Assembly (NCBI RefSeq): GCF_900111015.1
Contig: NZ_FOFS01000010.1
Coordinates: 124,001 to 188,000, forward strand
Length of the DNA stretch: 64,000 bases
Source of the DNA: Solimonas aquatica
GTDB lineage: Bacteria; Pseudomonadota; Gammaproteobacteria; Nevskiales; Nevskiaceae
Reading direction: 5' to 3'
The notes under the pieces are model-generated. The model saw nothing but the letters and a program-made list of their open reading frames with translations. It was not told the DNA's origin and did no database searches. The position numbers and the translations under genes are program-made. This document shows, one piece after another, positions 1 to 64,000 of the stretch. How positions within the stretch are numbered: the first letter of the stretch is position 1; each line of letters starts with the position of its first letter.

Positions 1-505
1 TGGTGGACAGGCAGAGCTTGATGTCCGGCGCCTGTTCCTGCAGCAACTGGAACGTCTTGAAGGTCTTGGCCGGATTGGCCAGCGCATCGCCAGGGCCGGC
101 GATGCCCAGCACCGTCATCTGCGGAATCGCGCTGGCCACCGCCAACACCTTCTTCACCGCCTGCTCGGGCGTGAGCTTCTGCGAGACCACGCCGGGGCGC
201 GACTCATTGCTGCAGTCGTACTTGCGATTGCAGTAATTGCACTGGATGTTGCAGGCCGGCGCCACCGCCACATGCATGCGCGCGTAATGGTGATGCGCTT
301 CCTCGGAATAGCAGGGATGGTTCTTGACCTTCTCCCAGATATGCGCCGGCATATCGTCCGGACCCGCCGCCGAACCGCAACTGGATTTTCCGGAGCCACC
401 GCTGCTGGAGCAGCCACTGCTGCTGGGCTCGCTCTGTGCACGGCCGCTCTTGAGCAGCGAGTCCAGCGAGATGTAGGTGGACGAACTCTTGGCACTGGCA
501 GACAT
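1..505 (-). CDS. nifB: NifB, FeMo-cofactor biosynthesis radical SAM protein (N-terminal part; C-terminus beyond the left edge)
   Basis: NifB builds NifB-co, the 8Fe-9S-carbide precursor of FeMo-co, from [4Fe-4S] clusters by radical SAM chemistry. The visible 168 residues start [10 protein letters not shown], pass through a Ser/Gly/Cys-rich leader, and reach the radical SAM motif C-x3-C-x2-C at Cys85/Cys89/Cys92 inside [14 protein letters not shown]. The following [12 protein letters not shown] stretch and the GPGDALAN segment are typical of NifB. The ATG at 505 has an AGGGGA ribosome site a few bases upstream, and the start lies about 45 nt below a sigma-54 promoter. The 3' part, including any NifX-like domain, is outside the window. 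Identification is secure. Confidence 0.96.
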
Positions 506-560
506 CGGCACAATCCCCTGGCTTGATTCCGGCCGTCTCGCGGCCCTTCAGGGCTTGCTT

Positions 561-576
561 TGCGAAGGCCGTGCCA
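561..576 (-). promoter_or_regulatory. sigma-54 (-24/-12) promoter of nifB
   Basis: On the minus strand this reads TGGCACGGCCTTCGCA, matching TGGCACG-N4-TTGCA except for one T to C change in the -12 box. GG and GC have the required 12-base offset. The predicted +1 is near 550, giving a leader of about 45 nt to the nifB ATG. Confidence 0.85.
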
Positions 577-621
577 GCGTCCTTGTTCTTGTTTTATTTC
601 ATTTTGTTTCCATGGCACCTG

Positions 622-637
622 TGTCGGCTTCCGGACA
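622..637. promoter_or_regulatory. NifA upstream activator sequence (TGT-N10-ACA) for nifB
   Basis: TGT at 622-624 and ACA at 635-637 are separated by exactly ten bases, the classical NifA-binding pattern. It lies about 46 bp upstream of the -24 box of the nifB promoter, within the usual working distance for NifA acting through DNA looping. Confidence 0.75.
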
Positions 638-638
638 A

Positions 639-823
639 TCGCGACATCGCGAACGGATTAGCAAGTTGATGCAAAAGTGCATTCCTGCACTTTTGCATGT
701 CGCTTCGAAAAGGCGTGACTTTTCTCCGCTCCCGACAATCAATCGCTTGCAACGCCTGATTGTCGTTGGCACATCCCTGTGCCAAGTACAGGGCGATACA
801 AAACGAGTTTTGCATCACCCTGT
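639..823. repeat. Cluster of five different hairpins between fmdB and nifB
   Basis: Five palindromes follow one another: 639-652 (5-bp arms, loop ACAT), 669-698 (perfect 13-bp arms, loop TTCC), 733-765 (9-bp arms, 15-nt loop), 768-783 (6-bp arms, loop TCCC) and 788-823 (16-bp arms with two mismatches, loop CGAG). The last touches the fmdB stop codon at 823. The arms are not copies of one another, so this is a row of structures, not a tandem repeat. It fills the non-coding stretch 506-822 together with the nifB promoter and activator site. Confidence 0.75.
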
Positions 824-1053
824 TAGATGCGCGAACGTTCCTTCTTCGAGTAATGACTGAAATGCCCTTCGCGCGCGGCCTGCTTGCGCGCACGCTGGAC
901 GATGGCCTTGGCGCGTCCGGGCGCCGCCGGCGCAGAGAGCAGTTTCTGCAGCTTGCGGCCACCGCAATTCGGACACACCGGTTTGGCATCGCCGCTGATC
1001 AGGAGTTCGCAATTCTGCTCACAGCTCGGGCAGTGATAATCGTAAAGCGGCAT
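823..1053 (-). CDS. FmdB-family zinc-ribbon protein
   Basis: A 76-residue protein beginning MPLYDYHCPSCEQ, the signature of the FmdB/CxxC_CxxC zinc-ribbon family. Two CxxC pairs (Cys8/Cys11 and Cys27/Cys30) should hold one zinc, and the C-terminal half is basic (Arg/Lys-rich). The ATG at 1053 is preceded by GGAAGGAAA. The frame stays open to 1134, but the family N-terminus and the ribosome site fix the start at 1053. The gene has its own sigma-54-type promoter and lies between nifB and the molbindin, so it probably belongs to the nif regulon. The molecular function of the family is not firmly known. Confidence 0.88.
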   Translation of the reverse strand: MPLYDYHCPSCEQNCELLISGDAKPVCPNCGGRKLQKLLSAPAAPGRAKAIVQRARKQAAREGHFSHYSKKERSRI

Positions 1054-1094
1054 TGGTGGATTTCCTTCCATTGACGAAGCACGGGAACGCCGGG

Positions 1095-1110
1095 TGCAAT
1101 AACAATGCCG
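1095..1110 (-). promoter_or_regulatory. Candidate sigma-54 promoter of the fmdB-like gene
   Basis: The minus strand reads CGGCATTGTTATTGCA: GGCA in the -24 box, a perfect TTGCA in the -12 box, and the correct 12-base offset. The predicted +1 is near 1084, about 30 nt before the ATG. No TGT-N10-ACA site is visible just upstream. Confidence 0.65.
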
Positions 1111-1202
1111 CCTTGGCTTCTTGATCCATATCATGGCTGCGCGGCGGATTTCGGCTTAGGGTTTTGCATTCCAGTCGTAACAACAACGGGAGCCTTTTCA
1201 CC

Positions 1203-1409
1203 ATGAAGCTCAGCGCGCGAAACGCCCTCAAGGGCAAAGTCGAAAAGCTCAACCGCGGCGCCGTGACCACCACAGTCCGCATCGACGTCGGCAACGGCAT
1301 TCACCTCACCTCCTCCATCACCAACGATGCCGCCGATGATCTGGCGCTGAAGGTGGGCGATGAGGTCACGGCGATCATCAAGTCTTCCGACGTCATCGTC
1401 GGCAAGTAA
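1203..1409 (+). CDS. Molbindin, single Mop-domain molybdate-binding protein
   Basis: A 68-residue protein (MKLSARNALKGKVEKL...) consisting of a single Mop domain (TOBE/molybdopterin-binding OB fold). Small molbindins assemble into hexamers that store molybdate in the cytoplasm. The N-terminal SARNALKGKV and the central VTAIIKSSDVIVGK are family hallmarks. The ATG follows GGGAGCC. It is divergent from the fmdB-like gene and converges on modE across a long repeat. In a nif cluster the likely role is buffering molybdenum for FeMo-co synthesis. Confidence 0.9.
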   Translation: MKLSARNALKGKVEKLNRGAVTTTVRIDVGNGIHLTSSITNDAADDLALKVGDEVTAIIKSSDVIVGK

Positions 1410-1424
1410 AGCAAGCGGCGCTTT

Positions 1425-2145
1425 TTATTCATGCTGTAGCTCGTCTGGCGGCTTGCGCGCACCAGTGCTGTAAGCTGTCTGGCCCTGCTGTTGTTGCTTA
1501 GGCGCGTGAGCGCCGTAAGCCGCCATGGTTTTGCTGTTGCTTCTGGGTTTTTTGCTCGATCTGGCCCTCGTTTCGTGCGCCTTCGGCGCCCGAGGTACTT
1601 CTCTTTGCTCGTGCAAAGAGAAGTACCCAAGAGAAAGCACGCCCTACGCCTCGCATCCGTCGCCGCTGACGCGGCGCCGGCAGCCTGCGCTGCTCGCGTG
1701 CTCGGGGCCGTTGCAGACGCGCCATCCCTGGCGCGACTGCAACTGAGCCGGACTTCGTGTCCGGCTCTCCCACTGCGCTCGCTGCGCTGCTCGGTGCGAG
1801 GCAAAGGGGGTTTAAAAGCAAAGCCAAAGCAACAGCAAAGCGACGCTCATCGCTCGAAGCTGCTGTGGCTTTTGACTTCGGGGTCCCCGTCTCTGGCGCT
1901 GAGCTGTGCGGCGAGCGCAGGGGAGAGCCGCCCAGGAAGGGCGGCTCAGTTGCGGCCACGCCATGGATGGCGTGTCCGCAACGGCCCCGAGCACGTTGCA
2001 CAGCTCAGGGACCCGCGTAGCGGGCGCCGGAGCCGGGGTGTGCTTTCTTTTGGTTCCTTTTCTTTGCACAAGCAAAGAGCGAAGCGACCTACGGGGGAGG
2101 CTTCGCGGACTCCGCCGCCGAAGGGCGGTGGAAGAAGCCAATAGA
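1425..2145. repeat. Long mosaic inverted repeat, copy A
   Basis: This stretch of about 720 bp fills the gap between the molbindin and modE. It is nearly mirror-symmetric around 1840. From left to right it carries a perfect 15-bp-arm hairpin (1594-1627, loop TCGT), an AGAGAAAGCAC block, a GCCATCCCTGGC palindrome, a GAGCCGGA...TCCGGCTC hairpin, the centre, then the same modules in reverse (GAGCCGCC hairpin, GCCATGGATGGC, GTGCTTTCT, and an imperfect TTTGC...GCAAA hairpin near 2065-2090). A second copy lies inverted at 15985-16640. Open frames across it differ from copy to copy and look like chance frames in GC-rich DNA. Confidence 0.88.
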
Positions 2146-2173
2146 TCGAGCATCACACTAAGCCCACCTGCTT

Positions 2174-2965
2174 CTAACCAGGCACGCCGAGAATCACATC
2201 GGACGCCGAAAAACTCAGAATCACACGCTCACCACAGGCCAGCCCCCGCGACACCGCCAGCGGCGAGGCCGCGACCGCCGTGAGACCGTGTCCGAGATCC
2301 ACCATGAGCTCCACGTAGTGCTCATCGCTGCACAGGGCCCGGACCACGCCTTCAAGCCGGTTCAGAATCAGCGCCGCATCACGCCCTCGCGGATCGGATT
2401 CCCCGGGTTGCAGCACGCGTAGCGCCGGCGCCTTGACCAGCGCCACCACCTCGCTGCCGGGCTTCAGCTCCAGCGCTTCCACGCTGCTGCGCGTCAGCAT
2501 CGCGTGCAGGCGCAGCTCGCCGCGCAGACGCAGCACGATCTCCTCCTGCAAGGCCTCGCCGCCGATGGCCTCCACGCGCGCGAAGAACTGATTGCGCGCG
2601 CTGGTGCGCACCGTGACGCGGTCCAGCAGACGCAGATCATCGGCAAAACTGCCGCCCAGCTGCTTGAGCAGACGGGCCTCGGCCTGCTGCATCACCAGCA
2701 AGGCCACCGACAGACGCCGGCCGCGCGGCGTCAGGCGGATGCCGCCGCCGATATCCCCGGCGATCCATTCCGCCAGCGGCTCGCTGCCCAGATTGTTGAG
2801 TTCGCGCACCGCGCGCTGCGCCGACTCGGTGTCTTCGCGCCGCACCGGCAGCACGTCCACCTGCGTGGCGCGCTGCAGCCAGCGCAGCCGCTGGTGATTG
2901 CCCAGCTCCTCACGCTGCGTGCGTCGCGCCAGCGACAGCGAAAAAAGATCGTCGCTCATATCCAT
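2174..2965 (-). CDS. modE: ModE-like molybdate-responsive regulator with two Mop domains
   Basis: 263 residues. The N-terminal ~100 residues resemble the ModE winged helix (RAVRELNNLGSEPL followed by GGGIRLTPRG, the ModE wing). Two consecutive Mop domains follow, roughly residues 120-190 and 195-262, the second ending SFSASDVILGVPG. ModE dimers bind molybdate in the Mop pair and then repress or activate molybdenum genes. The gene starts 27 nt after the nifA stop with no clear Shine-Dalgarno sequence; an in-frame ATG two codons further is equally possible. The helix-turn-helix is more divergent than the Mop part, so the DNA target may differ from enterobacterial ModE. Confidence 0.85.
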   Translation of the reverse strand: MDMSDDLFSLSLARRTQREELGNHQRLRWLQRATQVDVLPVRREDTESAQRAVRELNNLGSEPLAEWIAGDIGGGIRLTPRGRRLSVALLVMQQAEARLLKQLGGSFADDLRLLDRVTVRTSARNQFFARVEAIGGEALQEEIVLRLRGELRLHAMLTRSSVEALELKPGSEVVALVKAPALRVLQPGESDPRGRDAALILNRLEGVVRALCSDEHYVELMVDLGHGLTAVAASPLAVSRGLACGERVILSFSASDVILGVPG

Positions 2966-2992
2966 CCGGATTTTTCATGGCGCGCACAGCCT

Positions 2993-4693
<1,701 letters not shown>

Positions 4694-4894
4694 GCCTGGC
4701 TCCGGTTCTGGACTGCGCATGTCACCGTGCTGACGCGCACCTTGACCTGCGTCAATTGCGCGAAGCATTTACGCCTCGTCGCCACCTTGCTCGTTGCTGG
4801 GTTCATATGTCCTTTCAAGCAATCAACATTCCAAAAGCCGCTATCGGATGCCGGGATCAGTCAGGACTGCGGCAATCACGTATCCGCGCGGCTC

Positions 4895-4910
4895 CGGCAT
4901 GTTCGTTGCG
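4895..4910 (+). promoter_or_regulatory. sigma-54 promoter of nifQ
   Basis: CGGCATGTTCGTTGCG matches TGGCACG-N4-TTGCA at GGCA, G and TTGC with correct spacing. The predicted +1 is near 4921, 31 nt before the nifQ ATG. It lies in the 258-bp nifA-nifQ divergent region. No perfect TGT-N10-ACA site was found there, and no convincing promoter could be read for nifA. Confidence 0.75.
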
Positions 4911-4951
4911 GCACCATGCCAGTGCCGCCTTGCTTCATAGGAGTGCCCATC

Positions 4952-5536
4952 ATGTCCGCCAACCCCCATGCCGCGCTCATCAGCACCGCCGCCACGCTGC
5001 TGGATGGTGCGTTCGAGCGCGACAATTCCGTCTGCCTGGCGATTGCCGGCACCATTGCGACTGCAATCGCTCACGGCCTGCCGCGCACGCAATGGCTGCG
5101 CGGCCTGCAAGCTGCCGATGGACAAGGCTTGATGGAAACTCTGTTTCCAGGGGCTGCGCCCGATCTCGCACCAATCAGTCCTTCGCAGGTGGACGACGAA
5201 GAACTGCAGGCCGAATTCGACGATCTGCTGCGCCTGCTGCTGGAAGCCGCGGCGCCGGCCGATGACGTCCGCCGCTATCTGGCCTGCGCCATCGCCAGCG
5301 CCTCCCTGTTCGACAACCACCTCTGGCAGGACCTGCAGCTGCCCAACCGCACGGTGCTTTCACAACTGCTGAACCAGCACTTCCCGAACCTGGCGCGGCG
5401 CAATACCGGCAACATGCGCTGGAAGGCCTTCTTCTACAAACAGCTCTGCGAACGCGCCGGCCAGGTCTGCCGCGCGCCCTCCTGCGGTGCCTGCGACGAC
5501 TACGCGCTCTGCTTCGGCAGCGAGGAAGGCGGCTGA
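4952..5536 (+). CDS. nifQ: NifQ, molybdenum donor for FeMo-co assembly
   Basis: 194 residues, ATG preceded by AGGAG. The C-terminal motif C-x4-C-x2-C-x5-C (Cys173, Cys178, Cys181, Cys187) is diagnostic for NifQ, whose Mo-Fe-S cluster delivers molybdenum to the NifEN/NifH assembly complex. NMRWKAFFYKQLCE, just before the motif, is also typical. The gene is divergent from nifA and is preceded by a sigma-54 promoter. A GC-rich inverted repeat follows the stop. Confidence 0.95.
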   Translation: MSANPHAALISTAATLLDGAFERDNSVCLAIAGTIATAIAHGLPRTQWLRGLQAADGQGLMETLFPGAAPDLAPISPSQVDDEELQAEFDDLLRLLLEAAAPADDVRRYLACAIASASLFDNHLWQDLQLPNRTVLSQLLNQHFPNLARRNTGNMRWKAFFYKQLCERAGQVCRAPSCGACDDYALCFGSEEGG

Positions 5537-5545
5537 CCGCCGAAA

Positions 5546-5572
5546 GCCCGGCCAGCCCGCTCGGGGCCGGGC
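5546..5572 (+). terminator. GC-rich stem-loop after nifQ, possible terminator
   Basis: GCCCGGCC at 5546-5553 pairs perfectly with GGCCGGGC at 5565-5572 across an 11-nt loop, 10 nt past the nifQ stop. There is no real T-tract, so termination is uncertain. Confidence 0.4.
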
Positions 5573-5589
5573 GTTCCCGGCCTTGTGGC

Positions 5590-5607
5590 TATGCAATATT
5601 TTGCATA
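5590..5607. promoter_or_regulatory. Palindromic operator candidate before the nitronate monooxygenase-padR pair
   Basis: TATGCAA-TATT-TTGCATA is a perfect 7-bp-arm inverted repeat overlapping the -35 region of the promoter at 5601-5629. The adjacent PadR-family regulator in the same transcription unit is the obvious candidate to bind it, which would give autoregulation. This link is inferred from position only. Confidence 0.5.
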
Positions 5608-5629
5608 TTGAAAAACTTTCACCTATAGT
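5601..5629 (+). promoter_or_regulatory. Probable sigma-70 promoter of the nitronate monooxygenase-padR unit
   Basis: A weak -35 (TTGCAT, 5601-5606) and a -10 TATAGT (5624-5629) are separated by 17 bp in an AT-rich island. The -10 is one base from consensus. The gene starts at 5664. Confidence 0.5.
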
Positions 5630-5663
5630 GCTGCGCACTACCTTTTTTCATTCGAGTATCGTC

Positions 5664-6635
5664 ATGGCTCTTCCTGAAGTGCTGCGCGGCAAGCTGCGCC
5701 TGCCGGTGGTGGGTTCGCCGCTGTTCATCATCTCCAATCCGGATCTGGTCATCGCCCAGTGCAAGGCCGGCGTGGTGGGCTCCTTCCCGGCGCTCAATGC
5801 CCGCCCGGCCGAGCAGCTGGCAGCCTGGCTGCAGCGCATCAACGAGGAGCTGGACCGTCACAACCAGGCGCATCCGGACACGCCGGCCGCGCCTTACGCG
5901 GTCAACCAGATCGTGCACAAGTCCAACAATCGCCTGCAGCACGATCTGGAGATGTGCGTGAAGTACAAGGTGCCGGTGGTGATCACCTCGCTGGGCGCGC
6001 GCGAGGACGTCAACCAGGCCGTGCATTCCTACGGCGGCATCACCCTGCACGACGTCATCAACAACAAGTTTGCGAAGAAGGCCGTCGAGAAGGGCGCCGA
6101 CGGCCTGATCGCGGTGGCCACCGGTGCCGGTGGTCATGCCGGGCGGCTCTCGCCCTTCCCGCTGATTCAGGAAATCCGTGAATGGTTTGAGGGTCCGCTG
6201 CTGCTGTCCGGCGCCATCGCCAACGGCAGCTCGATTCTCGCCGCGCAGGCCATGGGCGCCGACCTCGCCTACATCGGCTCGGCCTTCATCGCCACGCACG
6301 AGGCCAATGCCAGCGAGCGCTACAAGCAGTGCATCGTCGATTGCGGCGCCGACGACATCGTCTACTCCAATCTCTTCACCGGCGTGCACGGCAATTATCT
6401 GCGGCCCTCCATCGTCGCCGCCGGCATGGACCCCGACAATCTGCCGGAATCCGATCCCAGCAAGATGGACTTCGGCTCCGGCGGCAACACCGACGCCAAG
6501 GCCTGGAAGGACATCTGGGGCTGCGGCCAGGGCATCGGCGCGGTGAAGTCGGTGCTCTCCGCCGCTGAACTGGTGGCGCGCCTGCAGCGCGAATACCAGC
6601 AGGCCCGCGAGCGCCTGCTGCGTCCGGCGGCCTGA
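5664..6635 (+). CDS. Nitronate monooxygenase family flavoprotein
   Basis: 323 residues, FMN-dependent TIM-barrel family formerly called 2-nitropropane dioxygenases, which oxidise alkyl nitronates. Seen: N-terminal LPVVGSPLFIISNPDLV, the phosphate-binding region GAGGHAG at 154-160 with His158 at the position of the catalytic histidine, and GADLAYIGSAF near 198-208. The ATG at 5664 follows GAGTATCGTC, a weak ribosome site. The padR-type gene begins 13 nt after the stop. It is not a known nif gene; it may be an unrelated detoxification unit lodged in the cluster, or may deal with reactive nitrogen species. The substrate is unknown. Confidence 0.88.
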   Translation: MALPEVLRGKLRLPVVGSPLFIISNPDLVIAQCKAGVVGSFPALNARPAEQLAAWLQRINEELDRHNQAHPDTPAAPYAVNQIVHKSNNRLQHDLEMCVKYKVPVVITSLGAREDVNQAVHSYGGITLHDVINNKFAKKAVEKGADGLIAVATGAGGHAGRLSPFPLIQEIREWFEGPLLLSGAIANGSSILAAQAMGADLAYIGSAFIATHEANASERYKQCIVDCGADDIVYSNLFTGVHGNYLRPSIVAAGMDPDNLPESDPSKMDFGSGGNTDAKAWKDIWGCGQGIGAVKSVLSAAELVARLQREYQQARERLLRPAA

Positions 6636-6648
6636 AACGGAGCGGCCG

Positions 6649-7266
6649 GTGGCGCTGGCACATGCGATTCTGGTGTCACTGCTCGACCGGCCGCACTCCG
6701 GCTACGATCTCGCCAAGCGCTTCGACCAGACCGTCGGCTACTTCTGGAAAGCCAGCCATCAGCAGATCTACCTGGAGCTGCACAAACTGGCCGAAAGCGG
6801 GCTGATCAGCGCCGAGCGCGTGGTGCAGGACGTGCGCCCCAACCGCATCGTCTACCAGCTCACGGCCCTGGGCGAAGACGCCCTGCACTCCTGGATCGAA
6901 GAGCCCACGGAGCCGCCGAGCTACAAGGAAGAACTGCTGGTCAAGCTGTTCGCGCTCGGCACCGCCGACCCCGCCGTGCTGCTGAACGAGATCGGCAAGC
7001 GCCTGCATTTTCACGAACAACGCCTGGCGCATTATCAGCAGGTGATGCAGGCGCACTATCCGGTGCCTGAAAAACTCAGTGCCCGCAAACGCGGGCATTA
7101 CCTGGGCCTGCGCCTGGGCGTGCTGTTCGAGGAAAGCGTGGTGCGCTGGTGTCAGGAAGCCACCAGCATGGTGAGCCCGCTGGCGAGCGCGGCAGTGAAG
7201 TCTGCAAAGCCGCGCAGCGCGAAACCGGCCATCCGCAAGACCGGGACCAGGCGCAAGACGCTCTAG
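6649..7266 (+). CDS. PadR-family transcriptional regulator
   Basis: 205 residues with a GTG start preceded by GGAG, 13 nt after the monooxygenase stop. The N-terminal winged helix (about 1-85) carries the PadR signatures LVSLLDRPHSGYDLAKRFD and GYFWKASHQQIYLELHKL. A helical effector/dimerisation domain spans about 95-170, and the tail is very basic (KSAKPRSAKPAIRKTGTRRK). PadR proteins are usually repressors released by small aromatic or toxic ligands. It probably controls the upstream monooxygenase through the palindrome at 5590-5607. Its end overlaps the convergent 7263-7766 gene by 4 nt. Confidence 0.9.
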   Translation: MALAHAILVSLLDRPHSGYDLAKRFDQTVGYFWKASHQQIYLELHKLAESGLISAERVVQDVRPNRIVYQLTALGEDALHSWIEEPTEPPSYKEELLVKLFALGTADPAVLLNEIGKRLHFHEQRLAHYQQVMQAHYPVPEKLSARKRGHYLGLRLGVLFEESVVRWCQEATSMVSPLASAAVKSAKPRSAKPAIRKTGTRRKTL

Positions 7267-7766
7267 ATCTTGCGTCGGCGTTTCGGCGCCGTGGCCTCGG
7301 CCAGCGCCTTCACCACATCACCGCCCACGCTGTCCTGCGGATCCAGCTCCTTGAGCTTGGCCAGCAGCTCGCGCGCCTCGTGCACGCCGCCAGCACGCAG
7401 GCGCAGAAAGGCCAGGGCCTTGAGCGTGAACAGCCAGAAGCGCGCCGGCCCGGGCTGCGCAAAATCCGCCTGTGTGATCAGCACGCGTTTCCAGTCCGCC
7501 GCCAGGCCAGCCTGCCGCGCCGCCTCGGCCAGTCCCTTGCGCGCCGCGCGCTCGGCTTCCAGCACCTCGCCCTGCGTGGCGTAGTGCTTGTAGAGCAGGT
7601 AGTAGACCGCCAGCGAGTCCGGCGCCGAAGCCCGCGCCGTCCACAGCAGCGCCTCGCGCTGAGCGGGCGGCGCGGCCTGCGCCTCTTCCAGCAGGCGCCG
7701 CACCACGGCCGGCAGGCGTCCCTCGCCGAACAGCATGCGCGAGACTTCGCCGGTGAGCAGGTTCAT
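7263..7766 (-). CDS. Small TPR-like helical protein of unknown function
   Basis: 167 residues, all-helical, with the sequence character of tetratricopeptide repeats: paired helices around SLAVYYLLYKHYATQGEVLEAERAARKGLAEA and FWLFTLKALAFLRLRAGGVHEARELLAKLKELDP. The tail is basic (APKRRRKI). No signal peptide or membrane segment. The start is at 7766, 48 nt below the ferritin-like gene on the same strand, suggesting co-transcription and perhaps a shared role. TPR proteins usually mediate protein contacts. No specific family name can be assigned from the sequence. Confidence 0.75.
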   Translation of the reverse strand: MNLLTGEVSRMLFGEGRLPAVVRRLLEEAQAAPPAQREALLWTARASAPDSLAVYYLLYKHYATQGEVLEAERAARKGLAEAARQAGLAADWKRVLITQADFAQPGPARFWLFTLKALAFLRLRAGGVHEARELLAKLKELDPQDSVGGDVVKALAEATAPKRRRKI

Positions 7767-7814
7767 GTCACCGCGCGGCGGCGGTCAGCCGGCCTGGCCG
7801 TCATCCGCGACATC

Positions 7815-8273
7815 TCAGCTCACCGCCAGCCGCGCCTGCCAGGCTTCGAGCTGATCGACGTGATCGGCTTCCTCGCTGGCGAACTCCTGCGCCATGCGCC
7901 GCACCTCGGGATCGCTGCTGCTCAGGCCCAGGGCCTTGTAATAGGCATAGCCCAGACGCTCCGCCTCCAGCGCCAGATTCATCGCCTGCACGGCGTCGAT
8001 CTGCGCATCCATGCCTTCCCACTTCACGGTTTCCGGGCTGCAGTCCTCGGGCCACTGCCACTCGTCCGCCGCCAGCTGCGGCAGCTGATGAAAGCCACCG
8101 CGCTGCATGGCTTCCTTCAGATGACGGCGCGAGAACTGCGCCATCTGCGCAAAGAAGCGCTGCACCTCGCGATTGCCGGCACTGCGCATGGCCTCGGCCA
8201 GGTCCTCATAGCGACGCGCGGCCTCGCGTTCGAGTTCGATGGCGTGGGCGAGGAATAGCTGGAGGTTGTTCAT
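7815..8273 (-). CDS. Ferritin-like/rubrerythrin-type four-helix protein
   Basis: 152 residues. Helices bear the carboxylate/histidine pattern of ferritin-like diiron proteins: AIELEREAARRYEDLA (residues 11-26), FSRRHLKEAM (47-56), a Glu-rich third helix (LALEAERLGYAYYKAL) and EFASEEADHVDQLEAW near the C-terminus. No rubredoxin-like Cys domain is present. Small proteins of this type recur in nif clusters, where protection against oxygen or peroxide, or iron handling, is plausible but unproven. It lies downstream of fixX across about 350 bp of repeats and directly upstream of the TPR-like gene. Confidence 0.82.
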   Translation of the reverse strand: MNNLQLFLAHAIELEREAARRYEDLAEAMRSAGNREVQRFFAQMAQFSRRHLKEAMQRGGFHQLPQLAADEWQWPEDCSPETVKWEGMDAQIDAVQAMNLALEAERLGYAYYKALGLSSSDPEVRRMAQEFASEEADHVDQLEAWQARLAVS

Positions 8274-8328
8274 GCTTTTTGAAGGCGGTTATTGGTGACT
8301 GGTGATTGGTGACTGATACGGAACAATT

Positions 8329-8463
8329 CCCTCTCCCCCATCGCAGCGCGATGGGGGAGAGGGTGAGGGTGAGAGGGCGCGCAGCCAGATCAAGCGATGC
8401 TGCTCTTTGCCAGTGCCCACCCCCTCACCCCAACCCTCTCCCCCAGCAAGCTGGGGGAGAGGG
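8329..8463. repeat. Pair of CCCTCTCCCCC-type hairpins in inverted arrangement
   Basis: Hairpin 1 (8329-8363) has perfect 16-bp arms and an AGC loop; hairpin 2 (8434-8463) has 14-bp arms and an AA loop. Both contain CCCTCTCCCCCA paired with TGGGGGAGAGGG, and the flanks (GTGAGGGTGAG and CTCACCCCAAC) mirror each other. This makes a larger inverted unit of a type common in proteobacterial intergenic DNA. Together with the element at 8476-8629 it fills the gene-free stretch 8274-8629; the rest (8274-8328) shows only short GGTGATTGGTGACTG direct repeats. Confidence 0.8.
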
Positions 8464-8475
8464 AGACAAGAAGCC

Positions 8476-8629
8476 GGGCGTTCGACGTTTTGCGAGCTTC
8501 GCTCGCAATGCAAATCTGACGATCACCTGCGCTGCCATCCATGGCGGGACATCACTTCTCGATTGACCCCCGGCCACGCCATCCATGGCGTGGCGTTCGA
8601 CGTTTTGCGAGCTTCGCTCGCAAAACGTC
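8476..8629 (-). repeat. Composite palindromic element abutting the fixX stop codon
   Basis: Read on the minus strand from the fixX TGA (8632-8630): a 14-bp-arm hairpin with a GAA loop (8629-8599), the link CGAACGCC, a 10-bp-arm palindrome around CATGGATG (8594-8573), then about 28 nt including GGGGGTCAATCG, then a second GCCATGGATGGC palindrome (8545-8534). A truncated copy of the hairpin and CGAACGCCCGGC follows (to about 8476). The same layout is found after the OmpA-like gene (56704 downward) and in the 3' end of nifE (22191 downward). Confidence 0.8.
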
Positions 8630-8923
8630 TCACCCAAACTTGAACAGAATTCCGTGTCCGCCGCGCGGATATTCCCACTGCACATTGTCCGTGCAGATGA
8701 TGCGGCAGCTGCCGCATTCCAGGCAGCCGTCGGTGATCAGCGTCACCGCGCCATTGCCTTCGGCCTTGTAGCAGGAGGCCGGGCAGACGAAGGTGCAGGC
8801 CTGCGACTTGCACTCGGTCTGGCAGTGCTGCGGGTTCTTGATCTGGATGTGCGGCCGGCCGTGATCGACGCGGTAGCGGTTCTGATAAAGCTTTTCTTCG
8901 ACATTGACGACAGGCGCGTTCAT
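8630..8923 (-). CDS. fixX: FixX, ferredoxin-like subunit of the FixABCX complex
   Basis: 97 residues. FixX is the Fe-S subunit passing electrons out of the bifurcating FixABCX complex. Seen: a Cys-rich segment (HCQTECKSQACTFVCPASC) and a [4Fe-4S] motif CLECGSCRIIC, then TDNVQWEYPRGGHGILFKFG, matching the ETF-QO ferredoxin domain. The ATG overlaps the fixC stop by 4 nt. A composite palindromic element begins directly at its stop codon. Confidence 0.95.
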   Translation of the reverse strand: MNAPVVNVEEKLYQNRYRVDHGRPHIQIKNPQHCQTECKSQACTFVCPASCYKAEGNGAVTLITDGCLECGSCRIICTDNVQWEYPRGGHGILFKFG

Positions 8924-10224
8924 CGCACGGACCTCCAGACCTTGAATGCATCACCGAACAGACCCGGCAGTGTGCGGGTCTTGCGGAAACTGGACATGAC
9001 CTGCTTTTCCTTGGTCTTCTTGTCCACGCCGTCCACGGTCAGCATGTGGCGCGCGGCACCGGTGAGCAGATCGGGATACTCGGTGAAGAACTGCTTGTTG
9101 TGATGGAAGATGCCCGGCATGTTGCGGTACTTGTGCAGGTCCTTCATCACGAAGCTGTCCTTGAGCCGGCGCGTGTATTCCTTGAGCGTGGCCTCGGTCA
9201 TCTGCCGGCCCGCGGCCTTGGCTTCGATCACCAACTCGGCCGCCATGCGGCCGGTGGTCATCGCCAGGTTCGAGCCTTCGCGATGCATGGCGTTCACGAA
9301 ACCGCCGGAGTCGCCGACGATCATCCAGCCGTTGCCGGCCACCTTGGGCACGGCGCGATAACCGCCTTCGGGAATCAGATGCGCGCAGTATTCCTTCATC
9401 TCGCCGCCGGCAATCAGCGGCGCGATGGACGGATGCTGCTTCATCTTCTCCAGCATCACATAGGGCGAGGTGCGCTTCTCGCTGGCCTTGAAGTCGGAGA
9501 GCATGCAGCCCACGCCGATGGTCAGCGATTCCTTGTTGGTGTAGAGAAAGCCGGTGCCCATCAGGCCGTCGGTGATGGTGCCGAGCATCTCGATCACCAC
9601 GCCTTCGTTCTCGCCGATGTTGAAACGTTCCTGGATCACCTCTTCCGGCATGAACAGGATTTCCTTGACCGCCAGCGCCACGTTCTGCGCCTCGATCTCG
9701 CCGTGAAAGCCGGCCTTGCGCGCCAGCACCGAGTTCACGCCGTCGGCCAGAATCACCACGTCGGCATAGACATCGCCGTGCTCGCGGTCGCACTGCACGC
9801 CCACCACCTGCTCGCCATCCTTGATCAGATGCTGCACGGTGGTTTCGCAGATCTGCAGGGCGCCGGCCTCGCGCACCTTGGAGGCGAACCATTTGTCGAA
9901 CTGCGCGCGGATGATGGTGTAGCGGTTGGCCGGCCCCTTGTTGAAGGCATCGGAGCGGAAGTGCGCGCCGATGAAGGAGTCGTCGTTCAGCACCCACTGG
10001 CGCTGCTCGATGATGTGCCGCTCCAGCGGCGCCTCATCGCGGAAATCCGGAATGATTTTCTCCAGGGCATCCGAGTACAGGATCGCGCCCTGCACGTTCT
10101 TGGAACCCGGATACTCGCCGCGCTCGATCTGCAGCACGGACAGGCCGCCCTTGGCGGCGACATAGGCGGCGGCATTGCCGGCAGGGCCGGCGCCCACCAC
10201 GATCACGTCAAATTTTTCTTTCAT
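8920..10224 (-). CDS. fixC: FixC, flavoprotein-quinone oxidoreductase subunit of FixABCX
   Basis: 434 residues. FixC carries FAD, takes electrons from FixAB and reduces quinone (exergonic branch) while the other branch reduces ferredoxin/flavodoxin for nitrogenase. The N-terminal dinucleotide fold VVGAGPAGNAAAYVAAKGG is intact; GDSGGFVNAMHREGSNLAM is the second FAD motif. Length fits the family. Start ATG at 10224, 12 nt after fixB. It overlaps fixX by 4 nt. Confidence 0.96.
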   Translation of the reverse strand: MKEKFDVIVVGAGPAGNAAAYVAAKGGLSVLQIERGEYPGSKNVQGAILYSDALEKIIPDFRDEAPLERHIIEQRQWVLNDDSFIGAHFRSDAFNKGPANRYTIIRAQFDKWFASKVREAGALQICETTVQHLIKDGEQVVGVQCDREHGDVYADVVILADGVNSVLARKAGFHGEIEAQNVALAVKEILFMPEEVIQERFNIGENEGVVIEMLGTITDGLMGTGFLYTNKESLTIGVGCMLSDFKASEKRTSPYVMLEKMKQHPSIAPLIAGGEMKEYCAHLIPEGGYRAVPKVAGNGWMIVGDSGGFVNAMHREGSNLAMTTGRMAAELVIEAKAAGRQMTEATLKEYTRRLKDSFVMKDLHKYRNMPGIFHHNKQFFTEYPDLLTGAARHMLTVDGVDKKTKEKQVMSSFRKTRTLPGLFGDAFKVWRSVR

Positions 10225-10236
10225 CGCGATGATCCT

Positions 10237-11346
10237 TCAGGCTGCGGCGGCGCCGGCGCGGCTGCGCACGGCCAGATGGGAGCGGAACGCTTCGGTCAGC
10301 GCCGGCAGCACGGTCATGGCATTGCCGACGATGCCGTAATGCGCAAAATCGAAGATCGGCGCATTGGGGTCGTTGTTGATGGCGACGATGGCATCGGCGC
10401 TCTCCATGCCGACGCGATGCTGGATCGCGCCCGAGATGCCGCAGGCGATGTAGAGCTTGGGCCGCACGGTCTTGCCGGTCTGGCCCACCTGGCGCTCGGC
10501 TTCCACCCAGCCCGCCTGCACCACCGGACGGCTGGCGCCGACTTCGGCGCCGAGCACGCGCGCCAGATTCCAGATCAGCTGGAAGTTGTCGGCGTTCTTC
10601 ATGCCCTTGCCGCCGGAGACGATGATGTCGGCGTAGGCGAGATTGATCTTGTTGCTGCTGGCGTCGGGAATGAAGTCCAGCAGCTTGGTGACGATGCTGG
10701 ATTCCTCGAAACCGATCTCGACCTCGACGATGCGGCCGCTGCGCGTCGCCTCCTTCTTCGGCATCGACATCACGCGCGGCCGCACCGTGGCCATCTGCGG
10801 GCGATAGGCCAGGGTCATGATCGTGCACAGCAGCGAGCCGCCGAAGGTGGGACGCGTCGCGGCCAGGGCGCGCGAGACCGGATCGATGTTCAGCTCCGTG
10901 CAGTCGGCGGTGAGACCGGTCTGCAGCGTGGTGGCCACCGAGCCGGCGAGATCGCGGCCCATGGTGGTGGCGCCCAGCAGCATGATCTCGGGCTGGAAGC
11001 GGTTGACCAGATCGGTGAGGCCCTTGGTGAAGGGCTCGTTGCGATAGCCCTTGAGCACCGGGTCATGCACCACATAGCAGAGGTCCGCGCCGTAGCCGAA
11101 GGCTTCCTGCGCGTACTGCGCCAGCGGCTCGTCCGGACCGCCCATCAGCACGCCGGCGACTTCGGCGCCGAGCGTGTCGGCGAGCTTGCGGGCGGAACCC
11201 AGCAGCTCCCAGGACACCTGATGCACATGGCCGCGATCGTGCTCGAGGAACACCCAGACACCCTTGTAGGCCTTCAGGTGTTCGGGCAGTTCGGTCTTGC
11301 GCCCGCTGCGGGCGGCGGGGGCTTTCTGGGCCGGCGTTTCACTCAT
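10237..11346 (-). CDS. fixB: FixB, electron transfer flavoprotein alpha-type subunit
   Basis: 369 residues. FixB is the ETF-alpha-like FAD subunit partnered with FixA. The C-terminal FAD-binding region is clear ([20 protein letters not shown], then [20 protein letters not shown]). The ATG at 11346 follows AAGGAC; the frame extends upstream antisense-like to 12036 without a start supported by homology. It begins 17 nt after the fixA stop. All four fix genes are contiguous in the order fixA-B-C-X. Confidence 0.95.
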
Positions 11347-11363
11347 GGCGGCGTCCTTGTGCG

Positions 11364-12212
11364 TTAGGCAGACTGACGTTCGAGCAGTTCCTGCTCGATG
11401 ATGGGATGGCGGGTGAACAGGCGCTGGATCAGGTTCAGCGAGACATCGCGCAGCGAGGACTCCTCCACCAGCAGCATCTCGGCCTTCTCGTTGCGCGGCG
11501 TGGGACCGAAGACCTTGCTCACCACCGTGGGCGAGCCCTTGAGGCCGATCTTCTCCACGTCTTCGATGCCGGCCTGGTCCTTGTTCCACTTGCGGACCTG
11601 GGTACGCGCGGCATGGATCATCGCCGGCATGGACGCAAAGCGCATGGTGTTGGTGTTTTCCAGCATGGTGATCAGGCAGGGCAGCGCGGTCTTCAGGACC
11701 TGCACGCCGCCTTCGGCGCGGCGCTCGATGGTGATGCTGCGTCCTTCCAGATCCACTTCGACGATGCGCGAGACATAGGTGAGCAGCTGCAGGCCGAGAC
11801 GCTTGGCGATGCCAGGGCCCACCTGCGCGGTATCGCCGTCCACGGTCTGCTTGCCGGTGAACACCATGTCCACCGCCTGCTCCTTGCCGATCTGCTTCAC
11901 CGCCGAGGCCAGCGCGTAGGAGGTGGCCAGGGTGTCGGCACCGGCGAAGGCGCGGTCGGTGACCAGAATCGCATCGTCGGCCCCGAAGGACACGCACTTG
12001 CGCAGCGAATCCTCGGCCTGCGGCGGGCCCATGCACAGCACGGTGACGCGGCCGCCGAACTTGTCCTTGAGCCGCAGCGCCTCTTCCAGCGCGAACAGGT
12101 CATAAGGATTGACGATGGCCGGCACGCCCTGACGCATGATGGTATTGGTGACCGGATGCACGCGGATCTGCGCCGAGTCCGGAACCTGCTTGATACAGAC
12201 GACGATGTGCAT
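11364..12212 (-). CDS. fixA: FixA, electron transfer flavoprotein beta-type subunit
   Basis: 282 residues; forms the electron-bifurcating flavodimer with FixB. N-terminus [18 protein letters not shown] and the motif [23 protein letters not shown] are characteristic of FixA/ETF-beta. The ATG at 12212 has a GGAGAG ribosome site. It lies 102 nt downstream of nifW; no separate sigma-54 promoter could be recognised in that gap, so transcription probably continues from nifV. Confidence 0.96.
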
Positions 12213-12314
12213 CGCTTCAGCTCTCCAGCAATCTTTTAGATGAAATCCGCGCGGCCTTCCCGGTCATTTCCGCGGACGCGTAAATGACGGCGGGCAAGGT
12301 TTGCGTGCAGCGGC

Positions 12315-12662
12315 TCAGAGACATGGCTGCTTGTCCTTGGCCTCGCGCAGACTGGCCTTGAGCGTGTCCAGGGAAATGCTCTTGCCCTCGGCATCCTGGA
12401 ACACCTTGAACACCTTCTCCTGCGCCGGCGTGGAGCGCAGGAAATCCGCGTAGGCGCGCTGCAGCAGCTGGCGGTAGTGCTCGACGCGTGCCTCGCTGTC
12501 CAGCGCCTCGCCACGCCCTTGCTGGCGCAGGTACTGATTGAAGCGCTTGAGGATGTGCAGGCGGTTGACGTTGAGCACCGACTGCTCGAACGGCAGGCCG
12601 AAGAAGTTGAAGAACTCCTCCGCCGCCGAGAGATGCGCCAGATGCTGGTCCAGATCAGACAT
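12315..12662 (-). CDS. nifW: NifW, nitrogenase stabilising/protective protein
   Basis: 115 residues, the usual NifW length. Recognised by [29 protein letters not shown]. NifW associates with the MoFe protein and is linked to its stability or maturation under oxygen. The ATG at 12662 ([11 protein letters not shown]) follows AAGGGAAA and overlaps the cysE stop by 8 nt. The order nifV-cysE-nifW matches the Azotobacter-type operon. Confidence 0.93.
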
Positions 12663-13479
12663 GGTGATTTCCCTTGCAGGCGCTGCGGTTGGCCCAGGGC
12701 GCAGCGCTGCTCGCACCTTCCGCGCAAGCATCCGTGCAATCCGCGCACTGGCTGACTTCACTGTGCCGCTGACTGGGCACCACGCTGCCGCTCAGGCGCA
12801 GCACCTCGTGTTCCAGTTCGCCGATGCGCTCCAGCAGACAGGCAATGGCCTTGCCTACCGGATCGGGCATCAGGTGATGATCCAGATCGATGCCCGGCGC
12901 GGCGAGCCGGCGATGCTCGCGCGGCAGCACCATGCGCCCGGGAATGCCGACCACGGTCATGCCCGGCAGCACGTCTTCGATCACCACCGAGTTGGCTGCC
13001 ACGCGCGCGCCGGCACCCACGGTGATCGCCCCCAGAATCTTGGCGCCCGCGCCCACCACCACGCCGTCGCCCAGCGTCGGATGACGCTTGCCGGGATTCC
13101 AGGTGGTGCCGCCCAGGGTCACGCCGTGATACAGGGTCACCTCATCACCGATCTCGGCGGTCTCGCCGATCACCACGCCGGCACCGTGATCGATGAAGAA
13201 GCGCTGGCCGATGCGCGCCGCCGGATGGATGTCGACATTGGTGATGAGGCGCGCGATGAACGACAGCCAGCGCGCCGTGTACAGCCATCCGCGCCGCCAC
13301 AGGCTGTGCGCGAGCCGGTACAGCAGCACCGCCTGCACGCCGGGATAGATGGTCATGACCTCGAACAGGCTGCGCGCCGCCGGATCGCGGCCCTGCACGC
13401 AGCGCAGATCCTCGCGCATGCTCTTGAGCAGCGAGGGCGGCGGGGCGGGCCGTGCCGGCACGCTCAGCAAGGGGTTCAT
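12655..13479 (-). CDS. cysE: Serine O-acetyltransferase, nif-associated CysE
   Basis: 274 residues. Makes O-acetylserine for cysteine synthesis. The left-handed beta-helix (hexapeptide repeats) is obvious around [44 protein letters not shown], with the catalytic His region [12 protein letters not shown] and [21 protein letters not shown]. The C-terminal tail is Cys-rich ([12 protein letters not shown]) and longer than in housekeeping CysE. Placement between nifV and nifW suggests it boosts cysteine for Fe-S cluster synthesis by NifS. ATGA overlap with nifV. Confidence 0.93.
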
Positions 13480-14630
13480 GACAGCACCCCGCTGCTCTCG
13501 GCCACTTCCAGGAAAAAGCCGCGCAGCTCTTCATCGCTGGGCGCGCGCTTGTGATGCGTGGCATGCGCGCGCACACGCAGCAGGACCGCGCCCGCCTGCT
13601 GCTCGTCCACGCTCAGGCCCAGCTGCGCGAAGGCACTGCGCACGGCGTGCGAGCCGGAATGCTTGCCCAGCACCGTGCGGTGCGCGCGGCCCAGTTCAGC
13701 CGGATCGAAGGGCTGGTAATTGCGCGGGTCCTTGAGGATGCCGTCCACATGCAGTCCGGACTCATGCGTGAACACCGCCTCGCCGACGATGCTCTTGCCC
13801 GGCGCCACGCGCCGCCCCGAAGCGCGTGCCACCAGCGCCGAGATCGCCGGCAGCTGGCGCGTGTCCACGCCGATATCCGCGCCGTGCAGATGGCGCAGAC
13901 CCATGACGATTTCCTCCAGCGCGGCATTGCCGGCACGTTCGCCGATGCCGTTCACCGTGGTGTTGGCATGCGTGGCGCCGGCGCGCAGCGCGGCCAGCGT
14001 GTTGGCGGTGGCCAGGCCCAGATCATCGTGCGCGTGGATTTCGATATCGATGTCCACCGCGCTGCGCAGCTGCGCGATGCGCTCATAGGTGCTGAAGGGA
14101 TCGAGCACGCCCAGAGTGTCGGCGAAGCGCACGCGCTCGGCACCGGCACGCTCGGCGGCCTGTGCCACCTGGCGCAGGAATGCCGGATCGGCGCGCGAAG
14201 CGTCTTCCATGCCGACACTCACCGCGTAACCGGCTTCGCGACCTGCCGTCACATAGCGCGCGACCTGCTGCAGCACCCAGGCGCGGCTGCGGCCCAGCTT
14301 GCGCGTGATCTGCAGATCGGAAACCGGAATGGAGAGATTGAGCAGATCCACCGCGCAGCACAGCGCCGCGCGCAGATCGTGCTCGCACATGCGCGCCCAG
14401 ACCATCAGGCGCACCGGCAAACGCAGATCGGTGATCAGCTCGATCTGTGCCAGCTCCGCCTCGCCCATGCCGGGAATGCCGATCTCCATCTCCGGCACTC
14501 CGGCCTGCGCCAGCGCCTTAGCGATCTCGCACTTCTCCAGCGGCGTGAAGGCAACGCCTGCGGCCTGCTCGCCATCACGCAGCGTGGTGTCGTTGATCAG
14601 CGTCTGATGGTAGCGGGCGATGCGGTCCAT
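13476..14630 (-). CDS. nifV: NifV, homocitrate synthase
   Basis: 384 residues. Condenses acetyl-CoA with 2-oxoglutarate to homocitrate, the organic ligand of FeMo-co. Seen: [18 protein letters not shown] near the N-terminus, [21 protein letters not shown] with the metal-binding His pair, [14 protein letters not shown], and [14 protein letters not shown]. The ATG at 14630 is the only plausible start ([17 protein letters not shown]) and lies about one nucleotide from the predicted +1 of the sigma-54 promoter, with no room for a Shine-Dalgarno sequence. It heads the nifV-cysE-nifW-fixABCX run. Confidence 0.96.
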
Positions 14631-14641
14631 GGAACCGTAAG

Positions 14642-14657
14642 CGCAAGCCGCGTGCCA
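14642..14657 (-). promoter_or_regulatory. sigma-54 promoter of nifV
   Basis: The minus strand reads TGGCACGCGGCTTGCG, a full match to TGGCACG-N4-TTGC. The C of the -12 GC is at 14643, putting +1 at about 14631, directly before the nifV ATG. Confidence 0.9.
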
Positions 14658-14728
14658 GAAGATTGACGCTTGTTTTTATTGGGCTTTGCGCAAGAGGCTC
14701 GGACTTGCCGCGCGCCAGCTGTTGAGAT

Positions 14729-14744
14729 TGTCGGGTTTGTAACA
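14729..14744. promoter_or_regulatory. NifA upstream activator sequence (TGT-N10-ACA) for nifV
   Basis: TGT (14729-14731), ten bases, ACA (14742-14744). It is 71 bp upstream of the -24 box and about 100 bp from the predicted transcription start, a standard NifA geometry. Confidence 0.78.
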
Positions 14745-14836
14745 GCCCACTCGCGACGCGCGGCATCAGCGCAGCATCCAAAGGCGCACGCGAAGGCGCT
14801 GCATGCACAAGCAGCGGTCTGGTACGCGCATCGCGG

Positions 14837-15817
14837 CTACGATGCCGCAGCCCAGGCCGCCTTGACGAAGCGCTTGCACTCCGCCAGCAGCTCCAGATCC
14901 TCCGGCGCGAAGGCGCCGAGAAAACCGGCATGGGGTCCGGCTTCGGTGAGGTACAGCTCGGCCGGCACAGCGGCGCGGCGCAGCGCGCGGTGCATACGTA
15001 CCGTGTCGGAGAGCAGCAGATCGCGCGTGCCGCTGGATAGGAACGTGGGCGGCCAGCCCTTGCTGAAATCACCGAACAAGGGCGAGACATAGGGCAGCGT
15101 CTTGTCGGCCGTGCCAGCGTAACGGGTGATGTTCTGGAAACCGCCGTAGAGGTTCACATCGAGATAGCGGTTGGTCTGATGACTGTCACCGCTGAGGCTC
15201 AGATCCAGCACCGGCGTGAGCAGCAGCAGGCCCGCCGGCAGGGGCAGACCTTCATCGCGGGCACGCAGACACAGCGCGGCAGCCAGATTGCTGCCGGCGG
15301 AGGAACCGCCGATCACGATCTGCCTGGCCTGATGCTGCGCCAGCAGCAGGCGGTAGGCCGCCATGCAGTCGTCCAGCGCCGCCGGATACAGATGCTCGGG
15401 CATCAGGCGGTAATCCAGGGCATGCACCTGCGCGCCGTAATCGGCGGCGCGCACCATGGCCAGCAGCCGGCACATCTCACCGCCGCCGGAGATGAAGCCG
15501 CCGCCGTGGATGTCCAGATACGTCACGTTCGCCTGCGGTGTCGTGCGCTGCGCCGGGGTGACGCGATAGAGCTGTGCGCCGCCGGCCAGCGGCAGGGTTT
15601 CCACGGTGCCTTTGAATTTTTCCGCGAGCGGCCGGATGAATTTCAGCGCGGCCTCGACGCCGGTGGCAACCAGATTGGGCCGCTGCTCGCCGGCGGCGAG
15701 CACTGTGGCGATGCGTTTTGCCGCGAGACTGAGAAAGGCCTGCGCCTGCGGGCTGATGGAGCGCGGCACGGGAATCTGCTGGGCCGGCACGGCCAGCGCC
15801 TGAAGTTCGGAGTTCAT
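14837..15817 (-). CDS. Alpha/beta-hydrolase esterase of the hormone-sensitive lipase family
   Basis: 326 residues. Seen: the oxyanion-hole motif HGGG (in DIHGGGFISGGG), nucleophile elbow GGSSAGSN with Ser in G-x-S-x-G, and C-terminal Asp and His (GPHAGFLGAF) of the triad. No signal peptide, so cytoplasmic. The ATG at 15817 has AAGGCGG upstream; a TTG two codons earlier is less likely. It sits between the nifV promoter region and repeat copy B and has no known role in nitrogen fixation. Substrate unknown, probably short acyl esters. Confidence 0.88.
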   Translation of the reverse strand: MNSELQALAVPAQQIPVPRSISPQAQAFLSLAAKRIATVLAAGEQRPNLVATGVEAALKFIRPLAEKFKGTVETLPLAGGAQLYRVTPAQRTTPQANVTYLDIHGGGFISGGGEMCRLLAMVRAADYGAQVHALDYRLMPEHLYPAALDDCMAAYRLLLAQHQARQIVIGGSSAGSNLAAALCLRARDEGLPLPAGLLLLTPVLDLSLSGDSHQTNRYLDVNLYGGFQNITRYAGTADKTLPYVSPLFGDFSKGWPPTFLSSGTRDLLLSDTVRMHRALRRAAVPAELYLTEAGPHAGFLGAFAPEDLELLAECKRFVKAAWAAAS

Positions 15818-15984
15818 CGTCAAAACCGCCTTTGCCGCATCCGCGCTGCCGAGGTTTCGGGCAGAAGCATCGGTGCTCGCGAATCATGTGGGGGAACTGG
15901 CAGCCTAGCGCTGTGCCGCGTGCTGCTTCAAGCGGCGGCGCAGTGCAAGATCAAGAAGCGTGCGAGCTGCCCAACTTAAACCAC

Positions 15985-16640
15985 AGGGCGGCTTAGGCGC
16001 GATAGCGCCGTAACCCGCCAGGGCTTTTCTGCAGCCCGGTTTATCTCTTGATCTATTGCCTCGTTCGTCCGCCCTTCGGCGGACGACTCACTTCTCTTTG
16101 CTTGTGCAAAGAGAAGTAAGCAAGAGAAAGCACACCCCGGCTCTGGCGCCCGCTGCGCGGGTGCCTTCGCTGTGCAACGTGCTCGGGGCCGTTGCGGACA
16201 CGCCATCCCTGGCGTGGCCGCAACTGAGCCGCCCTTCGTGGGCGGCTCTCCCCTGCGCTCGCCGCACAGCTCAGCGCCAGAGACGGGGACCCCAAAGTCA
16301 AAAGCCACAGCAGCTTCGAGCGATGAGCGTCGCTGCGCTGTTGCTTTTGACTTGCCCCCTTTGCCTCGCACCGAGCAGCGCAGCGAGCGCAGTGGGAGAA
16401 TCGAACAGGAAGTTCGATTCAGTTGCAGCCGCGCCATGGATGGCGCGTCTGCAACGGCCCCGAGCACGCGAGCAGCGCAGGGTTCCGGCGCCGCGATAGC
16501 GGCGCCGGATGCGAGGCGTAGGGCGTGCTTTCTCTTGGGTACTTCTCTTTGCACGAGCAAAGAGAAGTACCTCGGGCGCCGAAGGGCGCACGAAACCAAG
16601 GCCAGATCGAGCACCACACGCAGCAAGAAGCAACAAAGCC
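15985..16640. repeat. Long mosaic inverted repeat, copy B (inverted relative to copy A)
   Basis: Same module order as copy A but on the opposite strand. The perfect 15-bp-arm hairpin is at 16538-16571 (loop ACGA), GCCATGGATGGC near 16434, a GAATCGAACAGGAAGTTCGATTC hairpin-type block near 16397, the centre, GAGCCGCC...GGCGGCTC near 16226-16250, GCCATCCCTGGC near 16203, and an imperfect TTTGC...GCAAA hairpin near 16090-16120. It fills most of the gene-free stretch 15818-16695; the flanks 15818-15984 and 16641-16695 show nothing recognisable. The two copies enclose about 13.8 kb. Confidence 0.88.
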
Positions 16641-16695
16641 ATGTGGGCTACGGCTTGGCGTCTGCGACAGGACAATCACAGTCGAGGTCAAAGCA

Positions 16696-17127
16696 TCACC
16701 GGTCAGCGTGGGCCTTGCAGCTGCCCGGCTCATGCATCGCCGCACAGCCCTCCAGCGACTTCTTCGGGGCATCCGCGCCAAGTCCGATCCAGGCATCGAT
16801 GTCCGCGCCGTCGAAGCCGACGCGGCGCTCGCCGGCGTACTCCAGCAGAGGCCTGCGGATCAGCAGCGGTTCGGCCAGCAGGAGCTGCAACGCCGTGTCG
16901 CGATCCACAGCCTCGGGATCCAGCTCGCCGCTCTTGATGCGCGGCGCCGCGCGATTGAACCACTGCGCCACCGGCAGCGGCTGCAGAAACGCCAGCAGCG
17001 ATTCCGACGTCCAGGGCCAGCTGAGCAGATCCCGTACTTCCAGCGTGTGCCCGGCCGCACTCAGCAAAGCCTTCTGCCGCGCATTGCCGCCGCAGCCGGG
17101 CTTTTCGTAGAACACCAGATGCGCCAT
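16696..17127 (-). CDS. nifO: NifO-like ArsC/Spx-family nitrogenase-associated protein
   Basis: 143 residues, thioredoxin-fold ArsC/Spx family, of the subgroup associated with nitrogenase clusters (NifO of Azotobacter is of this type). Seen: FYEKPGCGGNARQKALLSAAGH at the N-terminus with a single redox Cys region, RDLLSWPWTSESLLAFL, and LIRRPLLEYAGERRVGFD, the conserved ArsC-like RP segment. Known work on NifO suggests an effect on molybdenum partitioning between nitrogenase and nitrate reductase. Last gene of the nifE operon, 12 nt after the IscA-type gene. Confidence 0.82.
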   Translation of the reverse strand: MAHLVFYEKPGCGGNARQKALLSAAGHTLEVRDLLSWPWTSESLLAFLQPLPVAQWFNRAAPRIKSGELDPEAVDRDTALQLLLAEPLLIRRPLLEYAGERRVGFDGADIDAWIGLGADAPKKSLEGCAAMHEPGSCKAHADR

Positions 17128-17139
17128 CGAAGCCGGCGC

Positions 17140-17463
17140 TCAGACCGCAAAGCTGCTGCCGCAGCCGCAGGTGCCCTTGGCATTGGGATTGAGGAACTTG
17201 AAGCCCTCGTTCAGGCCCTCGCGCACGAAGTCGATTTCGATGCCGTCGAGCAGCGGCAGACTGCGCGCATCGACCACCAGCTTCACGCCCGCGCTGTCGA
17301 AACACTGATCCTCGGCGCCGATCTCGTCGGCCACCGCCATCACGTAAGAAAGGCCGGAGCAGCCCGAAGCCTTCACCGCCAGACGCAAGCCCACACCCTT
17401 GCCGCGCTTCTCGATGGTCCGCCGGATCTGCCGCGCCGCGGCCTCAGTGACAAGAACGGCCAT
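17140..17463 (-). CDS. IscA-type (nif-associated) A-type Fe-S carrier
   Basis: 107 residues. A-type carriers accept Fe-S clusters and pass them to targets. The three cluster cysteines are in SGCSG (with [17 protein letters not shown]) and GTCGCGSSF at the C-terminus, which matches the IscA-nif subgroup that sits beside nifS or nifU. The ATG at 17463 lies inside the end of the upstream ErpA-like gene (20-nt overlap), implying translational coupling. Confidence 0.9.
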
Positions 17464-17848
17464 TGCAGTTCCCCTGTTCCTTTGCCACCGGCTCGCTGCC
17501 GGCCACGGAGAAAGAGCTGCCGCAGCCGCAGGTGCTGGTCGCGTTGGGATTGCGGATGATGAAGCGCGCGCCTTCCAGCCCGTCCTCGAAGTCGATCTCG
17601 GCACCGCCGAGATATTGCAGGCTCATGGGATCGACCAGCAGCACCACGCCGCCGCGCTCCACCTGCACATCGTCCGGCTTGATGCTTTCCTCGAAGGCAA
17701 AGCCGTACTGAAAGCCCGAGCAGCCGCCGCCCGTCACGTAGACACGCAGCATCATGCCGGGGCTCTCGCTCTCGCGGATCAGTTCCGCCACCTTGTTCGC
17801 CGCCGCCTCGCAGAAAATCAGCGAGGCCTCTTGTGCCACTTCACTCAT
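17444..17848 (-). CDS. ErpA/HesB-like A-type Fe-S carrier
   Basis: 134 residues. [59 protein letters not shown] is very close to ErpA, with all three cluster cysteines. It has an extra C-terminal tail of about 18 residues ([19 protein letters not shown]) not usual in ErpA, part of which arises from overlap with the next gene. ATGA overlap with nifS. It probably carries clusters made by NifS towards nitrogenase assembly. Confidence 0.88.
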
Positions 17849-19098
17849 GCTCCGACTCCTAGTGTTTGCGCGGCGCGCTGCTGTGCGCGCCTGCGCATGC
17901 GCTTCATGGGACAGTCCTTTTCTTCGCCGGCCGCCGGCGCCGCGGCCGTCGCGCTGCGCAGCTGCCGCAGCGCCTGCGCCACCAGCTCGATGGCAACGTC
18001 CACGTCCTGCTCACTGCTGTAGCGACCCAGCGAGAAACGCAGCGAGGACAGCGCCTGCTCACGGCTGCGCCCCAGGGCCAGCAGCACCGGCGAAGCCTGG
18101 GCCTGCGCCGAGGAGCAGGCGGCGCCGCCGGAGATCGCCAGCGCCGGCGAGAGCTTTTCCAGCAGCGCCAGGGGCGGCAATTGCTCGAAGCCGACATTGA
18201 GAATCTGCGGCGCGTGTGCGCTGGCATGGCCGTTGAGGAACACGCCGGGCAGCTGCGACAAGCCCTGCCAGAGACGATCACGCAACCGGCGCAGACGCTC
18301 GCGCTCCTGCGGCAGTGCCAGCTGCGCAAGACGGCAGGCCTCGGCACAACCGACGATCTGATGCACCGGCAGCGTACCGGCGCGCAGACCCTGCTCCTGG
18401 CTGCCGCCGAGTTGCTGCGGCTGCAGATGCGCGCGCACTTCGCGGCGCAGATACAGCGCGCCGATACCTTGCGGGCCATGCAGCTTGTGCGCGGAGAAGG
18501 ACAGCGCGGCGATGTCCAGCGCCGACAGATCGATGGCCAGCTTGCCCACGGCCTGCGTGGCATCGACATGCAGCAGCACGCCGCGCGCGCGGCAGATCGC
18601 GCTGATGGCGGCGATGTCCTGCACCACGCCGGTTTCATTGTTGACCCACATCACCGAGGCCAGCACGGTACCGGGCCTGAGCGCCTCGGCAAAAGCCTGC
18701 AGATCGAGGCTGCCGTCGCGCTGCACGTCCAGCAGGCCGAGTTCGATCTGGCCGCGCGCGGCCAGGTCGCGCAGCGGCGCCAGCACCGAGGCATGCTCGG
18801 TGCGCGGGCTGAGCACCCGCCGGCCACGCGCGGCAAGACCCGCGATCAGGCCGCGCAGCGCGAGGTTATTGCTTTCGGTGGCGCCGGAGGTCCAGATCAA
18901 CTCCTCGCCGGCGCAGTTCAGCAGTTGCGCGACCTGCGCGCGCGACCTGGCCACCGCCTCTTCCGCACGCCAGCCGTAGACATGCGTGTGTGAAGCAGCG
19001 TTGCCGTAGCACTCGCCCAGATACGGCAGCATGGCATCCAGCACGCGCGGATCCAGGCGCGTGCCGGCGGCATTGTCCAGATAAATGGGCGGCTGCAT
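17845..19098 (-). CDS. nifS: NifS, cysteine desulfurase
   Basis: 417 residues, class V aminotransferase fold. PLP lysine Lys205 in [12 protein letters not shown], His102 in TEHASV, and the persulfide-forming Cys328 in SGGAACSSA. It delivers sulfur for nitrogenase Fe-S clusters. An Arg-rich C-terminal extension ([16 protein letters not shown]) follows the fold. It starts 21 nt after fdxB and overlaps the ErpA-like gene by 4 nt. No nifU is present in the window, so the A-type carriers may act directly downstream of NifS here. Confidence 0.95.
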
Positions 19099-19119
19099 GA
19101 GCGGACGGCTCGCCGATAC

Positions 19120-19425
19120 TCAGACTTCCAGCGCCGCGTGCGTGTAGCACTTCTTCGGGCAGATGCGTGCACAGGCGGTGCAGCCGATGCACAGCTCCTG
19201 ATGGGCGATGGTCATGATCTTCTTTTCGTACTCTTCGTCCTCGTCGCCATCCGGATCGATGGCGATGGTATTGCCCTCATCGTCCATGCCCACCAGTTCC
19301 AGCACGCCGCGCGGACAGACCTTGTAGCAGCGGCCGCAGCCGATGCAGGCGTCCTTGTTGAGGCTCTGAACGTAGTTGGGGGTCCAGCTCTCGCCGGACG
19401 GCAGGGTGATGGTGAAAGTGCCCAT
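19120..19425 (-). CDS. fdxB: FdxB, nif-specific ferredoxin III
   Basis: 101 residues with two [4Fe-4S] motifs: CIGCGRCYKVC and CIGCTACARIC, the second followed by PKKCYTH. An acidic insert (DPDGDEDEEYEKK) between them and the N-terminal FTITLPSGESWTPNYVQSL identify the ferredoxin III nif family. Likely an electron donor for FeMo-co synthesis or nitrogenase. It is 10 nt downstream of the UPF0437 gene. Confidence 0.93.
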   Translation of the reverse strand: MGTFTITLPSGESWTPNYVQSLNKDACIGCGRCYKVCPRGVLELVGMDDEGNTIAIDPDGDEDEEYEKKIMTIAHQELCIGCTACARICPKKCYTHAALEV

Positions 19426-19435
19426 ATGCGTTTTC

Positions 19436-19633
19436 CTATGCGCCGGCGGCGCTCAGTGCGGCACGCGCCGCGAGCAGCTCGCGGTAGGCTTCGTGCGCAC
19501 GCGCCGCCACTTCGGGGATGCGTTCCCAGTTCACGGGCAGTTCCTCCGACAGATCGTGCAGATCCATCTTGGCCTGCGTGGCCTGGGCATTGAGTTTCTT
19601 GACCTTGGCTTTGAGTTCTTCTGCGGATTGCAT
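19436..19633 (-). CDS. UPF0437/CCE_0567-type small nif protein
   Basis: 65 residues, two-helix protein (KAKVKKLNAQATQAKMDLHDLSEELPVNWERIPEVA). The KMDLHDL...LP.NWE.I pattern is the family signature; such small proteins regularly occur between the DUF269 gene and fdxB in nif operons and one member is known to bind metal. Biochemical role unresolved. Confidence 0.88.
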   Translation of the reverse strand: MQSAEELKAKVKKLNAQATQAKMDLHDLSEELPVNWERIPEVAARAHEAYRELLAARAALSAAGA

Positions 19634-19647
19634 GGCGGGTCCCTTGC

Positions 19648-20127
19648 TCAGTAGCGCGCGGCCTCGGGGAAGCGTTCGATCATGTTCACCGCCTCGCTCA
19701 CCAGCTTCTCGCCGGCTTCGCAGAGCTTGGCCAGGCTGCCGAAGCCGAAGCGGTGCACATCGCGCAAGTGCTTGTTGACCACCACCAGCCGCCCGGCGAT
19801 CAGCACCATGCGGCCGAAGCCCTCGTGATGCATCTTGAGCATGGGGCTGGCTATGATCTTGGTGATGCGTTCGATGGACAGGCCGATGGCGTTGTAGAAC
19901 AGCTCCAGACGCCAGAGCGTGTCGGGATCGGGATCGCCCATCATCGGCAGCGCGCGGCGCTGCTCGGGCGTGAGGATGTAGGGCGCCAGCAGATTCAGAT
20001 CGCTCTTGCCGTCCCAGGCGCCATGCGTGTCCTGTGCGCGCAGCTGCTTGACCAGCTCGCGCAGGAAAGGGCGTTCCAGCAGCCCGGCCTCGCTGGGGGC
20101 TTCGATGACGGCGCTGTCTTCAGACAT
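19648..20127 (-). CDS. NifX-associated nitrogen fixation protein (DUF269)
   Basis: 159 residues. Family known from its fixed place after nifX. Seen: [48 protein letters not shown] and [31 protein letters not shown]. All-helical, soluble. Overlaps the nifX end by 8 nt. Function unknown beyond genetic association with FeMo-co assembly. Confidence 0.92.
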
Positions 20128-20533
20128 GGGCCACCTCGTCTTCCTCGAAGCTGGCCTTCTGTTCCTGACCCTTGAGCAGGGCCTTGCGCAGCCAGGGCGG
20201 CGGCGTGCCTTTCAGCACGTCCTGCAGCTTGAGCAGAATCTCGGCGATGGACTCGGGCTGCGGCACCTTGATCGGATGAATCTTCTGCGCCACCACGCGC
20301 GCCGCCGCCGAACCGCCAATGGCCGCGCAATACATGATCGCGCAGTCGCCGATGGCGGCGAGCTTGGGCGTGAGCTTGTCCTCGTTGCCGTCCTCGTTGA
20401 GTTCGCCGGCGAAGTCGAAGGATTCGACGAAGCGCGAGCCTTCGGCGCTCACCTCGTAGACGGCGATGTGCTTGGCCCAGCCGAAGTGGGCATTGACCAG
20501 TTCCTGGTCCTGCGTGGAAAACGCAACTTTCAT
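20120..20533 (-). CDS. nifX: NifX, FeMo-co/NifB-co carrier
   Basis: 137 residues, dinitrogenase iron-molybdenum cofactor-binding fold. N-terminus [28 protein letters not shown] and [28 protein letters not shown] are characteristic. NifX holds NifB-co and VK-cluster intermediates passing to NifEN. ATGA overlap with nifN indicates coupled translation. Confidence 0.95.
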
Positions 20534-21915
20534 GATGAAACCTCTGCGTGGGATTCGGGGCTGACGCTGGCCGCGCGCCGTGATGCTTCCGGCAGCGGCC
20601 AGCTCTCGGGCGTGGCCTGATGCGTCTGATCGGCGAGCAGGTTGGCGATGTCGAAAATCAGATTGCGCGTGCCGCGATAGCCGACACTGAGCCGGTGCGC
20701 ATTGCCGATGCGGTCGAACAGCGGCATGCCGATGCGATACAAGGGCAGGCCCAGGCGTTCGGCCATCTGCCGGCCGTGCGAGTGCGTGAGCAGCAGCTCG
20801 CAGCCGCGCTCGGCGGCGAGTCTTTCCATGTCTTCCAGATCGCCGATCAGCACTTCCTCGCAGGGCAGCTGCTGCAGCAGCATGGACTGCGTGGTGGTGA
20901 CGCAGACCGCGAGCTGCGCGCCCATTTCCTGCAGCAGCGAGCCCACGGCCCAGAGCAGATCCGGCTCGGCACCGATGGCCAGCTTCACCTGCCCGAAATG
21001 GAAATGGCCGTCGAGCATGGCGTCGAGCAGCTGGCTGCGGCTGCGCCGGTACTTGGCCGGCACCGGGCGACCGGAGAGCTGCGAGAGATGCTGCAGGAAG
21101 CGGTCATTGGGCAGCAGGCCGGTGAGGCGATCGAACACTTCAAAGGGCACGCCGCAGCGCATCTCCAGCTCCATCGCCGCCGAGCGCATCTGCTCGCCCA
21201 CCGCGATGCTGGCCATGGCACTGCCGAGATTCTGCAGGTCTTCCAGCGCGGTGCCGCCGATGGTGGTGCCCAGCCATTCCTCGGGGATGTGCCCGTCCAG
21301 CGAGCCGGACATGTCCGGCGCCACCACCACTTCCAGACCGAAGCTCTCGATGATCTCGCGCAGCTCGTCGATATCGGCCGGCGTCAGATGCGAACCAGGC
21401 AGCAGATTGACGCGCCCGTCCACCTTGGCCACCTGCTCGCGCGCCAGGCTGCGCACCAGCGCACTCACCGCCTTGCTCCAGCCGTCCTCGAAGGCACCGA
21501 TGTAATCCGGCGTGGACACGTAGACCAGCTCGGTATCGGCCAGCTCCGGATGACGCTGACGGATCAGGCGCAGATAGCCGTCCACATCATCGCCCTTGGT
21601 TTCGGTGAGGCCCGTGGAGCAGATCGCAATCAGCTTCGGCGCGGCACGCTTGCGGATGTTGAGCAGGGCCGATTCCAGATTCTCCAGCCCGCCGAGAATG
21701 GTGGTGACCTCGTTCATCGCCGAGGTCTGCAGGGGGATGGCTTCCTTGAAGTGCCGCACCAGCAGCACCAGTCCGAACGAGGTGCAGCCCTGCGAGCCAT
21801 GCATCAGCGGCATGCACTGCGCCAGGCCCATGAAGGCATAGGCCGCGCCCAGGGGCTGGCTCATCTTCAGCGGATTGACCGCGCAGGCCTTGCGGGATTC
21901 GATGACGCGGGCCAT
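20530..21915 (-). CDS. nifN: NifN, beta-type subunit of the NifEN FeMo-co scaffold
   Basis: 461 residues, related to NifK. Together with NifE it forms the scaffold on which NifB-co matures to FeMo-co. Cys44 in HGSQGCTSFG corresponds to the [4Fe-4S] ligand known in NifN. FDRLTGLLPNDRFLQHLSQLSGRPVPAKYRRSRSQLLDAMLDGHF is strongly conserved. The ATG lies only 8 nt beyond the extended nifE stop. Confidence 0.96.
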   Translation of the reverse strand: MARVIESRKACAVNPLKMSQPLGAAYAFMGLAQCMPLMHGSQGCTSFGLVLLVRHFKEAIPLQTSAMNEVTTILGGLENLESALLNIRKRAAPKLIAICSTGLTETKGDDVDGYLRLIRQRHPELADTELVYVSTPDYIGAFEDGWSKAVSALVRSLAREQVAKVDGRVNLLPGSHLTPADIDELREIIESFGLEVVVAPDMSGSLDGHIPEEWLGTTIGGTALEDLQNLGSAMASIAVGEQMRSAAMELEMRCGVPFEVFDRLTGLLPNDRFLQHLSQLSGRPVPAKYRRSRSQLLDAMLDGHFHFGQVKLAIGAEPDLLWAVGSLLQEMGAQLAVCVTTTQSMLLQQLPCEEVLIGDLEDMERLAAERGCELLLTHSHGRQMAERLGLPLYRIGMPLFDRIGNAHRLSVGYRGTRNLIFDIANLLADQTHQATPESWPLPEASRRAASVSPESHAEVSS

Positions 21916-21923
21916 GGGCGGAC

Positions 21924-23573
21924 TCAGAGTTGGGCGCCGGCAAGCAGGGTCATGGCCTGCGTCTGCGCGCGTTCGGACTTTGGGACTGAGACCTCTTCCG
22001 CCATCCTTGGCGAGACCGCATCGCTTGATTGAACCCCGGCCCGGCCATCCCTGGCCGGGCGTTCGGATTCGCTGCCTAAAACTTCTTCCGCCATCCGTGG
22101 CGAGACTGCATCGCTTGATTGAACCACGGCCCGGCCATCCCTGGCCGGGCGTTCGGATTCGCTGCGCGCTGCGCGCGCAAAGCGCGAATCCTCACCCCAG
22201 GGCGCCGGTGTTCTCACCTGCAGCCACACCGGGTTGTACACGGCCTTGTCGATCTCGTTGACCAGACTCACCATGCCTTCGTAACCGGCATAGGCGTAGT
22301 GGCGTTCCTGATTGATGTCCAGCCAGGGCATGCGCGCCTTGAGCGCCACGAACTGCGAGCGACCGCCGGAGAGCATGATGTCGGCGCGCGCCTCGCGCAG
22401 CATCTTGTACATCTCGCGCGGGGTCATGTCGTCGATCATGTGCGCGTCGTCGCCCATGATCTCCTTGATGCGCGCCTTGTCCTCCCTGGTGGATTTCTTG
22501 ACGCTGGTGCCGGCGACGATCATGCCGGCCTCCTGCAGCGCGGACACCACCGACCAGCTCTTCACGCCGCCGGTGATCAGCAGCACGCGCTTGCCGGACA
22601 GGCGCTGGCGATAGGCCTGGATGCGCTGCCAGGCGCGCGCTTCCTCGACGCGGATCAGCTTCTCGGTGCGGATCAGCAAGTCCTCGCCCGCGCCCTGCTG
22701 CACCAGCAGCCGCGCCATCTGGCGCAGGGTGTCGGACATATCGCTGATGCCGTAGAAGGAGCCTTCGAAATACGGAATGCCGTAGCGCTCCTGCATGCGC
22801 GTGGCGACATTGATCATGCTCTTGGAGCAGACCATCATGTTCACGCGCGCGCGATGGCTGCTGGCCACGTCGCGATAGCGACCGTCGCCGGAGATGCAGG
22901 AGAGAATGCGGATGCCCAGGGCATCGAGCAGCGGCTTGACCTGCCAGAGTTCGCCGGAGAGGTTGTACTCGCCGATGATGTTGATGTCGCAGGGCGTGGT
23001 GGTTTCCGGCTCCTGCGTGCCGATCACGTAATCCAGCAGCGCCTCGGCGCCGAGCTTGTTGCCCAGGTTCTTCGGTCCTGCGAAGCCCGGCGCGTTGACC
23101 GGTATCACGGGTTTGCCGAAACGCTCCGTGGCGCGCTTGCACACCGCCTCGATGTCGTCGCCGATCATCGCGGTGACGCAGGTCTGGTAGACGAACACCG
23201 CCGGCGGATCGTATTTCTCGATGGCTTCGCGGATCGCCTTGAACAGGCGCTTCTCGCCGCCGTACACCACATCGAGTTCGTTGATGTCGGTGGTGAAGCC
23301 GGTGCGGTAGATCATCGGCCCCGAGGACGCGCTGTGGCGGTTGTCCCAGGAGTTGCCTTCACAGGCGATGGGGCCGTGCACCAGATGCACGACGTCGACG
23401 ATGGGCTGCAGCGCGATCTTGGCGCCGTCGAAAGCGCAGCCGCCGGCGGCCGCACCGGGCGTGAGCTGCTTGCTGCACCCCTTCTTGCGGTCCTTCTCCG
23501 ACTTCGCCTGGTTCTTCTCGCAACCGGGCTCTTCGAATACCGCGGCGATCTTCTGCTTGAGCGTGGCCGACAT
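21924..23573 (-). CDS. nifE: NifE, alpha-type subunit of the NifEN scaffold, with an extra repeat-derived C-terminal tail
   Basis: 549 residues as read, against about 470 for typical NifE. The core is complete: cluster ligands Cys46, Cys71 and Cys132, plus [24 protein letters not shown] and the C-terminal [21 protein letters not shown]. It normally ends soon after a PAPW-type motif (here near residue 458). Instead the frame continues for about 90 residues, including two 30-residue copies of [12 protein letters not shown]...VSPRMAEEV encoded by 90-bp DNA repeats. A TGA at 22192-22194 lies one base out of frame at the point of departure, next to a run of four G. Either the tail is real or a single-base change has bypassed the ancestral stop. 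Confidence 0.93.
21994..22199 (-). repeat. Two 90-bp palindromic repeat units at the 3' end of nifE
   Basis: Period is exactly 90 bp: TCTTCCGCCATCC at 21994 and again at 22084; the GCCCGGCC...GGCCGGGC palindromes are at 22039-22060 and 22129-22150. Read on the minus strand each unit has CGAACGCCCGGCC, a palindrome, GGGGTTCAATC or a one-base variant, and a second CGCCA..GGATGGCG palindrome, the same order as the elements after fixX and the OmpA-like gene. The first unit is preceded by an 8-bp-arm hairpin (22055-22062 repeated as 22145-adjacent GGATTCGC; arms 22155-22162 and 22184-22191) starting at the out-of-frame TGA. Confidence 0.8.
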
Positions 23574-23608
23574 TGCGCGCTCCGATGCGCTGGTCTTGCC
23601 AGTGCTAG

Positions 23609-23624
23609 AGCAGAATCAATGCCA
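23609..23624 (-). promoter_or_regulatory. sigma-54 promoter of the nifE operon
   Basis: The minus strand reads TGGCATTGATTCTGCT: TGGCA in the -24 box, TGC in the -12 box, correct offset. The predicted +1 is near 23598, 25 nt before the nifE ATG, which also has CGGAG as ribosome site. The only activator-like site upstream is a one-mismatch TGG-N10-ACA at 23709-23724. Confidence 0.7.
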
Positions 23625-23758
23625 GAGCGGTTTTTCCTGCGCTTTCAAGGCGCTGCGCATTTCGCGTGAAAAAGTACGCTGGTCGCCAAGCTGACAGCGC
23701 GGCGCATTTGGCAGGTTTGCGACAAACGATCCCGCCGTCCGCCGGCAGGCGGCCACGC

Positions 23759-24280
23759 TCAGCGCCGTGGCTTGAGCAGGTTCAGCACGCGACCTTCGAT
23801 ATCCGCGACAAAACCCGCGCCGGCACCGTAGTAGATCTGATCGACATGGCCCGTGGGCGTGACGATGAAGGTCGCGGGCAGACGCCAGAGCTGGAAGTTG
23901 CGCGTGGCAAAGCCGATCACGTCCACCAGTACGGGATAGCTCACCGGGGTCTTCTGCAGGAAGCGGCGGGCGCGGTCCGCGTCTTCATCGATGCTCACCG
24001 ACAGCACCGTGAAGCGCTCGCCGTAACCCTGGGCCTTGAGTCGCGCCTGCAGGGCATCCAGCTGCGGCATGGTTTCCAGACAGGGGCCGCACCAGGAGGC
24101 CCAGAAGTCCAGCACCACCACCTTGCCGCGCAGGCGGCTGAGCTTGATGCCGTCCGCACCTTGCAGCACGATGCCGGCGGCTTCCGGGGCCTGCTGTCCG
24201 GCCATGATCGCGAATGCCGGACGCGCGCCGAACAGCGTCAGCGCGAGCAGCAACCCATGCAGAAGTCTTGCGTATCTCAT
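23759..24280 (-). CDS. TlpA/ResA-like periplasmic thioredoxin
   Basis: 173 residues. N-terminal signal peptide (MRYARLLHGLLLALTLFGARPAFA) or anchor, then an AhpC-TSA/thioredoxin fold with the redox motif WCGPC (Cys64, Cys67) in VVLDFWASWCGPCLETMPQLDAL. LPATFIVTPTGHVDQIYYG carries the cis-Pro loop. It likely reduces disulfides in the periplasm, for instance during cytochrome c maturation. It lies between the nif cluster and ffh, with 185 bp of nifE control DNA on its 3' side. The 226 bp upstream to ffh hold no gene I can support. Confidence 0.9.
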   Translation of the reverse strand: MRYARLLHGLLLALTLFGARPAFAIMAGQQAPEAAGIVLQGADGIKLSRLRGKVVVLDFWASWCGPCLETMPQLDALQARLKAQGYGERFTVLSVSIDEDADRARRFLQKTPVSYPVLVDVIGFATRNFQLWRLPATFIVTPTGHVDQIYYGAGAGFVADIEGRVLNLLKPRR

Positions 24281-24506
24281 GCGCGCACCCTAGCCAGCGC
24301 CGTGCAGGCCGTCGCCCGCGCACCGTGCTGACGGTCGCGGGCGCATGCCCGGCGGTCGTCTTGTAAGGTCATCCCTGAGCATGGCGGCCTCCTGCTGCCT
24401 GTGCTTCTCCCCCTTGATCGTGGCCTCGGGGCCCCCGCCCCAAGTGCCACAGCAGCCGTCCCTGGCCGCCTGTTTATGTTCGCTCGCCGTCCAAGCCGGC
24501 ATCGCC

Positions 24507-25871
24507 TCAGCGGCGCGGCATCATGCCCGGCGGCAGCTTACCGGCCAGGCCGCGCATCAGCTTGGCCATGCCGCCGCTGGCGACCTTCTTCATCATGTCG
24601 CGCGTCATCTCGAACTGGCGCAGCAGCTGATTGACCTGCTGCACTTCCACGCCGGCGCCGGCGGCGATGCGGCGCTTGCGCGCGGCCTTGATCAGATCCG
24701 GGAAGTGCCGCTCCTGGCGGGTCATGGAGTTGATGATCGCCACCGTGCGGCGCATCTGCTTTTCGGTATCGACGTTCTTCAGCTGCGCCTGGATCTGCTG
24801 CGCGCCGGGCAGTTTTTCGATCAGCGACTGCATGCTGCCCATGTTCTGCACCTGCAGCATCTGCTCGCGGAAATCCTCCAGATCGAAGCGCTTGTTCTTC
24901 TTGAGCTTGTCGGCGAGCTTCTGGGCCTTTTCCTGATCGACCTTGCGCGCGGTCTCCTCGATCAGGCTCAGCACGTCACCCTGGCCGAGGATGCGGTTGG
25001 CGATGCGCTCGGGGTGGAACACTTCCAGGCGGTCGGACTTTTCGCCCACGCCCAGGAACTTGATGGGCCGGCCGGTGACCTGACGCACCGACAGCGCCGC
25101 GCCGCCACGGGCGTCGCCATCGACCTTGGTCAGAATCACGCCGGTCAGCGGCAGCACATCGGCAAAGGCGCGCGCGGTCTTGGCCGCGTCCTGGCCGGTC
25201 ATGCTGTCCACCACGAACAGGGTCTCGATGGGCGTGAGCGCCGCATTCAGGGCGGCGATCTCCTTCATCATGTCCTCGTCGACCGTGGTGCGGCCGGCGG
25301 TGTCCACGATCAGCACATCGGCGTACTGCTTGCGCGCCTGCGCCAGCGCGTCCTGGGCGATGGCCACCGGGTCCTGGCCCACCTGCGAGGGGAACCAGTC
25401 CACGCCGACATTGCCGGCGACGATGCGCAGCTGCTCGATGGCGGCCGGACGGTAGACGTCGCAGGACACCACCAGCACTTTCTTCTTCTCGCGCTCCTTG
25501 AGCCACAACGCCAGCTTGCCGGTGCTGGTGGTCTTGCCGGAGCCCTGCAGGCCGGCCATGAGAATGATGGCCGGCGGCTGCGTGCGCAGGTTCAGGGGCT
25601 CGGCCGTGCCGCCGAGGGTGGCGGTCAGCTCCTGCTGCACCACGCGCAGGAATTCCTGGCCCGGGGTCAGCGACTGCGTGATCTCCACGCCCAGGGCGCG
25701 CGCCTTGACCTTGTCGATGAAGTCCTTGATGACCGGCAGCGCGACGTCGGCTTCCAGCAGCGCCATGCGCAGCTCGCGGCTGGCGGCGTTGATCTGCTCT
25801 TCGGTCAGGCGGCCCTGGCCGCGGATCGAGTCGAGCACGCGCGACAGGCGCGAAGTGAGATTTTCAAACAT
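24507..25871 (-). CDS. ffh: Signal recognition particle GTPase Ffh
   Basis: 454 residues. NG domain with Walker A GLQGSGKTT (107-115), DTAGR (in IVDTAGRTTVDEDMM) and TKVDGDARGG; the Met-rich M domain ends GGMAKLMRGLAGKLPPGMMPRR, which binds 4.5S RNA. It targets nascent membrane proteins to FtsY/SecYEG. Divergent from ypjD, with the phosphodiesterase gene between them, as in many gammaproteobacteria where ffh and ypjD are neighbours. Confidence 0.97.
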   Translation of the reverse strand: MFENLTSRLSRVLDSIRGQGRLTEEQINAASRELRMALLEADVALPVIKDFIDKVKARALGVEITQSLTPGQEFLRVVQQELTATLGGTAEPLNLRTQPPAIILMAGLQGSGKTTSTGKLALWLKEREKKKVLVVSCDVYRPAAIEQLRIVAGNVGVDWFPSQVGQDPVAIAQDALAQARKQYADVLIVDTAGRTTVDEDMMKEIAALNAALTPIETLFVVDSMTGQDAAKTARAFADVLPLTGVILTKVDGDARGGAALSVRQVTGRPIKFLGVGEKSDRLEVFHPERIANRILGQGDVLSLIEETARKVDQEKAQKLADKLKKNKRFDLEDFREQMLQVQNMGSMQSLIEKLPGAQQIQAQLKNVDTEKQMRRTVAIINSMTRQERHFPDLIKAARKRRIAAGAGVEVQQVNQLLRQFEMTRDMMKKVASGGMAKLMRGLAGKLPPGMMPRR

Positions 25872-25934
25872 GGTCGGGTTCAGGGCGCAGCGGCAAAGGC
25901 GTGCATTGTAGCGATATGCGGGCGCCGGCTGGCC

Positions 25935-26705
25935 TCAGGCCAGGCTCAGGGTGTCGCCCCGCTTGAGCAACTCGAACTGCCAGCCTTTCAGGGCCTGCCT
26001 GCACTGCCGTTCGATCTGGCTCTCGCTGCCCGGCTTGGCGTGGGTGAGATACAGGCGCGGGCGGTGCTCCAGCTTGCGCAGCTCGCGGCCCAGGAGTTCG
26101 GGCGTGAGGTGCTTGGAGGCGTAGCCCAGGGCGGCTTCCTGGTCCGGGAAGGACACTTCGATGATCAGCGAATCCAGGCGCGGCAGGCGGTTCAGGAAGG
26201 TCCACAGGCCGTCGTCGGCGTAGGTGTCGCCGGTGAAGGCCAGGCAGCTGCGCGCGGTCTGGATGGCATAGCCCACCGCCGGCACCGTGTGCCGCACGCG
26301 AAACGCGGTGATGCGGCGCTCCTCGCCCAGCTCGATCACTTCCTCGGCCGCCAGCTCCTGCCAGCGCAGCAGCGGTCGCTGCGCATCGGGCAGCTGCGAG
26401 AAGTCCGGCCACAGATGCCAGTTGAACAGATGCTCGCGCAGCACCTGCAGGGTCTCGCGGGTGGCGTGCACCAGGATCGGCTGCTCGATGTGGTCGAAGA
26501 GATTGTCGGCCAGAAAGGCCAGACCGCAGACATGATCCAGATGACAGTGGGTGAGAAACACCTCGCGGATCCGCGTCTGCTGCGCCAGGGTCAGATCCCC
26601 CACGCCGGTGCCGGCGTCGATCAGGATTTCCTCGTCGAGCAGCAGGCCGGTGGTCCGCAAACCGGGACCGACGCCACCACTGCATCCGAGCACTTTGATC
26701 CGCAT
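25935..26705 (-). CDS. Metallo-beta-lactamase-fold enzyme, class II cyclic-nucleotide phosphodiesterase type
   Basis: 256 residues. Zinc motif THCHLDH (His53, His55, Asp57, His58) is the class II cAMP phosphodiesterase version of the MBL motif; further ligands are in RHTVPAVGYAI, FTGDTYADDG and YLTHAKPGSE. The N-terminus MRIKVLGCSGGVGPGLRTTGLLLD fits the same group. It likely hydrolyses a cyclic nucleotide or related phosphodiester; the substrate is inferred from family only. It lies 63 nt upstream of ffh on the same strand. Confidence 0.85.
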   Translation of the reverse strand: MRIKVLGCSGGVGPGLRTTGLLLDEEILIDAGTGVGDLTLAQQTRIREVFLTHCHLDHVCGLAFLADNLFDHIEQPILVHATRETLQVLREHLFNWHLWPDFSQLPDAQRPLLRWQELAAEEVIELGEERRITAFRVRHTVPAVGYAIQTARSCLAFTGDTYADDGLWTFLNRLPRLDSLIIEVSFPDQEAALGYASKHLTPELLGRELRKLEHRPRLYLTHAKPGSESQIERQCRQALKGWQFELLKRGDTLSLA

Positions 26706-26784
26706 GCTTGTCCCGCATCTCCTCAGGCGCCGCGGATGCTAACACGCAGCACGAGGGCCGCACCGTGAGTGTTATCCTCTTTGG

Positions 26785-27570
26785 ATGACCGCACTGCTCG
26801 TCGCCGCTCTGCTGTATCTCCTGACTGCCGTCTTCATCTGGCGTTATCCGGATACACCCAGCCCTTCGCGCTGGCTGCCGCTGCCGGCGCTGATCGCCCA
26901 CGGCGTGGTGCTGGGCATGATGATTCTCCACCACGGCAGCATCACCCTGGGTCTGAGCGAGGCACTGTCGCTGTTCATGTGGCAGTCCGCGCTGCTGCTC
27001 TGGGCGCTGTGCTGGCGCGACAAGCTGCAGGCCCTGGGCATCGGCATCTATCCGGCGGCGGCGCTCGGCGCACTGATCGCCGCCCTGGACCCGACGCCAC
27101 CGGTGATGAGCGATCCCCTGGACTGGAAGACGCGCCTGCATGTGGTGCTGTCGCTGATGTCGGCGGGCCTGCTGACCCTGGCGGCGGTCAATGCCGTGCT
27201 GCTGGCCATCCAGGACCGCTGGCTGCACCGTCTGCACTTCCCCCGCTTTGCCCGCGCCCTGCCGCCCCTGCAGACCATGGAGGATGTGCTGTTCCGCCTG
27301 ATCGGCATCGGCTTTGCGCTGCTCTCGGCCACCCTGCTCAGCGGCCTGTGGTTCGTGCGCGACTGGATGGCCCAGCATCTGGCGCACAAGACCATCCTCT
27401 CGATCACCGCCTGGCTGATCTTCGGCATCCTGCTCTGGGGCCGCGCGCGGCACGGCTGGCGCGGCCGCACCGCCATCCGCTGGGCGCTGGCCGGTTACGC
27501 CGTGCTCTTCCTGGCCTACTTCGGCAGCAAAATGATTTTGGAGGAAATCCTAGGCAAGCACTGGGGTTAG
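26785..27570 (+). CDS. ypjD: YpjD/CcsA-family integral membrane protein
   Basis: 261 residues, about eight hydrophobic helices, cytochrome c assembly (CcsA/CcmC-like) family. A Trp-rich loop typical of haem-handling members is replaced by the shorter YpjD version. In gammaproteobacteria ypjD sits beside ffh and the corB/yfjD-type gene, as here, and the three-gene neighbourhood supports the call. Cytoplasmic membrane. Start ATG at 26785 with only a weak ribosome site. Its exact role is unclear; some work links it to CorC-type transporters. Confidence 0.88.
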   Translation: MTALLVAALLYLLTAVFIWRYPDTPSPSRWLPLPALIAHGVVLGMMILHHGSITLGLSEALSLFMWQSALLLWALCWRDKLQALGIGIYPAAALGALIAALDPTPPVMSDPLDWKTRLHVVLSLMSAGLLTLAAVNAVLLAIQDRWLHRLHFPRFARALPPLQTMEDVLFRLIGIGFALLSATLLSGLWFVRDWMAQHLAHKTILSITAWLIFGILLWGRARHGWRGRTAIRWALAGYAVLFLAYFGSKMILEEILGKHWG

Positions 27571-27593
27571 CACTTACATTTAAAGTGGCGCCG

Positions 27594-27621
27594 TTGACAG
27601 TGGGCGCCTTGCTCCGATAAC
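27594..27621 (+). promoter_or_regulatory. sigma-70 promoter of corB
   Basis: A perfect TTGACA (27594-27599), 16-bp spacer and GATAAC (27616-27621), 38 bp before the corB start codon. Confidence 0.6.
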
Positions 27622-27658
27622 TAGGGGTTTCTCCTCCCCGGCCGTAACGACCGCGCTC

Positions 27659-28936
27659 TTGGACGACATACCGCTAGTCATCCTGTTTTCAGCACTCGCT
27701 GTGCTGCTGATCGTCTCGGCGTTTTTCTCCGGTTCCGAAACCGGCTTGATGACGCTCAACCGTTACCGCCTGCAGACCCGCGCCCGCAAGGGCGAGCGCG
27801 GCGCCCGTTACGCCTGGGAACTGCTCAAGCGTCCGGACCGCCTGATCGGCACCATCCTGCTGGGCAACACCTTCGCCAACAATCTGGCGGCGGCCATCGT
27901 TGCCATCATCACCGCGCGCATGTTCTCGCACGACACCGCAGTGCTGGTCAGCACCGGCCTGATGACCATCGTGATGCTGATCGTCAGCGAGGTCACGCCC
28001 AAGACCCTGGCGGCCCTGCATCCCGAGCGTGTCGGTCTGCCCTCGGCCTATGTCTACTGGATCCTGCGCTGGCCGCTGTTCCCCTTCGTCTGGCTGGTGA
28101 ACCTGATCAGCAACGGCCTGCTGCGCATCGTCGGCGTGTCGCCGGAGGACGCCGCCCAGCACAGCCTGAGTTCCGAGGAACTGCGCACCGTGGTGGCCGA
28201 GGCCGGGGCGATGATTCCGCAGCGCCACCAGAAGATGCTGATGGCGATTCTGGACCTGGAGAAAACCACGGTCGAAGACATCATGGTGCCGCGCAACGAG
28301 ATCATCGGCATCGATCTCGCCGACCCGCGCGACAACATCATCGCCACCATCATCGACAGCCAGCACACCCGCCTGCCGATCTACGAAGGCTCCATCGACA
28401 ACCTCAAGGGCGTGGTGCACCTGCGCCGCGCGGTGCGCCTGGCCGCCGAGGACAAGCTGGACATCGACAGCCTGCTGGCCCTGGCCGTGGAGCCTTACTA
28501 CGTGCCCGAGGGCACGCCGCTGAACCAGCAGCTGCTCAATTTCCAGAACCAGAAGCGGCGCGTGGGTTTCGTGGTGGACGAGTACGGCGACATCCAGGGC
28601 CTGGTGACCCTGGAAGACATCCTGGAAGAAGTGGTGGGCGAGTTCACCTCCGACCCCGCCACGCGCATCAAGAACGTCTACGCCGATGCCGACGGCAGTT
28701 ATCGCGTCACCGGCTCGGTGACCGTGCGCAGCCTGAACCGCAATCTCAACTGGAAGCTGCCGATCAAGGGCCCCAAGACCATCAACGGTCTGGTGCTGGA
28801 GCAGCTGGAGACCCTGCCGCAGACCGGCACGCGCGTGGACATCGCCGGCTATACCGTGGAAATCACCGAAGCGCGCGCCAACGCGATCAAGGCCGCGCGC
28901 ATCTGGCCGCCGCAGCCCAAGGCGCGCGCCGCGTAA
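27659..28936 (+). CDS. corB: CorB/YfjD-family CNNM transporter with CBS pair
   Basis: 425 residues. N-terminal CNNM (DUF21) membrane domain with FFSGSETGLMTLNRYRL and NTFANNLAAAIVAI, a CBS pair (about 200-330: VEDIMVPRNEIIGID and RVGFVVDEYGDIQGLVTLEDILEEVVGE) and a C-terminal CorC_HlyC domain. These proteins act in Mg2+/Co2+ transport or efflux. The start is TTG at 27659; no ATG or GTG precedes it in frame and the encoded N-terminus (MDDIPLVILFSALAVLLIVSAFFSGSE) fits the family. Confidence 0.92.
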   Translation: MDDIPLVILFSALAVLLIVSAFFSGSETGLMTLNRYRLQTRARKGERGARYAWELLKRPDRLIGTILLGNTFANNLAAAIVAIITARMFSHDTAVLVSTGLMTIVMLIVSEVTPKTLAALHPERVGLPSAYVYWILRWPLFPFVWLVNLISNGLLRIVGVSPEDAAQHSLSSEELRTVVAEAGAMIPQRHQKMLMAILDLEKTTVEDIMVPRNEIIGIDLADPRDNIIATIIDSQHTRLPIYEGSIDNLKGVVHLRRAVRLAAEDKLDIDSLLALAVEPYYVPEGTPLNQQLLNFQNQKRRVGFVVDEYGDIQGLVTLEDILEEVVGEFTSDPATRIKNVYADADGSYRVTGSVTVRSLNRNLNWKLPIKGPKTINGLVLEQLETLPQTGTRVDIAGYTVEITEARANAIKAARIWPPQPKARAA

Positions 28937-29047
28937 AGTCCGCCGCAGCGCCGACCGGGCGATGCCATCAGTCTCTGGCCGGCTCCGGGCTCCGCCAGCC
29001 GCCTCTCATCTGCGGCTCATTCCTGCACAGGCCCACCCCTGCTGGTC

Positions 29048-29067
29048 ATTCCCGCGCAGGCGGGAAT
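29048..29067. repeat. Short REP-like hairpin ATTCCCGC-GCAG-GCGGGAAT
   Basis: Perfect 8-bp arms, 4-nt loop, in the 199-bp gap between corB and rnhA where two genes converge. The sequence is of a kind widespread in proteobacterial intergenic DNA. Confidence 0.6.
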
Positions 29068-29135
29068 CCAGAGCCTTTGCGCTGCGTGCAGCGGCGCAGC
29101 GGGTGCACGCTGGCACGGGCATCACGGCCAGGCCG

Positions 29136-29609
29136 CTAGTCGCGCGTGGCCAGCAGCACGCCCTCGTTGGCCAGACGATCCGCTTCCTCGTTGCCGGGAT
29201 CGCCGTTATGGCCCTTGACCCAGCGCCAGTCGATGCGGTGCCGGCCGGCCTCGGCATCCAGCAGCTGCCAGAGATCCTGATTCTTCACCGGCTTCTTGTC
29301 CGCCGTGCGCCAGCCGCGCGCCTTCCAGCCCGGCAGCCACTGCGTGAGGCCCTGCATCACGTACACCGAATCGGTATGCAGGGTGACCTGACAGGGCTCG
29401 CGCAGCGCCTTGAGCGCCTCGATGGCGGCAGTCAGCTCCATGCGGTTGTTGGTGGTCTGCCGCTCGCCGCCCTTGAGGCGCCGGAAATGTCCGCCGTATT
29501 GCAGCAGCGCGCCCCAGCCGCCGGGGCCGGGATTGCCCTTGCAGGCGCCGTCGGTATGGATGATCACCTGCTTGGCCGCGTCCAGACCCGCGGCGGAAAA
29601 CTCGCTCAA
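29136..29609 (-). CDS. rnhA: Ribonuclease HI
   Basis: 157 residues. Cleaves RNA in RNA-DNA hybrids. The catalytic carboxylates are in [36 protein letters not shown] and [10 protein letters not shown] chose TTG at 29609: it overlaps the stop of the upstream methyltransferase and has GGAG eight bases before it. A GTG at 29567 would give a shorter N-terminus. The order gloB (divergent)-methyltransferase-rnhA is that of Escherichia coli gloB-yafS-rnhA. Confidence 0.95.
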
Positions 29610-30379
29610 GATCCGGACTCCGAACCGCCGTCCAGACCCTGCCGCTGTGCCGCCGGCACCGCCACGCCCACCAGGCTGCGGATCTGCGCGCGCTGCGTGC
29701 GGCCCAGCAGGTTCACCGGCAACACGCGCTTGCGCGCCACCAGCAGATAGCTTTCGGTGAAGGGCAGCAGCAGATTGGCCAGACTCCAGGGATGCCCGGC
29801 CGAACGCGGCGACAGATAGGGAAAGCCCAGACCGAAGCGGCGCAGATCGGCGATCTCGAAATCCAGCAGCTGCAACCAGTCGCTGACGCGGCCGGCGCCA
29901 TAGAGCCGGGCACCGGTGGCGAAATTGCGCGCGCCACCCAGCCGCCGGCGCAGCGCCCACAGGCTCCAGGGGCTGAAGCCGAACAGGAACAGCCGGCCGC
30001 GATCATTGAGCACGCGCGCCGCCTCGCGCAGCACCTGATGCGGCGAGTCGTTGAATTCCAGGGTGTGCGGCAGGATCACCGCATCCACGCTCTTCTCCGG
30101 CAGCGGCAGCCGCCCGGGCTCGATCACCGCGCCCACGCCCTCGCCCTGCACCGTGCCCAGCACCGCGCGATGCAGGGTTTCGGCATGACTGAGCAGCTGC
30201 GTGCCGCCCAGCCAGCTGCCGATCTGCAGCACATGACGGCCGAACACATCCGGCAGCAGACGCTGCAATTCCTTGCTTTCGAGATTCAGCAGCGCCTGGC
30301 CGCGCGGCGAGGCGGTCCATTGCGCCAGCAGCTCGCGCTCGGTGAGCTTGCTGCCACGGGGATGACGGGGGAGGAGCAT
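29606..30379 (-). CDS. SAM-dependent methyltransferase, YafS-like
   Basis: 257 residues, class I methyltransferase fold: [10 protein letters not shown] as SAM motif [35 protein letters not shown] as motifs post-I to [17 protein letters not shown] follows. Location between gloB and rnhA identifies it as the yafS-type gene; the substrate is unknown. Start ATG at 30379. Confidence 0.87.
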
Positions 30380-30441
30380 GGCACTACTCTGTAAAACCGA
30401 TGATCCATCTTACTGCGAATCGGCCCGAGTCCAAGACCCCC

Positions 30442-31230
30442 ATGAGCACCGCCACGATCCAGGTCCACGCCCTGCCCGCCTTCAGCGACAACTATCTGTG
30501 GACGCTCACGCGCGGACAGGACGCGGTGGTGGTCGACCCCGGCGACGGCGCCGTGGTGCAGGCCTTTCTCGATGCCCGGCAGCTGCGCCTGCGCGCCATT
30601 CTGATCACCCATCATCACCCCGATCACATCGGCGGCTTGTCGCTGCTGCGTGAGCGCTGGGAGGTGCCGGTCTACGGCCCCGCCGCCGAAGCCGCCCGGA
30701 TCAAGCTGCTGACCCAGACGCTGGAGGATGGCGCCGGCCTCGACGTGCTGGGCGAGCGCTACGAAGTGCTGGCGCTGCCCGGCCACACCCTGGGCCACAT
30801 CGCCTACTACAGCGCGCAGGGCCGGCGCCTGTTCTGCGGTGACACCCTGTTCTCCGCCGGCTGCGGACGCTTGTTTGAAGGCACGCCGCAGCAGATGCAC
30901 GCCTCGCTGTCGCGGCTGGGCGCCCTGCCCGGCGACACCGCCGTGTACTGCACGCACGAGTACACCCAATCCAATCTGCGCTTCGCCCTGGCCGTGGAGC
31001 CCGACAATGCCGCGCTGCAGGCCCGCAATGCCGAAGTCGCGCGCCTGCGCGAGGCGGGTCAGCCCAGCCTGCCCAGTCGCATCGATGCCGAATGCCAGTT
31101 CAACCCCTTCCTGCGCAGCGCCGTGCCGGCAGTACGCGCCGCCGCAACCGCGCAGGCGGGCGAGGCCCTGGACGATGAAGTGGCCGTGTTCGCCGCCCTG
31201 CGCCGCTGGAAGGATGTCTTTCGCGGCTAG
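30442..31230 (+). CDS. gloB: Hydroxyacylglutathione hydrolase (glyoxalase II)
   Basis: 262 residues. Hydrolyses S-lactoylglutathione to lactate and glutathione. The MBL zinc motif is THHHPDH (His57, His59, Asp61, His62); other ligands are in LPGHTLGHIAYY, FCGDTLFSAGCGRLFEG and YCTHEYT. The C-terminal glutathione-binding helix region follows. The N-terminus (MSTATIQVHALPAFSDNYLW) supports the ATG at 30442 over the earlier ATG at 30400. Divergent from the methyltransferase gene. Confidence 0.95.
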   Translation: MSTATIQVHALPAFSDNYLWTLTRGQDAVVVDPGDGAVVQAFLDARQLRLRAILITHHHPDHIGGLSLLRERWEVPVYGPAAEAARIKLLTQTLEDGAGLDVLGERYEVLALPGHTLGHIAYYSAQGRRLFCGDTLFSAGCGRLFEGTPQQMHASLSRLGALPGDTAVYCTHEYTQSNLRFALAVEPDNAALQARNAEVARLREAGQPSLPSRIDAECQFNPFLRSAVPAVRAAATAQAGEALDDEVAVFAALRRWKDVFRG

Positions 31231-31270
31231 GTTTTTGCAGGCACGTATTCGCAACGATCAGGAGTACGCC

Positions 31271-31579
31271 ATGGATGGATTACGCCGCATCAGCCTCTTG
31301 CTGTGCCTGAGCCTCGCCCCCGGCCTGAGCACTGCGCAGAACGCGCCGCCTGCCACAGCCGCGCAGACCTTGAAGCCTGGCGACGCCCCCGGCCAAAGCG
31401 TCTGCCGCGATTCCGCCGACGCGGCACTGCGCTATCACGGACGTCTGCTGGGCTTTGAGCGCGGCAAGGCGCAGATCCAGATCGGCAGCGCGATCCGCAA
31501 GAACGACGGTCAGCCGCTGGCCGGGTTTCACAGCACGGCGGTGTGGGACGAGCCGGGGAACTGGACGTACTGCGAGTAG
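31271..31579 (+). CDS. Small exported protein of unknown function
   Basis: 102 residues. Signal peptide MDGLRRISLLLCLSLAPGLSTAQ, then a short domain with two cysteines (VCRDSADAALRYHG... and WTYCE at the very end) that could form a disulfide. The ATG at 31271 follows AGGAG at good spacing, 40 nt after gloB. Not recognised as any named family. Confidence 0.72.
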   Translation: MDGLRRISLLLCLSLAPGLSTAQNAPPATAAQTLKPGDAPGQSVCRDSADAALRYHGRLLGFERGKAQIQIGSAIRKNDGQPLAGFHSTAVWDEPGNWTYCE

Positions 31580-31589
31580 GCCACAAGCC

Positions 31590-31657
31590 AAAAAGGGGGC
31601 AGATATATTTTCCCCAAAAAAGCCGGATTAAATTGCTCATTTATCTGCTCCCCTTTC
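31590..31657. repeat. Long-loop imperfect hairpin in an AT-rich gene-free stretch
   Basis: AAAAAGGGGGCAGATA (31590-31605) faces TATCTGCTCCCCTTTC (31642-31657); 14 of 16 positions can pair, counting one G-U. The 36-nt loop holds TTTTCCCCAAAAAA. Base composition is distinctly lower in GC than the neighbours. It opens the gene-free stretch 31580-31904; the remainder shows no gene or repeat, except the ribosome site of the next gene. Confidence 0.6.
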
Positions 31658-31904
31658 TTCTTTTGTCTGCAGGACTGTAAGTGATCCATCCGCCCTACCG
31701 AAACCACGTACGCCGCGAAGAATAGAGCTAAATCACCAAACGCCTGCCGCGCCTGCCCGCCTGGATTTAAACCACAGGCCCGCGCAGACATCGGCGGTGG
31801 CATTCATTCCAGCCTGGGAACGCAGATCGCCAGCAGACTCGGCTTGGTGTCGCGCGGGCTTCCTACAATGCCGGCCTCAGGCCATCATCAGGAGCACTCT
31901 GCCC

Positions 31905-32546
31905 ATGCTCACCGTCCACCATCTCGGTGTCTCGCAGTCGGAACGCATCGTCTGGCTCTGCGAGGAACTGGAAATCCCGTACACGCTCAAGCGCTACGAG
32001 CGCGATCCGCAGACGCGGCGCGCGCCGGCCGAGTACAAGGCCCTGCATCCGCAGGGCACGGCGCCGGTGATCAGTGATGGCGAGCTGGTGCTGCCGGAAT
32101 CCGCAGCCATCATCGAATACATCGGCCGCAAGTACGGCGGCGGCCGAATGTCGGTGGCACCGGATGCCCCGAACTACGCCGACTATCTCTACTGGTTCCA
32201 CTACGCCAACGGCAGCTTCATGCCGGTGCTGATGCTGCAGATGCTGGGCCTGGGCCTCTCCGCTGCGCCCGATCATCCGCGCATGGGCTTTGTCATGCAG
32301 CGTCTGGCGCAGGCCCGGATACTGATCGAAGAACGCCTGGCGCGCAGCGACTACTTCGCAGGCCCGCAACTCACCGGCGCCGATGTGATGATGATGTTCC
32401 CGCTCAGCACCATGCGGAATTTCTCGCCGCTGGACCTGAGCCAGATGCCGGCCACGCGCGCTTATCTGCAGCGCATCGCCGCACGTCCGGCCTATCAGCG
32501 CGCCATGGCCAAGGGTGATCCGGGAATGCCGCTGAAGCTGCTGTAA
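31905..32546 (+). CDS. Glutathione S-transferase
   Basis: 213 residues. N-terminal thioredoxin-like domain (MLTVHHLGVSQSERIVWLCEELEIPY, then the glutathione-binding TAPVISDGELVLPESAAIIEYI with the conserved Pro and Glu-Ser pair) and an all-helical C-terminal domain with LTGADVMMMFPL. AGGAG lies 12 nt before the ATG. Detoxification enzyme; substrate not predictable. Confidence 0.92.
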   Translation: MLTVHHLGVSQSERIVWLCEELEIPYTLKRYERDPQTRRAPAEYKALHPQGTAPVISDGELVLPESAAIIEYIGRKYGGGRMSVAPDAPNYADYLYWFHYANGSFMPVLMLQMLGLGLSAAPDHPRMGFVMQRLAQARILIEERLARSDYFAGPQLTGADVMMMFPLSTMRNFSPLDLSQMPATRAYLQRIAARPAYQRAMAKGDPGMPLKLL

Positions 32547-32680
32547 TGATGGCTTGGCGCCCGCGCAGCACATAAGCGGGGCGACAAAGCAGGGAGGCTT
32601 ACACACTGCGCACCAAGCCATCCTGCTTTTTGCTGCTCAGGCATCCATCATCAAGGCAGATGCTGGCAGTCGTGCACAAA

Positions 32681-32710
32681 CGAAACGGGCAGCTCTCGCT
32701 GCCCGTTTCG
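32681..32710 (-). terminator. Rho-independent terminator of lon
   Basis: CGAAACGGGCAGC and GCTGCCCGTTTCG form a perfect 13-bp stem with loop TCTC; on the minus strand the stem is followed by TTTG. It lies 29 nt past the lon stop. Confidence 0.85.
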
Positions 32711-32738
32711 CTTCACTCGCTCAAGCGCGCTGTGCCGC

Positions 32739-35171
32739 TCAATGCGCCCGCGCCGCTTCCTTGGCGCTGTCTTCGGCGGCCACCGCGGCCGGCTCCGGTT
32801 CCGGGCGCGGTTCGGGCTGGCGTTCCAGGGCGATGCGCAGCACATCGTCCACCCAGCGTACCGGCTCGATGTTGAGCGTGGACTTCACCGTCTCGGGAAT
32901 GTCGGCGAGGTCTTTGACGTTTTCCTGCGGGATGATCACGGTCTTGATGCCGCCGCGCTGGGCCGCGAGCATCTTTTCCTTGAGCCCTCCGATCGGCAGC
33001 ACTTCACCGCGCAGAGTGATTTCGCCCGTCATCGCCACATCGGCACGCACCGGAATTTCCGTGAGCGCGGAGACCAGCGCCGTGCACATGGCAATACCCG
33101 CAGACGGACCGTCCTTGGGCGTCGCGCCTTCCGGCACGTGCACGTGGATGTCGCTGTTCTCGTAGAACTTGGGATCGATGCCCAGCTTCTTGCTGCGCGC
33201 ACGCACCACCGTCAGCGCGGCCTGGATGGACTCCTGCATGACGTTGCCCAGCGAGCCGGTCTGCGTCATCTTGCCCTTGCCGGGCGCCAGCGCGGCTTCG
33301 ATGGTCAGCAGCTCGCCGCCCACCTCGGTCCAGGCCAGGCCGGTGACCTGACCCACCTGATTGCGCTCCTCGGCGCGGCCGTAGCGGAACTGCGGCACGC
33401 CCAGGTACTTGTCCAGGTTCTGCGGCGTGACTTCCACGCGCTTCACGTCCTTGCCGGTGAGCAGCTGCTTGACCACCTTGCGGCAGATCTTGCTGATCAG
33501 ACGCTCCAGGCTGCGCACGCCGGCTTCGCGGGTGTACAGGCGGATGGTTTCGCGCAGGGCCTCGTCACTGACGCTCAGCTCGCCGTCCTTGACGCCGTTA
33601 TTCTTCATCTGCTTGGGCAGCAGATACTGCTTGGCGATGGCCAGCTTCTCGTCTTCGGTGTAACCCGGCAGACGGATCACTTCCATGCGGTCCAGCAGCG
33701 GGCCCGGAATGTTGAGCGTGTTGGCGGTGGCGATGAACATCACGTCCGACAGGTCGTACTCCACTTCCAGGTAGTGATCCTGGAAGGTGCTGTTCTGCTC
33801 GGGGTCCAGCACTTCCAGCAGCGCGGCCGAAGGATCGCCACGGAAATCCATGGCCATCTTGTCGATCTCGTCGAGCAGGAACATCGGGTTCTTCACGCCG
33901 ACCTTGCTCATGTTCTGGATGATCTTGCCGGGCATGGAGCCGATGTAGGTGCGGCGATGGCCGCGAATCTCGGCCTCGTCACGCACGCCGCCCAGGCTCA
34001 TGCGCACGAACTTGCGGTTCACGGCATCGGCAATGGAGCGGCCCAGCGAGGTCTTGCCCACGCCCGGAGGGCCGACCAGGCACAGGATCGGGCCCTTGAG
34101 CTTCTTGATGCGCGCCTGCACAGCCAGATACTCGACGATGCGTTCCTTGACCTTCTCCAGGCCATAGTGGTCTTCGTCGAGCTTGGTCTGCGCCAGGTCC
34201 AGATCGATGACGCTCTTGGTGCGCTTCTTCCAGGGCACCTGGGTGAGCACGTCCAGGTAGTTGCGCACCACCGTGGCTTCCGCCGACATCGGCGGCATCA
34301 TCTTCAGCTTGTTGAGTTCCGCCACGGCCTTGGCCTTGGCTTCCTTGTGCATGCCGGACTTTTCGATCTTGCTGGCCAGCTCTTCCTGTTCGGAAGGGCC
34401 GTCCTCGTTTTCGCCCAGCTCCTTCTGAATGGCCTTCATCTGCTCATTCAGGTAGTACTCGCGCTGGTTCTTTTCCATCTGCTGCTTCACGCGCGTGCGG
34501 ATCTTCTTTTCGATCTGCAGCACGTCGATCTCGCTCTCCAGCTGGCGCATGACGTGTTCCAGGCGCGCCTTGGGATCGTCGATCTCCAGCACTTCCTGCT
34601 TGTCTTCGAGCTTGAGATTCAGATGCGCGGCGATGGTGTCGGCCAGGCGACCCGGCGCGTCCATGCTCGCCAGCGAGGGCAGCAGTTCGGCGGGAATCTT
34701 CTTGTTGAGCTTGGCGTACGACTCGAACTGCGTGAGGATGGAACGCGTGGCCGCGTCCACTTCCTTGTCATCCGTCACCGAGAGCTTGTCGTCCGGCAGC
34801 TGCTGGCACTCGGCGGAGAGAAACGCGCCGTCGAAGTCGAAGCGCGTGATGCGCGCGCGGCGCACGCCTTCCACCAGCACCTTCACGGTGCCGTCGGGCA
34901 GCTTGAGCATCTGCAGGATGCTGGCCAGGGTGCCGACGCTGTAGAGGTCTTCGGCGCGCGGCTGATCGGTGTCGGCGGTGCGCTGCGCCACCAGCAGGAT
35001 GCGCTTGTCGTCCTGCATCGCGGCAGTGAGCGCCTTGATGGATTTCTCGCGGCCGACGAAGAGCGGAATCGCCATGTGCGGGAACACCACCACGTCGCGC
35101 AAGGGCAGGACGGGTGCGGTACGTTCGGTCAGGTCTTCCACGTGATCTCCGGGCGGTGCGTTTACGGCCAT
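32739..35171 (-). CDS. lon: ATP-dependent protease Lon
   Basis: 810 residues. N-terminal substrate domain ([24 protein letters not shown]), coiled coil, AAA+ module with Walker [10 protein letters not shown] starting at 367, and a C-terminal Ser-Lys protease domain with Ser690 in [10 protein letters not shown] and Lys733 in GGLKEKM. It degrades misfolded and regulatory proteins. The last ~30 residues form a Pro/Glu/Ala tail ([26 protein letters not shown]) not seen in the E. coli protein. ATG at 35171 gives the family N-terminus. No clear heat-shock promoter was found in the 101 bp to pbpC. Confidence 0.97.
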
Positions 35172-35272
35172 TATGCCGATTGATTCCAGAAGCTGCGGGC
35201 GAATCCGCAAGAATCAAGCCGCGCGGCCGCCCCAGTCATGAGATTTTCTTGGCGCTCAGCGGTTTAGCCTTG

Positions 35273-37321
35273 CTAGCGGACCCGGAAAGATACCTCCGGG
35301 GTGGCGGCGCTGGCGCCGCTGGCGGCGGTGGCCACCGCGCGCAGGCGGTGCACGCCGGCGCTCAGCGGCCAGTCCAGGAACTTATCGGCAGTCTGGGCCA
35401 GAAATTCACCGTCCAGCTCCCAGCGCACCGAGCGCAGCGGCTGGCGCCAGCCCAGCTCGAAACGGAAAGCCTGCAGGGTTTCGGGAATGCGCGGATCACG
35501 CGCCATCAGCAGGCCCTCGAAGGGTTGCAGCAGTACCGGGTCTTCGGCCTGGGGCTCTGCGGCCGGCGCGGCGCGGGCCAGCGCCGAGGGCGGCGGCGCG
35601 GCGCGCAGGGCGCCGGCCTCTGGCAGCCGTGCCAGCAGGCTGCGCGCCAGCAGCGCCGGGCCGCGCGCACCAGTCACGCCTTGCGTGGCACGGCCGGAGA
35701 GATTGCCCACCCAGATGCCGAGCAGATAACGGCCGTTGTAGGCGATGGTCCAGGCATCGCGGTAATCACTGGAGGTGCCGGTCTTCACCGCCGTGCGCTG
35801 CGCGAAGCTCAGCAGCGAGCCATCCCCGAACTCCAGGCGCCGCGAATCGGCGTCGGCCAGGATGCCGCTGATGGCGCGCGCCGCCTCGGGCCGGATCAGC
35901 CGGCGCGGCAGCGGTGCCTCGCCGTCCTCGCGCAGGCTCAAGGGCTGCCAGAGTCCTTCGCGCGCCAGCGCCGTGTAGGCCTGCACCAGCTCGAACAGGC
36001 TCAGCTCGCCATTGCCCAGGGCCAGACCGTCGCCGTAGAACGCGGCGCTCTGGCGCAGCGAGCGCACACCCAGATCCTGCAGGCGCGAGAGAAAGCGCTC
36101 CTGCCCCACGAACTGCAGCGCCTTCACCGCCGGAATGTTGAGCGAATTGCCCAGGGCCTCGGCCAGGGTCACCGCGCCGTAATGCTGCCGGCTGTAGTTG
36201 CGGTATTCATGCAGGCCTTCGTTGACGCGCTCGCGCAGCGTGGCGTCCTCGATCACGGTGTCGGCCCGCCAGCCCTGCTCCAGGCTCAGGGCATAGAGCA
36301 GCGGCTTGAGCGTGGAGCCGGGCTGGCGCGGCACCTGCAGGGGATCGATGCCGATGGCCTGCGGCGCGCGGGCATCGGCGGCGGCGTAGGCACGCACGCG
36401 ATTGCCGTCCAGGTCCACCACCAGCGCCGCCGCCTGCTGCGCGCCCTCGCGCGACAGTTCCTGCAGGCGCTCAGCCAGATAACGTTCGGTATCCGCCTGC
36501 AGGCCGCTGTCCAGACTGCTGCGCAGACTCGCGCGCTGCGGCACCTGCGTGGCCAGCTCGCGCTCCAGCTGCGCCAGGAAGTAAGCGGCTTCGAGCGGCG
36601 CACTGCGGCGCTGCAGGGCCAGCAGATCCTGCGGCGGTGGCAGCTGCAGACGCTGCGCCAGTTGCTGCACGCGCTTGAGCAGCGCCTGCGGCTCGCGCGC
36701 CAGCCGGCTGGGCGCACGTACCAGCACTGCCAGCGCCAGCATCTCGTCCTGGCTGAGCGTGTCCAGACTGCGTGCGAAGTAGTAATCGGCGGCCTGCACC
36801 ACGCCGCGCCGGTTGCCGCCGTACGGCACCTGGTTCAGATAGAACTCCAGGATCTCGCTCTTGTTGAAGCGCGCTTCCAGACGCCAGGCCTCGAAGCCTT
36901 CCACCCAGCGCGACCACAGCGTGCGCGGACGCGGGTTCAGGATGCGCACCACCTGTTCGCTGATGGTGCTGGCGCCGCGCAGCGCGCGGCCGGCGCGCAG
37001 ATTGACCCGCAAGGCCATCGCGCGTGCGCGCCAGTCCACGCCGCTGTGCCGCCAGAAGCGCCGATCCTCGGCCTCGACAAAGGCCTGGCGCAGCGCCAGC
37101 GGCATGGCCTCCAGCGCGCGCTGCTCGTAGAGATTCAGGCCGCCGTCGTAGACGCTGTGCAGCGGCTGCCCCTCGCGGTCGAGAATCTGCGGCGGCGCGC
37201 CCTGCAGGCTGGGCTGCAGGCGCTCGGGCAGCGCCCGCTGCGAGAGCAAGGTGGCGAGCATCAGCAGCGACAAGGCCGCCAGCGCGCCCCACTTCACTCC
37301 TCGCAGCAGACGCGCCTTCAT
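35273..37321 (-). CDS. pbpC: Penicillin-binding protein 1C
   Basis: 682 residues. N-terminal membrane anchor (GVKWGALAALSLLMLATLL), GT51 glycosyltransferase with FVEAEDRRFWRHSGVDW and GASTISEQVVRIL, transpeptidase with Ser336 in PGSTLKP and KTGTSSDYRDAW, and a C-terminal PBP1C-type beta domain (WELDGEFL). It polymerises and may crosslink peptidoglycan in the periplasm. It starts 8 nt after the alpha-2-macroglobulin gene, the conserved pairing. About 90 residues shorter than E. coli PbpC. Confidence 0.95.
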   Translation of the reverse strand: MKARLLRGVKWGALAALSLLMLATLLSQRALPERLQPSLQGAPPQILDREGQPLHSVYDGGLNLYEQRALEAMPLALRQAFVEAEDRRFWRHSGVDWRARAMALRVNLRAGRALRGASTISEQVVRILNPRPRTLWSRWVEGFEAWRLEARFNKSEILEFYLNQVPYGGNRRGVVQAADYYFARSLDTLSQDEMLALAVLVRAPSRLAREPQALLKRVQQLAQRLQLPPPQDLLALQRRSAPLEAAYFLAQLERELATQVPQRASLRSSLDSGLQADTERYLAERLQELSREGAQQAAALVVDLDGNRVRAYAAADARAPQAIGIDPLQVPRQPGSTLKPLLYALSLEQGWRADTVIEDATLRERVNEGLHEYRNYSRQHYGAVTLAEALGNSLNIPAVKALQFVGQERFLSRLQDLGVRSLRQSAAFYGDGLALGNGELSLFELVQAYTALAREGLWQPLSLREDGEAPLPRRLIRPEAARAISGILADADSRRLEFGDGSLLSFAQRTAVKTGTSSDYRDAWTIAYNGRYLLGIWVGNLSGRATQGVTGARGPALLARSLLARLPEAGALRAAPPPSALARAAPAAEPQAEDPVLLQPFEGLLMARDPRIPETLQAFRFELGWRQPLRSVRWELDGEFLAQTADKFLDWPLSAGVHRLRAVATAASGASAATPEVSFRVR

Positions 37322-37329
37322 GCCCGGCT

Positions 37330-40300
37330 CTACTGCGCCTGCACCGTGAGCCGCTGCGCCACACCTTCGGCGCGCACATCCGGCTCGTACAGGCGCTCGG
37401 CGTGAATCTCATTCACCGCAAACTCGCCGCTGGCCACCGCACGCGCCAGATACGCGAGCCGGTAATGACCGGCATCGGCCTGCTCGGCGAAGAAACGCAC
37501 GGCATCGAAGCGCAGCTGCCGGTGGTAGAAGGGATAGGGATAGGCCGGGCTGGCCTGCGCCAGGGCCTCGGCATCGAAGCCCGAGGCGGTGGCCAGATCC
37601 GGATTGATCGGCTCCAGTCCCGCCGGCACCGGATCATCCACGAGCAGCTGCGTCATGAAGGCCGGCACATCCAGGCTGATTTCGATCTTCAACTGCTCAC
37701 CTTGCTTGACCTCGAGCTGCGGGCCCTGCAAGGCCTGCCACTGCTGCGCGCGCCAGACGTAGTACTGGCGACGCACCGCGAGCCCCGCCTGCAGCGGCTG
37801 CGTGGGCGGCGGCGCGGCGTAGCGCAGCGCGCTGCTCGCATACGCGCGGCCGCTGCCCTGGGTGTCGAGCTTGAGCGTCTGCGCCTGCTCGCCGATGGCC
37901 TGCTGCCAGCGTGCCTGCGGCTGCCCGCCGCTGAGCTGCGCCGTGCCCAGCGTCTGCGCGCCCAGCTGCGCGCGCACGCTCAGCGCCAGCGGCGCCGACT
38001 CGTAGACCCGCGCGTAATCCACGATCGCGCGCGTGCAGTACAAGTCTTCCTGGGTGTTGCGCCACCACAGGCGCGTACCGCGTGCCTGCGTGATGGCCCG
38101 TGCCAGCTTCGCCGCCAGTTCGTCCTCGCCGGGCGCATGGCGCGCCGCCAGCGCCGAGAGCGCCGCGCAATTGGCGCGCAGCGGCGAACCCAGCAGCCAG
38201 GGGTTGTCGTCCTGCTCGTCCGCGCGCAGCAGCAGATTGGCCGCCGACTGCTGGCCGCGCGCGAGCAGTCGCTGCCAGGCGGCCTCGCTCACCGCTTCGG
38301 CGCCCTTCGTATGTGCCGCGGCATCGGCCAGCATGGTTTCACCGAACAAGCCCATGCGCGGCAGCAGCGGCAGATAGCGACGCAGTTCGGCGGCATCCAG
38401 CTGGCCGTGCTGCGCCAGCGCCGCCAGCACCACGGCACGCAGCTGCGCGCGCGTCTCGGCGTGCTCATAACCCGGCGCGGCGATGTCCTGGCGCAGCTGG
38501 ACTTTGAGATAGGCGTCGAGCTTGTCCCAGACTGCCGCTGGCGGCGGGTAGCCCAGTTGCTGCAGCCAGGCGAACACCAGCGCCGTGTAGGCCGAAAGAT
38601 AAGGGCTCTGGTAACGATCCTCGGCGACATAGAACCCCATGCCGCCGCCCGGCGCCTGGAAGCTCGCCGCGTCTTCGAACAGCTGCGCAGGCAAGGCCTC
38701 GGCCTGCGGCCAGGCCAGCGTGGCCGGCAGCTGCGCGCGCAGCTTCAGGTAATAGGCCGCCATCAGCGCCTTGCTCAGCCGCTGCTCCCAGCAGTCATAG
38801 GGATAAGCCGCCATGTGCTCGAAGGCGCCGCCGAGATTGCCGAGCAGGCTGCCGGCGACATCCAGCTGCAGCGCCAGCTGCGTGGCCTGCGGCGGGGGCT
38901 TGATCGCCAGCGAGTACGACTCGCCCGCAGTCAGGCTCGCAAAATCCGCCGCCACGATATTGGCAGCGCGCTCGCGCACCGGAATCTGCACACGCAGCGC
39001 GTCTTCATCCTGCGCATCGCCCGCGCGCGCCGTGAGCTGCACACTGCCGCTGCGCTCGATGCTCAGCGGCAGCGTCAGCGTGCGCCGTTCGAAGGGCTTC
39101 AGGCTCACACTCTGCTCGCGCTGCGCGCTGGCCGCGCCGCTGGCCTGCAGCTTCACCTTCAGCGTGCGCGTGCCCGGCTCGCGGTTCATCAGCGTGAAGC
39201 TGGCATCGAGACGGTCGCCGCGCTGCAGCTGCGCCGGCAGCGCCGCGCGCAGCTCGGTGGGCTTGCTCACCGCGATCTGCGCCTGACCCAGCCCCATGCG
39301 ATCCGAGGGCGTGACCGCCATCGCCAGCACCCGCCAGCCGGACAGATTGTCCGGCGTGATGAAGCTGAAGCGGGCGCTGCCCCGGGCATCGGCCTTCAGG
39401 CTCGGATTCCAGTAGGCGACGAACTTCTCCACCGAACGCAGCGACAGATCCGCGCCGCCATCACCGCCGGCACTGGCGCCCTTCTTCTCGAACTTCTGTC
39501 GTCCCACCAGACGCGTCAGCAGCGAGTAATTGGCCAGATCCAGAGGATCGAGCTGGGTGAAGCCCTTGAGCGGATCGAAGTAATCGCCGCCACCGCGAAT
39601 CAGGTCGAACACCGCTTCATCCAGCACCGCCACCGCGAACTCCACCGGCTCGTCGCTGGCATGACGCGCCGTGGCGCGCAGGGCCACCTGCAGGCTCTGG
39701 CGCGGCTTGAGCGTGCTGGCATCCGGCGTCACCTGCACCAGCAGCTCGCGATACGGATCCTGCACCTTGAGCGTGGTATAGCCCATGCGGAACGCCGGCT
39801 TGCCCAGATCCACGCCGTCCTTGATCGGCGCCTGCACGCGCGGTGACATGACGGTGACCGAGACATACGCGCCGGGCAGATACTCGGGCTTGATCGGCAG
39901 CTCGATCACCGGCGTGGCGCCGCGCAGAACCTGCACGCGCTGCTCCAGCACGCCGTAGCGCTCCACGGTGATCAGGGCCTGCGCGCCGGGATAGGGATTC
40001 TTCACGAACAGCTTCGCGGTATCGCCGACCTGGTACTGCGCGGCATCGGGGCGCACATCCAGGCTGAAGTCCGGGCTGTCCTCCCAGAGAATCTCGTTGG
40101 CGCCCTGCGCATACATCCAGGTGCTGGATTCGTGCAGACGGTTCTGGCTGTCGCGCACCAGGGCGATGGCGCGCAGCTCGCCGCCGCCATCGGGCGTGAA
40201 GCGGCAGACATTGCCCTGCGCCGAGCTGCGGCCCTGGCAGCTGGCCACGCGCTGCCACTGGCTGAAGCTGCGCGTGATATAGGCATTGCCGGCGCTCTTC

Positions 40301-42921
40301 ACGCGCGCACCCTTGGTGATCTTGCGCTCGATCTTCACGTAGTACGGCACGCGCGACAGCGGCTTGCCGGCGGCGTCCACCACCAGGGTCTGCACCTCGC
40401 CGGGCTTGCCGGCCTGCAGCCAGCCCTGCTGCGCGATGCCGATGTAGCGATCGCGACCGTGATAGGGAATCTGCGCACTGGCCACGATCATGCGGCCCTG
40501 ATCATCCTGCACGCTGCCTTCCAGCTGCAGGCTGCCGACCAGCACCGGCGCCTCCTTGACCTCCACCTCGCCACGCCACTGGCCCTGCGCATCCAGATGC
40601 AGCTGCTGATCCAGCACCGCGCTCTGCGCGCGGCCGCCGCTCTGCCAGCTGTCGAACTGGTAGCGGCGCGCCAGCGGGTCCTGCGGCTCCAGTGCGCCGG
40701 CCTCCAGCCGCGCCACCACGCGCGCCGGCGCATTGGCGAACGGTCCGCCGCCATGCAGCTGCGCGCGCAGCTCGGCGCGGATGCGCTGCGCCGGCTGCGC
40801 CTCGCGCGCCTGCAGCTCGGCCTGCACGCGAAACGGCGCCGGCACGAAGTCGGACACCAGCACGCGCATCGGCTCCAGCCTCAGGTCCTGCACGAACTCC
40901 GGCTGCAGCTCGAAGCGATACCAGCCCACCGCCGCGCTGCGCGGCAGCGTATAGCTGCCATCCAGTGCACCGAAATCGGAGAGCTTGAGATGTGCGCGTT
41001 CCTCCACCGGATTGCCGGCCGGATCGATCAGGCGCAGGGTGTAAGCACCCGCCGGCGCCGGCTCCAGCGTGCGCCCGGAGTCCTCGCGCACGTAGAGCTT
41101 GTACTGCAGGCGATCACCGGCGCGGTACACGCCTTGCGCGGTGCTGCCCCAGGCGCGCAGATGGCCGTGGCGCTGGCGACGCCATTCGGAAATCTGCTCG
41201 CGCGAGGCGCGCCAGGTGTCCACCTGGAATTCATAGCTCAGCGGCAGCAGCGCGAGATCCGTTCCGCGCCGCACGCGCAGATACAGAGGCTCGCGCTTGT
41301 CATCACTCACCGAGACGTATTGCCGCTCCAGCCTGGCATCCAGCGCCGCACTGCCCGGCAGCAGGGCCAGGCCTTGCGCATCACTGCGCGCCTGCGCGCG
41401 CGGCGCGGCGGCGAAACCGTCCAGCACCTCGACCTCGGCGCCCGACACCGGCTTGCCATCGGCCATGCCGGTGATCCAGACCAGCAGATTGTGGTTGCCG
41501 AGCTTGGCCTGCACCTGCCAGGGCGTGACCTCGGCGAAGAAAGCCTTGGGCTTGTCGTCCGTGGCCGGCGTGCTGCGCAGCTGGCCTTGCAGCGCGCCGC
41601 TGCGCGCGCCCAGCATGCTGCGCACATCCAGCGGCAGGGCGAAGGACAGATTGCGCACCGGCGGCACGAGCGTGCGCTGCTGGCCCTGCTCGTGCAGACC
41701 CTGCGCATCCTGGGCACGGAACTGCGTATCGAGCTGATCGAGATTGGTCACATACACCGGCAGCTGCGAGTCCACGCCGGACTCCAGCACCGCAGGCGAG
41801 TGATCCAGCACCAGGCGCGGCTGGCGCGCGCCGGTGCGAAACTGCAGGTGCTGCTCGCTACCCAGCGTGCGACCGAAACGATCCTGCAGGCTGGCCGCGA
41901 TCCTGAGCTGATAGTCGGTCTCGGCCGCCAGGCGATACGGCAGACGCAGCGCGTACACCTGGCCCGCCTCGTGTTCACCGTTCACGGGGGTCGCCGGCGT
42001 GAGCTCGCCTTCGTCCTGCGCGGCGGGCGCAAGCGCCGGCGACTGCGGACTGAGCTGCAAGGCGGCGGCGTCCTCGCGCATCGGCACATTGAACAGCAGG
42101 GCCGCGCCTTCCAGCGGCGTGCAGTGTTCGCCGGCCTTGATCTGCCGCTGCGCCTTGCCATCGAAGCATTGCAGGCCCAGCAGGCGCGGCGCGGCGTAGG
42201 TCTGCAGCTTGCTCACCTCGCGAGACTCGCGGCCCGGCTCATCACCGAAGGCCGAGCGCAGCCCGGGCCGCAGGCGCAGCGCATAAGCCTGATCGGCACG
42301 CAGCGCCTGACGCGGCGTGAGCAGCCAGAGCTCACGCGCCTCGCCCTGCGGCGTGTAGAAGGGCGTGTCCTCGTCCTCATACGCGCCGCTGGCCTGCAGC
42401 GCCGCGCCATCCAGACTCAAGGCCTGTTCCACCGACGCGCGTGCCACCGGCTGACTGAAGCGCACGCGCAGCTGCGGCCGCACGGGGCTGGTCCACTGCG
42501 CGACCTCGGCCCATTGCAGCGTGGGCGTCTCGGTGCTGAAGCGATGCTCGATGCCGCGTTCCAGCCGGCTGCCGTCCAGGGCCGTGAAGCCGGCGTCGAT
42601 CCGCAGCTGATAGCGCGTGGCGAGACCAAGCTGCGCGCCATCGGCGAGATTGCAGGCCAGGGTCTGCACATCCAGCCAGCGCCACTGACAGGGCAGCTCG
42701 GGCGTGATGCGCACCGGAATCTCGCTGGCCTGCCGCTCCATGCGGCCCAGCGGCACCATGGCGCGGTCGAAGCTCAGCAGCAGCTGATTGCCGACCGGCA
42801 CGTCCTCGCCGGAAGGCGTGATGCGCAGGAGCTTCAGCTCCCCGGCCTGTGCCACGCCGCCGAGTGCAGCCGCCAGCAGCAGCGCGCCGCACGGCATCAG
42901 CCTGGCCTCAGGGCGTCGCAT
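37330..42921 (-). CDS. yfhM: Bacterial alpha-2-macroglobulin with thioester
   Basis: 1863 residues. Signal peptide ending GGVAQA, repeated macroglobulin beta domains, bait region, and thioester motif CWEQ (Cys1377) within AAYPYDCWEQRLSKAL, followed by the helical thioester domain and a C-terminal receptor-like domain. It traps proteases in the periplasm, thought to guard the cell wall with PbpC. The ATG at 42921 gives a basic n-region (MRRPEARL) and overlaps the upstream gene by 14 nt; an internal ATG at 42897 has a better ribosome site but a poorer signal peptide. No lipobox, unlike E. coli YfhM. Confidence 0.94.
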   Translation of the reverse strand: MRRPEARLMPCGALLLAAALGGVAQAGELKLLRITPSGEDVPVGNQLLLSFDRAMVPLGRMERQASEIPVRITPELPCQWRWLDVQTLACNLADGAQLGLATRYQLRIDAGFTALDGSRLERGIEHRFSTETPTLQWAEVAQWTSPVRPQLRVRFSQPVARASVEQALSLDGAALQASGAYEDEDTPFYTPQGEARELWLLTPRQALRADQAYALRLRPGLRSAFGDEPGRESREVSKLQTYAAPRLLGLQCFDGKAQRQIKAGEHCTPLEGAALLFNVPMREDAAALQLSPQSPALAPAAQDEGELTPATPVNGEHEAGQVYALRLPYRLAAETDYQLRIAASLQDRFGRTLGSEQHLQFRTGARQPRLVLDHSPAVLESGVDSQLPVYVTNLDQLDTQFRAQDAQGLHEQGQQRTLVPPVRNLSFALPLDVRSMLGARSGALQGQLRSTPATDDKPKAFFAEVTPWQVQAKLGNHNLLVWITGMADGKPVSGAEVEVLDGFAAAPRAQARSDAQGLALLPGSAALDARLERQYVSVSDDKREPLYLRVRRGTDLALLPLSYEFQVDTWRASREQISEWRRQRHGHLRAWGSTAQGVYRAGDRLQYKLYVREDSGRTLEPAPAGAYTLRLIDPAGNPVEERAHLKLSDFGALDGSYTLPRSAAVGWYRFELQPEFVQDLRLEPMRVLVSDFVPAPFRVQAELQAREAQPAQRIRAELRAQLHGGGPFANAPARVVARLEAGALEPQDPLARRYQFDSWQSGGRAQSAVLDQQLHLDAQGQWRGEVEVKEAPVLVGSLQLEGSVQDDQGRMIVASAQIPYHGRDRYIGIAQQGWLQAGKPGEVQTLVVDAAGKPLSRVPYYVKIERKITKGARVKSAGNAYITRSFSQWQRVASCQGRSSAQGNVCRFTPDGGGELRAIALVRDSQNRLHESSTWMYAQGANEILWEDSPDFSLDVRPDAAQYQVGDTAKLFVKNPYPGAQALITVERYGVLEQRVQVLRGATPVIELPIKPEYLPGAYVSVTVMSPRVQAPIKDGVDLGKPAFRMGYTTLKVQDPYRELLVQVTPDASTLKPRQSLQVALRATARHASDEPVEFAVAVLDEAVFDLIRGGGDYFDPLKGFTQLDPLDLANYSLLTRLVGRQKFEKKGASAGGDGGADLSLRSVEKFVAYWNPSLKADARGSARFSFITPDNLSGWRVLAMAVTPSDRMGLGQAQIAVSKPTELRAALPAQLQRGDRLDASFTLMNREPGTRTLKVKLQASGAASAQREQSVSLKPFERRTLTLPLSIERSGSVQLTARAGDAQDEDALRVQIPVRERAANIVAADFASLTAGESYSLAIKPPPQATQLALQLDVAGSLLGNLGGAFEHMAAYPYDCWEQRLSKALMAAYYLKLRAQLPATLAWPQAEALPAQLFEDAASFQAPGGGMGFYVAEDRYQSPYLSAYTALVFAWLQQLGYPPPAAVWDKLDAYLKVQLRQDIAAPGYEHAETRAQLRAVVLAALAQHGQLDAAELRRYLPLLPRMGLFGETMLADAAAHTKGAEAVSEAAWQRLLARGQQSAANLLLRADEQDDNPWLLGSPLRANCAALSALAARHAPGEDELAAKLARAITQARGTRLWWRNTQEDLYCTRAIVDYARVYESAPLALSVRAQLGAQTLGTAQLSGGQPQARWQQAIGEQAQTLKLDTQGSGRAYASSALRYAAPPPTQPLQAGLAVRRQYYVWRAQQWQALQGPQLEVKQGEQLKIEISLDVPAFMTQLLVDDPVPAGLEPINPDLATASGFDAEALAQASPAYPYPFYHRQLRFDAVRFFAEQADAGHYRLAYLARAVASGEFAVNEIHAERLYEPDVRAEGVAQRLTVQAQ

Positions 42922-43411
42922 GTTTGATGCGCGCATAGCTGACGCCCTCCGCATTGCCCACCAGTCGCAGCTCGCGATAACCGGCGTGATTGCGCCAGAT
43001 GCTCTCGTGTTCGGTGACCTCATCCGGCTCGCGTACCGGCAGACCCAGCACCGCCAGCGTCGCCGCACGCAGCGGCAGCTCGCGCTCACGCAGCGAGATC
43101 GTCAGCCAGTCGGCCTTGTCGTCGATGAAGGTGATCTGCAGGCCGTGCTGCGCATAACGGCAGCGCGTGCTGAACTCGGCGCGCTCGCAGGCGACGGGCT
43201 CGCCCAGCTGCTGACGCAGCGCCTGCTGGCTCTTGCCGACGATGGCGGCAAGATCGATCGCCCCCTGCGCCTCGCCCTGCGGCGGGGTCTCGAAGGCAGC
43301 CTGATAGTCGTAGGTATCCGGCAGCCAGTTGCGCCACCAGGCCAGCGCCAGCAGCAGCGCCAGCAACAGGCCCAGCACCGCCGGCACACGCCATCGTCTC
43401 GTCTTCATCAT
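42908..43411 (-). CDS. Membrane-anchored protein of unknown function upstream of the alpha-2-macroglobulin gene
   Basis: 167 residues. One N-terminal transmembrane helix (VPAVLGLLLALLLALAWW) followed by a soluble domain with two cysteines (EPVACERAEFSTRCRYA). Not a family I recognise. The stop overlaps the start of the alpha-2-macroglobulin gene, so the two are translationally linked and it may be an accessory periplasmic factor. ATG at 43411 or the adjacent one at 43408. Confidence 0.72.
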   Translation of the reverse strand: MMKTRRWRVPAVLGLLLALLLALAWWRNWLPDTYDYQAAFETPPQGEAQGAIDLAAIVGKSQQALRQQLGEPVACERAEFSTRCRYAQHGLQITFIDDKADWLTISLRERELPLRAATLAVLGLPVREPDEVTEHESIWRNHAGYRELRLVGNAEGVSYARIKHATP

Positions 43412-43497
43412 GGATCCGTTTCTTGTCGCCGTCCGCAGGCCGCGCGGCAGCAGGCCGAGTCACTCGTTTCGTCCCAGCTGCATGCAATAATGCCGTG

Positions 43498-44601
43498 ATG
43501 CCCCTGATCCTGCTCACGCTGACACTTGCCGCGCTGGCCTGCGGGCCGCTGCTGTATCAGTACGCGCGCTCGCGCGTGGCGCTGCTGGCGTTTCTCGACG
43601 GCTTCATGCTGGTGAGCATCGCCGGGCTGGTGCTGCTGGAAGCGGTGCCGGGCACCTTCAGTGCCGGCGGCGCCTGGAGCGCGCTGTTCATTCTGCTCGG
43701 CCTGCTGGGTCCCAGCGCCCTGGAGCATGGCCTGACGCGGGCCCGTGAGAAAGCGCATCTGCTGGCCCTGCTGCTGGCGATTCTCGGCCTGATGATTCAC
43801 AGCCTGGGCGATGGCGTGGTGCTCTCGCAGGGCGGCGACGCGCACGCGATGCTGGCACTGCCGCTGGCCGTGGCGGTGCACAGCGTGCCGGTGGGCCTCG
43901 CCGTGTGGTGGCTGCTGTATCCGGTCTTCGGCGCAGTGCCGCCGCTGGCCGCGATCGTGGGCATGGCCGGCGGCACCATCGCCGGCTTCCTGTTCGGCCC
44001 TGAACTCGGCGCGCATCTGGGCAGCAGCGGCTGGGCCTGGTTCCAGGCCCTGGTGGCCGGCTCGATTCTGCATGTGGTGTTCGGCCGTCCGCATATCGAT
44101 CCGGGCGAGCACCGCCATTATCCGCCGCGTTACGAAGGCCTGGGCAATCTCTGCGCGCTGCTGGGACTGGTGGCGCTGGCGCTGCTGGAATCCGAACCCC
44201 TGCCGGCCGCCGCCGGCTTTCACCTGAGCCTGCAGCTGGGCCTGATCGCGGCGCCGTGGATTCTGCTGCTGGATCTGCTGCTGGCGGTGTTGCTGGCGCT
44301 GCGGCAGCGCGGCGCGGCGCCGCTCTGGCAGCGCAGCCTGCAGCTGGCGGGTCTGGAACTGCCCGACCGCGGTGCGCCGCATCTGCTGGCGCTGCTGCTG
44401 ATTCTGGGCTTCGGTCTGCCGCTGCTATGGCCGGCGGCGCTGCAGCTGAGCGAGCAGTCCCCGGGCGCCTGGCAGATCACTGCGGCGCTGCTGATCACCG
44501 CGCTGCTGGCGGGATCCATGCTGCGCCGGGGCAGCCGCGCCTGGCTGGCCGATCTCACGCCGCGCCTGGGCCAGAGCCACGGCCATCATCATCACCACTG
44601 A
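43498..44601 (+). CDS. Multi-pass membrane protein, ZIP-like, with C-terminal His tail
   Basis: 367 residues with at least nine hydrophobic segments. MIHSLGDGVVLS and AVHSVPVGLAVW resemble the paired His-x-x-(P/G)-x-G metal motifs in ZIP transporters, and the protein ends GQSHGHHHHH. This suggests zinc or another divalent metal, but overall similarity to ZIP proteins cannot be judged by eye. Divergent from the 42908-43411 gene; converges with gntR 4 nt away. The ATG at 43498 has no strong ribosome site. Confidence 0.7.
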   Translation: MPLILLTLTLAALACGPLLYQYARSRVALLAFLDGFMLVSIAGLVLLEAVPGTFSAGGAWSALFILLGLLGPSALEHGLTRAREKAHLLALLLAILGLMIHSLGDGVVLSQGGDAHAMLALPLAVAVHSVPVGLAVWWLLYPVFGAVPPLAAIVGMAGGTIAGFLFGPELGAHLGSSGWAWFQALVAGSILHVVFGRPHIDPGEHRHYPPRYEGLGNLCALLGLVALALLESEPLPAAAGFHLSLQLGLIAAPWILLLDLLLAVLLALRQRGAAPLWQRSLQLAGLELPDRGAPHLLALLLILGFGLPLLWPAALQLSEQSPGAWQITAALLITALLAGSMLRRGSRAWLADLTPRLGQSHGHHHHH

Positions 44602-44605
44602 GCGC

Positions 44606-45289
44606 TCAGTGCGGGCCCTGCTGCTGGCTGCGGAGTTTGGCCAGCCGCTCCAGCAAGCGCCCGAAAATCTCGCGTAGCGGTTCTGCCGCGCGTTCACCAT
44701 CGCCTTCGCGCAGCGCGGCGATCAGACGCTTGCGCTGGCTCACGAAACAGCCCATCAGGCCGATGCGCTGCACCGCGATGCGGGCGCGCACATCCCAGGC
44801 CATGTGTTCCCAGGCGCGCAGGTAAAGCCGGTTGCGCGACATCACAATCAGCTGGCGGTGAAAATCCAGCGCGGCCTGCATCAGGGCTTCGGTGTCGTCG
44901 CGGCGTTCGGCCTCCTGCATGCGGCGCAGGGCCTGCTCCAGAAGCTGCAGATCCTCGGGCGCGCAGGGCACCGCCAGACGCAAGGCCGACTCTTCCAGCG
45001 CCAGGCGCAGCTCATATGCCTCGCGCAGCTCTTCCAGGTCGATGCCGCGCACCCGCGTGCCGCAGTAGGGGCGCGATTCCAGCAGCCCCAGCGCTTCGAG
45101 TTCGCGCAGCGCCTCGCGTACCGGCGCCTGACTGACCTCGAACTCGGCCGCCAGCGCCAGCTCACGCAGATGCGCACCGGGCTGCAAGCGCCCGTCGAGA
45201 ATGCGCGCGACGATCTCGCTGCGGATGTGCTCGCGCATGCAGCGGCGCGGCACGCCTGCGGGCGCCGGCGTCGCCGCCTTGCTCTTCAC
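44606..45289 (-). CDS. GntR-family regulator (FCD type)
   Basis: 227 residues. N-terminal winged helix (REHIRSEIVARILDGRLQPGAHLRELALAAEFEVSQAPVREALREL) and an all-helical FCD effector domain with ALDFHRQLIVMSRN. GTG start overlaps the stop of the membrane fusion protein gene (GTGA), so it is the last gene of the efflux operon and probably its local regulator. Effector unknown; FCD members bind organic acids or metals. Confidence 0.9.
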   Translation of the reverse strand: MKSKAATPAPAGVPRRCMREHIRSEIVARILDGRLQPGAHLRELALAAEFEVSQAPVREALRELEALGLLESRPYCGTRVRGIDLEELREAYELRLALEESALRLAVPCAPEDLQLLEQALRRMQEAERRDDTEALMQAALDFHRQLIVMSRNRLYLRAWEHMAWDVRARIAVQRIGLMGCFVSQRKRLIAALREGDGERAAEPLREIFGRLLERLAKLRSQQQGPH

Positions 45290-46452
45290 GAGGCGGCCTT
45301 GGCCGTGGCGACGGGCCGCACGCGCGCGCCGTCTCGCAGCGAGTCGGGCGGATTGAGCACCACCTGATCGCTTTCGCGGATGCCGTCCAGCACTTCGATC
45401 TCGCCGCCGAAATCGCGGCCCTGATGAATGCTGCGCAGATGCACGCGCTGCTGCGCGTCCACCACCGCCACCTGCAGACCCTCGCTGCGGAACAGCACCG
45501 TGTTGGCCGGCAGTCGCAGACTGCCGGTTCTGCCTTCCGGCAGCTTGAAGTGCGCCTCGCCATAGGCACCGGGCAGCAGGTGATAGCGGCTGTTGTCCAG
45601 CTCCAGCTCGGCCTGCAGGCTGCGTGTCTGCGGATCGAAGGCGCCGGCACTGCGCACCAGGCGCGCCTCGAAGCTCTGGCCGGGACGCTCGCTGAAACGC
45701 AGCTGCGCCGGCACGCCCGGCTGTGCCAGTGCGGCATAGGGCTGCGGCAGCTGCACGTAGACGCGCAGCGCGTGCGTATCGGCGATGCGGAACAGCTCGG
45801 CACCGCTGTTCTGGCCGGCGTTGATCAGCGCGCCGATGTCGGTGTTGCGCGCCACCACCACGCCGTCGAAGGGTGCCAGCACGCGCTTGAAGGATTCCAG
45901 ATCGCGCAGCCGCGCGAGATTGGCCTTGGCCGAAGCCAGCGCCGCACGCTTGGCGGCGGCGTCGCCGGCCTTCTGCTCGGCCTCCTGATGCGAGACCGAA
46001 TCCGCTTGCAGGAGCTGCTGCCAGCGTTCGCTGGTGCTGCGCGCCAGTTCCTCGTTGGCCTGCGCGCTGGCCAGGTCGGCCTGCGCCTGCGCCAGCTGCT
46101 GGTCGATCTCCGGCGTATCGATTTCCGCCAGCAGCTGACCCTTCTTCACCGCCGTGCCGATGTCGGTATGCCAGGCACGCAGATAACCGCTGGTGCGCGC
46201 ATAGATGCTGGCCTCGTTGTAGGCCCGCAGCTCCGCCGGCAGCACCACATCTTCGCCACCCTGGCCGCGCGAGGCATGCACCAGCACCACATCGGGCAGC
46301 GCGGCCTCCTCGGTGCTGCGCGCCAGCGCCGCGCGGGTCAGCACGCGCTCACTCACGCCCCAGACCACCAGAATCGCCAGCACCAGCAGCAACAGCTTGC
46401 CGCCGTGCCGCTTCCAGACGCGCGGCTCTTCGGGATTTTGCATTTGCGACAT
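45286..46452 (-). CDS. RND efflux membrane fusion protein
   Basis: 388 residues. N-terminal membrane anchor (GGKLLLLVLAILVVWGV), barrel-sandwich/lipoyl halves (SGYLRAWHTDIGTAVKKGQLLAEIDTPEIDQQLAQAQADL and RVLAPFDGVVVARNTDIGALINAG), coiled coil between them, and beta-barrel. Links the RND pump to an outer membrane channel; no TolC-type gene is in the operon. It starts 14 nt after the RND gene. Confidence 0.92.
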   Translation of the reverse strand: MSQMQNPEEPRVWKRHGGKLLLLVLAILVVWGVSERVLTRAALARSTEEAALPDVVLVHASRGQGGEDVVLPAELRAYNEASIYARTSGYLRAWHTDIGTAVKKGQLLAEIDTPEIDQQLAQAQADLASAQANEELARSTSERWQQLLQADSVSHQEAEQKAGDAAAKRAALASAKANLARLRDLESFKRVLAPFDGVVVARNTDIGALINAGQNSGAELFRIADTHALRVYVQLPQPYAALAQPGVPAQLRFSERPGQSFEARLVRSAGAFDPQTRSLQAELELDNSRYHLLPGAYGEAHFKLPEGRTGSLRLPANTVLFRSEGLQVAVVDAQQRVHLRSIHQGRDFGGEIEVLDGIRESDQVVLNPPDSLRDGARVRPVATAKAAS

Positions 46453-46466
46453 GGCTCGACGACTCC

Positions 46467-49400
46467 TCAGGCCCGCACGCCGGCCGCGCGGCCGTGCACG
46501 AGCGTGAACACGCAGGGAACGAACAGCAGGGTGGCGACGGTGGCGAACAGCAGGCCACCGATCACGGCACGGCCCAGCGGCGCGTTCTGCTCGCCGCCGT
46601 CGCCCAGGCCCAGGGCCATGGGCACCATGCCGATGATCATGGCCAGCGCCGTCATCAGCACCGGCCGGAAACGCGTGAAGCCCGCTTCCAGTGCCGCGGT
46701 GAAGGCGCTGTCGCCGGCATCGAGCCGTTCACGCGCGAAGCTCACCACCAGCACGCTGTTGGCGGTGGCCACGCCCATGCACATGATCGCGCCGGTGAGC
46801 GCCGGCACGCTGACCGTGGTGTGCGTGAAGAACAGCATCCAGACGATGCCGGCCAGCGCCGCCGGCAGCGCGCTGATGATGATCAGCGGGTCCAGCCAGG
46901 ACTGGAAATTGACCACGATCAGCAGATACACCAGCACCACCGCGCCGGCCAGTCCCAGCAGCAGGCCGTTGAAGGACTGCTGCATGGTCTGCACCTGACC
47001 GCGCAAGGCGATCTGCGAACCCTTGGGCAGCTGCGCCTCCTGCTCCTTGAGCAGCTTGCGGATCTGCGCGGCGACGAAACCCAGATCCGCGCCCTGCACC
47101 GCGCCATAGATGTCGATGGCGGGCGTGGCGTTGTAGTGACTGACCACCGCGGGCCCCATGCTGCGCCGGAAGCCCGCGACGTTGGCGAGGATCTGCTGCT
47201 GCGTGGCGCCGTTGTTGACGGTCAGCGGCGTGGTGGCCAGTTCATTGAGCGAGTCCAGGCGGTACTGCGGCGTCTGCGACACCACCGAATACTGCGTACC
47301 GCTCTTGGGATCGACCCAGAACGCGGGCGAGGTCTGGTAGCTGCCGGCCAGCGACACCAGCAGATTGCTGGCGACGTTCTGCTGCGTGAGGCCGAGCTGC
47401 TCGGCCTTGCTGCGATCGACATCGACATTGATCTGCGGGTAGTCGTTGCTCTGCTGGATGCGCAGATCCACGGCCCCCGGAATGCCGCGCATCTTTTCCA
47501 GCAACAGCTGCGCGTAGGCGCGGTTCTCCGCCTGCTTGAAGCCGCTGATCTGGATGTCGATGGCACTGGGCAGGCCGAAGTTGAGAATCTGGCTGACGAT
47601 GTCGGCCGGCAGCAGCGCAAAGCTCACACCGGGAAAATCGCGCGGCAGCTGTTCGCGCAACAAGGCCAGATATTCAGCGGTGGGACGATGCCGCTCGCGC
47701 AGGGAGATGAGGATGTCGGCATCGCCGGGCCCCACCGGCGCCGAGGTGCTGTAGGAGAGATTGATGCCGCTGTAAGGCAGGCCGATGTTGTCGACCACGC
47801 TGTCCAGCTCCTGCGCCGGAATCAGGGCGCGCACGCGCGCCTCGACCTCATCGCACAGGGCCGCGGTCTCTTCGATGCGGATGCCGCTGCGCGCGCGCAG
47901 ATGCAGCTTGATCTGCCCGGCATCGACGCTGGGGAAGAAGTCCTGTCCCAGACCCGGCAGCAAGCGGCCGAAGGGAAAAGCCAGCAGCGCGGTGGCGCTG
48001 ACACACAGCAGGAACAGCAGCACGAAGCGCGGCCCGGCCTGCAGCGTGCGCCTGAGCAGGGCGTGATAACGCTCGCGCAGCTGGCCGAAGCGCGCCTCGA
48101 AGCCGGCCTGGAAACGGCCCAGGCTGCGCCGCAGGCCGATCAGGCCCGCGCTGCCGGCGGCGCGCCGCTGCGGATCGTGGGCCTTGAGCCAGTACTGCGC
48201 CAGCGTCGGCACCAGGGTACGCGATAGCAGATAAGAGGCCAGCATCGCGAACACCACGGCCTCGGCCAGCGGCACGAACAGATACTTGGAGATGCCGGCG
48301 AGCAGGAACATCGGCACGAACACGATGCAGATCGCCAGCGTCGAGACCAGGGCCGGCAGTGCGATCTGCCGCGCACCGTCCATGATCGCGGTCGGCACGT
48401 CCTTGCCCTGCTCCAGATGCCAGTTGATGTTCTCGATGGTGACCGTGGCATCGTCCACCAGGATGCCGACCGCCAGCGCCAGACCCCCGAGAGTCATGAT
48501 GTTGATGGTCTCGCCGAGCATGGACAGGCAGATGATGGAGGCCAGAATCGACAGCGGGATGGAGATGGTGATGATCAGCGTGCTGCGCCAGCTGCCGAGG
48601 AACAGCAGAATCATCAGGCCGGTGAGCGCCGCGGCAATCACCGCCTCGCGCAGCACACCGGAGACGGCGGCGCGCACGAAGATCGACTGATCGCCCAGCG
48701 CGTCGATCTTCAGCTCCGGCGGCAGCGCGGCGCGGATCTGCGGCAGGCGCTGCTTGATGCTGTTGACGATGTCCAGCGTGGAAGCGCTGCCGGTCTTGAG
48801 CACCGACATCAGCACCGCACGATGACCATTGAGGCGCACGATATTGGTCTGCGGCGAGGCGCCGTCGTGCACATAGGCGACGTCGCGGATATAAAGCAGC
48901 TTGCCGTTCTCGCTGCGGATCGGCAGGTTGTTGAGCTCCGCGATCGCATTCGGGCTGGCGTTGAGCTTGATGAAATATTCCAGGCTGCCGATCTTTTGCG
49001 AGCCCGAGGGCAGAATCAGGTTCTGGGCGCCGATGGCGGCGGTGATGTCGGAGGCCGAGAGCCTGTGCGCGCGCAGGGCCTGCGGATCGAGATCCACCTG
49101 CACCTGACGCTGCCGGCCGCCGTAGGGAAACGGCAGCGAGGCGCCGGCCACGGTGGCCAGCGCGGTGCGGATGATGTTGTTGCCCAGATCGAACATCTTG
49201 GATTCGGACAGCGTGTCGCTGGACAGCGCCAGCTGGATGATCGGCACGCTGGAGGCGCTATACGCCAGCACGAAGGGCGGCGTGGTGCCCGGCGGCGAGG
49301 CGGCCAGCTGGGTCTGTGCCACGGCCGCGATCTGGGAGTACGACAGCGGCAGATTCACGCCCGGCTGGAAGAAATACTTCACCACGGCGGTGCCGTTGAG

Positions 49401-49655
49401 CGACTGCGACTCGGTGTGCTCGATGTCGTTGACCACGGTCTGCGCGACGCGCTCGGAAAACAGCACGAGGCGGTTGGCCATGTCCTCCGGCGGCAGGCCG
49501 CCGTAGCGCCAGATGGTGGCCACCACCGGGATGTTGATGTTGGGGAAGATGTCGGTGGCGGTGCGCAGAATCGTGAACACGCCCAGCAGCACGATCAGCA
49601 GGGCCAGCACGATGAACGTGTAAGGCCGCTGCAGGGCGATTCGGACGATCCACAT
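46467..49655 (-). CDS. RND-family efflux transporter (HAE1-like)
   Basis: 1062 residues. First helix after MWIVRIALQRPYTFIVLALLIVLLG, two large periplasmic loops, and the proton-relay Asp pair in VGILVDDATVTIENINWHLE (helix 4). GGAG seven bases before the ATG at 49655 fixes the start. Organisation RND-MFP-GntR on the minus strand. Substrate not predictable; the neighbouring metal-transport-like genes are suggestive only. Confidence 0.93.
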   Translation of the reverse strand: MWIVRIALQRPYTFIVLALLIVLLGVFTILRTATDIFPNINIPVVATIWRYGGLPPEDMANRLVLFSERVAQTVVNDIEHTESQSLNGTAVVKYFFQPGVNLPLSYSQIAAVAQTQLAASPPGTTPPFVLAYSASSVPIIQLALSSDTLSESKMFDLGNNIIRTALATVAGASLPFPYGGRQRQVQVDLDPQALRAHRLSASDITAAIGAQNLILPSGSQKIGSLEYFIKLNASPNAIAELNNLPIRSENGKLLYIRDVAYVHDGASPQTNIVRLNGHRAVLMSVLKTGSASTLDIVNSIKQRLPQIRAALPPELKIDALGDQSIFVRAAVSGVLREAVIAAALTGLMILLFLGSWRSTLIITISIPLSILASIICLSMLGETINIMTLGGLALAVGILVDDATVTIENINWHLEQGKDVPTAIMDGARQIALPALVSTLAICIVFVPMFLLAGISKYLFVPLAEAVVFAMLASYLLSRTLVPTLAQYWLKAHDPQRRAAGSAGLIGLRRSLGRFQAGFEARFGQLRERYHALLRRTLQAGPRFVLLFLLCVSATALLAFPFGRLLPGLGQDFFPSVDAGQIKLHLRARSGIRIEETAALCDEVEARVRALIPAQELDSVVDNIGLPYSGINLSYSTSAPVGPGDADILISLRERHRPTAEYLALLREQLPRDFPGVSFALLPADIVSQILNFGLPSAIDIQISGFKQAENRAYAQLLLEKMRGIPGAVDLRIQQSNDYPQINVDVDRSKAEQLGLTQQNVASNLLVSLAGSYQTSPAFWVDPKSGTQYSVVSQTPQYRLDSLNELATTPLTVNNGATQQQILANVAGFRRSMGPAVVSHYNATPAIDIYGAVQGADLGFVAAQIRKLLKEQEAQLPKGSQIALRGQVQTMQQSFNGLLLGLAGAVVLVYLLIVVNFQSWLDPLIIISALPAALAGIVWMLFFTHTTVSVPALTGAIMCMGVATANSVLVVSFARERLDAGDSAFTAALEAGFTRFRPVLMTALAMIIGMVPMALGLGDGGEQNAPLGRAVIGGLLFATVATLLFVPCVFTLVHGRAAGVRA

Positions 49656-49875
49656 GACAGGCTCCGGAATGAGGTTCCGCAAAAACCAGGGCGCCGGCGC
49701 CAGCGCAGAAGGGCGGCAAGCGGGCGCCGATTATGGATTATCGATAATCTTCGACCAATAGGTGAAAGTGCCCAGCAGCGGCGCAGCACGCGGCCGGGCT
49801 TGCGCCGTCATCGCGGCTGCGCGAAGCTGATCGAGCCGCTTTGCGGCGGCACTGGTTTTCATCCGCACGGACACC

Positions 49876-50535
49876 ATGCATCTGCTCTGCCCGCCACTGC
49901 CCTTCCCTCTGCTTTCGGCACTCTGGCTGCTGACGCTCGGCGGTCTCTGGCTGCTGGCGCAACGCGCGCCCTGGCGTCTGCTGCTGAATGCCGAGAACTT
50001 CAACATCTTTCTGGGCGCCAGTGCCGCGGTGCTGGCACTGTGGCTGGTACGCGCGGGCCTGGGGCCGAATCTGCGCCTGCATCTGATCGGCGCCACCGCG
50101 CTGACCCTGATGTTCCGCCCCACCTTCGCCTTGCTGGCGCTGAGCCTGATCGTCGGTGGCTTCTCGGTGTTCGATCATCAGCTGTCGGCCTTCCTGCCGA
50201 ATCTGCTGCTGATGGGCGTGCTGCCGGTGGCGGTGTCCTGGGCCTCGCACCGTCTGGCGCAGCGCTTCCTGCCGCCGAACTTCTTCGTCTATGTGTATCT
50301 CAACGCCTTCGCCAGTGCCGCGCTGTCGATGTTGTCCGTGGGCCTGGCGGGGTTGATCTGCCTGGCGCTCAACGGCCGCAGCAGTCATTACCTGCTCAGC
50401 CAGTATCTGCCGGCCTTCGTGCTGCTGGCCTGGAGCGAGGCCCTGCTCACCGGCATGGCGATGAGCCTGATGGTGGTGTGGAAACCGCGCTGGGTGTCCA
50501 CCTTCAGCGACGCCTGGTATCTGCGCGGACGCTGA
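49876..50535 (+). CDS. CbiM-like energy-coupling/metal permease protein
   Basis: 219 residues, six to seven hydrophobic helices. It resembles single-gene CbiM-type permeases (S-component-like) with HLIGATALTLMFRP and NFFVYVYLNAFASAALSM, predicted for cobalt or nickel uptake. No ATPase gene is adjacent. ATG at 49876; its stop touches the radA stop from the other strand (no gap). Divergent from the RND gene. Confidence 0.72.
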   Translation: MHLLCPPLPFPLLSALWLLTLGGLWLLAQRAPWRLLLNAENFNIFLGASAAVLALWLVRAGLGPNLRLHLIGATALTLMFRPTFALLALSLIVGGFSVFDHQLSAFLPNLLLMGVLPVAVSWASHRLAQRFLPPNFFVYVYLNAFASAALSMLSVGLAGLICLALNGRSSHYLLSQYLPAFVLLAWSEALLTGMAMSLMVVWKPRWVSTFSDAWYLRGR

Positions 50536-51903
<1,368 letters not shown>

Positions 51904-51908
51904 GAAGT

Positions 51909-53006
51909 TCAGTCCTCGCCCGCGGCGTGCAGATGCCGGAAGTGCACGCGCTGGGTCAGGCCGCAGAACAACTCATAGGCGATGGTGTCGGCATGTGCCG
52001 CCACTTCCTCGGCCGGCAGGCCCGGCCCCCAGAGCTGCACGGTGTCGCCAACCTGGGCCTGCGGCACCGCGCGCAGATCGAGCGTGATCATGTCCATGGA
52101 TACGCGACCGGCAAAGGGCACGCGCTGCCCCTGCACCAGCACCGGCGTGCCATCGGCGAAGGCGCGGTGGATGCCGTCGGCATACCCCACGGCCACCACG
52201 CCGATGGGCATGCGCGCCGGGCAGCGATAGCGGCGGCCATACCCGATGCTCTCGCCGGCCTCGAACCAGCGCACCGCGATCAGCCGGCTCTCCAGCTTCA
52301 TCGCGGGTCTGAGGCCCAGGCTTTGCGCCGAGCGGTCCGGCAGCGGCGAGCAGCCATACAGCGCCAGGCCCGGCCGCACCCAGTCGGCGCGCGCCTGCGG
52401 CCAGGCGATCAGGCCGGCCGAGTTGCCGATGGACCGCGCGCCGGGCACGCCCTGCAGCGCGGCATCGAACGCGCCGATCTGCTGCGCGGTGAAATCGCTG
52501 CCCGGCTCGTCGGCGCAGGCCAGATGCGTGAGCCAGCCGCAGAGCTTCCAGTTGGGACGCTCGCGCAGCACGCGCTGCAGCTGCGGCACATCGGACAGGG
52601 GAAAGCCCAGGCGATGCATGCCGCTGTCGAGCTTGAACCACAGCGACAGGCGCGAGCTTTCCGGCAGCTCATCGAGCAGCGCCAGCTGCCAGTGATCGTG
52701 CACCACCACCTGCAGACGCTCGTACACCGCCAGCGCCGCTTCCTCGCTGGAGATCACGCCTTCCAGCAGCGCGATCGGCGCCTGCACATGCGCCTGACGC
52801 AGCTCCATGGCCTCTTCCAGACAAGCCACCGCCAGCGCGTCCACGCCGGCGGCTTCCAGGGCGCGCGCCACCGGCACCGCGCCGTGACCGTAGGCGGCGG
52901 CCTTCACGGCCGCCATCACCCGCGAGCGCGGCGCGAGTGTGCGCACCACCTGCAGATTGTGTTGCACGGCGGACAGATCCACCGTCGCGGTCACGCGTGG
53001 GATCAT
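51909..53006 (-). CDS. alr: Alanine racemase
   Basis: 365 residues. Interconverts L- and D-alanine for peptidoglycan. PLP lysine Lys35 in VKAAAYGHG, where most homologues have VKANAYGHG, so the Asn is replaced by Ala. GRVSMDMITLDL near residue 280 is conserved. ATGA overlap with dnaB. The order dnaB-alr is common in gammaproteobacteria. Confidence 0.96.
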   Translation of the reverse strand: MIPRVTATVDLSAVQHNLQVVRTLAPRSRVMAAVKAAAYGHGAVPVARALEAAGVDALAVACLEEAMELRQAHVQAPIALLEGVISSEEAALAVYERLQVVVHDHWQLALLDELPESSRLSLWFKLDSGMHRLGFPLSDVPQLQRVLRERPNWKLCGWLTHLACADEPGSDFTAQQIGAFDAALQGVPGARSIGNSAGLIAWPQARADWVRPGLALYGCSPLPDRSAQSLGLRPAMKLESRLIAVRWFEAGESIGYGRRYRCPARMPIGVVAVGYADGIHRAFADGTPVLVQGQRVPFAGRVSMDMITLDLRAVPQAQVGDTVQLWGPGLPAEEVAAHADTIAYELFCGLTQRVHFRHLHAAGED

Positions 53007-54379
53007 GCCTCGTATCCGTAACCCGGCTCGCCGTAGGCGAGATTGTCAAAGCGCGTGAACTCGCCCAGGAACGCGGTCTTGGCGGTGCCCAGCGGGCCGT
53101 TACGCTGCTTGGCGATGATGATCTCCGCCGTGCCCTTGTCCGGGCTTTCCTTGTTGTAGACCTCGTCGCGGTAGATGAAGATCACGAGATCGGCGTCCTG
53201 CTCGATACCGCCGGATTCACGCAGGTCCGACATGCGCGGACGCTTGTTGTCGCGCTGCTCCACGCCACGGTTGAGCTGCGACAGGCCGATCACCGGCAGC
53301 TCCAGCTCCTTGGCCAGGGCCTTGAGCGAGCGCGAGATCTCGGCGATCTCATTGGTGCGGTTGTCCTTGGTGCCCGGCACCTGCATCAGCTGGATGTAGT
53401 CCACCACGATCAGGCCCAGGCCATGGCGCGCCTTCACACGCCGCGCCCGCGCGCGCACGTCCAGCGGCGACATCGCGCCGGTCTCGTCGATGAACAGCGG
53501 CGCCTCGCGCAGCAGGCCGCTGGCCGAGACCATGCGATCCATGTCGCGATCATCCAGTTCGCCGGTCTTGAGCTTCTGCATGGGAATGCGCGCGAACGAG
53601 GCCATCATACGCATGGCCAGCTGCTCGGCCGGCATTTCCATGGAGAACACCAGCGCCGGCTTCTTTTCGTAGAGCACGGCGTGCTCGGCGATGTTCAGCG
53701 AGAAGCTGGTCTTGCCCATCGCCGGTCGCCCGGCCACGATCACCAGATCGCCCGGATGCAGGCCGGTGGTAAGACGGTCCAGCTCGTTGAAGCCGGTGGA
53801 CAGGCCGGCGAGCTGGCCCTTGTTCTGGCGCAGGAAGTCGATCTTGCGTTCCACCGCATCCACCAGCTGCGGCATCGCCAGGTATTCGTTCTGCACGCGC
53901 TCGGCGCGCTCGCGCAGCTTGAACACGCGCTGCTCGGCCAGATCCAGCAGCTCGGCGTATTCGCGGCCCTCGGGCCGATAGCCCAGCTCGGCGATGTCGC
54001 CGCCCACGCCCACCAGCGCGCGCAGCACCGCGCGCTCGCGCACGATCTCGGCATAGGCCATGACATTGGCGGCGCTGGGCGTGTCATTGGCCAGCATGCC
54101 CAGATAAGCCAGGCCGCCGGCTTCCTCCAGCTGGCCGCGCGCCTTGAGAAACTCGGAGAGCGTGATGAAGTCGCAGGGCTTGTGCGCGCTGGAGAGTTCG
54201 GCGATCGCGGTGAAGATCAGGCGATGGTCTTCGCGGTAGAAATCATCGGCGCCGAGCTTGTCGGCCAGATCGTCCCACCAGCGGTTCTCCAGCATCAGTC
54301 CGCCCAGCACCGCCTGCTCGGCTTCGAGCGAGTACGGCGGCGCCTTGGGCTGCTGCTGGATTTTCAAGGGCGTGCTCAT
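53003..54379 (-). CDS. dnaB: Replicative DNA helicase DnaB
   Basis: 458 residues. N-terminal helical domain from PPYSLEAEQAVLGGLML, RecA-like C-terminal domain with Walker A GRPAMGKTS (217-225) and VVDYIQLMQVPG (Walker B), and SDLRESGGIEQDADLV. Hexameric fork helicase. ATG at 54379 (MSTPLKIQQQ) is preferred over a TTG at 54394. No intein is present. Confidence 0.97.
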   Translation of the reverse strand: MSTPLKIQQQPKAPPYSLEAEQAVLGGLMLENRWWDDLADKLGADDFYREDHRLIFTAIAELSSAHKPCDFITLSEFLKARGQLEEAGGLAYLGMLANDTPSAANVMAYAEIVRERAVLRALVGVGGDIAELGYRPEGREYAELLDLAEQRVFKLRERAERVQNEYLAMPQLVDAVERKIDFLRQNKGQLAGLSTGFNELDRLTTGLHPGDLVIVAGRPAMGKTSFSLNIAEHAVLYEKKPALVFSMEMPAEQLAMRMMASFARIPMQKLKTGELDDRDMDRMVSASGLLREAPLFIDETGAMSPLDVRARARRVKARHGLGLIVVDYIQLMQVPGTKDNRTNEIAEISRSLKALAKELELPVIGLSQLNRGVEQRDNKRPRMSDLRESGGIEQDADLVIFIYRDEVYNKESPDKGTAEIIIAKQRNGPLGTAKTAFLGEFTRFDNLAYGEPGYGYEA

Positions 54380-54449
54380 CGTCAGACTCAGCAATACCGG
54401 TTGGAGATTGTCGCGCCTTGCCGGATGGGGCGGAAGACTTGTAAAAACA

Positions 54450-54476
54450 AAACGGCCCGCACGAGGCGGGCCGTTT
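54450..54476 (-). terminator. Rho-independent terminator of the rpsF-rpsR-rplI operon
   Basis: AAACGGCCCGC pairs with GCGGGCCGTTT across loop ACGAG; on the minus strand TTTTGTTTTT follows. It is 28 nt past the rplI stop. Confidence 0.9.
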
Positions 54477-54503
54477 GCGGGACGAGAAGCCTTGGCGCGG
54501 GGT

Positions 54504-54962
54504 TCAGGCCTTGGTCCGCTCTTCCTCGACGACCACGGTCAGGCTGGTCTCCACCTCGGTGTGCAGACGCACCGCCACGGTGTAGCTGCCGATGGCGCGG
54601 ATCGGGCCGGTGACCATGTCGATTTCGCTCTTGCGCAGCGACAGGCCGGCAGCCTCGGCGGCCTCGACGATTTCGGCAGGACCGACCGAACCGTAGAGCT
54701 TGCCTTCTTCGGCAGCCAGGGCCTTGATGGTCAGCGTCTTGCCGGCCAGCGCTTCGGCGCGGATCTTGGCGGCGTTGATGCTTTCGTTGGCCTTCTTCAC
54801 CAGCTCGGCCTTGCGCGCCTCGAAGACCTTGCGGTTGGCATCGGTGGCGGCCAGGGCCTTGCCCTGCGGCAGCAGGAAGTTGCGGCCGAAGCCCGGCTTG
54901 ACCTTGACGGTGTCGCCCAGGTCGCCCAGCTTCTTGATCTTTTCCAGGAGAATGACATCCAT
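54504..54962 (-). CDS. rplI: Ribosomal protein bL9
   Basis: 152 residues. MDVILLEKIKKLGDLGDTVKVKPGFGRNFLLPQGKA is the bL9 N-terminal signature; the C-terminal domain ends VETSLTVVVEEERTKA. 12 nt after rpsR. Confidence 0.97.
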   Translation of the reverse strand: MDVILLEKIKKLGDLGDTVKVKPGFGRNFLLPQGKALAATDANRKVFEARKAELVKKANESINAAKIRAEALAGKTLTIKALAAEEGKLYGSVGPAEIVEAAEAAGLSLRKSEIDMVTGPIRAIGSYTVAVRLHTEVETSLTVVVEEERTKA

Positions 54963-54974
54963 GACTTGGCTCCC

Positions 54975-55205
54975 TTACACGTGCTTGTCGGTGTACGGCA
55001 GCAAGGCCAGGAAGCGCGCGCGCTTGATCGCCAGGGCCAGCTCGCGCTGATAGCGCGTGCGGGTGCCGGTGATGCGGGCGGGCACGATCTTGCCGTTTTC
55101 GCCGATGTAGCCCTTGAGCATGGCCAGATCCTTGTAGTCGATCTTGGGGGCCTTGTCCGAGCTGAACTTGCAGGACTTCTTGCGACGGTAGAACTGCTGT
55201 GCCAT
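54975..55205 (-). CDS. rpsR: Ribosomal protein bS18
   Basis: 76 residues ([18 protein letters not shown]...), standard length, [28 protein letters not shown] conserved. Binds bS6 on the 30S platform. 3 nt after rpsF. It has a single cysteine (Cys12), so it is unlikely to be a zinc-binding form. Confidence 0.97.
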
Positions 55206-55208
55206 GAC

Positions 55209-55613
55209 TTAGGCTCCTTCCTCGGTGGTTTCCTCGGCCGTCGCGTCAGCGTCGTTGCCGCGCGAACGGAATTCACCGGGCTTCTTCTCTTCGTCCGGCA
55301 CCTTGAACAGCGGCGACTGCTCGGTGACCGGGCCTTCGGTACGGATCACCAGCTTGCGGATCACCGCGTCGTTGAAGCGGAAGGCGTTTTCCAGCTCGGC
55401 CAGAATCGCGTCGCTGATCTCGACGTTCATCAGCACGTAGTGCGCCTTGTGCGCCTTGGCGATGGGATAAGCCAGCTGACGGCGGCCCCAGTCTTCCAGG
55501 CGGTGAACCTTGCCGCCGCCGGACTGGACCATGTTCTTGTAACGCTCGGTCATGGCCGGAACCTGTTCACTCTGGTCCGGATGCACCATGACCACGATTT
55601 CGTAGTGACGCAT
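55209..55613 (-). CDS. rpsF: Ribosomal protein bS6
   Basis: 134 residues ([18 protein letters not shown]...), with an acidic Glu/Ala C-terminal tail ([14 protein letters not shown]), typical of substrates for RimK-type glutamate ligation although no RimK is seen here. AAGGAGA gives an excellent ribosome site for ATG 55613. First gene of rpsF-rpsR-rplI. Confidence 0.97.
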
Positions 55614-55629
55614 CGTATCTCCTTGTGGA

Positions 55630-55648
55630 CACGCGATTTTTTCGCGTG
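55630..55648 (-). promoter_or_regulatory. rpsF leader hairpin, candidate S6:S18 autoregulatory element
   Basis: CACGCGA and TCGCGTG form a 7-bp stem with five unpaired bases, ending about 16 nt before the rpsF start, preceded on the message by CCCGGGAGCC. Leaders of rpsF in many bacteria bind the S6:S18 complex. Position and shape fit, but the exact consensus was not verified. Confidence 0.35.
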
Positions 55649-55714
55649 GCTCCCGGGCTCGGAGGAGACCGTGGAGCAAGAAAAGCCGTCACCGGGATGG
55701 CGACGGGGGCGCGA

Positions 55715-55743
55715 ATCTTAGGGGAATCAGGTGCTTGTTGCAA
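55715..55743 (-). promoter_or_regulatory. sigma-70 promoter of rpsF-rpsR-rplI
   Basis: On the minus strand: TTGCAA (55743-55738), 17-bp spacer, TAAGAT (55720-55715). Predicted start near 55708, leaving a leader of about 95 nt. Confidence 0.55.
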
Positions 55744-55752
55744 TAACAAGCT

Positions 55753-56508
55753 TCACTTGCCACGCCTGGCCGGTGGCTTCTCGCGCTGGCGGAAGGCCTC
55801 GTACAGGCACACGGCGGTGGCCACCGAGACGTTCAGGCTCTCGGTCTTGCCGCGCATGGGAATCTTCACCAGGCGGTCGCAGGTCTCGCGGGTGAGCCGG
55901 CGCATGCCCTCGCCCTCGGCGCCCACCACCAGCACCGTGGGCCCGGTGAGATCGACCTCATACAGCGACTCCTTGGCCTCGCCGGCCAGCCCGGTCACCC
56001 AGTAACCCAGCTCCTTGAGCCGCTCCAGGCTGCGCACCAGATTGGTCACCGCAATCAGCGGCACGCGCTCGGCGCTGCCGGCGGCGGACTTGCGCGCCAC
56101 GGCGGTGAGGCTGGCGCTGCGGTCCTTGGGGAGAATCACCGCGTCCACGCCCACCGCCTCGGCAGTGCGCAGACAGGCACCGAGATTGTGCGGGTCCTGG
56201 ATGCCGTCCAGGGCCAGCAGCAGGCGCTGCGGCTCGGCGGGGCGATACAGCGCATCCTCGGCGTCGAAGGCTTTCTCCGGCACATAGGCCAGCACGCCCT
56301 GATGGCGCAGCTCCGGGGCCTTCAGGTCCAGCTCCGAACGCGGCACCACGCGCAGGCGCACCTGGTGCTGCTGGGCCAGGGCCTGCACGCGACGCACGCG
56401 CTCGTCCTTGCGCGTGTCGGCGACCAGGATTTCAAAAGGCTTGTCGTGCGCATCTTCCAGCGCCGCGAGCACGGCGTGAAAACCGCCGATCAGAGTGGAC
56501 TTGGCCAA
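55753..56508 (-). CDS. rlmB: 23S rRNA 2'-O-methyltransferase RlmB (Gm2251)
   Basis: 251 residues, SPOUT superfamily. N-terminal RNA-binding domain from AKSTLIGGFHAVLAALE; C-terminal trefoil knot with LDGIQDPHNLGACLRTAEAVGVDAVILPKDRSA, VGAEGEGMRRLTRETCD and IPMRGKTESLNVSVATAVCLYE. The start is TTG at 56508 with GGAAG nine nt upstream. The frame stays open to 56709 but that part is translated repeat and terminator DNA. Confidence 0.94.
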   Translation of the reverse strand: MAKSTLIGGFHAVLAALEDAHDKPFEILVADTRKDERVRRVQALAQQHQVRLRVVPRSELDLKAPELRHQGVLAYVPEKAFDAEDALYRPAEPQRLLLALDGIQDPHNLGACLRTAEAVGVDAVILPKDRSASLTAVARKSAAGSAERVPLIAVTNLVRSLERLKELGYWVTGLAGEAKESLYEVDLTGPTVLVVGAEGEGMRRLTRETCDRLVKIPMRGKTESLNVSVATAVCLYEAFRQREKPPARRGK

Positions 56509-56550
56509 GGCTGCAAACTTCCGTTGTGAGTGGCGCGCATTGTCCGCAAA

Positions 56551-56578
56551 AAAAGAAGCCCCCGCGAGCGGGGGCTTT
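56551..56578 (-). terminator. Rho-independent terminator after the OmpA-like gene
   Basis: GAAGCCCCCG pairs with CGGGGGCTTT-type sequence around loop CGAG; on the minus strand TTCTTTTTTT follows. It separates the rnr-OmpA transcript from rlmB. Confidence 0.85.
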
Positions 56579-56607
56579 CTTTGCCACTGAATTTTCAGGC
56601 TCAGGCA

Positions 56608-56704
56608 CGCCATGCCTGGCGCAACAGCAGTTGCTACCGGATCGCCCTGCCCGGCCATCCATGGCCGGGCGTTCGGAAGATGGCGACCTTCGGTCGCCAT
56701 CTTC
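56608..56704 (-). repeat. Composite palindromic element abutting the stop of the OmpA-like gene
   Basis: Minus-strand order from the stop (56708-56706): 13-bp-arm hairpin with GAA loop (56704-56676), CGAACGCC link, 10-bp-arm palindrome around CATGGATG (56670-56649), about 27 nt, then a weaker CGCCA...TGGCG palindrome (56621-56608). This is the same order and spacing as the element at the fixX stop, with a different sequence in the first hairpin's arms. Confidence 0.8.
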
Positions 56705-56705
56705 C

Positions 56706-57401
56706 TCACCCGCCCAGATAAGGCGGCGGCGCCCAGGCCTGCTGCTCGTTGCCCTGCACCACCGGCTTGATCACGATGTCGACGCGACGGTTGCGCGGCT
56801 CCTTGACGTTGTCGCCGGTGCGGACCAGGGGTTCGCGTTCACCGCGACCTTCGGTGCGCATGCGCTGCGTGGGCACGCCCTGGCTCGCCATGTAGCTGGC
56901 CACCGAGGCAGCACGATTCTGCGACAGCGTCAGGTTGTACTCATCACTGCCGCTGGTGTCGGTGTGACCCACCACATGAATCACGGTCTGGTCGTAATTC
57001 TTCAGGATGGCGGCAATCTTGCCGTAGGTATCCAGCGCCGCCGGCTTGAGCTGGGCGCTGCCCAGATCAAAGCTGACGTCGGCGGCGATACCCACCTTCA
57101 GCGAACCATCGGACAGGCGCGTGATCTGCAGCTCGTTGTTGCGCTGCTCTTCGGCCAGCTGCTGATTCAGCTCGGCCTGCTGCTTGTCCATGTAGTTGCC
57201 GACCGTGCCGCCCGCCAGACCGCCGATGATGGCACCGACGATGGGCGCGCCGCGCGCGCCGCTGACCTGATGACCCAGCACGCCGCCGGCGATGGCACCA
57301 ATCACGGCGCCGGTCTTGGCGCGGGCATTGGGATCATCGGTGGCACAGGCGCTCAGGGCCGCGATACTCACCGACACGATGAGAGGACGGATCAACTTCA
57401 T
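56706..57401 (-). CDS. OmpA-family lipoprotein with glycine-zipper domain
   Basis: 231 residues. Lipoprotein signal peptide with lipobox LSAC (Cys19), a Gly-rich zipper (AVIGAIAGGVLGHQV...PIVGAIIGGLAGGTVGNYMD), and a C-terminal OmpA peptidoglycan-binding domain (VVGHTDTSGSDEYNLTLSQNRAASV). YiaD-type outer membrane lipoprotein. ATG at 57401 overlaps the rnr stop by 4 nt and has AGGA upstream. Confidence 0.93.
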   Translation of the reverse strand: MKLIRPLIVSVSIAALSACATDDPNARAKTGAVIGAIAGGVLGHQVSGARGAPIVGAIIGGLAGGTVGNYMDKQQAELNQQLAEEQRNNELQITRLSDGSLKVGIAADVSFDLGSAQLKPAALDTYGKIAAILKNYDQTVIHVVGHTDTSGSDEYNLTLSQNRAASVASYMASQGVPTQRMRTEGRGEREPLVRTGDNVKEPRNRRVDIVIKPVVQGNEQQAWAPPPYLGG

Positions 57402-59755
57402 GATTTTTTCCTGGATGGTTTTGAAGGCTTGCCGAAAGTCTTGCCGCGCTGCTTCATGGCTTCCGAGCGCAGCTGCGTGCCGCGCGAGATCTGCTTGAGC
57501 AGTTCCAGATCGATTTTGCGTTCGTCGAGATTAACGCGGACTAAACGCACCCGGAGCTTGTCACCCAAACCGAAAGCACCGCCGCTGCGGCTGCCGACCA
57601 GACGATACGCCCGGTCGTCGAATTCATAGTAATCGTTTTTGAGCGTGGAGACATGCACCAGACCGTCCACGTACAGGCCGTCGAGCTCCACGAACAGGCC
57701 GAAGGGCGCGACGCTGCTGATGGTGCCGTCGAACTCCTCGCCGACGCGATGGCGCATGAACTCGCACTTGAGCCAGGTCACCACCTCGCGCGTGGCCTCG
57801 TCGGCGCGCCGCTCGGTCATCGAGCAATGCGTGCCCAGCGCTTCCATCTGCTCGCCGTTGTAGGCGAAGTCCTTGGCCTTGGCCTTGGTGCGCAGCAGAC
57901 CGCGCCGGATGATCGCGTGCTTGAGCGCGCGATGCAGCAGCAGGTCGGGATAACGGCGGATCGGCGAGGTGAAGTGCGCGTAATGCGTGAGCGCCAGACC
58001 GAAGTGGCCGCTGTTGGCCGGGCTGTAACGCGCCTGCATCAGGCTGCGCAGCAGGATGGTCTGGATCAGGCCCTGGTCGGGCCGGTCCTTGGCCGCCGCC
58101 AGCACCTTGGCGAAATCCATGGCGCTGGGCTTGTCGGCGCCGCCCAGGGACAGGCCGCGCAGCGCCAGGAACTCGCGCAGCACCGCCACCTTGTTGGCAT
58201 CCGGGTCCTGATGCACGCGATACAGCGTCGGCAGCTTGGCCTTCTCGGTGAGCTCGGCGGCCTCGACAAAGGCCGCGATCATGCATTCCTCGATCAGCCG
58301 ATGCGCGCGATTGCGCGTGACCGGCACGATGCGATCGATCTTGCGCTCGCCGGAAAACACGATACGGGTTTCGGTGGATTCGAAATCGATGGCGCCGCGC
58401 CGGCTGCGCGCCGCGAACAAGGCCTCGAACACTTCGTTGAGCGTCTGCAGATGCGGCAACAGCGGCGCACGGCTTCTGGCCAGCTCGCCCTGCGGCTGAT
58501 CGAGCATGGCGGCGACATCTTCGTAGATCAGCCGCGCCTGCGAGCGCATCACCGCTTCGTAGAACTTGGACTTGGCGACTTCACCATCAGCGCTCACCCG
58601 CATCTCGCAGACCATGCACAGGCGGTCCACATTCGGGTTGAGCGAGCACAGGCCGTTGGAGAGCTTCTCCGGCAGCATCGGGATCACGCGCTGCGGGAAG
58701 TACACCGAGTTGCCGCGCTTCGAGGCTTCCTTGTCCAGCGGCGTGTCGGGACGCACATAGGCCGAGACATCGGCGATGGCCACCCACAGCGTCCAGCCGT
58801 TCTTCTTCTCACGACGGGCGTGCACGGCATCGTCGAAGTCGCGGGCATCGGCGCCGTCGATGGTCACCAGCGGCAGCTCGCGCAGATCGACGCGACCGGC
58901 GATCTGCGTCGCCTGCACGGTGTCGGGAATCGCAGCGGCCTCGCGTTCCACGCTCTCGGGCCATTCATTGGGCAGGCTGTGCGCGCGAATCGCCGCCTCG
59001 ATCTCCATGCCCGGCGCCAGATGCTCGCCGAGAATCTCGGTGACCTTGCCCACCGGCAAGGTGCGATTGCCCGGCGGCTGCACGATTTCCGCCACCACCA
59101 TATGGCCATGGCGCGCGCCGCCCAGCTCTTCCGGCGGAATCAGCAGGTCCTGCTGCACGCGCGGGTTGTCGGGAATCACATAGGAGATGCCGCGCTCGAC
59201 ATGCAGGCGGCCGACCACGCTGCGGCTGACGCGCTCGATGACCTCGGCCACCACGCCTTCCGGGCGGCCCTTGAAGTCGCGGCCGACCACGCGCACCAGC
59301 ACGCGGTCGCCATTCATCAGCGCGCGCATCTGCCGCGCCGGCAGGAACACGTCCGGGCCACCGGCATCGGGAATCAGAAAGCCGAAGCCGTCGCGGTGCG
59401 CCTGCACACTGCCGGCGACCAGATTCATCTGCGTCACGGGCCCAAAGGCGCCGCGCCGGTTCTGGGCCAGCTGGCCGTCGCGCACCATCGCGCCCAGGCG
59501 CTTGGCCAGGGCCTCCTGCTGGCTGAGCTTGGCCAGCGCAAAGCGGCCGATCAACTCATCAACGGTGAGCGGCCCCTCCTCGCCGGCGAGGGTGTCGAGT
59601 ATCAGCTTGCGGCTGGGGATGGGGTCTTCGTAACGCTGCTGTTCCTGCGCGTACTCGGCGTCGTGATGTTGCCAGTCTTGGCTGTCCGACGCTGACTTGC
59701 CGCCCTTCTTATGGGCCGGGGTACGAGGAGAGTTTTGGGTTTGTTTTCTTTTCAT
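57398..59755 (-). CDS. rnr: Ribonuclease R
   Basis: 785 residues. N-terminal helix-turn-helix region, two cold-shock domains, RNB catalytic domain with VTIDGADARDFDDAVHA (catalytic Asp cluster) and HYAHFTSPIRRYPDLLLHRAL, and a C-terminal S1 domain (EFDGTISSVAPFGLFVELDGLYVDGLVHVSTL). 3'-5' exoribonuclease for structured RNA. The basic C-terminal tail is short (RKKS). ATG at 59755 with a weak ribosome site. Operon with the OmpA-like gene, as rnr-rlmB neighbourhoods often contain. Confidence 0.96.
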   Translation of the reverse strand: MKRKQTQNSPRTPAHKKGGKSASDSQDWQHHDAEYAQEQQRYEDPIPSRKLILDTLAGEEGPLTVDELIGRFALAKLSQQEALAKRLGAMVRDGQLAQNRRGAFGPVTQMNLVAGSVQAHRDGFGFLIPDAGGPDVFLPARQMRALMNGDRVLVRVVGRDFKGRPEGVVAEVIERVSRSVVGRLHVERGISYVIPDNPRVQQDLLIPPEELGGARHGHMVVAEIVQPPGNRTLPVGKVTEILGEHLAPGMEIEAAIRAHSLPNEWPESVEREAAAIPDTVQATQIAGRVDLRELPLVTIDGADARDFDDAVHARREKKNGWTLWVAIADVSAYVRPDTPLDKEASKRGNSVYFPQRVIPMLPEKLSNGLCSLNPNVDRLCMVCEMRVSADGEVAKSKFYEAVMRSQARLIYEDVAAMLDQPQGELARSRAPLLPHLQTLNEVFEALFAARSRRGAIDFESTETRIVFSGERKIDRIVPVTRNRAHRLIEECMIAAFVEAAELTEKAKLPTLYRVHQDPDANKVAVLREFLALRGLSLGGADKPSAMDFAKVLAAAKDRPDQGLIQTILLRSLMQARYSPANSGHFGLALTHYAHFTSPIRRYPDLLLHRALKHAIIRRGLLRTKAKAKDFAYNGEQMEALGTHCSMTERRADEATREVVTWLKCEFMRHRVGEEFDGTISSVAPFGLFVELDGLYVDGLVHVSTLKNDYYEFDDRAYRLVGSRSGGAFGLGDKLRVRLVRVNLDERKIDLELLKQISRGTQLRSEAMKQRGKTFGKPSKPSRKKS

Positions 59756-59831
59756 TGACAAAGGTAATTGGCGTCGCCACAATGCGCGCCCTTGACGACG
59801 ACCGCAAGCGCGGTCGGATCAAAACGATCAA

Positions 59832-59916
59832 GCCGAGATGGCGGAATTGGTAGACGCACCAGTTTCAGGTACTGGCGGGTAACACCGTGGAGGTTCGAGT
59901 CCTCTTCTCGGCACCA
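59832..59916 (+). tRNA. tRNA-Leu, anticodon CAG
   Basis: 85 nt including an encoded CCA. Acceptor arms GCCGAGA and TCTCGGC pair perfectly; anticodon stem CCAGT/ACTGG with loop TTCAGGT gives anticodon CAG (reads CUG); long variable arm of class II; T-arm GAGGTTCGAGTCCTC. It is followed by a strong terminator and is transcribed alone. Confidence 0.96.
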
Positions 59917-59952
59917 TTGTACAGTCTTGTATAAAGACTTGGACGAAACAGA

Positions 59953-59976
59953 AAACCCCGTTCGCGGGGTTTTTTG
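59953..59976 (+). terminator. Rho-independent terminator after tRNA-Leu
   Basis: AAACCCCG-TTCG-CGGGGTTT followed by TTTG, 36 nt past the tRNA. Confidence 0.88.
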
Positions 59977-60010
59977 TTGTCCGCCATCTTTGCCGCGCAA
60001 TGCCGCCTGC

Positions 60011-60664
60011 TCAGGCGTCCCGCGCCGCCAGCGCCGTGGACTCCAGCCGCAGCAGCGCCTCGGTGAGTTGCTGCTGGTAATGCGCAAATTGCGCAAACGA
60101 GGTGTCGGCCGGAATGTCGATCGGCGCGCCGTAACAGACATCCACGCGCGTGAAGGGCTTGGGCAGACGGAAGGCATCCCAGCTGGGAAACGACCAGTAG
60201 CGTCTGGGCAGGGTCAGATAAGGGACGATGGGCCGTCGCGACAGACGCGCCATTTCGATGATGCCGGGCTTGACCTCATGCGCCGGGCCGCAGGGTCCAT
60301 CGACGGTGATCGCGCCCGGCAGACCGGTCTTGAGCACCTCGATCATCTCGTCCTTGGCCTGCTTGCCGCCCTTGTCACGCTCGCCGCGTCGCGAACTGCC
60401 GCGCAGCACGCGATGCCCCAGCCGCTCGCAGATATAAGCCACGCCGGCGCCATCACTGGAACGCGAGATCATCACGCAGTGCGGCACGCCCGTCTGGGCG
60501 AGAATGCCGCCGAACAGGTTCTGATGCCAGATCGCCAGCACATAACCCTGCGCCGGCAGACTGGCGAGCTGCTGGCCCGCGCGGCAAGAACGGAAGCGGT
60601 AACTGGAAGCCAGGACGCGCACCAGCAGATAGGCGACGCGCAGCAGCAACATTTTTCCCGGCAT
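60011..60664 (-). CDS. Lysophospholipid acyltransferase-family protein (DUF374)
   Basis: 217 residues. AIWHQNLFGG (acyltransferase box I variant), MISRSSDGAGVAYICERLGHRVLRGSSRRG and AITVDGPCGPAHEVKPGIIEMA are the DUF374 signatures. N-terminal hydrophobic helix (MLLLRVAYLLVRVLA), so attached to the inner membrane. It probably acylates a lipid A or phospholipid precursor. ATG at 60664 chosen by family N-terminus. The 258 bp upstream to the YodC-like gene contain no recognisable feature. Confidence 0.88.
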   Translation of the reverse strand: MPGKMLLLRVAYLLVRVLASSYRFRSCRAGQQLASLPAQGYVLAIWHQNLFGGILAQTGVPHCVMISRSSDGAGVAYICERLGHRVLRGSSRRGERDKGGKQAKDEMIEVLKTGLPGAITVDGPCGPAHEVKPGIIEMARLSRRPIVPYLTLPRRYWSFPSWDAFRLPKPFTRVDVCYGAPIDIPADTSFAQFAHYQQQLTEALLRLESTALAARDA

Positions 60665-60922
60665 GACAGCAGTGCTCTTCGGACATTCCGCGGCAGGCTC
60701 CAGGCGCGCTGCGGCGGACGCGGGAGGAAACAGAGTCTGCATTGAGTTGCCAGCCACTGCAGTGGGCAGCTTACAGGCTTTTTGCAGGCCAGGACATTGC
60801 GCCGGGACATTGCACACGCATTCCGGCGCGCCACAAGGCCGTCGCGGATTTGCTTTTACGGCGACCTGCGCGCACCGTGCACTGCTGTGCCGCAGACTGC
60901 CGCACACTCACGGAGAGTTGTG

Positions 60923-61138
60923 ATGGAAGCGTCGTTCAAGGTTGGCAACGTCGTCATGCAGCAGGCCGGCGGCCTGCGCATGAAGATCACGGCGGTGGAC
61001 AAGGAAAGCGGCCGTATCCGTTGCAGCTGGACGCGCGGGCCGGCCAAGTACACGCAGACCTTCGATGCCAAGGACCTGATCCTCAGCACGGCGGTGGCGC
61101 TGCCCCTGCCTGCGGTTCCGCCGGCGCGCCGGCGCTAG
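60923..61138 (+). CDS. YodC-like small protein (DUF2158)
   Basis: 71 residues (MEASFKVGNVVMQQAGGLRMKITAVDKESGRIRCSW...), FKVGDVV-type SH3-like barrel of the YodC family; CSWTR..AKYTQTFDAKDLIL is conserved. CGGAGA precedes the ATG. Function unknown. It converges on purA with 2 nt between the stops. Confidence 0.85.
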   Translation: MEASFKVGNVVMQQAGGLRMKITAVDKESGRIRCSWTRGPAKYTQTFDAKDLILSTAVALPLPAVPPARRR

Positions 61139-61140
61139 CC

Positions 61141-63440
<2,300 letters not shown>

Positions 63441-63447
63441 TGCTTGC

Positions 63448-63639
63448 TTACACCAACTGCAGTATGGCGACGCCGATCAGCATGCTGAACAGCCCGATCG
63501 TGCGCAGACTACGGCTTTCCATTTGCGCAATCGTGAACAGCAGCTGCCGCCAGCGCGCCGGCGCCAGGAACGGCAGCAGGCCCTCGATCACCATGACCAG
63601 GGCCACCGCCCGCAGGAACTCGCCCGCAACCGCGTTCAC
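63448..63639 (-). CDS. yjeT: YjeT-family membrane protein (DUF2065)
   Basis: 63 residues with two membrane helices (FLRAVALVMVIEGLLPFLAP and LRTIGLFSMLIGVAILQLV). Standard neighbour of hflC. GTG start overlaps the hflC stop (GTGA). Function unknown. Confidence 0.92.
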   Translation of the reverse strand: MNAVAGEFLRAVALVMVIEGLLPFLAPARWRQLLFTIAQMESRSLRTIGLFSMLIGVAILQLV

Positions 63640-64000
63640 GACCCGGAATTCTTGAAGTACTTGAAGAAGGGGCTGTCGGGATGCAGCACCATCACGTCGC
63701 CCTGGCCGCCCAGGCTGTCCTTGTAGACGGTCAGCGAGCGATAGAAGCTGTAGAACTCCGGATCCTGGCCGAAGGACTTGGCGTAGATCGCCGCCGCCTT
63801 GGCATCGCCCTCGCCCTTGAGCTGCTCGGCCTGCTTGTAGGCATCGGCGAGCAGGATCTGCGCCTGCTGATCGGCGGTGGCGCGGATCTTCTCGGCCTCT
63901 TCGGCGCCGCGCGCACGCAGATCGGTGGCGACGCGCGCGCGCTCCGAGCGCATGCGGTCGTAAACCGAGTCGCTGGCCGCCTGCGGCAGATTGATCGACT
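63636..64000 (-). CDS. hflC: HflC, C-terminal part (N-terminus beyond the right edge)
   Basis: The visible C-terminal ~120 residues (DRMRSERARVATDLRARGAEEAEKIRATADQQAQILLADAYKQAEQLKGEGDAKAAAIYAKSFGQDPEFYSFYRSL) are the coiled-coil end of the SPFH protein HflC, which with HflK surrounds and modulates FtsH protease in the inner membrane. The reading frame is open to the window edge. Confidence 0.95.
   Translation of the reverse strand, partial: SINLPQAASDSVYDRMRSERARVATDLRARGAEEAEKIRATADQQAQILLADAYKQAEQLKGEGDAKAAAIYAKSFGQDPEFYSFYRSLTVYKDSLGGQGDVMVLHPDSPFFKYFKNSGS

Follow-up and report, generated by a model that had tools for sequence, protein, structure and literature searches.

The nifE reading frame of Solimonas aquatica ends in a tail that was, very probably, created by in-frame insertion of a dispersed palindromic repeat. 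The gene lies in a 64,000-nt stretch of contig NZ_FOFS01000010.1 (positions 124,001 to 188,000; here called the window), and the features concerned are collected in Table 1. The profile model TIGR01283 covers residues 6–459 of the predicted NifE protein and ends at the W of PAPW; past PAPW, the nifE frame remains open for 90 codons. The initial annotation described two units of exactly 90 bp in this extension, a stop 8 nt ahead of nifN, and a TGA one base out of frame after GGGG, and all three descriptions agree with the sequence. The units run through the open frame and are 86% identical, and the TGA (22192–22194, minus strand) follows four G (22195–22198) in the context TGG-GGT-GAG, which reads W-G-E in the nifE frame. 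The length of the open frame is nothing special, the same phase being open for at least 85 codons in 6 of 17 other copies of the repeat in this genome.

Table 1. Positions, in the window, of nifE, its neighbor nifN, and the repeat parts
Feature	Position	Strand	Remarks
nifE	21924–23573	−	549 codons including the repeat-derived tail
Repeat-derived tail of NifE	residues about 461–535		
Left edge GGGTGAG	22191–22197	−	contains the out-of-frame TGA; edge common to 131 of 137 copies
H1, variable hairpin GGATTCGC...GCGAATCC	22155–22191	−	covariation across copies
First 90-nt unit in reading order	22056–22145	−	
H2 core of first unit, GCCAGGGATGGC	22134–22145	−	
H3 core of first unit, GCCACGGATGGC	22090–22101	−	
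Second 90-nt unit	21966–22055	−	
H2 core of second unit	22044–22055	−	
H3 core of second unit, GCCAAGGATGGC	22000–22011	−	
Last 14 codons of nifE	21927–21968	−	probable native NifE end
nifN	20530–21915	−	starts 8 nt after the nifE stop
Repeat copy on the stop codon of a fixX-like gene	8530–8635	−	locus L145; TGA 8630–8632
Repeat copy, left edge on the stop of an OmpA-like gene	56650–56711	−	locus L147; TGA 56706–56708

The out-of-frame TGA had been taken for the likely, missed stop of NifE, a view that the 3' ends of nifE in relatives do not support. Among the best 80 of 271 nifE loci in named genomes, the motif ..QVR..APW was found in 71; the nine loci without a motif match were left out of the comparison. 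All 71 read past APW in the nifE frame, for 3 to 60 residues (median, 27), none ending directly there, and the commonest residues next after APW are G-D-D. Most have no out-of-frame TGA; 13 of the 71 write TGG GGT GAN, that is, they share the out-of-frame GGGTGA in the absence of any insert. Programmed frameshifting at the G run, giving two NifE forms of which one ends at the TGA, would fit the G run and the stable hairpin directly downstream of it. However, the relatives with an out-of-frame GGGTGA carry on in frame into tails of their own with no hairpin repeat, and none of the 71 ends at the same point, as a conserved alternative product would; we regard such frameshifting as very improbable.

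Within the genus, the nifE of genome G005 (locus L010) ends ..APWDGDTPEALLA and has no repeat; the alignment of L011, from a record titled Nevskiales bacterium STE_114, is identical to that of L010. Same-genus record aside, the best nifE matches listed (window 20530–23573) are mostly betaproteobacterial, and nifE was detected at E ≤ 1e-100 in only 2 of the 61 relatives searched, S. aquatica included, which suggests that the nif genes were acquired.

The tail sequence belongs to a repeat family. BLAST with the nifE 3' stretch gave 28 matches in the S. aquatica genome (4.43 Mb, 31 contigs), and the core GCCANGGATGGC occurs there 132 times, compared with no occurrence in a reversed control; these dispersed copies rule out a chance tandem repeat in nifE. 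The core is present in other repeat types of the genome as well, and among the 100 of 132 core places listed, −/+ core pairs about 230–245 nt apart recur. Comparison of 60 stretches gave the nifE-type layout, in which GGGTGAG and hairpin H1 are followed by CGAACGCCCGGCCANGGATGGCCGGGC (H2) and, across a linker, by another core (H3). The left part, searched for by a pattern that leaves the third G free, was found in 21 of 37 genomes of the family, including that of S. aquatica, compared with 0 of 24 genomes from other families of the order, and in 8 of 271 genomes of other orders in a class sample; controls gave 0 in both searches. From 139 matches we examined 137 copies; of the other two, one lay too close to the end of its contig, and one was a nested match or an exact duplicate. 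The base left free in the pattern is G in 131 of the 137, and a loose H3 motif is present in 115, in 104 of these at one spacing within 3 nt. In S. aquatica itself, a search for H1 that allowed bulged stems found 18 copies. We did not find this family described so far: a search of the full-text literature, in which the sequence itself was not queried and which is therefore weak evidence of absence, returned no description of it.

H1 occurs as 131 distinct sequences, with stems that differ between copies and yet pair. Pairs 1–7 are Watson-Crick in 94 to 126 of the 131, compared with means of 40 to 65 when partners were re-dealt, and all four pair types are used; pairs 8–10 have little or no excess of pairing. 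We did not count the outermost pair or the first-core GGA, both being set by the search pattern. Because the copies are related, some through one shared insertion, the shuffle and binomial figures are not strict probabilities.

Two further elements were noticed. The repeat GACCTGAAAAACGCCANGGATGGCGTTTTTCAGC is present at L124, L129, L136, L140, L161, and other loci, in many cases where two genes converge; it has the same loop and resembles a bidirectional terminator. At L127:2034, L138:2016, L157:1962, and L165:1996, a second hairpin such as GTACAGGATGTAC lies within tens of bases past the core; hairpins of this type are close to the selected CsrA site RUACARGGAUGU.

A clear sense-coding frame lies upstream of 84 of the 137 copies; the upstream gene is antisense in 10, and 43 are unclear. 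The TGA at the repeat edge is the in-frame stop of the upstream gene in 65 of the 84, the GGT-GAG phase of nifE is used in 15 (nifE included), and the GTG-AG phase in 4. Since the TGA is in frame in so many copies, nifE belongs to a minority class. The initial annotation was correct that the same kind of hairpin starts on the TGA of two other genes, fixX and the OmpA-like gene. Judged by sequence comparison, the TGA is the native stop where this was tested: NusG, SerC, NuoK, and GlyS profiles reach to within at most 2 residues of it, and repeat-free orthologues end at the same place for serC in 9 of 11 genus genomes and for ppc at 2 of 5 loci. Among nine nusG loci shown, four have a canonical copy, one has GGGTGAG but no repeat, and another two appear to have variant or decayed copies. 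With a simple gene caller, the flanking genes were both sense for 72 copies, convergent for 30, both antisense for 17, and divergent for 1; seven copies lay within a called ORF, all sense, and 10 had no called gene on at least one side.

The same counts bear on a different history, in which insertion was originally in the stop phase (APW-GGG-TGA) and the loss of one G later opened the frame into the repeat. A TGA in frame in 65 of 84 copies would agree with it, as would nifE being one G short of the stop phase, but GGT-GAG is the phase of 14 other copies, of which six lie inside proteins, and relatives read past the same point in the nifE frame. A lost G is, in our judgment, quite unlikely.

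The copies in the GGT-GAG phase are read as protein. Six lie inside a protein, where they encode a peptide like GE..(F).., and nine, including that of nifE, form a new C terminus of 4 to 90 residues. The in-protein copies, five of which are in one genome (G031), are found in PurT of genome G003, an E2 acyltransferase (between the lipoyl and E3-binding domains), an AcrB-family protein, RlmJ, a TPR protein, and a protein with no Pfam match. In the repeat-bearing PurT, residues 1–228 and 266–384 align with E. coli PurT, and the insert is absent at this site in 6 of 10 other genus genomes (in the remaining 4, the site was not found by motif). Among predicted proteins, then, NifE is not alone in carrying the repeat in frame. 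Because the repeat is translated in this phase inside other proteins, we treat nifE as a case of in-frame insertion. An error of sequencing or assembly, in the G run or in the number of repeats, is extremely improbable: some copies do lie at contig ends, so that repeats may break assembly, but the nifE frame agrees with how relatives are read, and other genomes have copies in this phase too. Four explanations had been put forward initially. With 71 relatives reading on and 14 other copies in the GGT-GAG phase, the real repeat-derived tail, as in Rickettsia, is the one retained, and an indel, programmed frameshifting, and a sequencing error are not needed.

According to the insertion reading, a copy of the repeat would have entered the variable C-terminal tail of nifE via its GGGTGAG edge, and the inner part of the inserted copy would now be present twice, as the 90-nt units. 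An insertion that keeps the nifE phase GGT-GAG has the repeat read as GEDSRF... up to the stop before nifN. The TGA "one base out" would then be the repeat edge read in another phase, with no stop lost. The final 14 codons of nifE are probably the native NifE C terminus: by eye they resemble TPEALLA, the end of the same-genus NifE, and G or C occupies the third position of 12 of 14 codons in the nifE frame, compared with 10 of 13 and 6 of 13 codons in the two alternative frames. We infer that the repeat-derived tail is made and tolerated. An AlphaFold model of NifE from 20 sequences had a mean pLDDT of 57.4, with residues 462–549 below 50; much of the core also fell below 50, so the model allows no judgment of the tail and is not used as evidence.

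The recurrent left junction of the repeat is GG joined to GTGAG. Sequence to the left of the junction recurs to the right of the repeat (score ≥12) in 21 of 136 copies, compared with 1 of 402 controls, over 18 to 145 nt. Some of these duplications include repeat sequence itself, and part of them are therefore tandem duplications. By eye, the duplicated flanks are mostly gene starts and 5' parts of tRNA genes, with an intact gene downstream; two of the duplicated protein starts are, we presume, those of mutL and mtnC. Three further tRNA cases, outside the family, were found via Rfam. Seven copies stand head to tail next to a tRNA gene at L347:1500–2480; a truncated 5' part of the tRNA lies ahead of six of the seven, and the intact tRNA follows downstream. 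Repeats with duplicated gene starts are also seen at L223, L243, L256, and L277 and at L128, L278, and L311; by eye, these loci represent just two genes, one ddl-like and one mtnC-like, across several genomes. Three observations count against an insertion in nifE: its minority phase, the lack of the full GGGTGAG at nifE in all 71 relatives, and the lack of a target duplication (none found; best score, 7). The Y1 transposase PF01797 had no match at E ≤ 0.001 in the S. aquatica genome (98.4% complete), the one genome searched, which argues against a RAYT-driven REP.

On the transcribed strand, hairpins of the nifE tail carry four ANGGAN hexaloops; for other copies, the search pattern itself required GGA in the first core. 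The loop bound by RsmE is described as an ANGGAN hexaloop (PMC7652899), and the hairpins, whose loops fit it, are candidate CsrA/RsmE targets. The genome has one CsrA gene, and the nifE stretch folds somewhat more stably than shuffled sequences (z −2.3). What speaks against a purely CsrA-related role is that 17 copies lie antisense to the genes on both sides and that the GC-rich 8-bp stems are longer than those of most selected CsrA ligands. No known RNA family scored above its cut-off for the nifE repeat in Rfam (best, RsmW, 22.7 of 52 bits, E 0.08), and 18 further loci gave no match to clan CL00106 at E ≤ 0.5. Rfam TwoAYGGAY is described as predicted to bind CsrA (PMC4333381). Other window repeats with the same core match this family (RF01731), and two inverted pairs of such matches lie at 1704–2008 and 16185–16461.

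The anomaly at nifE becomes one case of a repeat family that is both a hairpin element behind stops and a source of in-frame enzyme peptides. Two questions become testable through its edge on stop codons, the compensation seen in H1, and the variable duplications: how such repeats move without a recognized transposase, and whether many operons are linked to CsrA by dispersed GGA hairpins. A more far-reaching picture, which we consider rather unlikely, is that of a mobile RNA-level cassette of Gammaproteobacteria. It would dock on stops via GGGTGAG and place three hairpins on the sense strand after the gene, one covarying and two of the CsrA type with GGA; its spread, perhaps via an RNA or single-strand intermediate, could leave long, variable target duplications, and it would become protein where phase allows, as in NifE.

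Several known systems resemble the repeat in part. Like it, the Rfam family RF01731 and the Rsm/Csr clan CL00106 are described as hairpins with A-N-GGA loops, but the nifE repeat stays below their cut-offs, whereas other window repeats do match RF01731. GTAG- and CGTC-tagged REPs, as described in PMC3733652, share with it a hairpin next to a tagged end, the supply of stop codons by their ends, and intragenic copies, the latter coding for 20–82 amino acids. In contrast to these, the nifE-type tag is GGGTGAG in 131 of 137 copies (left edge compared), the repeat is larger, with three hairpins and an H1 stem varying between copies, and, unlike for GTAG REPs with RAYT, no Y1_Tnp was found in the S. 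aquatica genome. The palindromic elements of Rickettsia (PMC2229807) are described as short dispersed palindromes, both intergenic and in frame in conserved genes. Dispersed hairpin copies and in-frame copies in conserved genes are found here too, a likeness in these described features. The nifE-type repeat differs from the Rickettsia elements in its GGGTGAG edge, its A-N-GGA-N loops, and its docking on the stop codon in most copies with a sense gene upstream.
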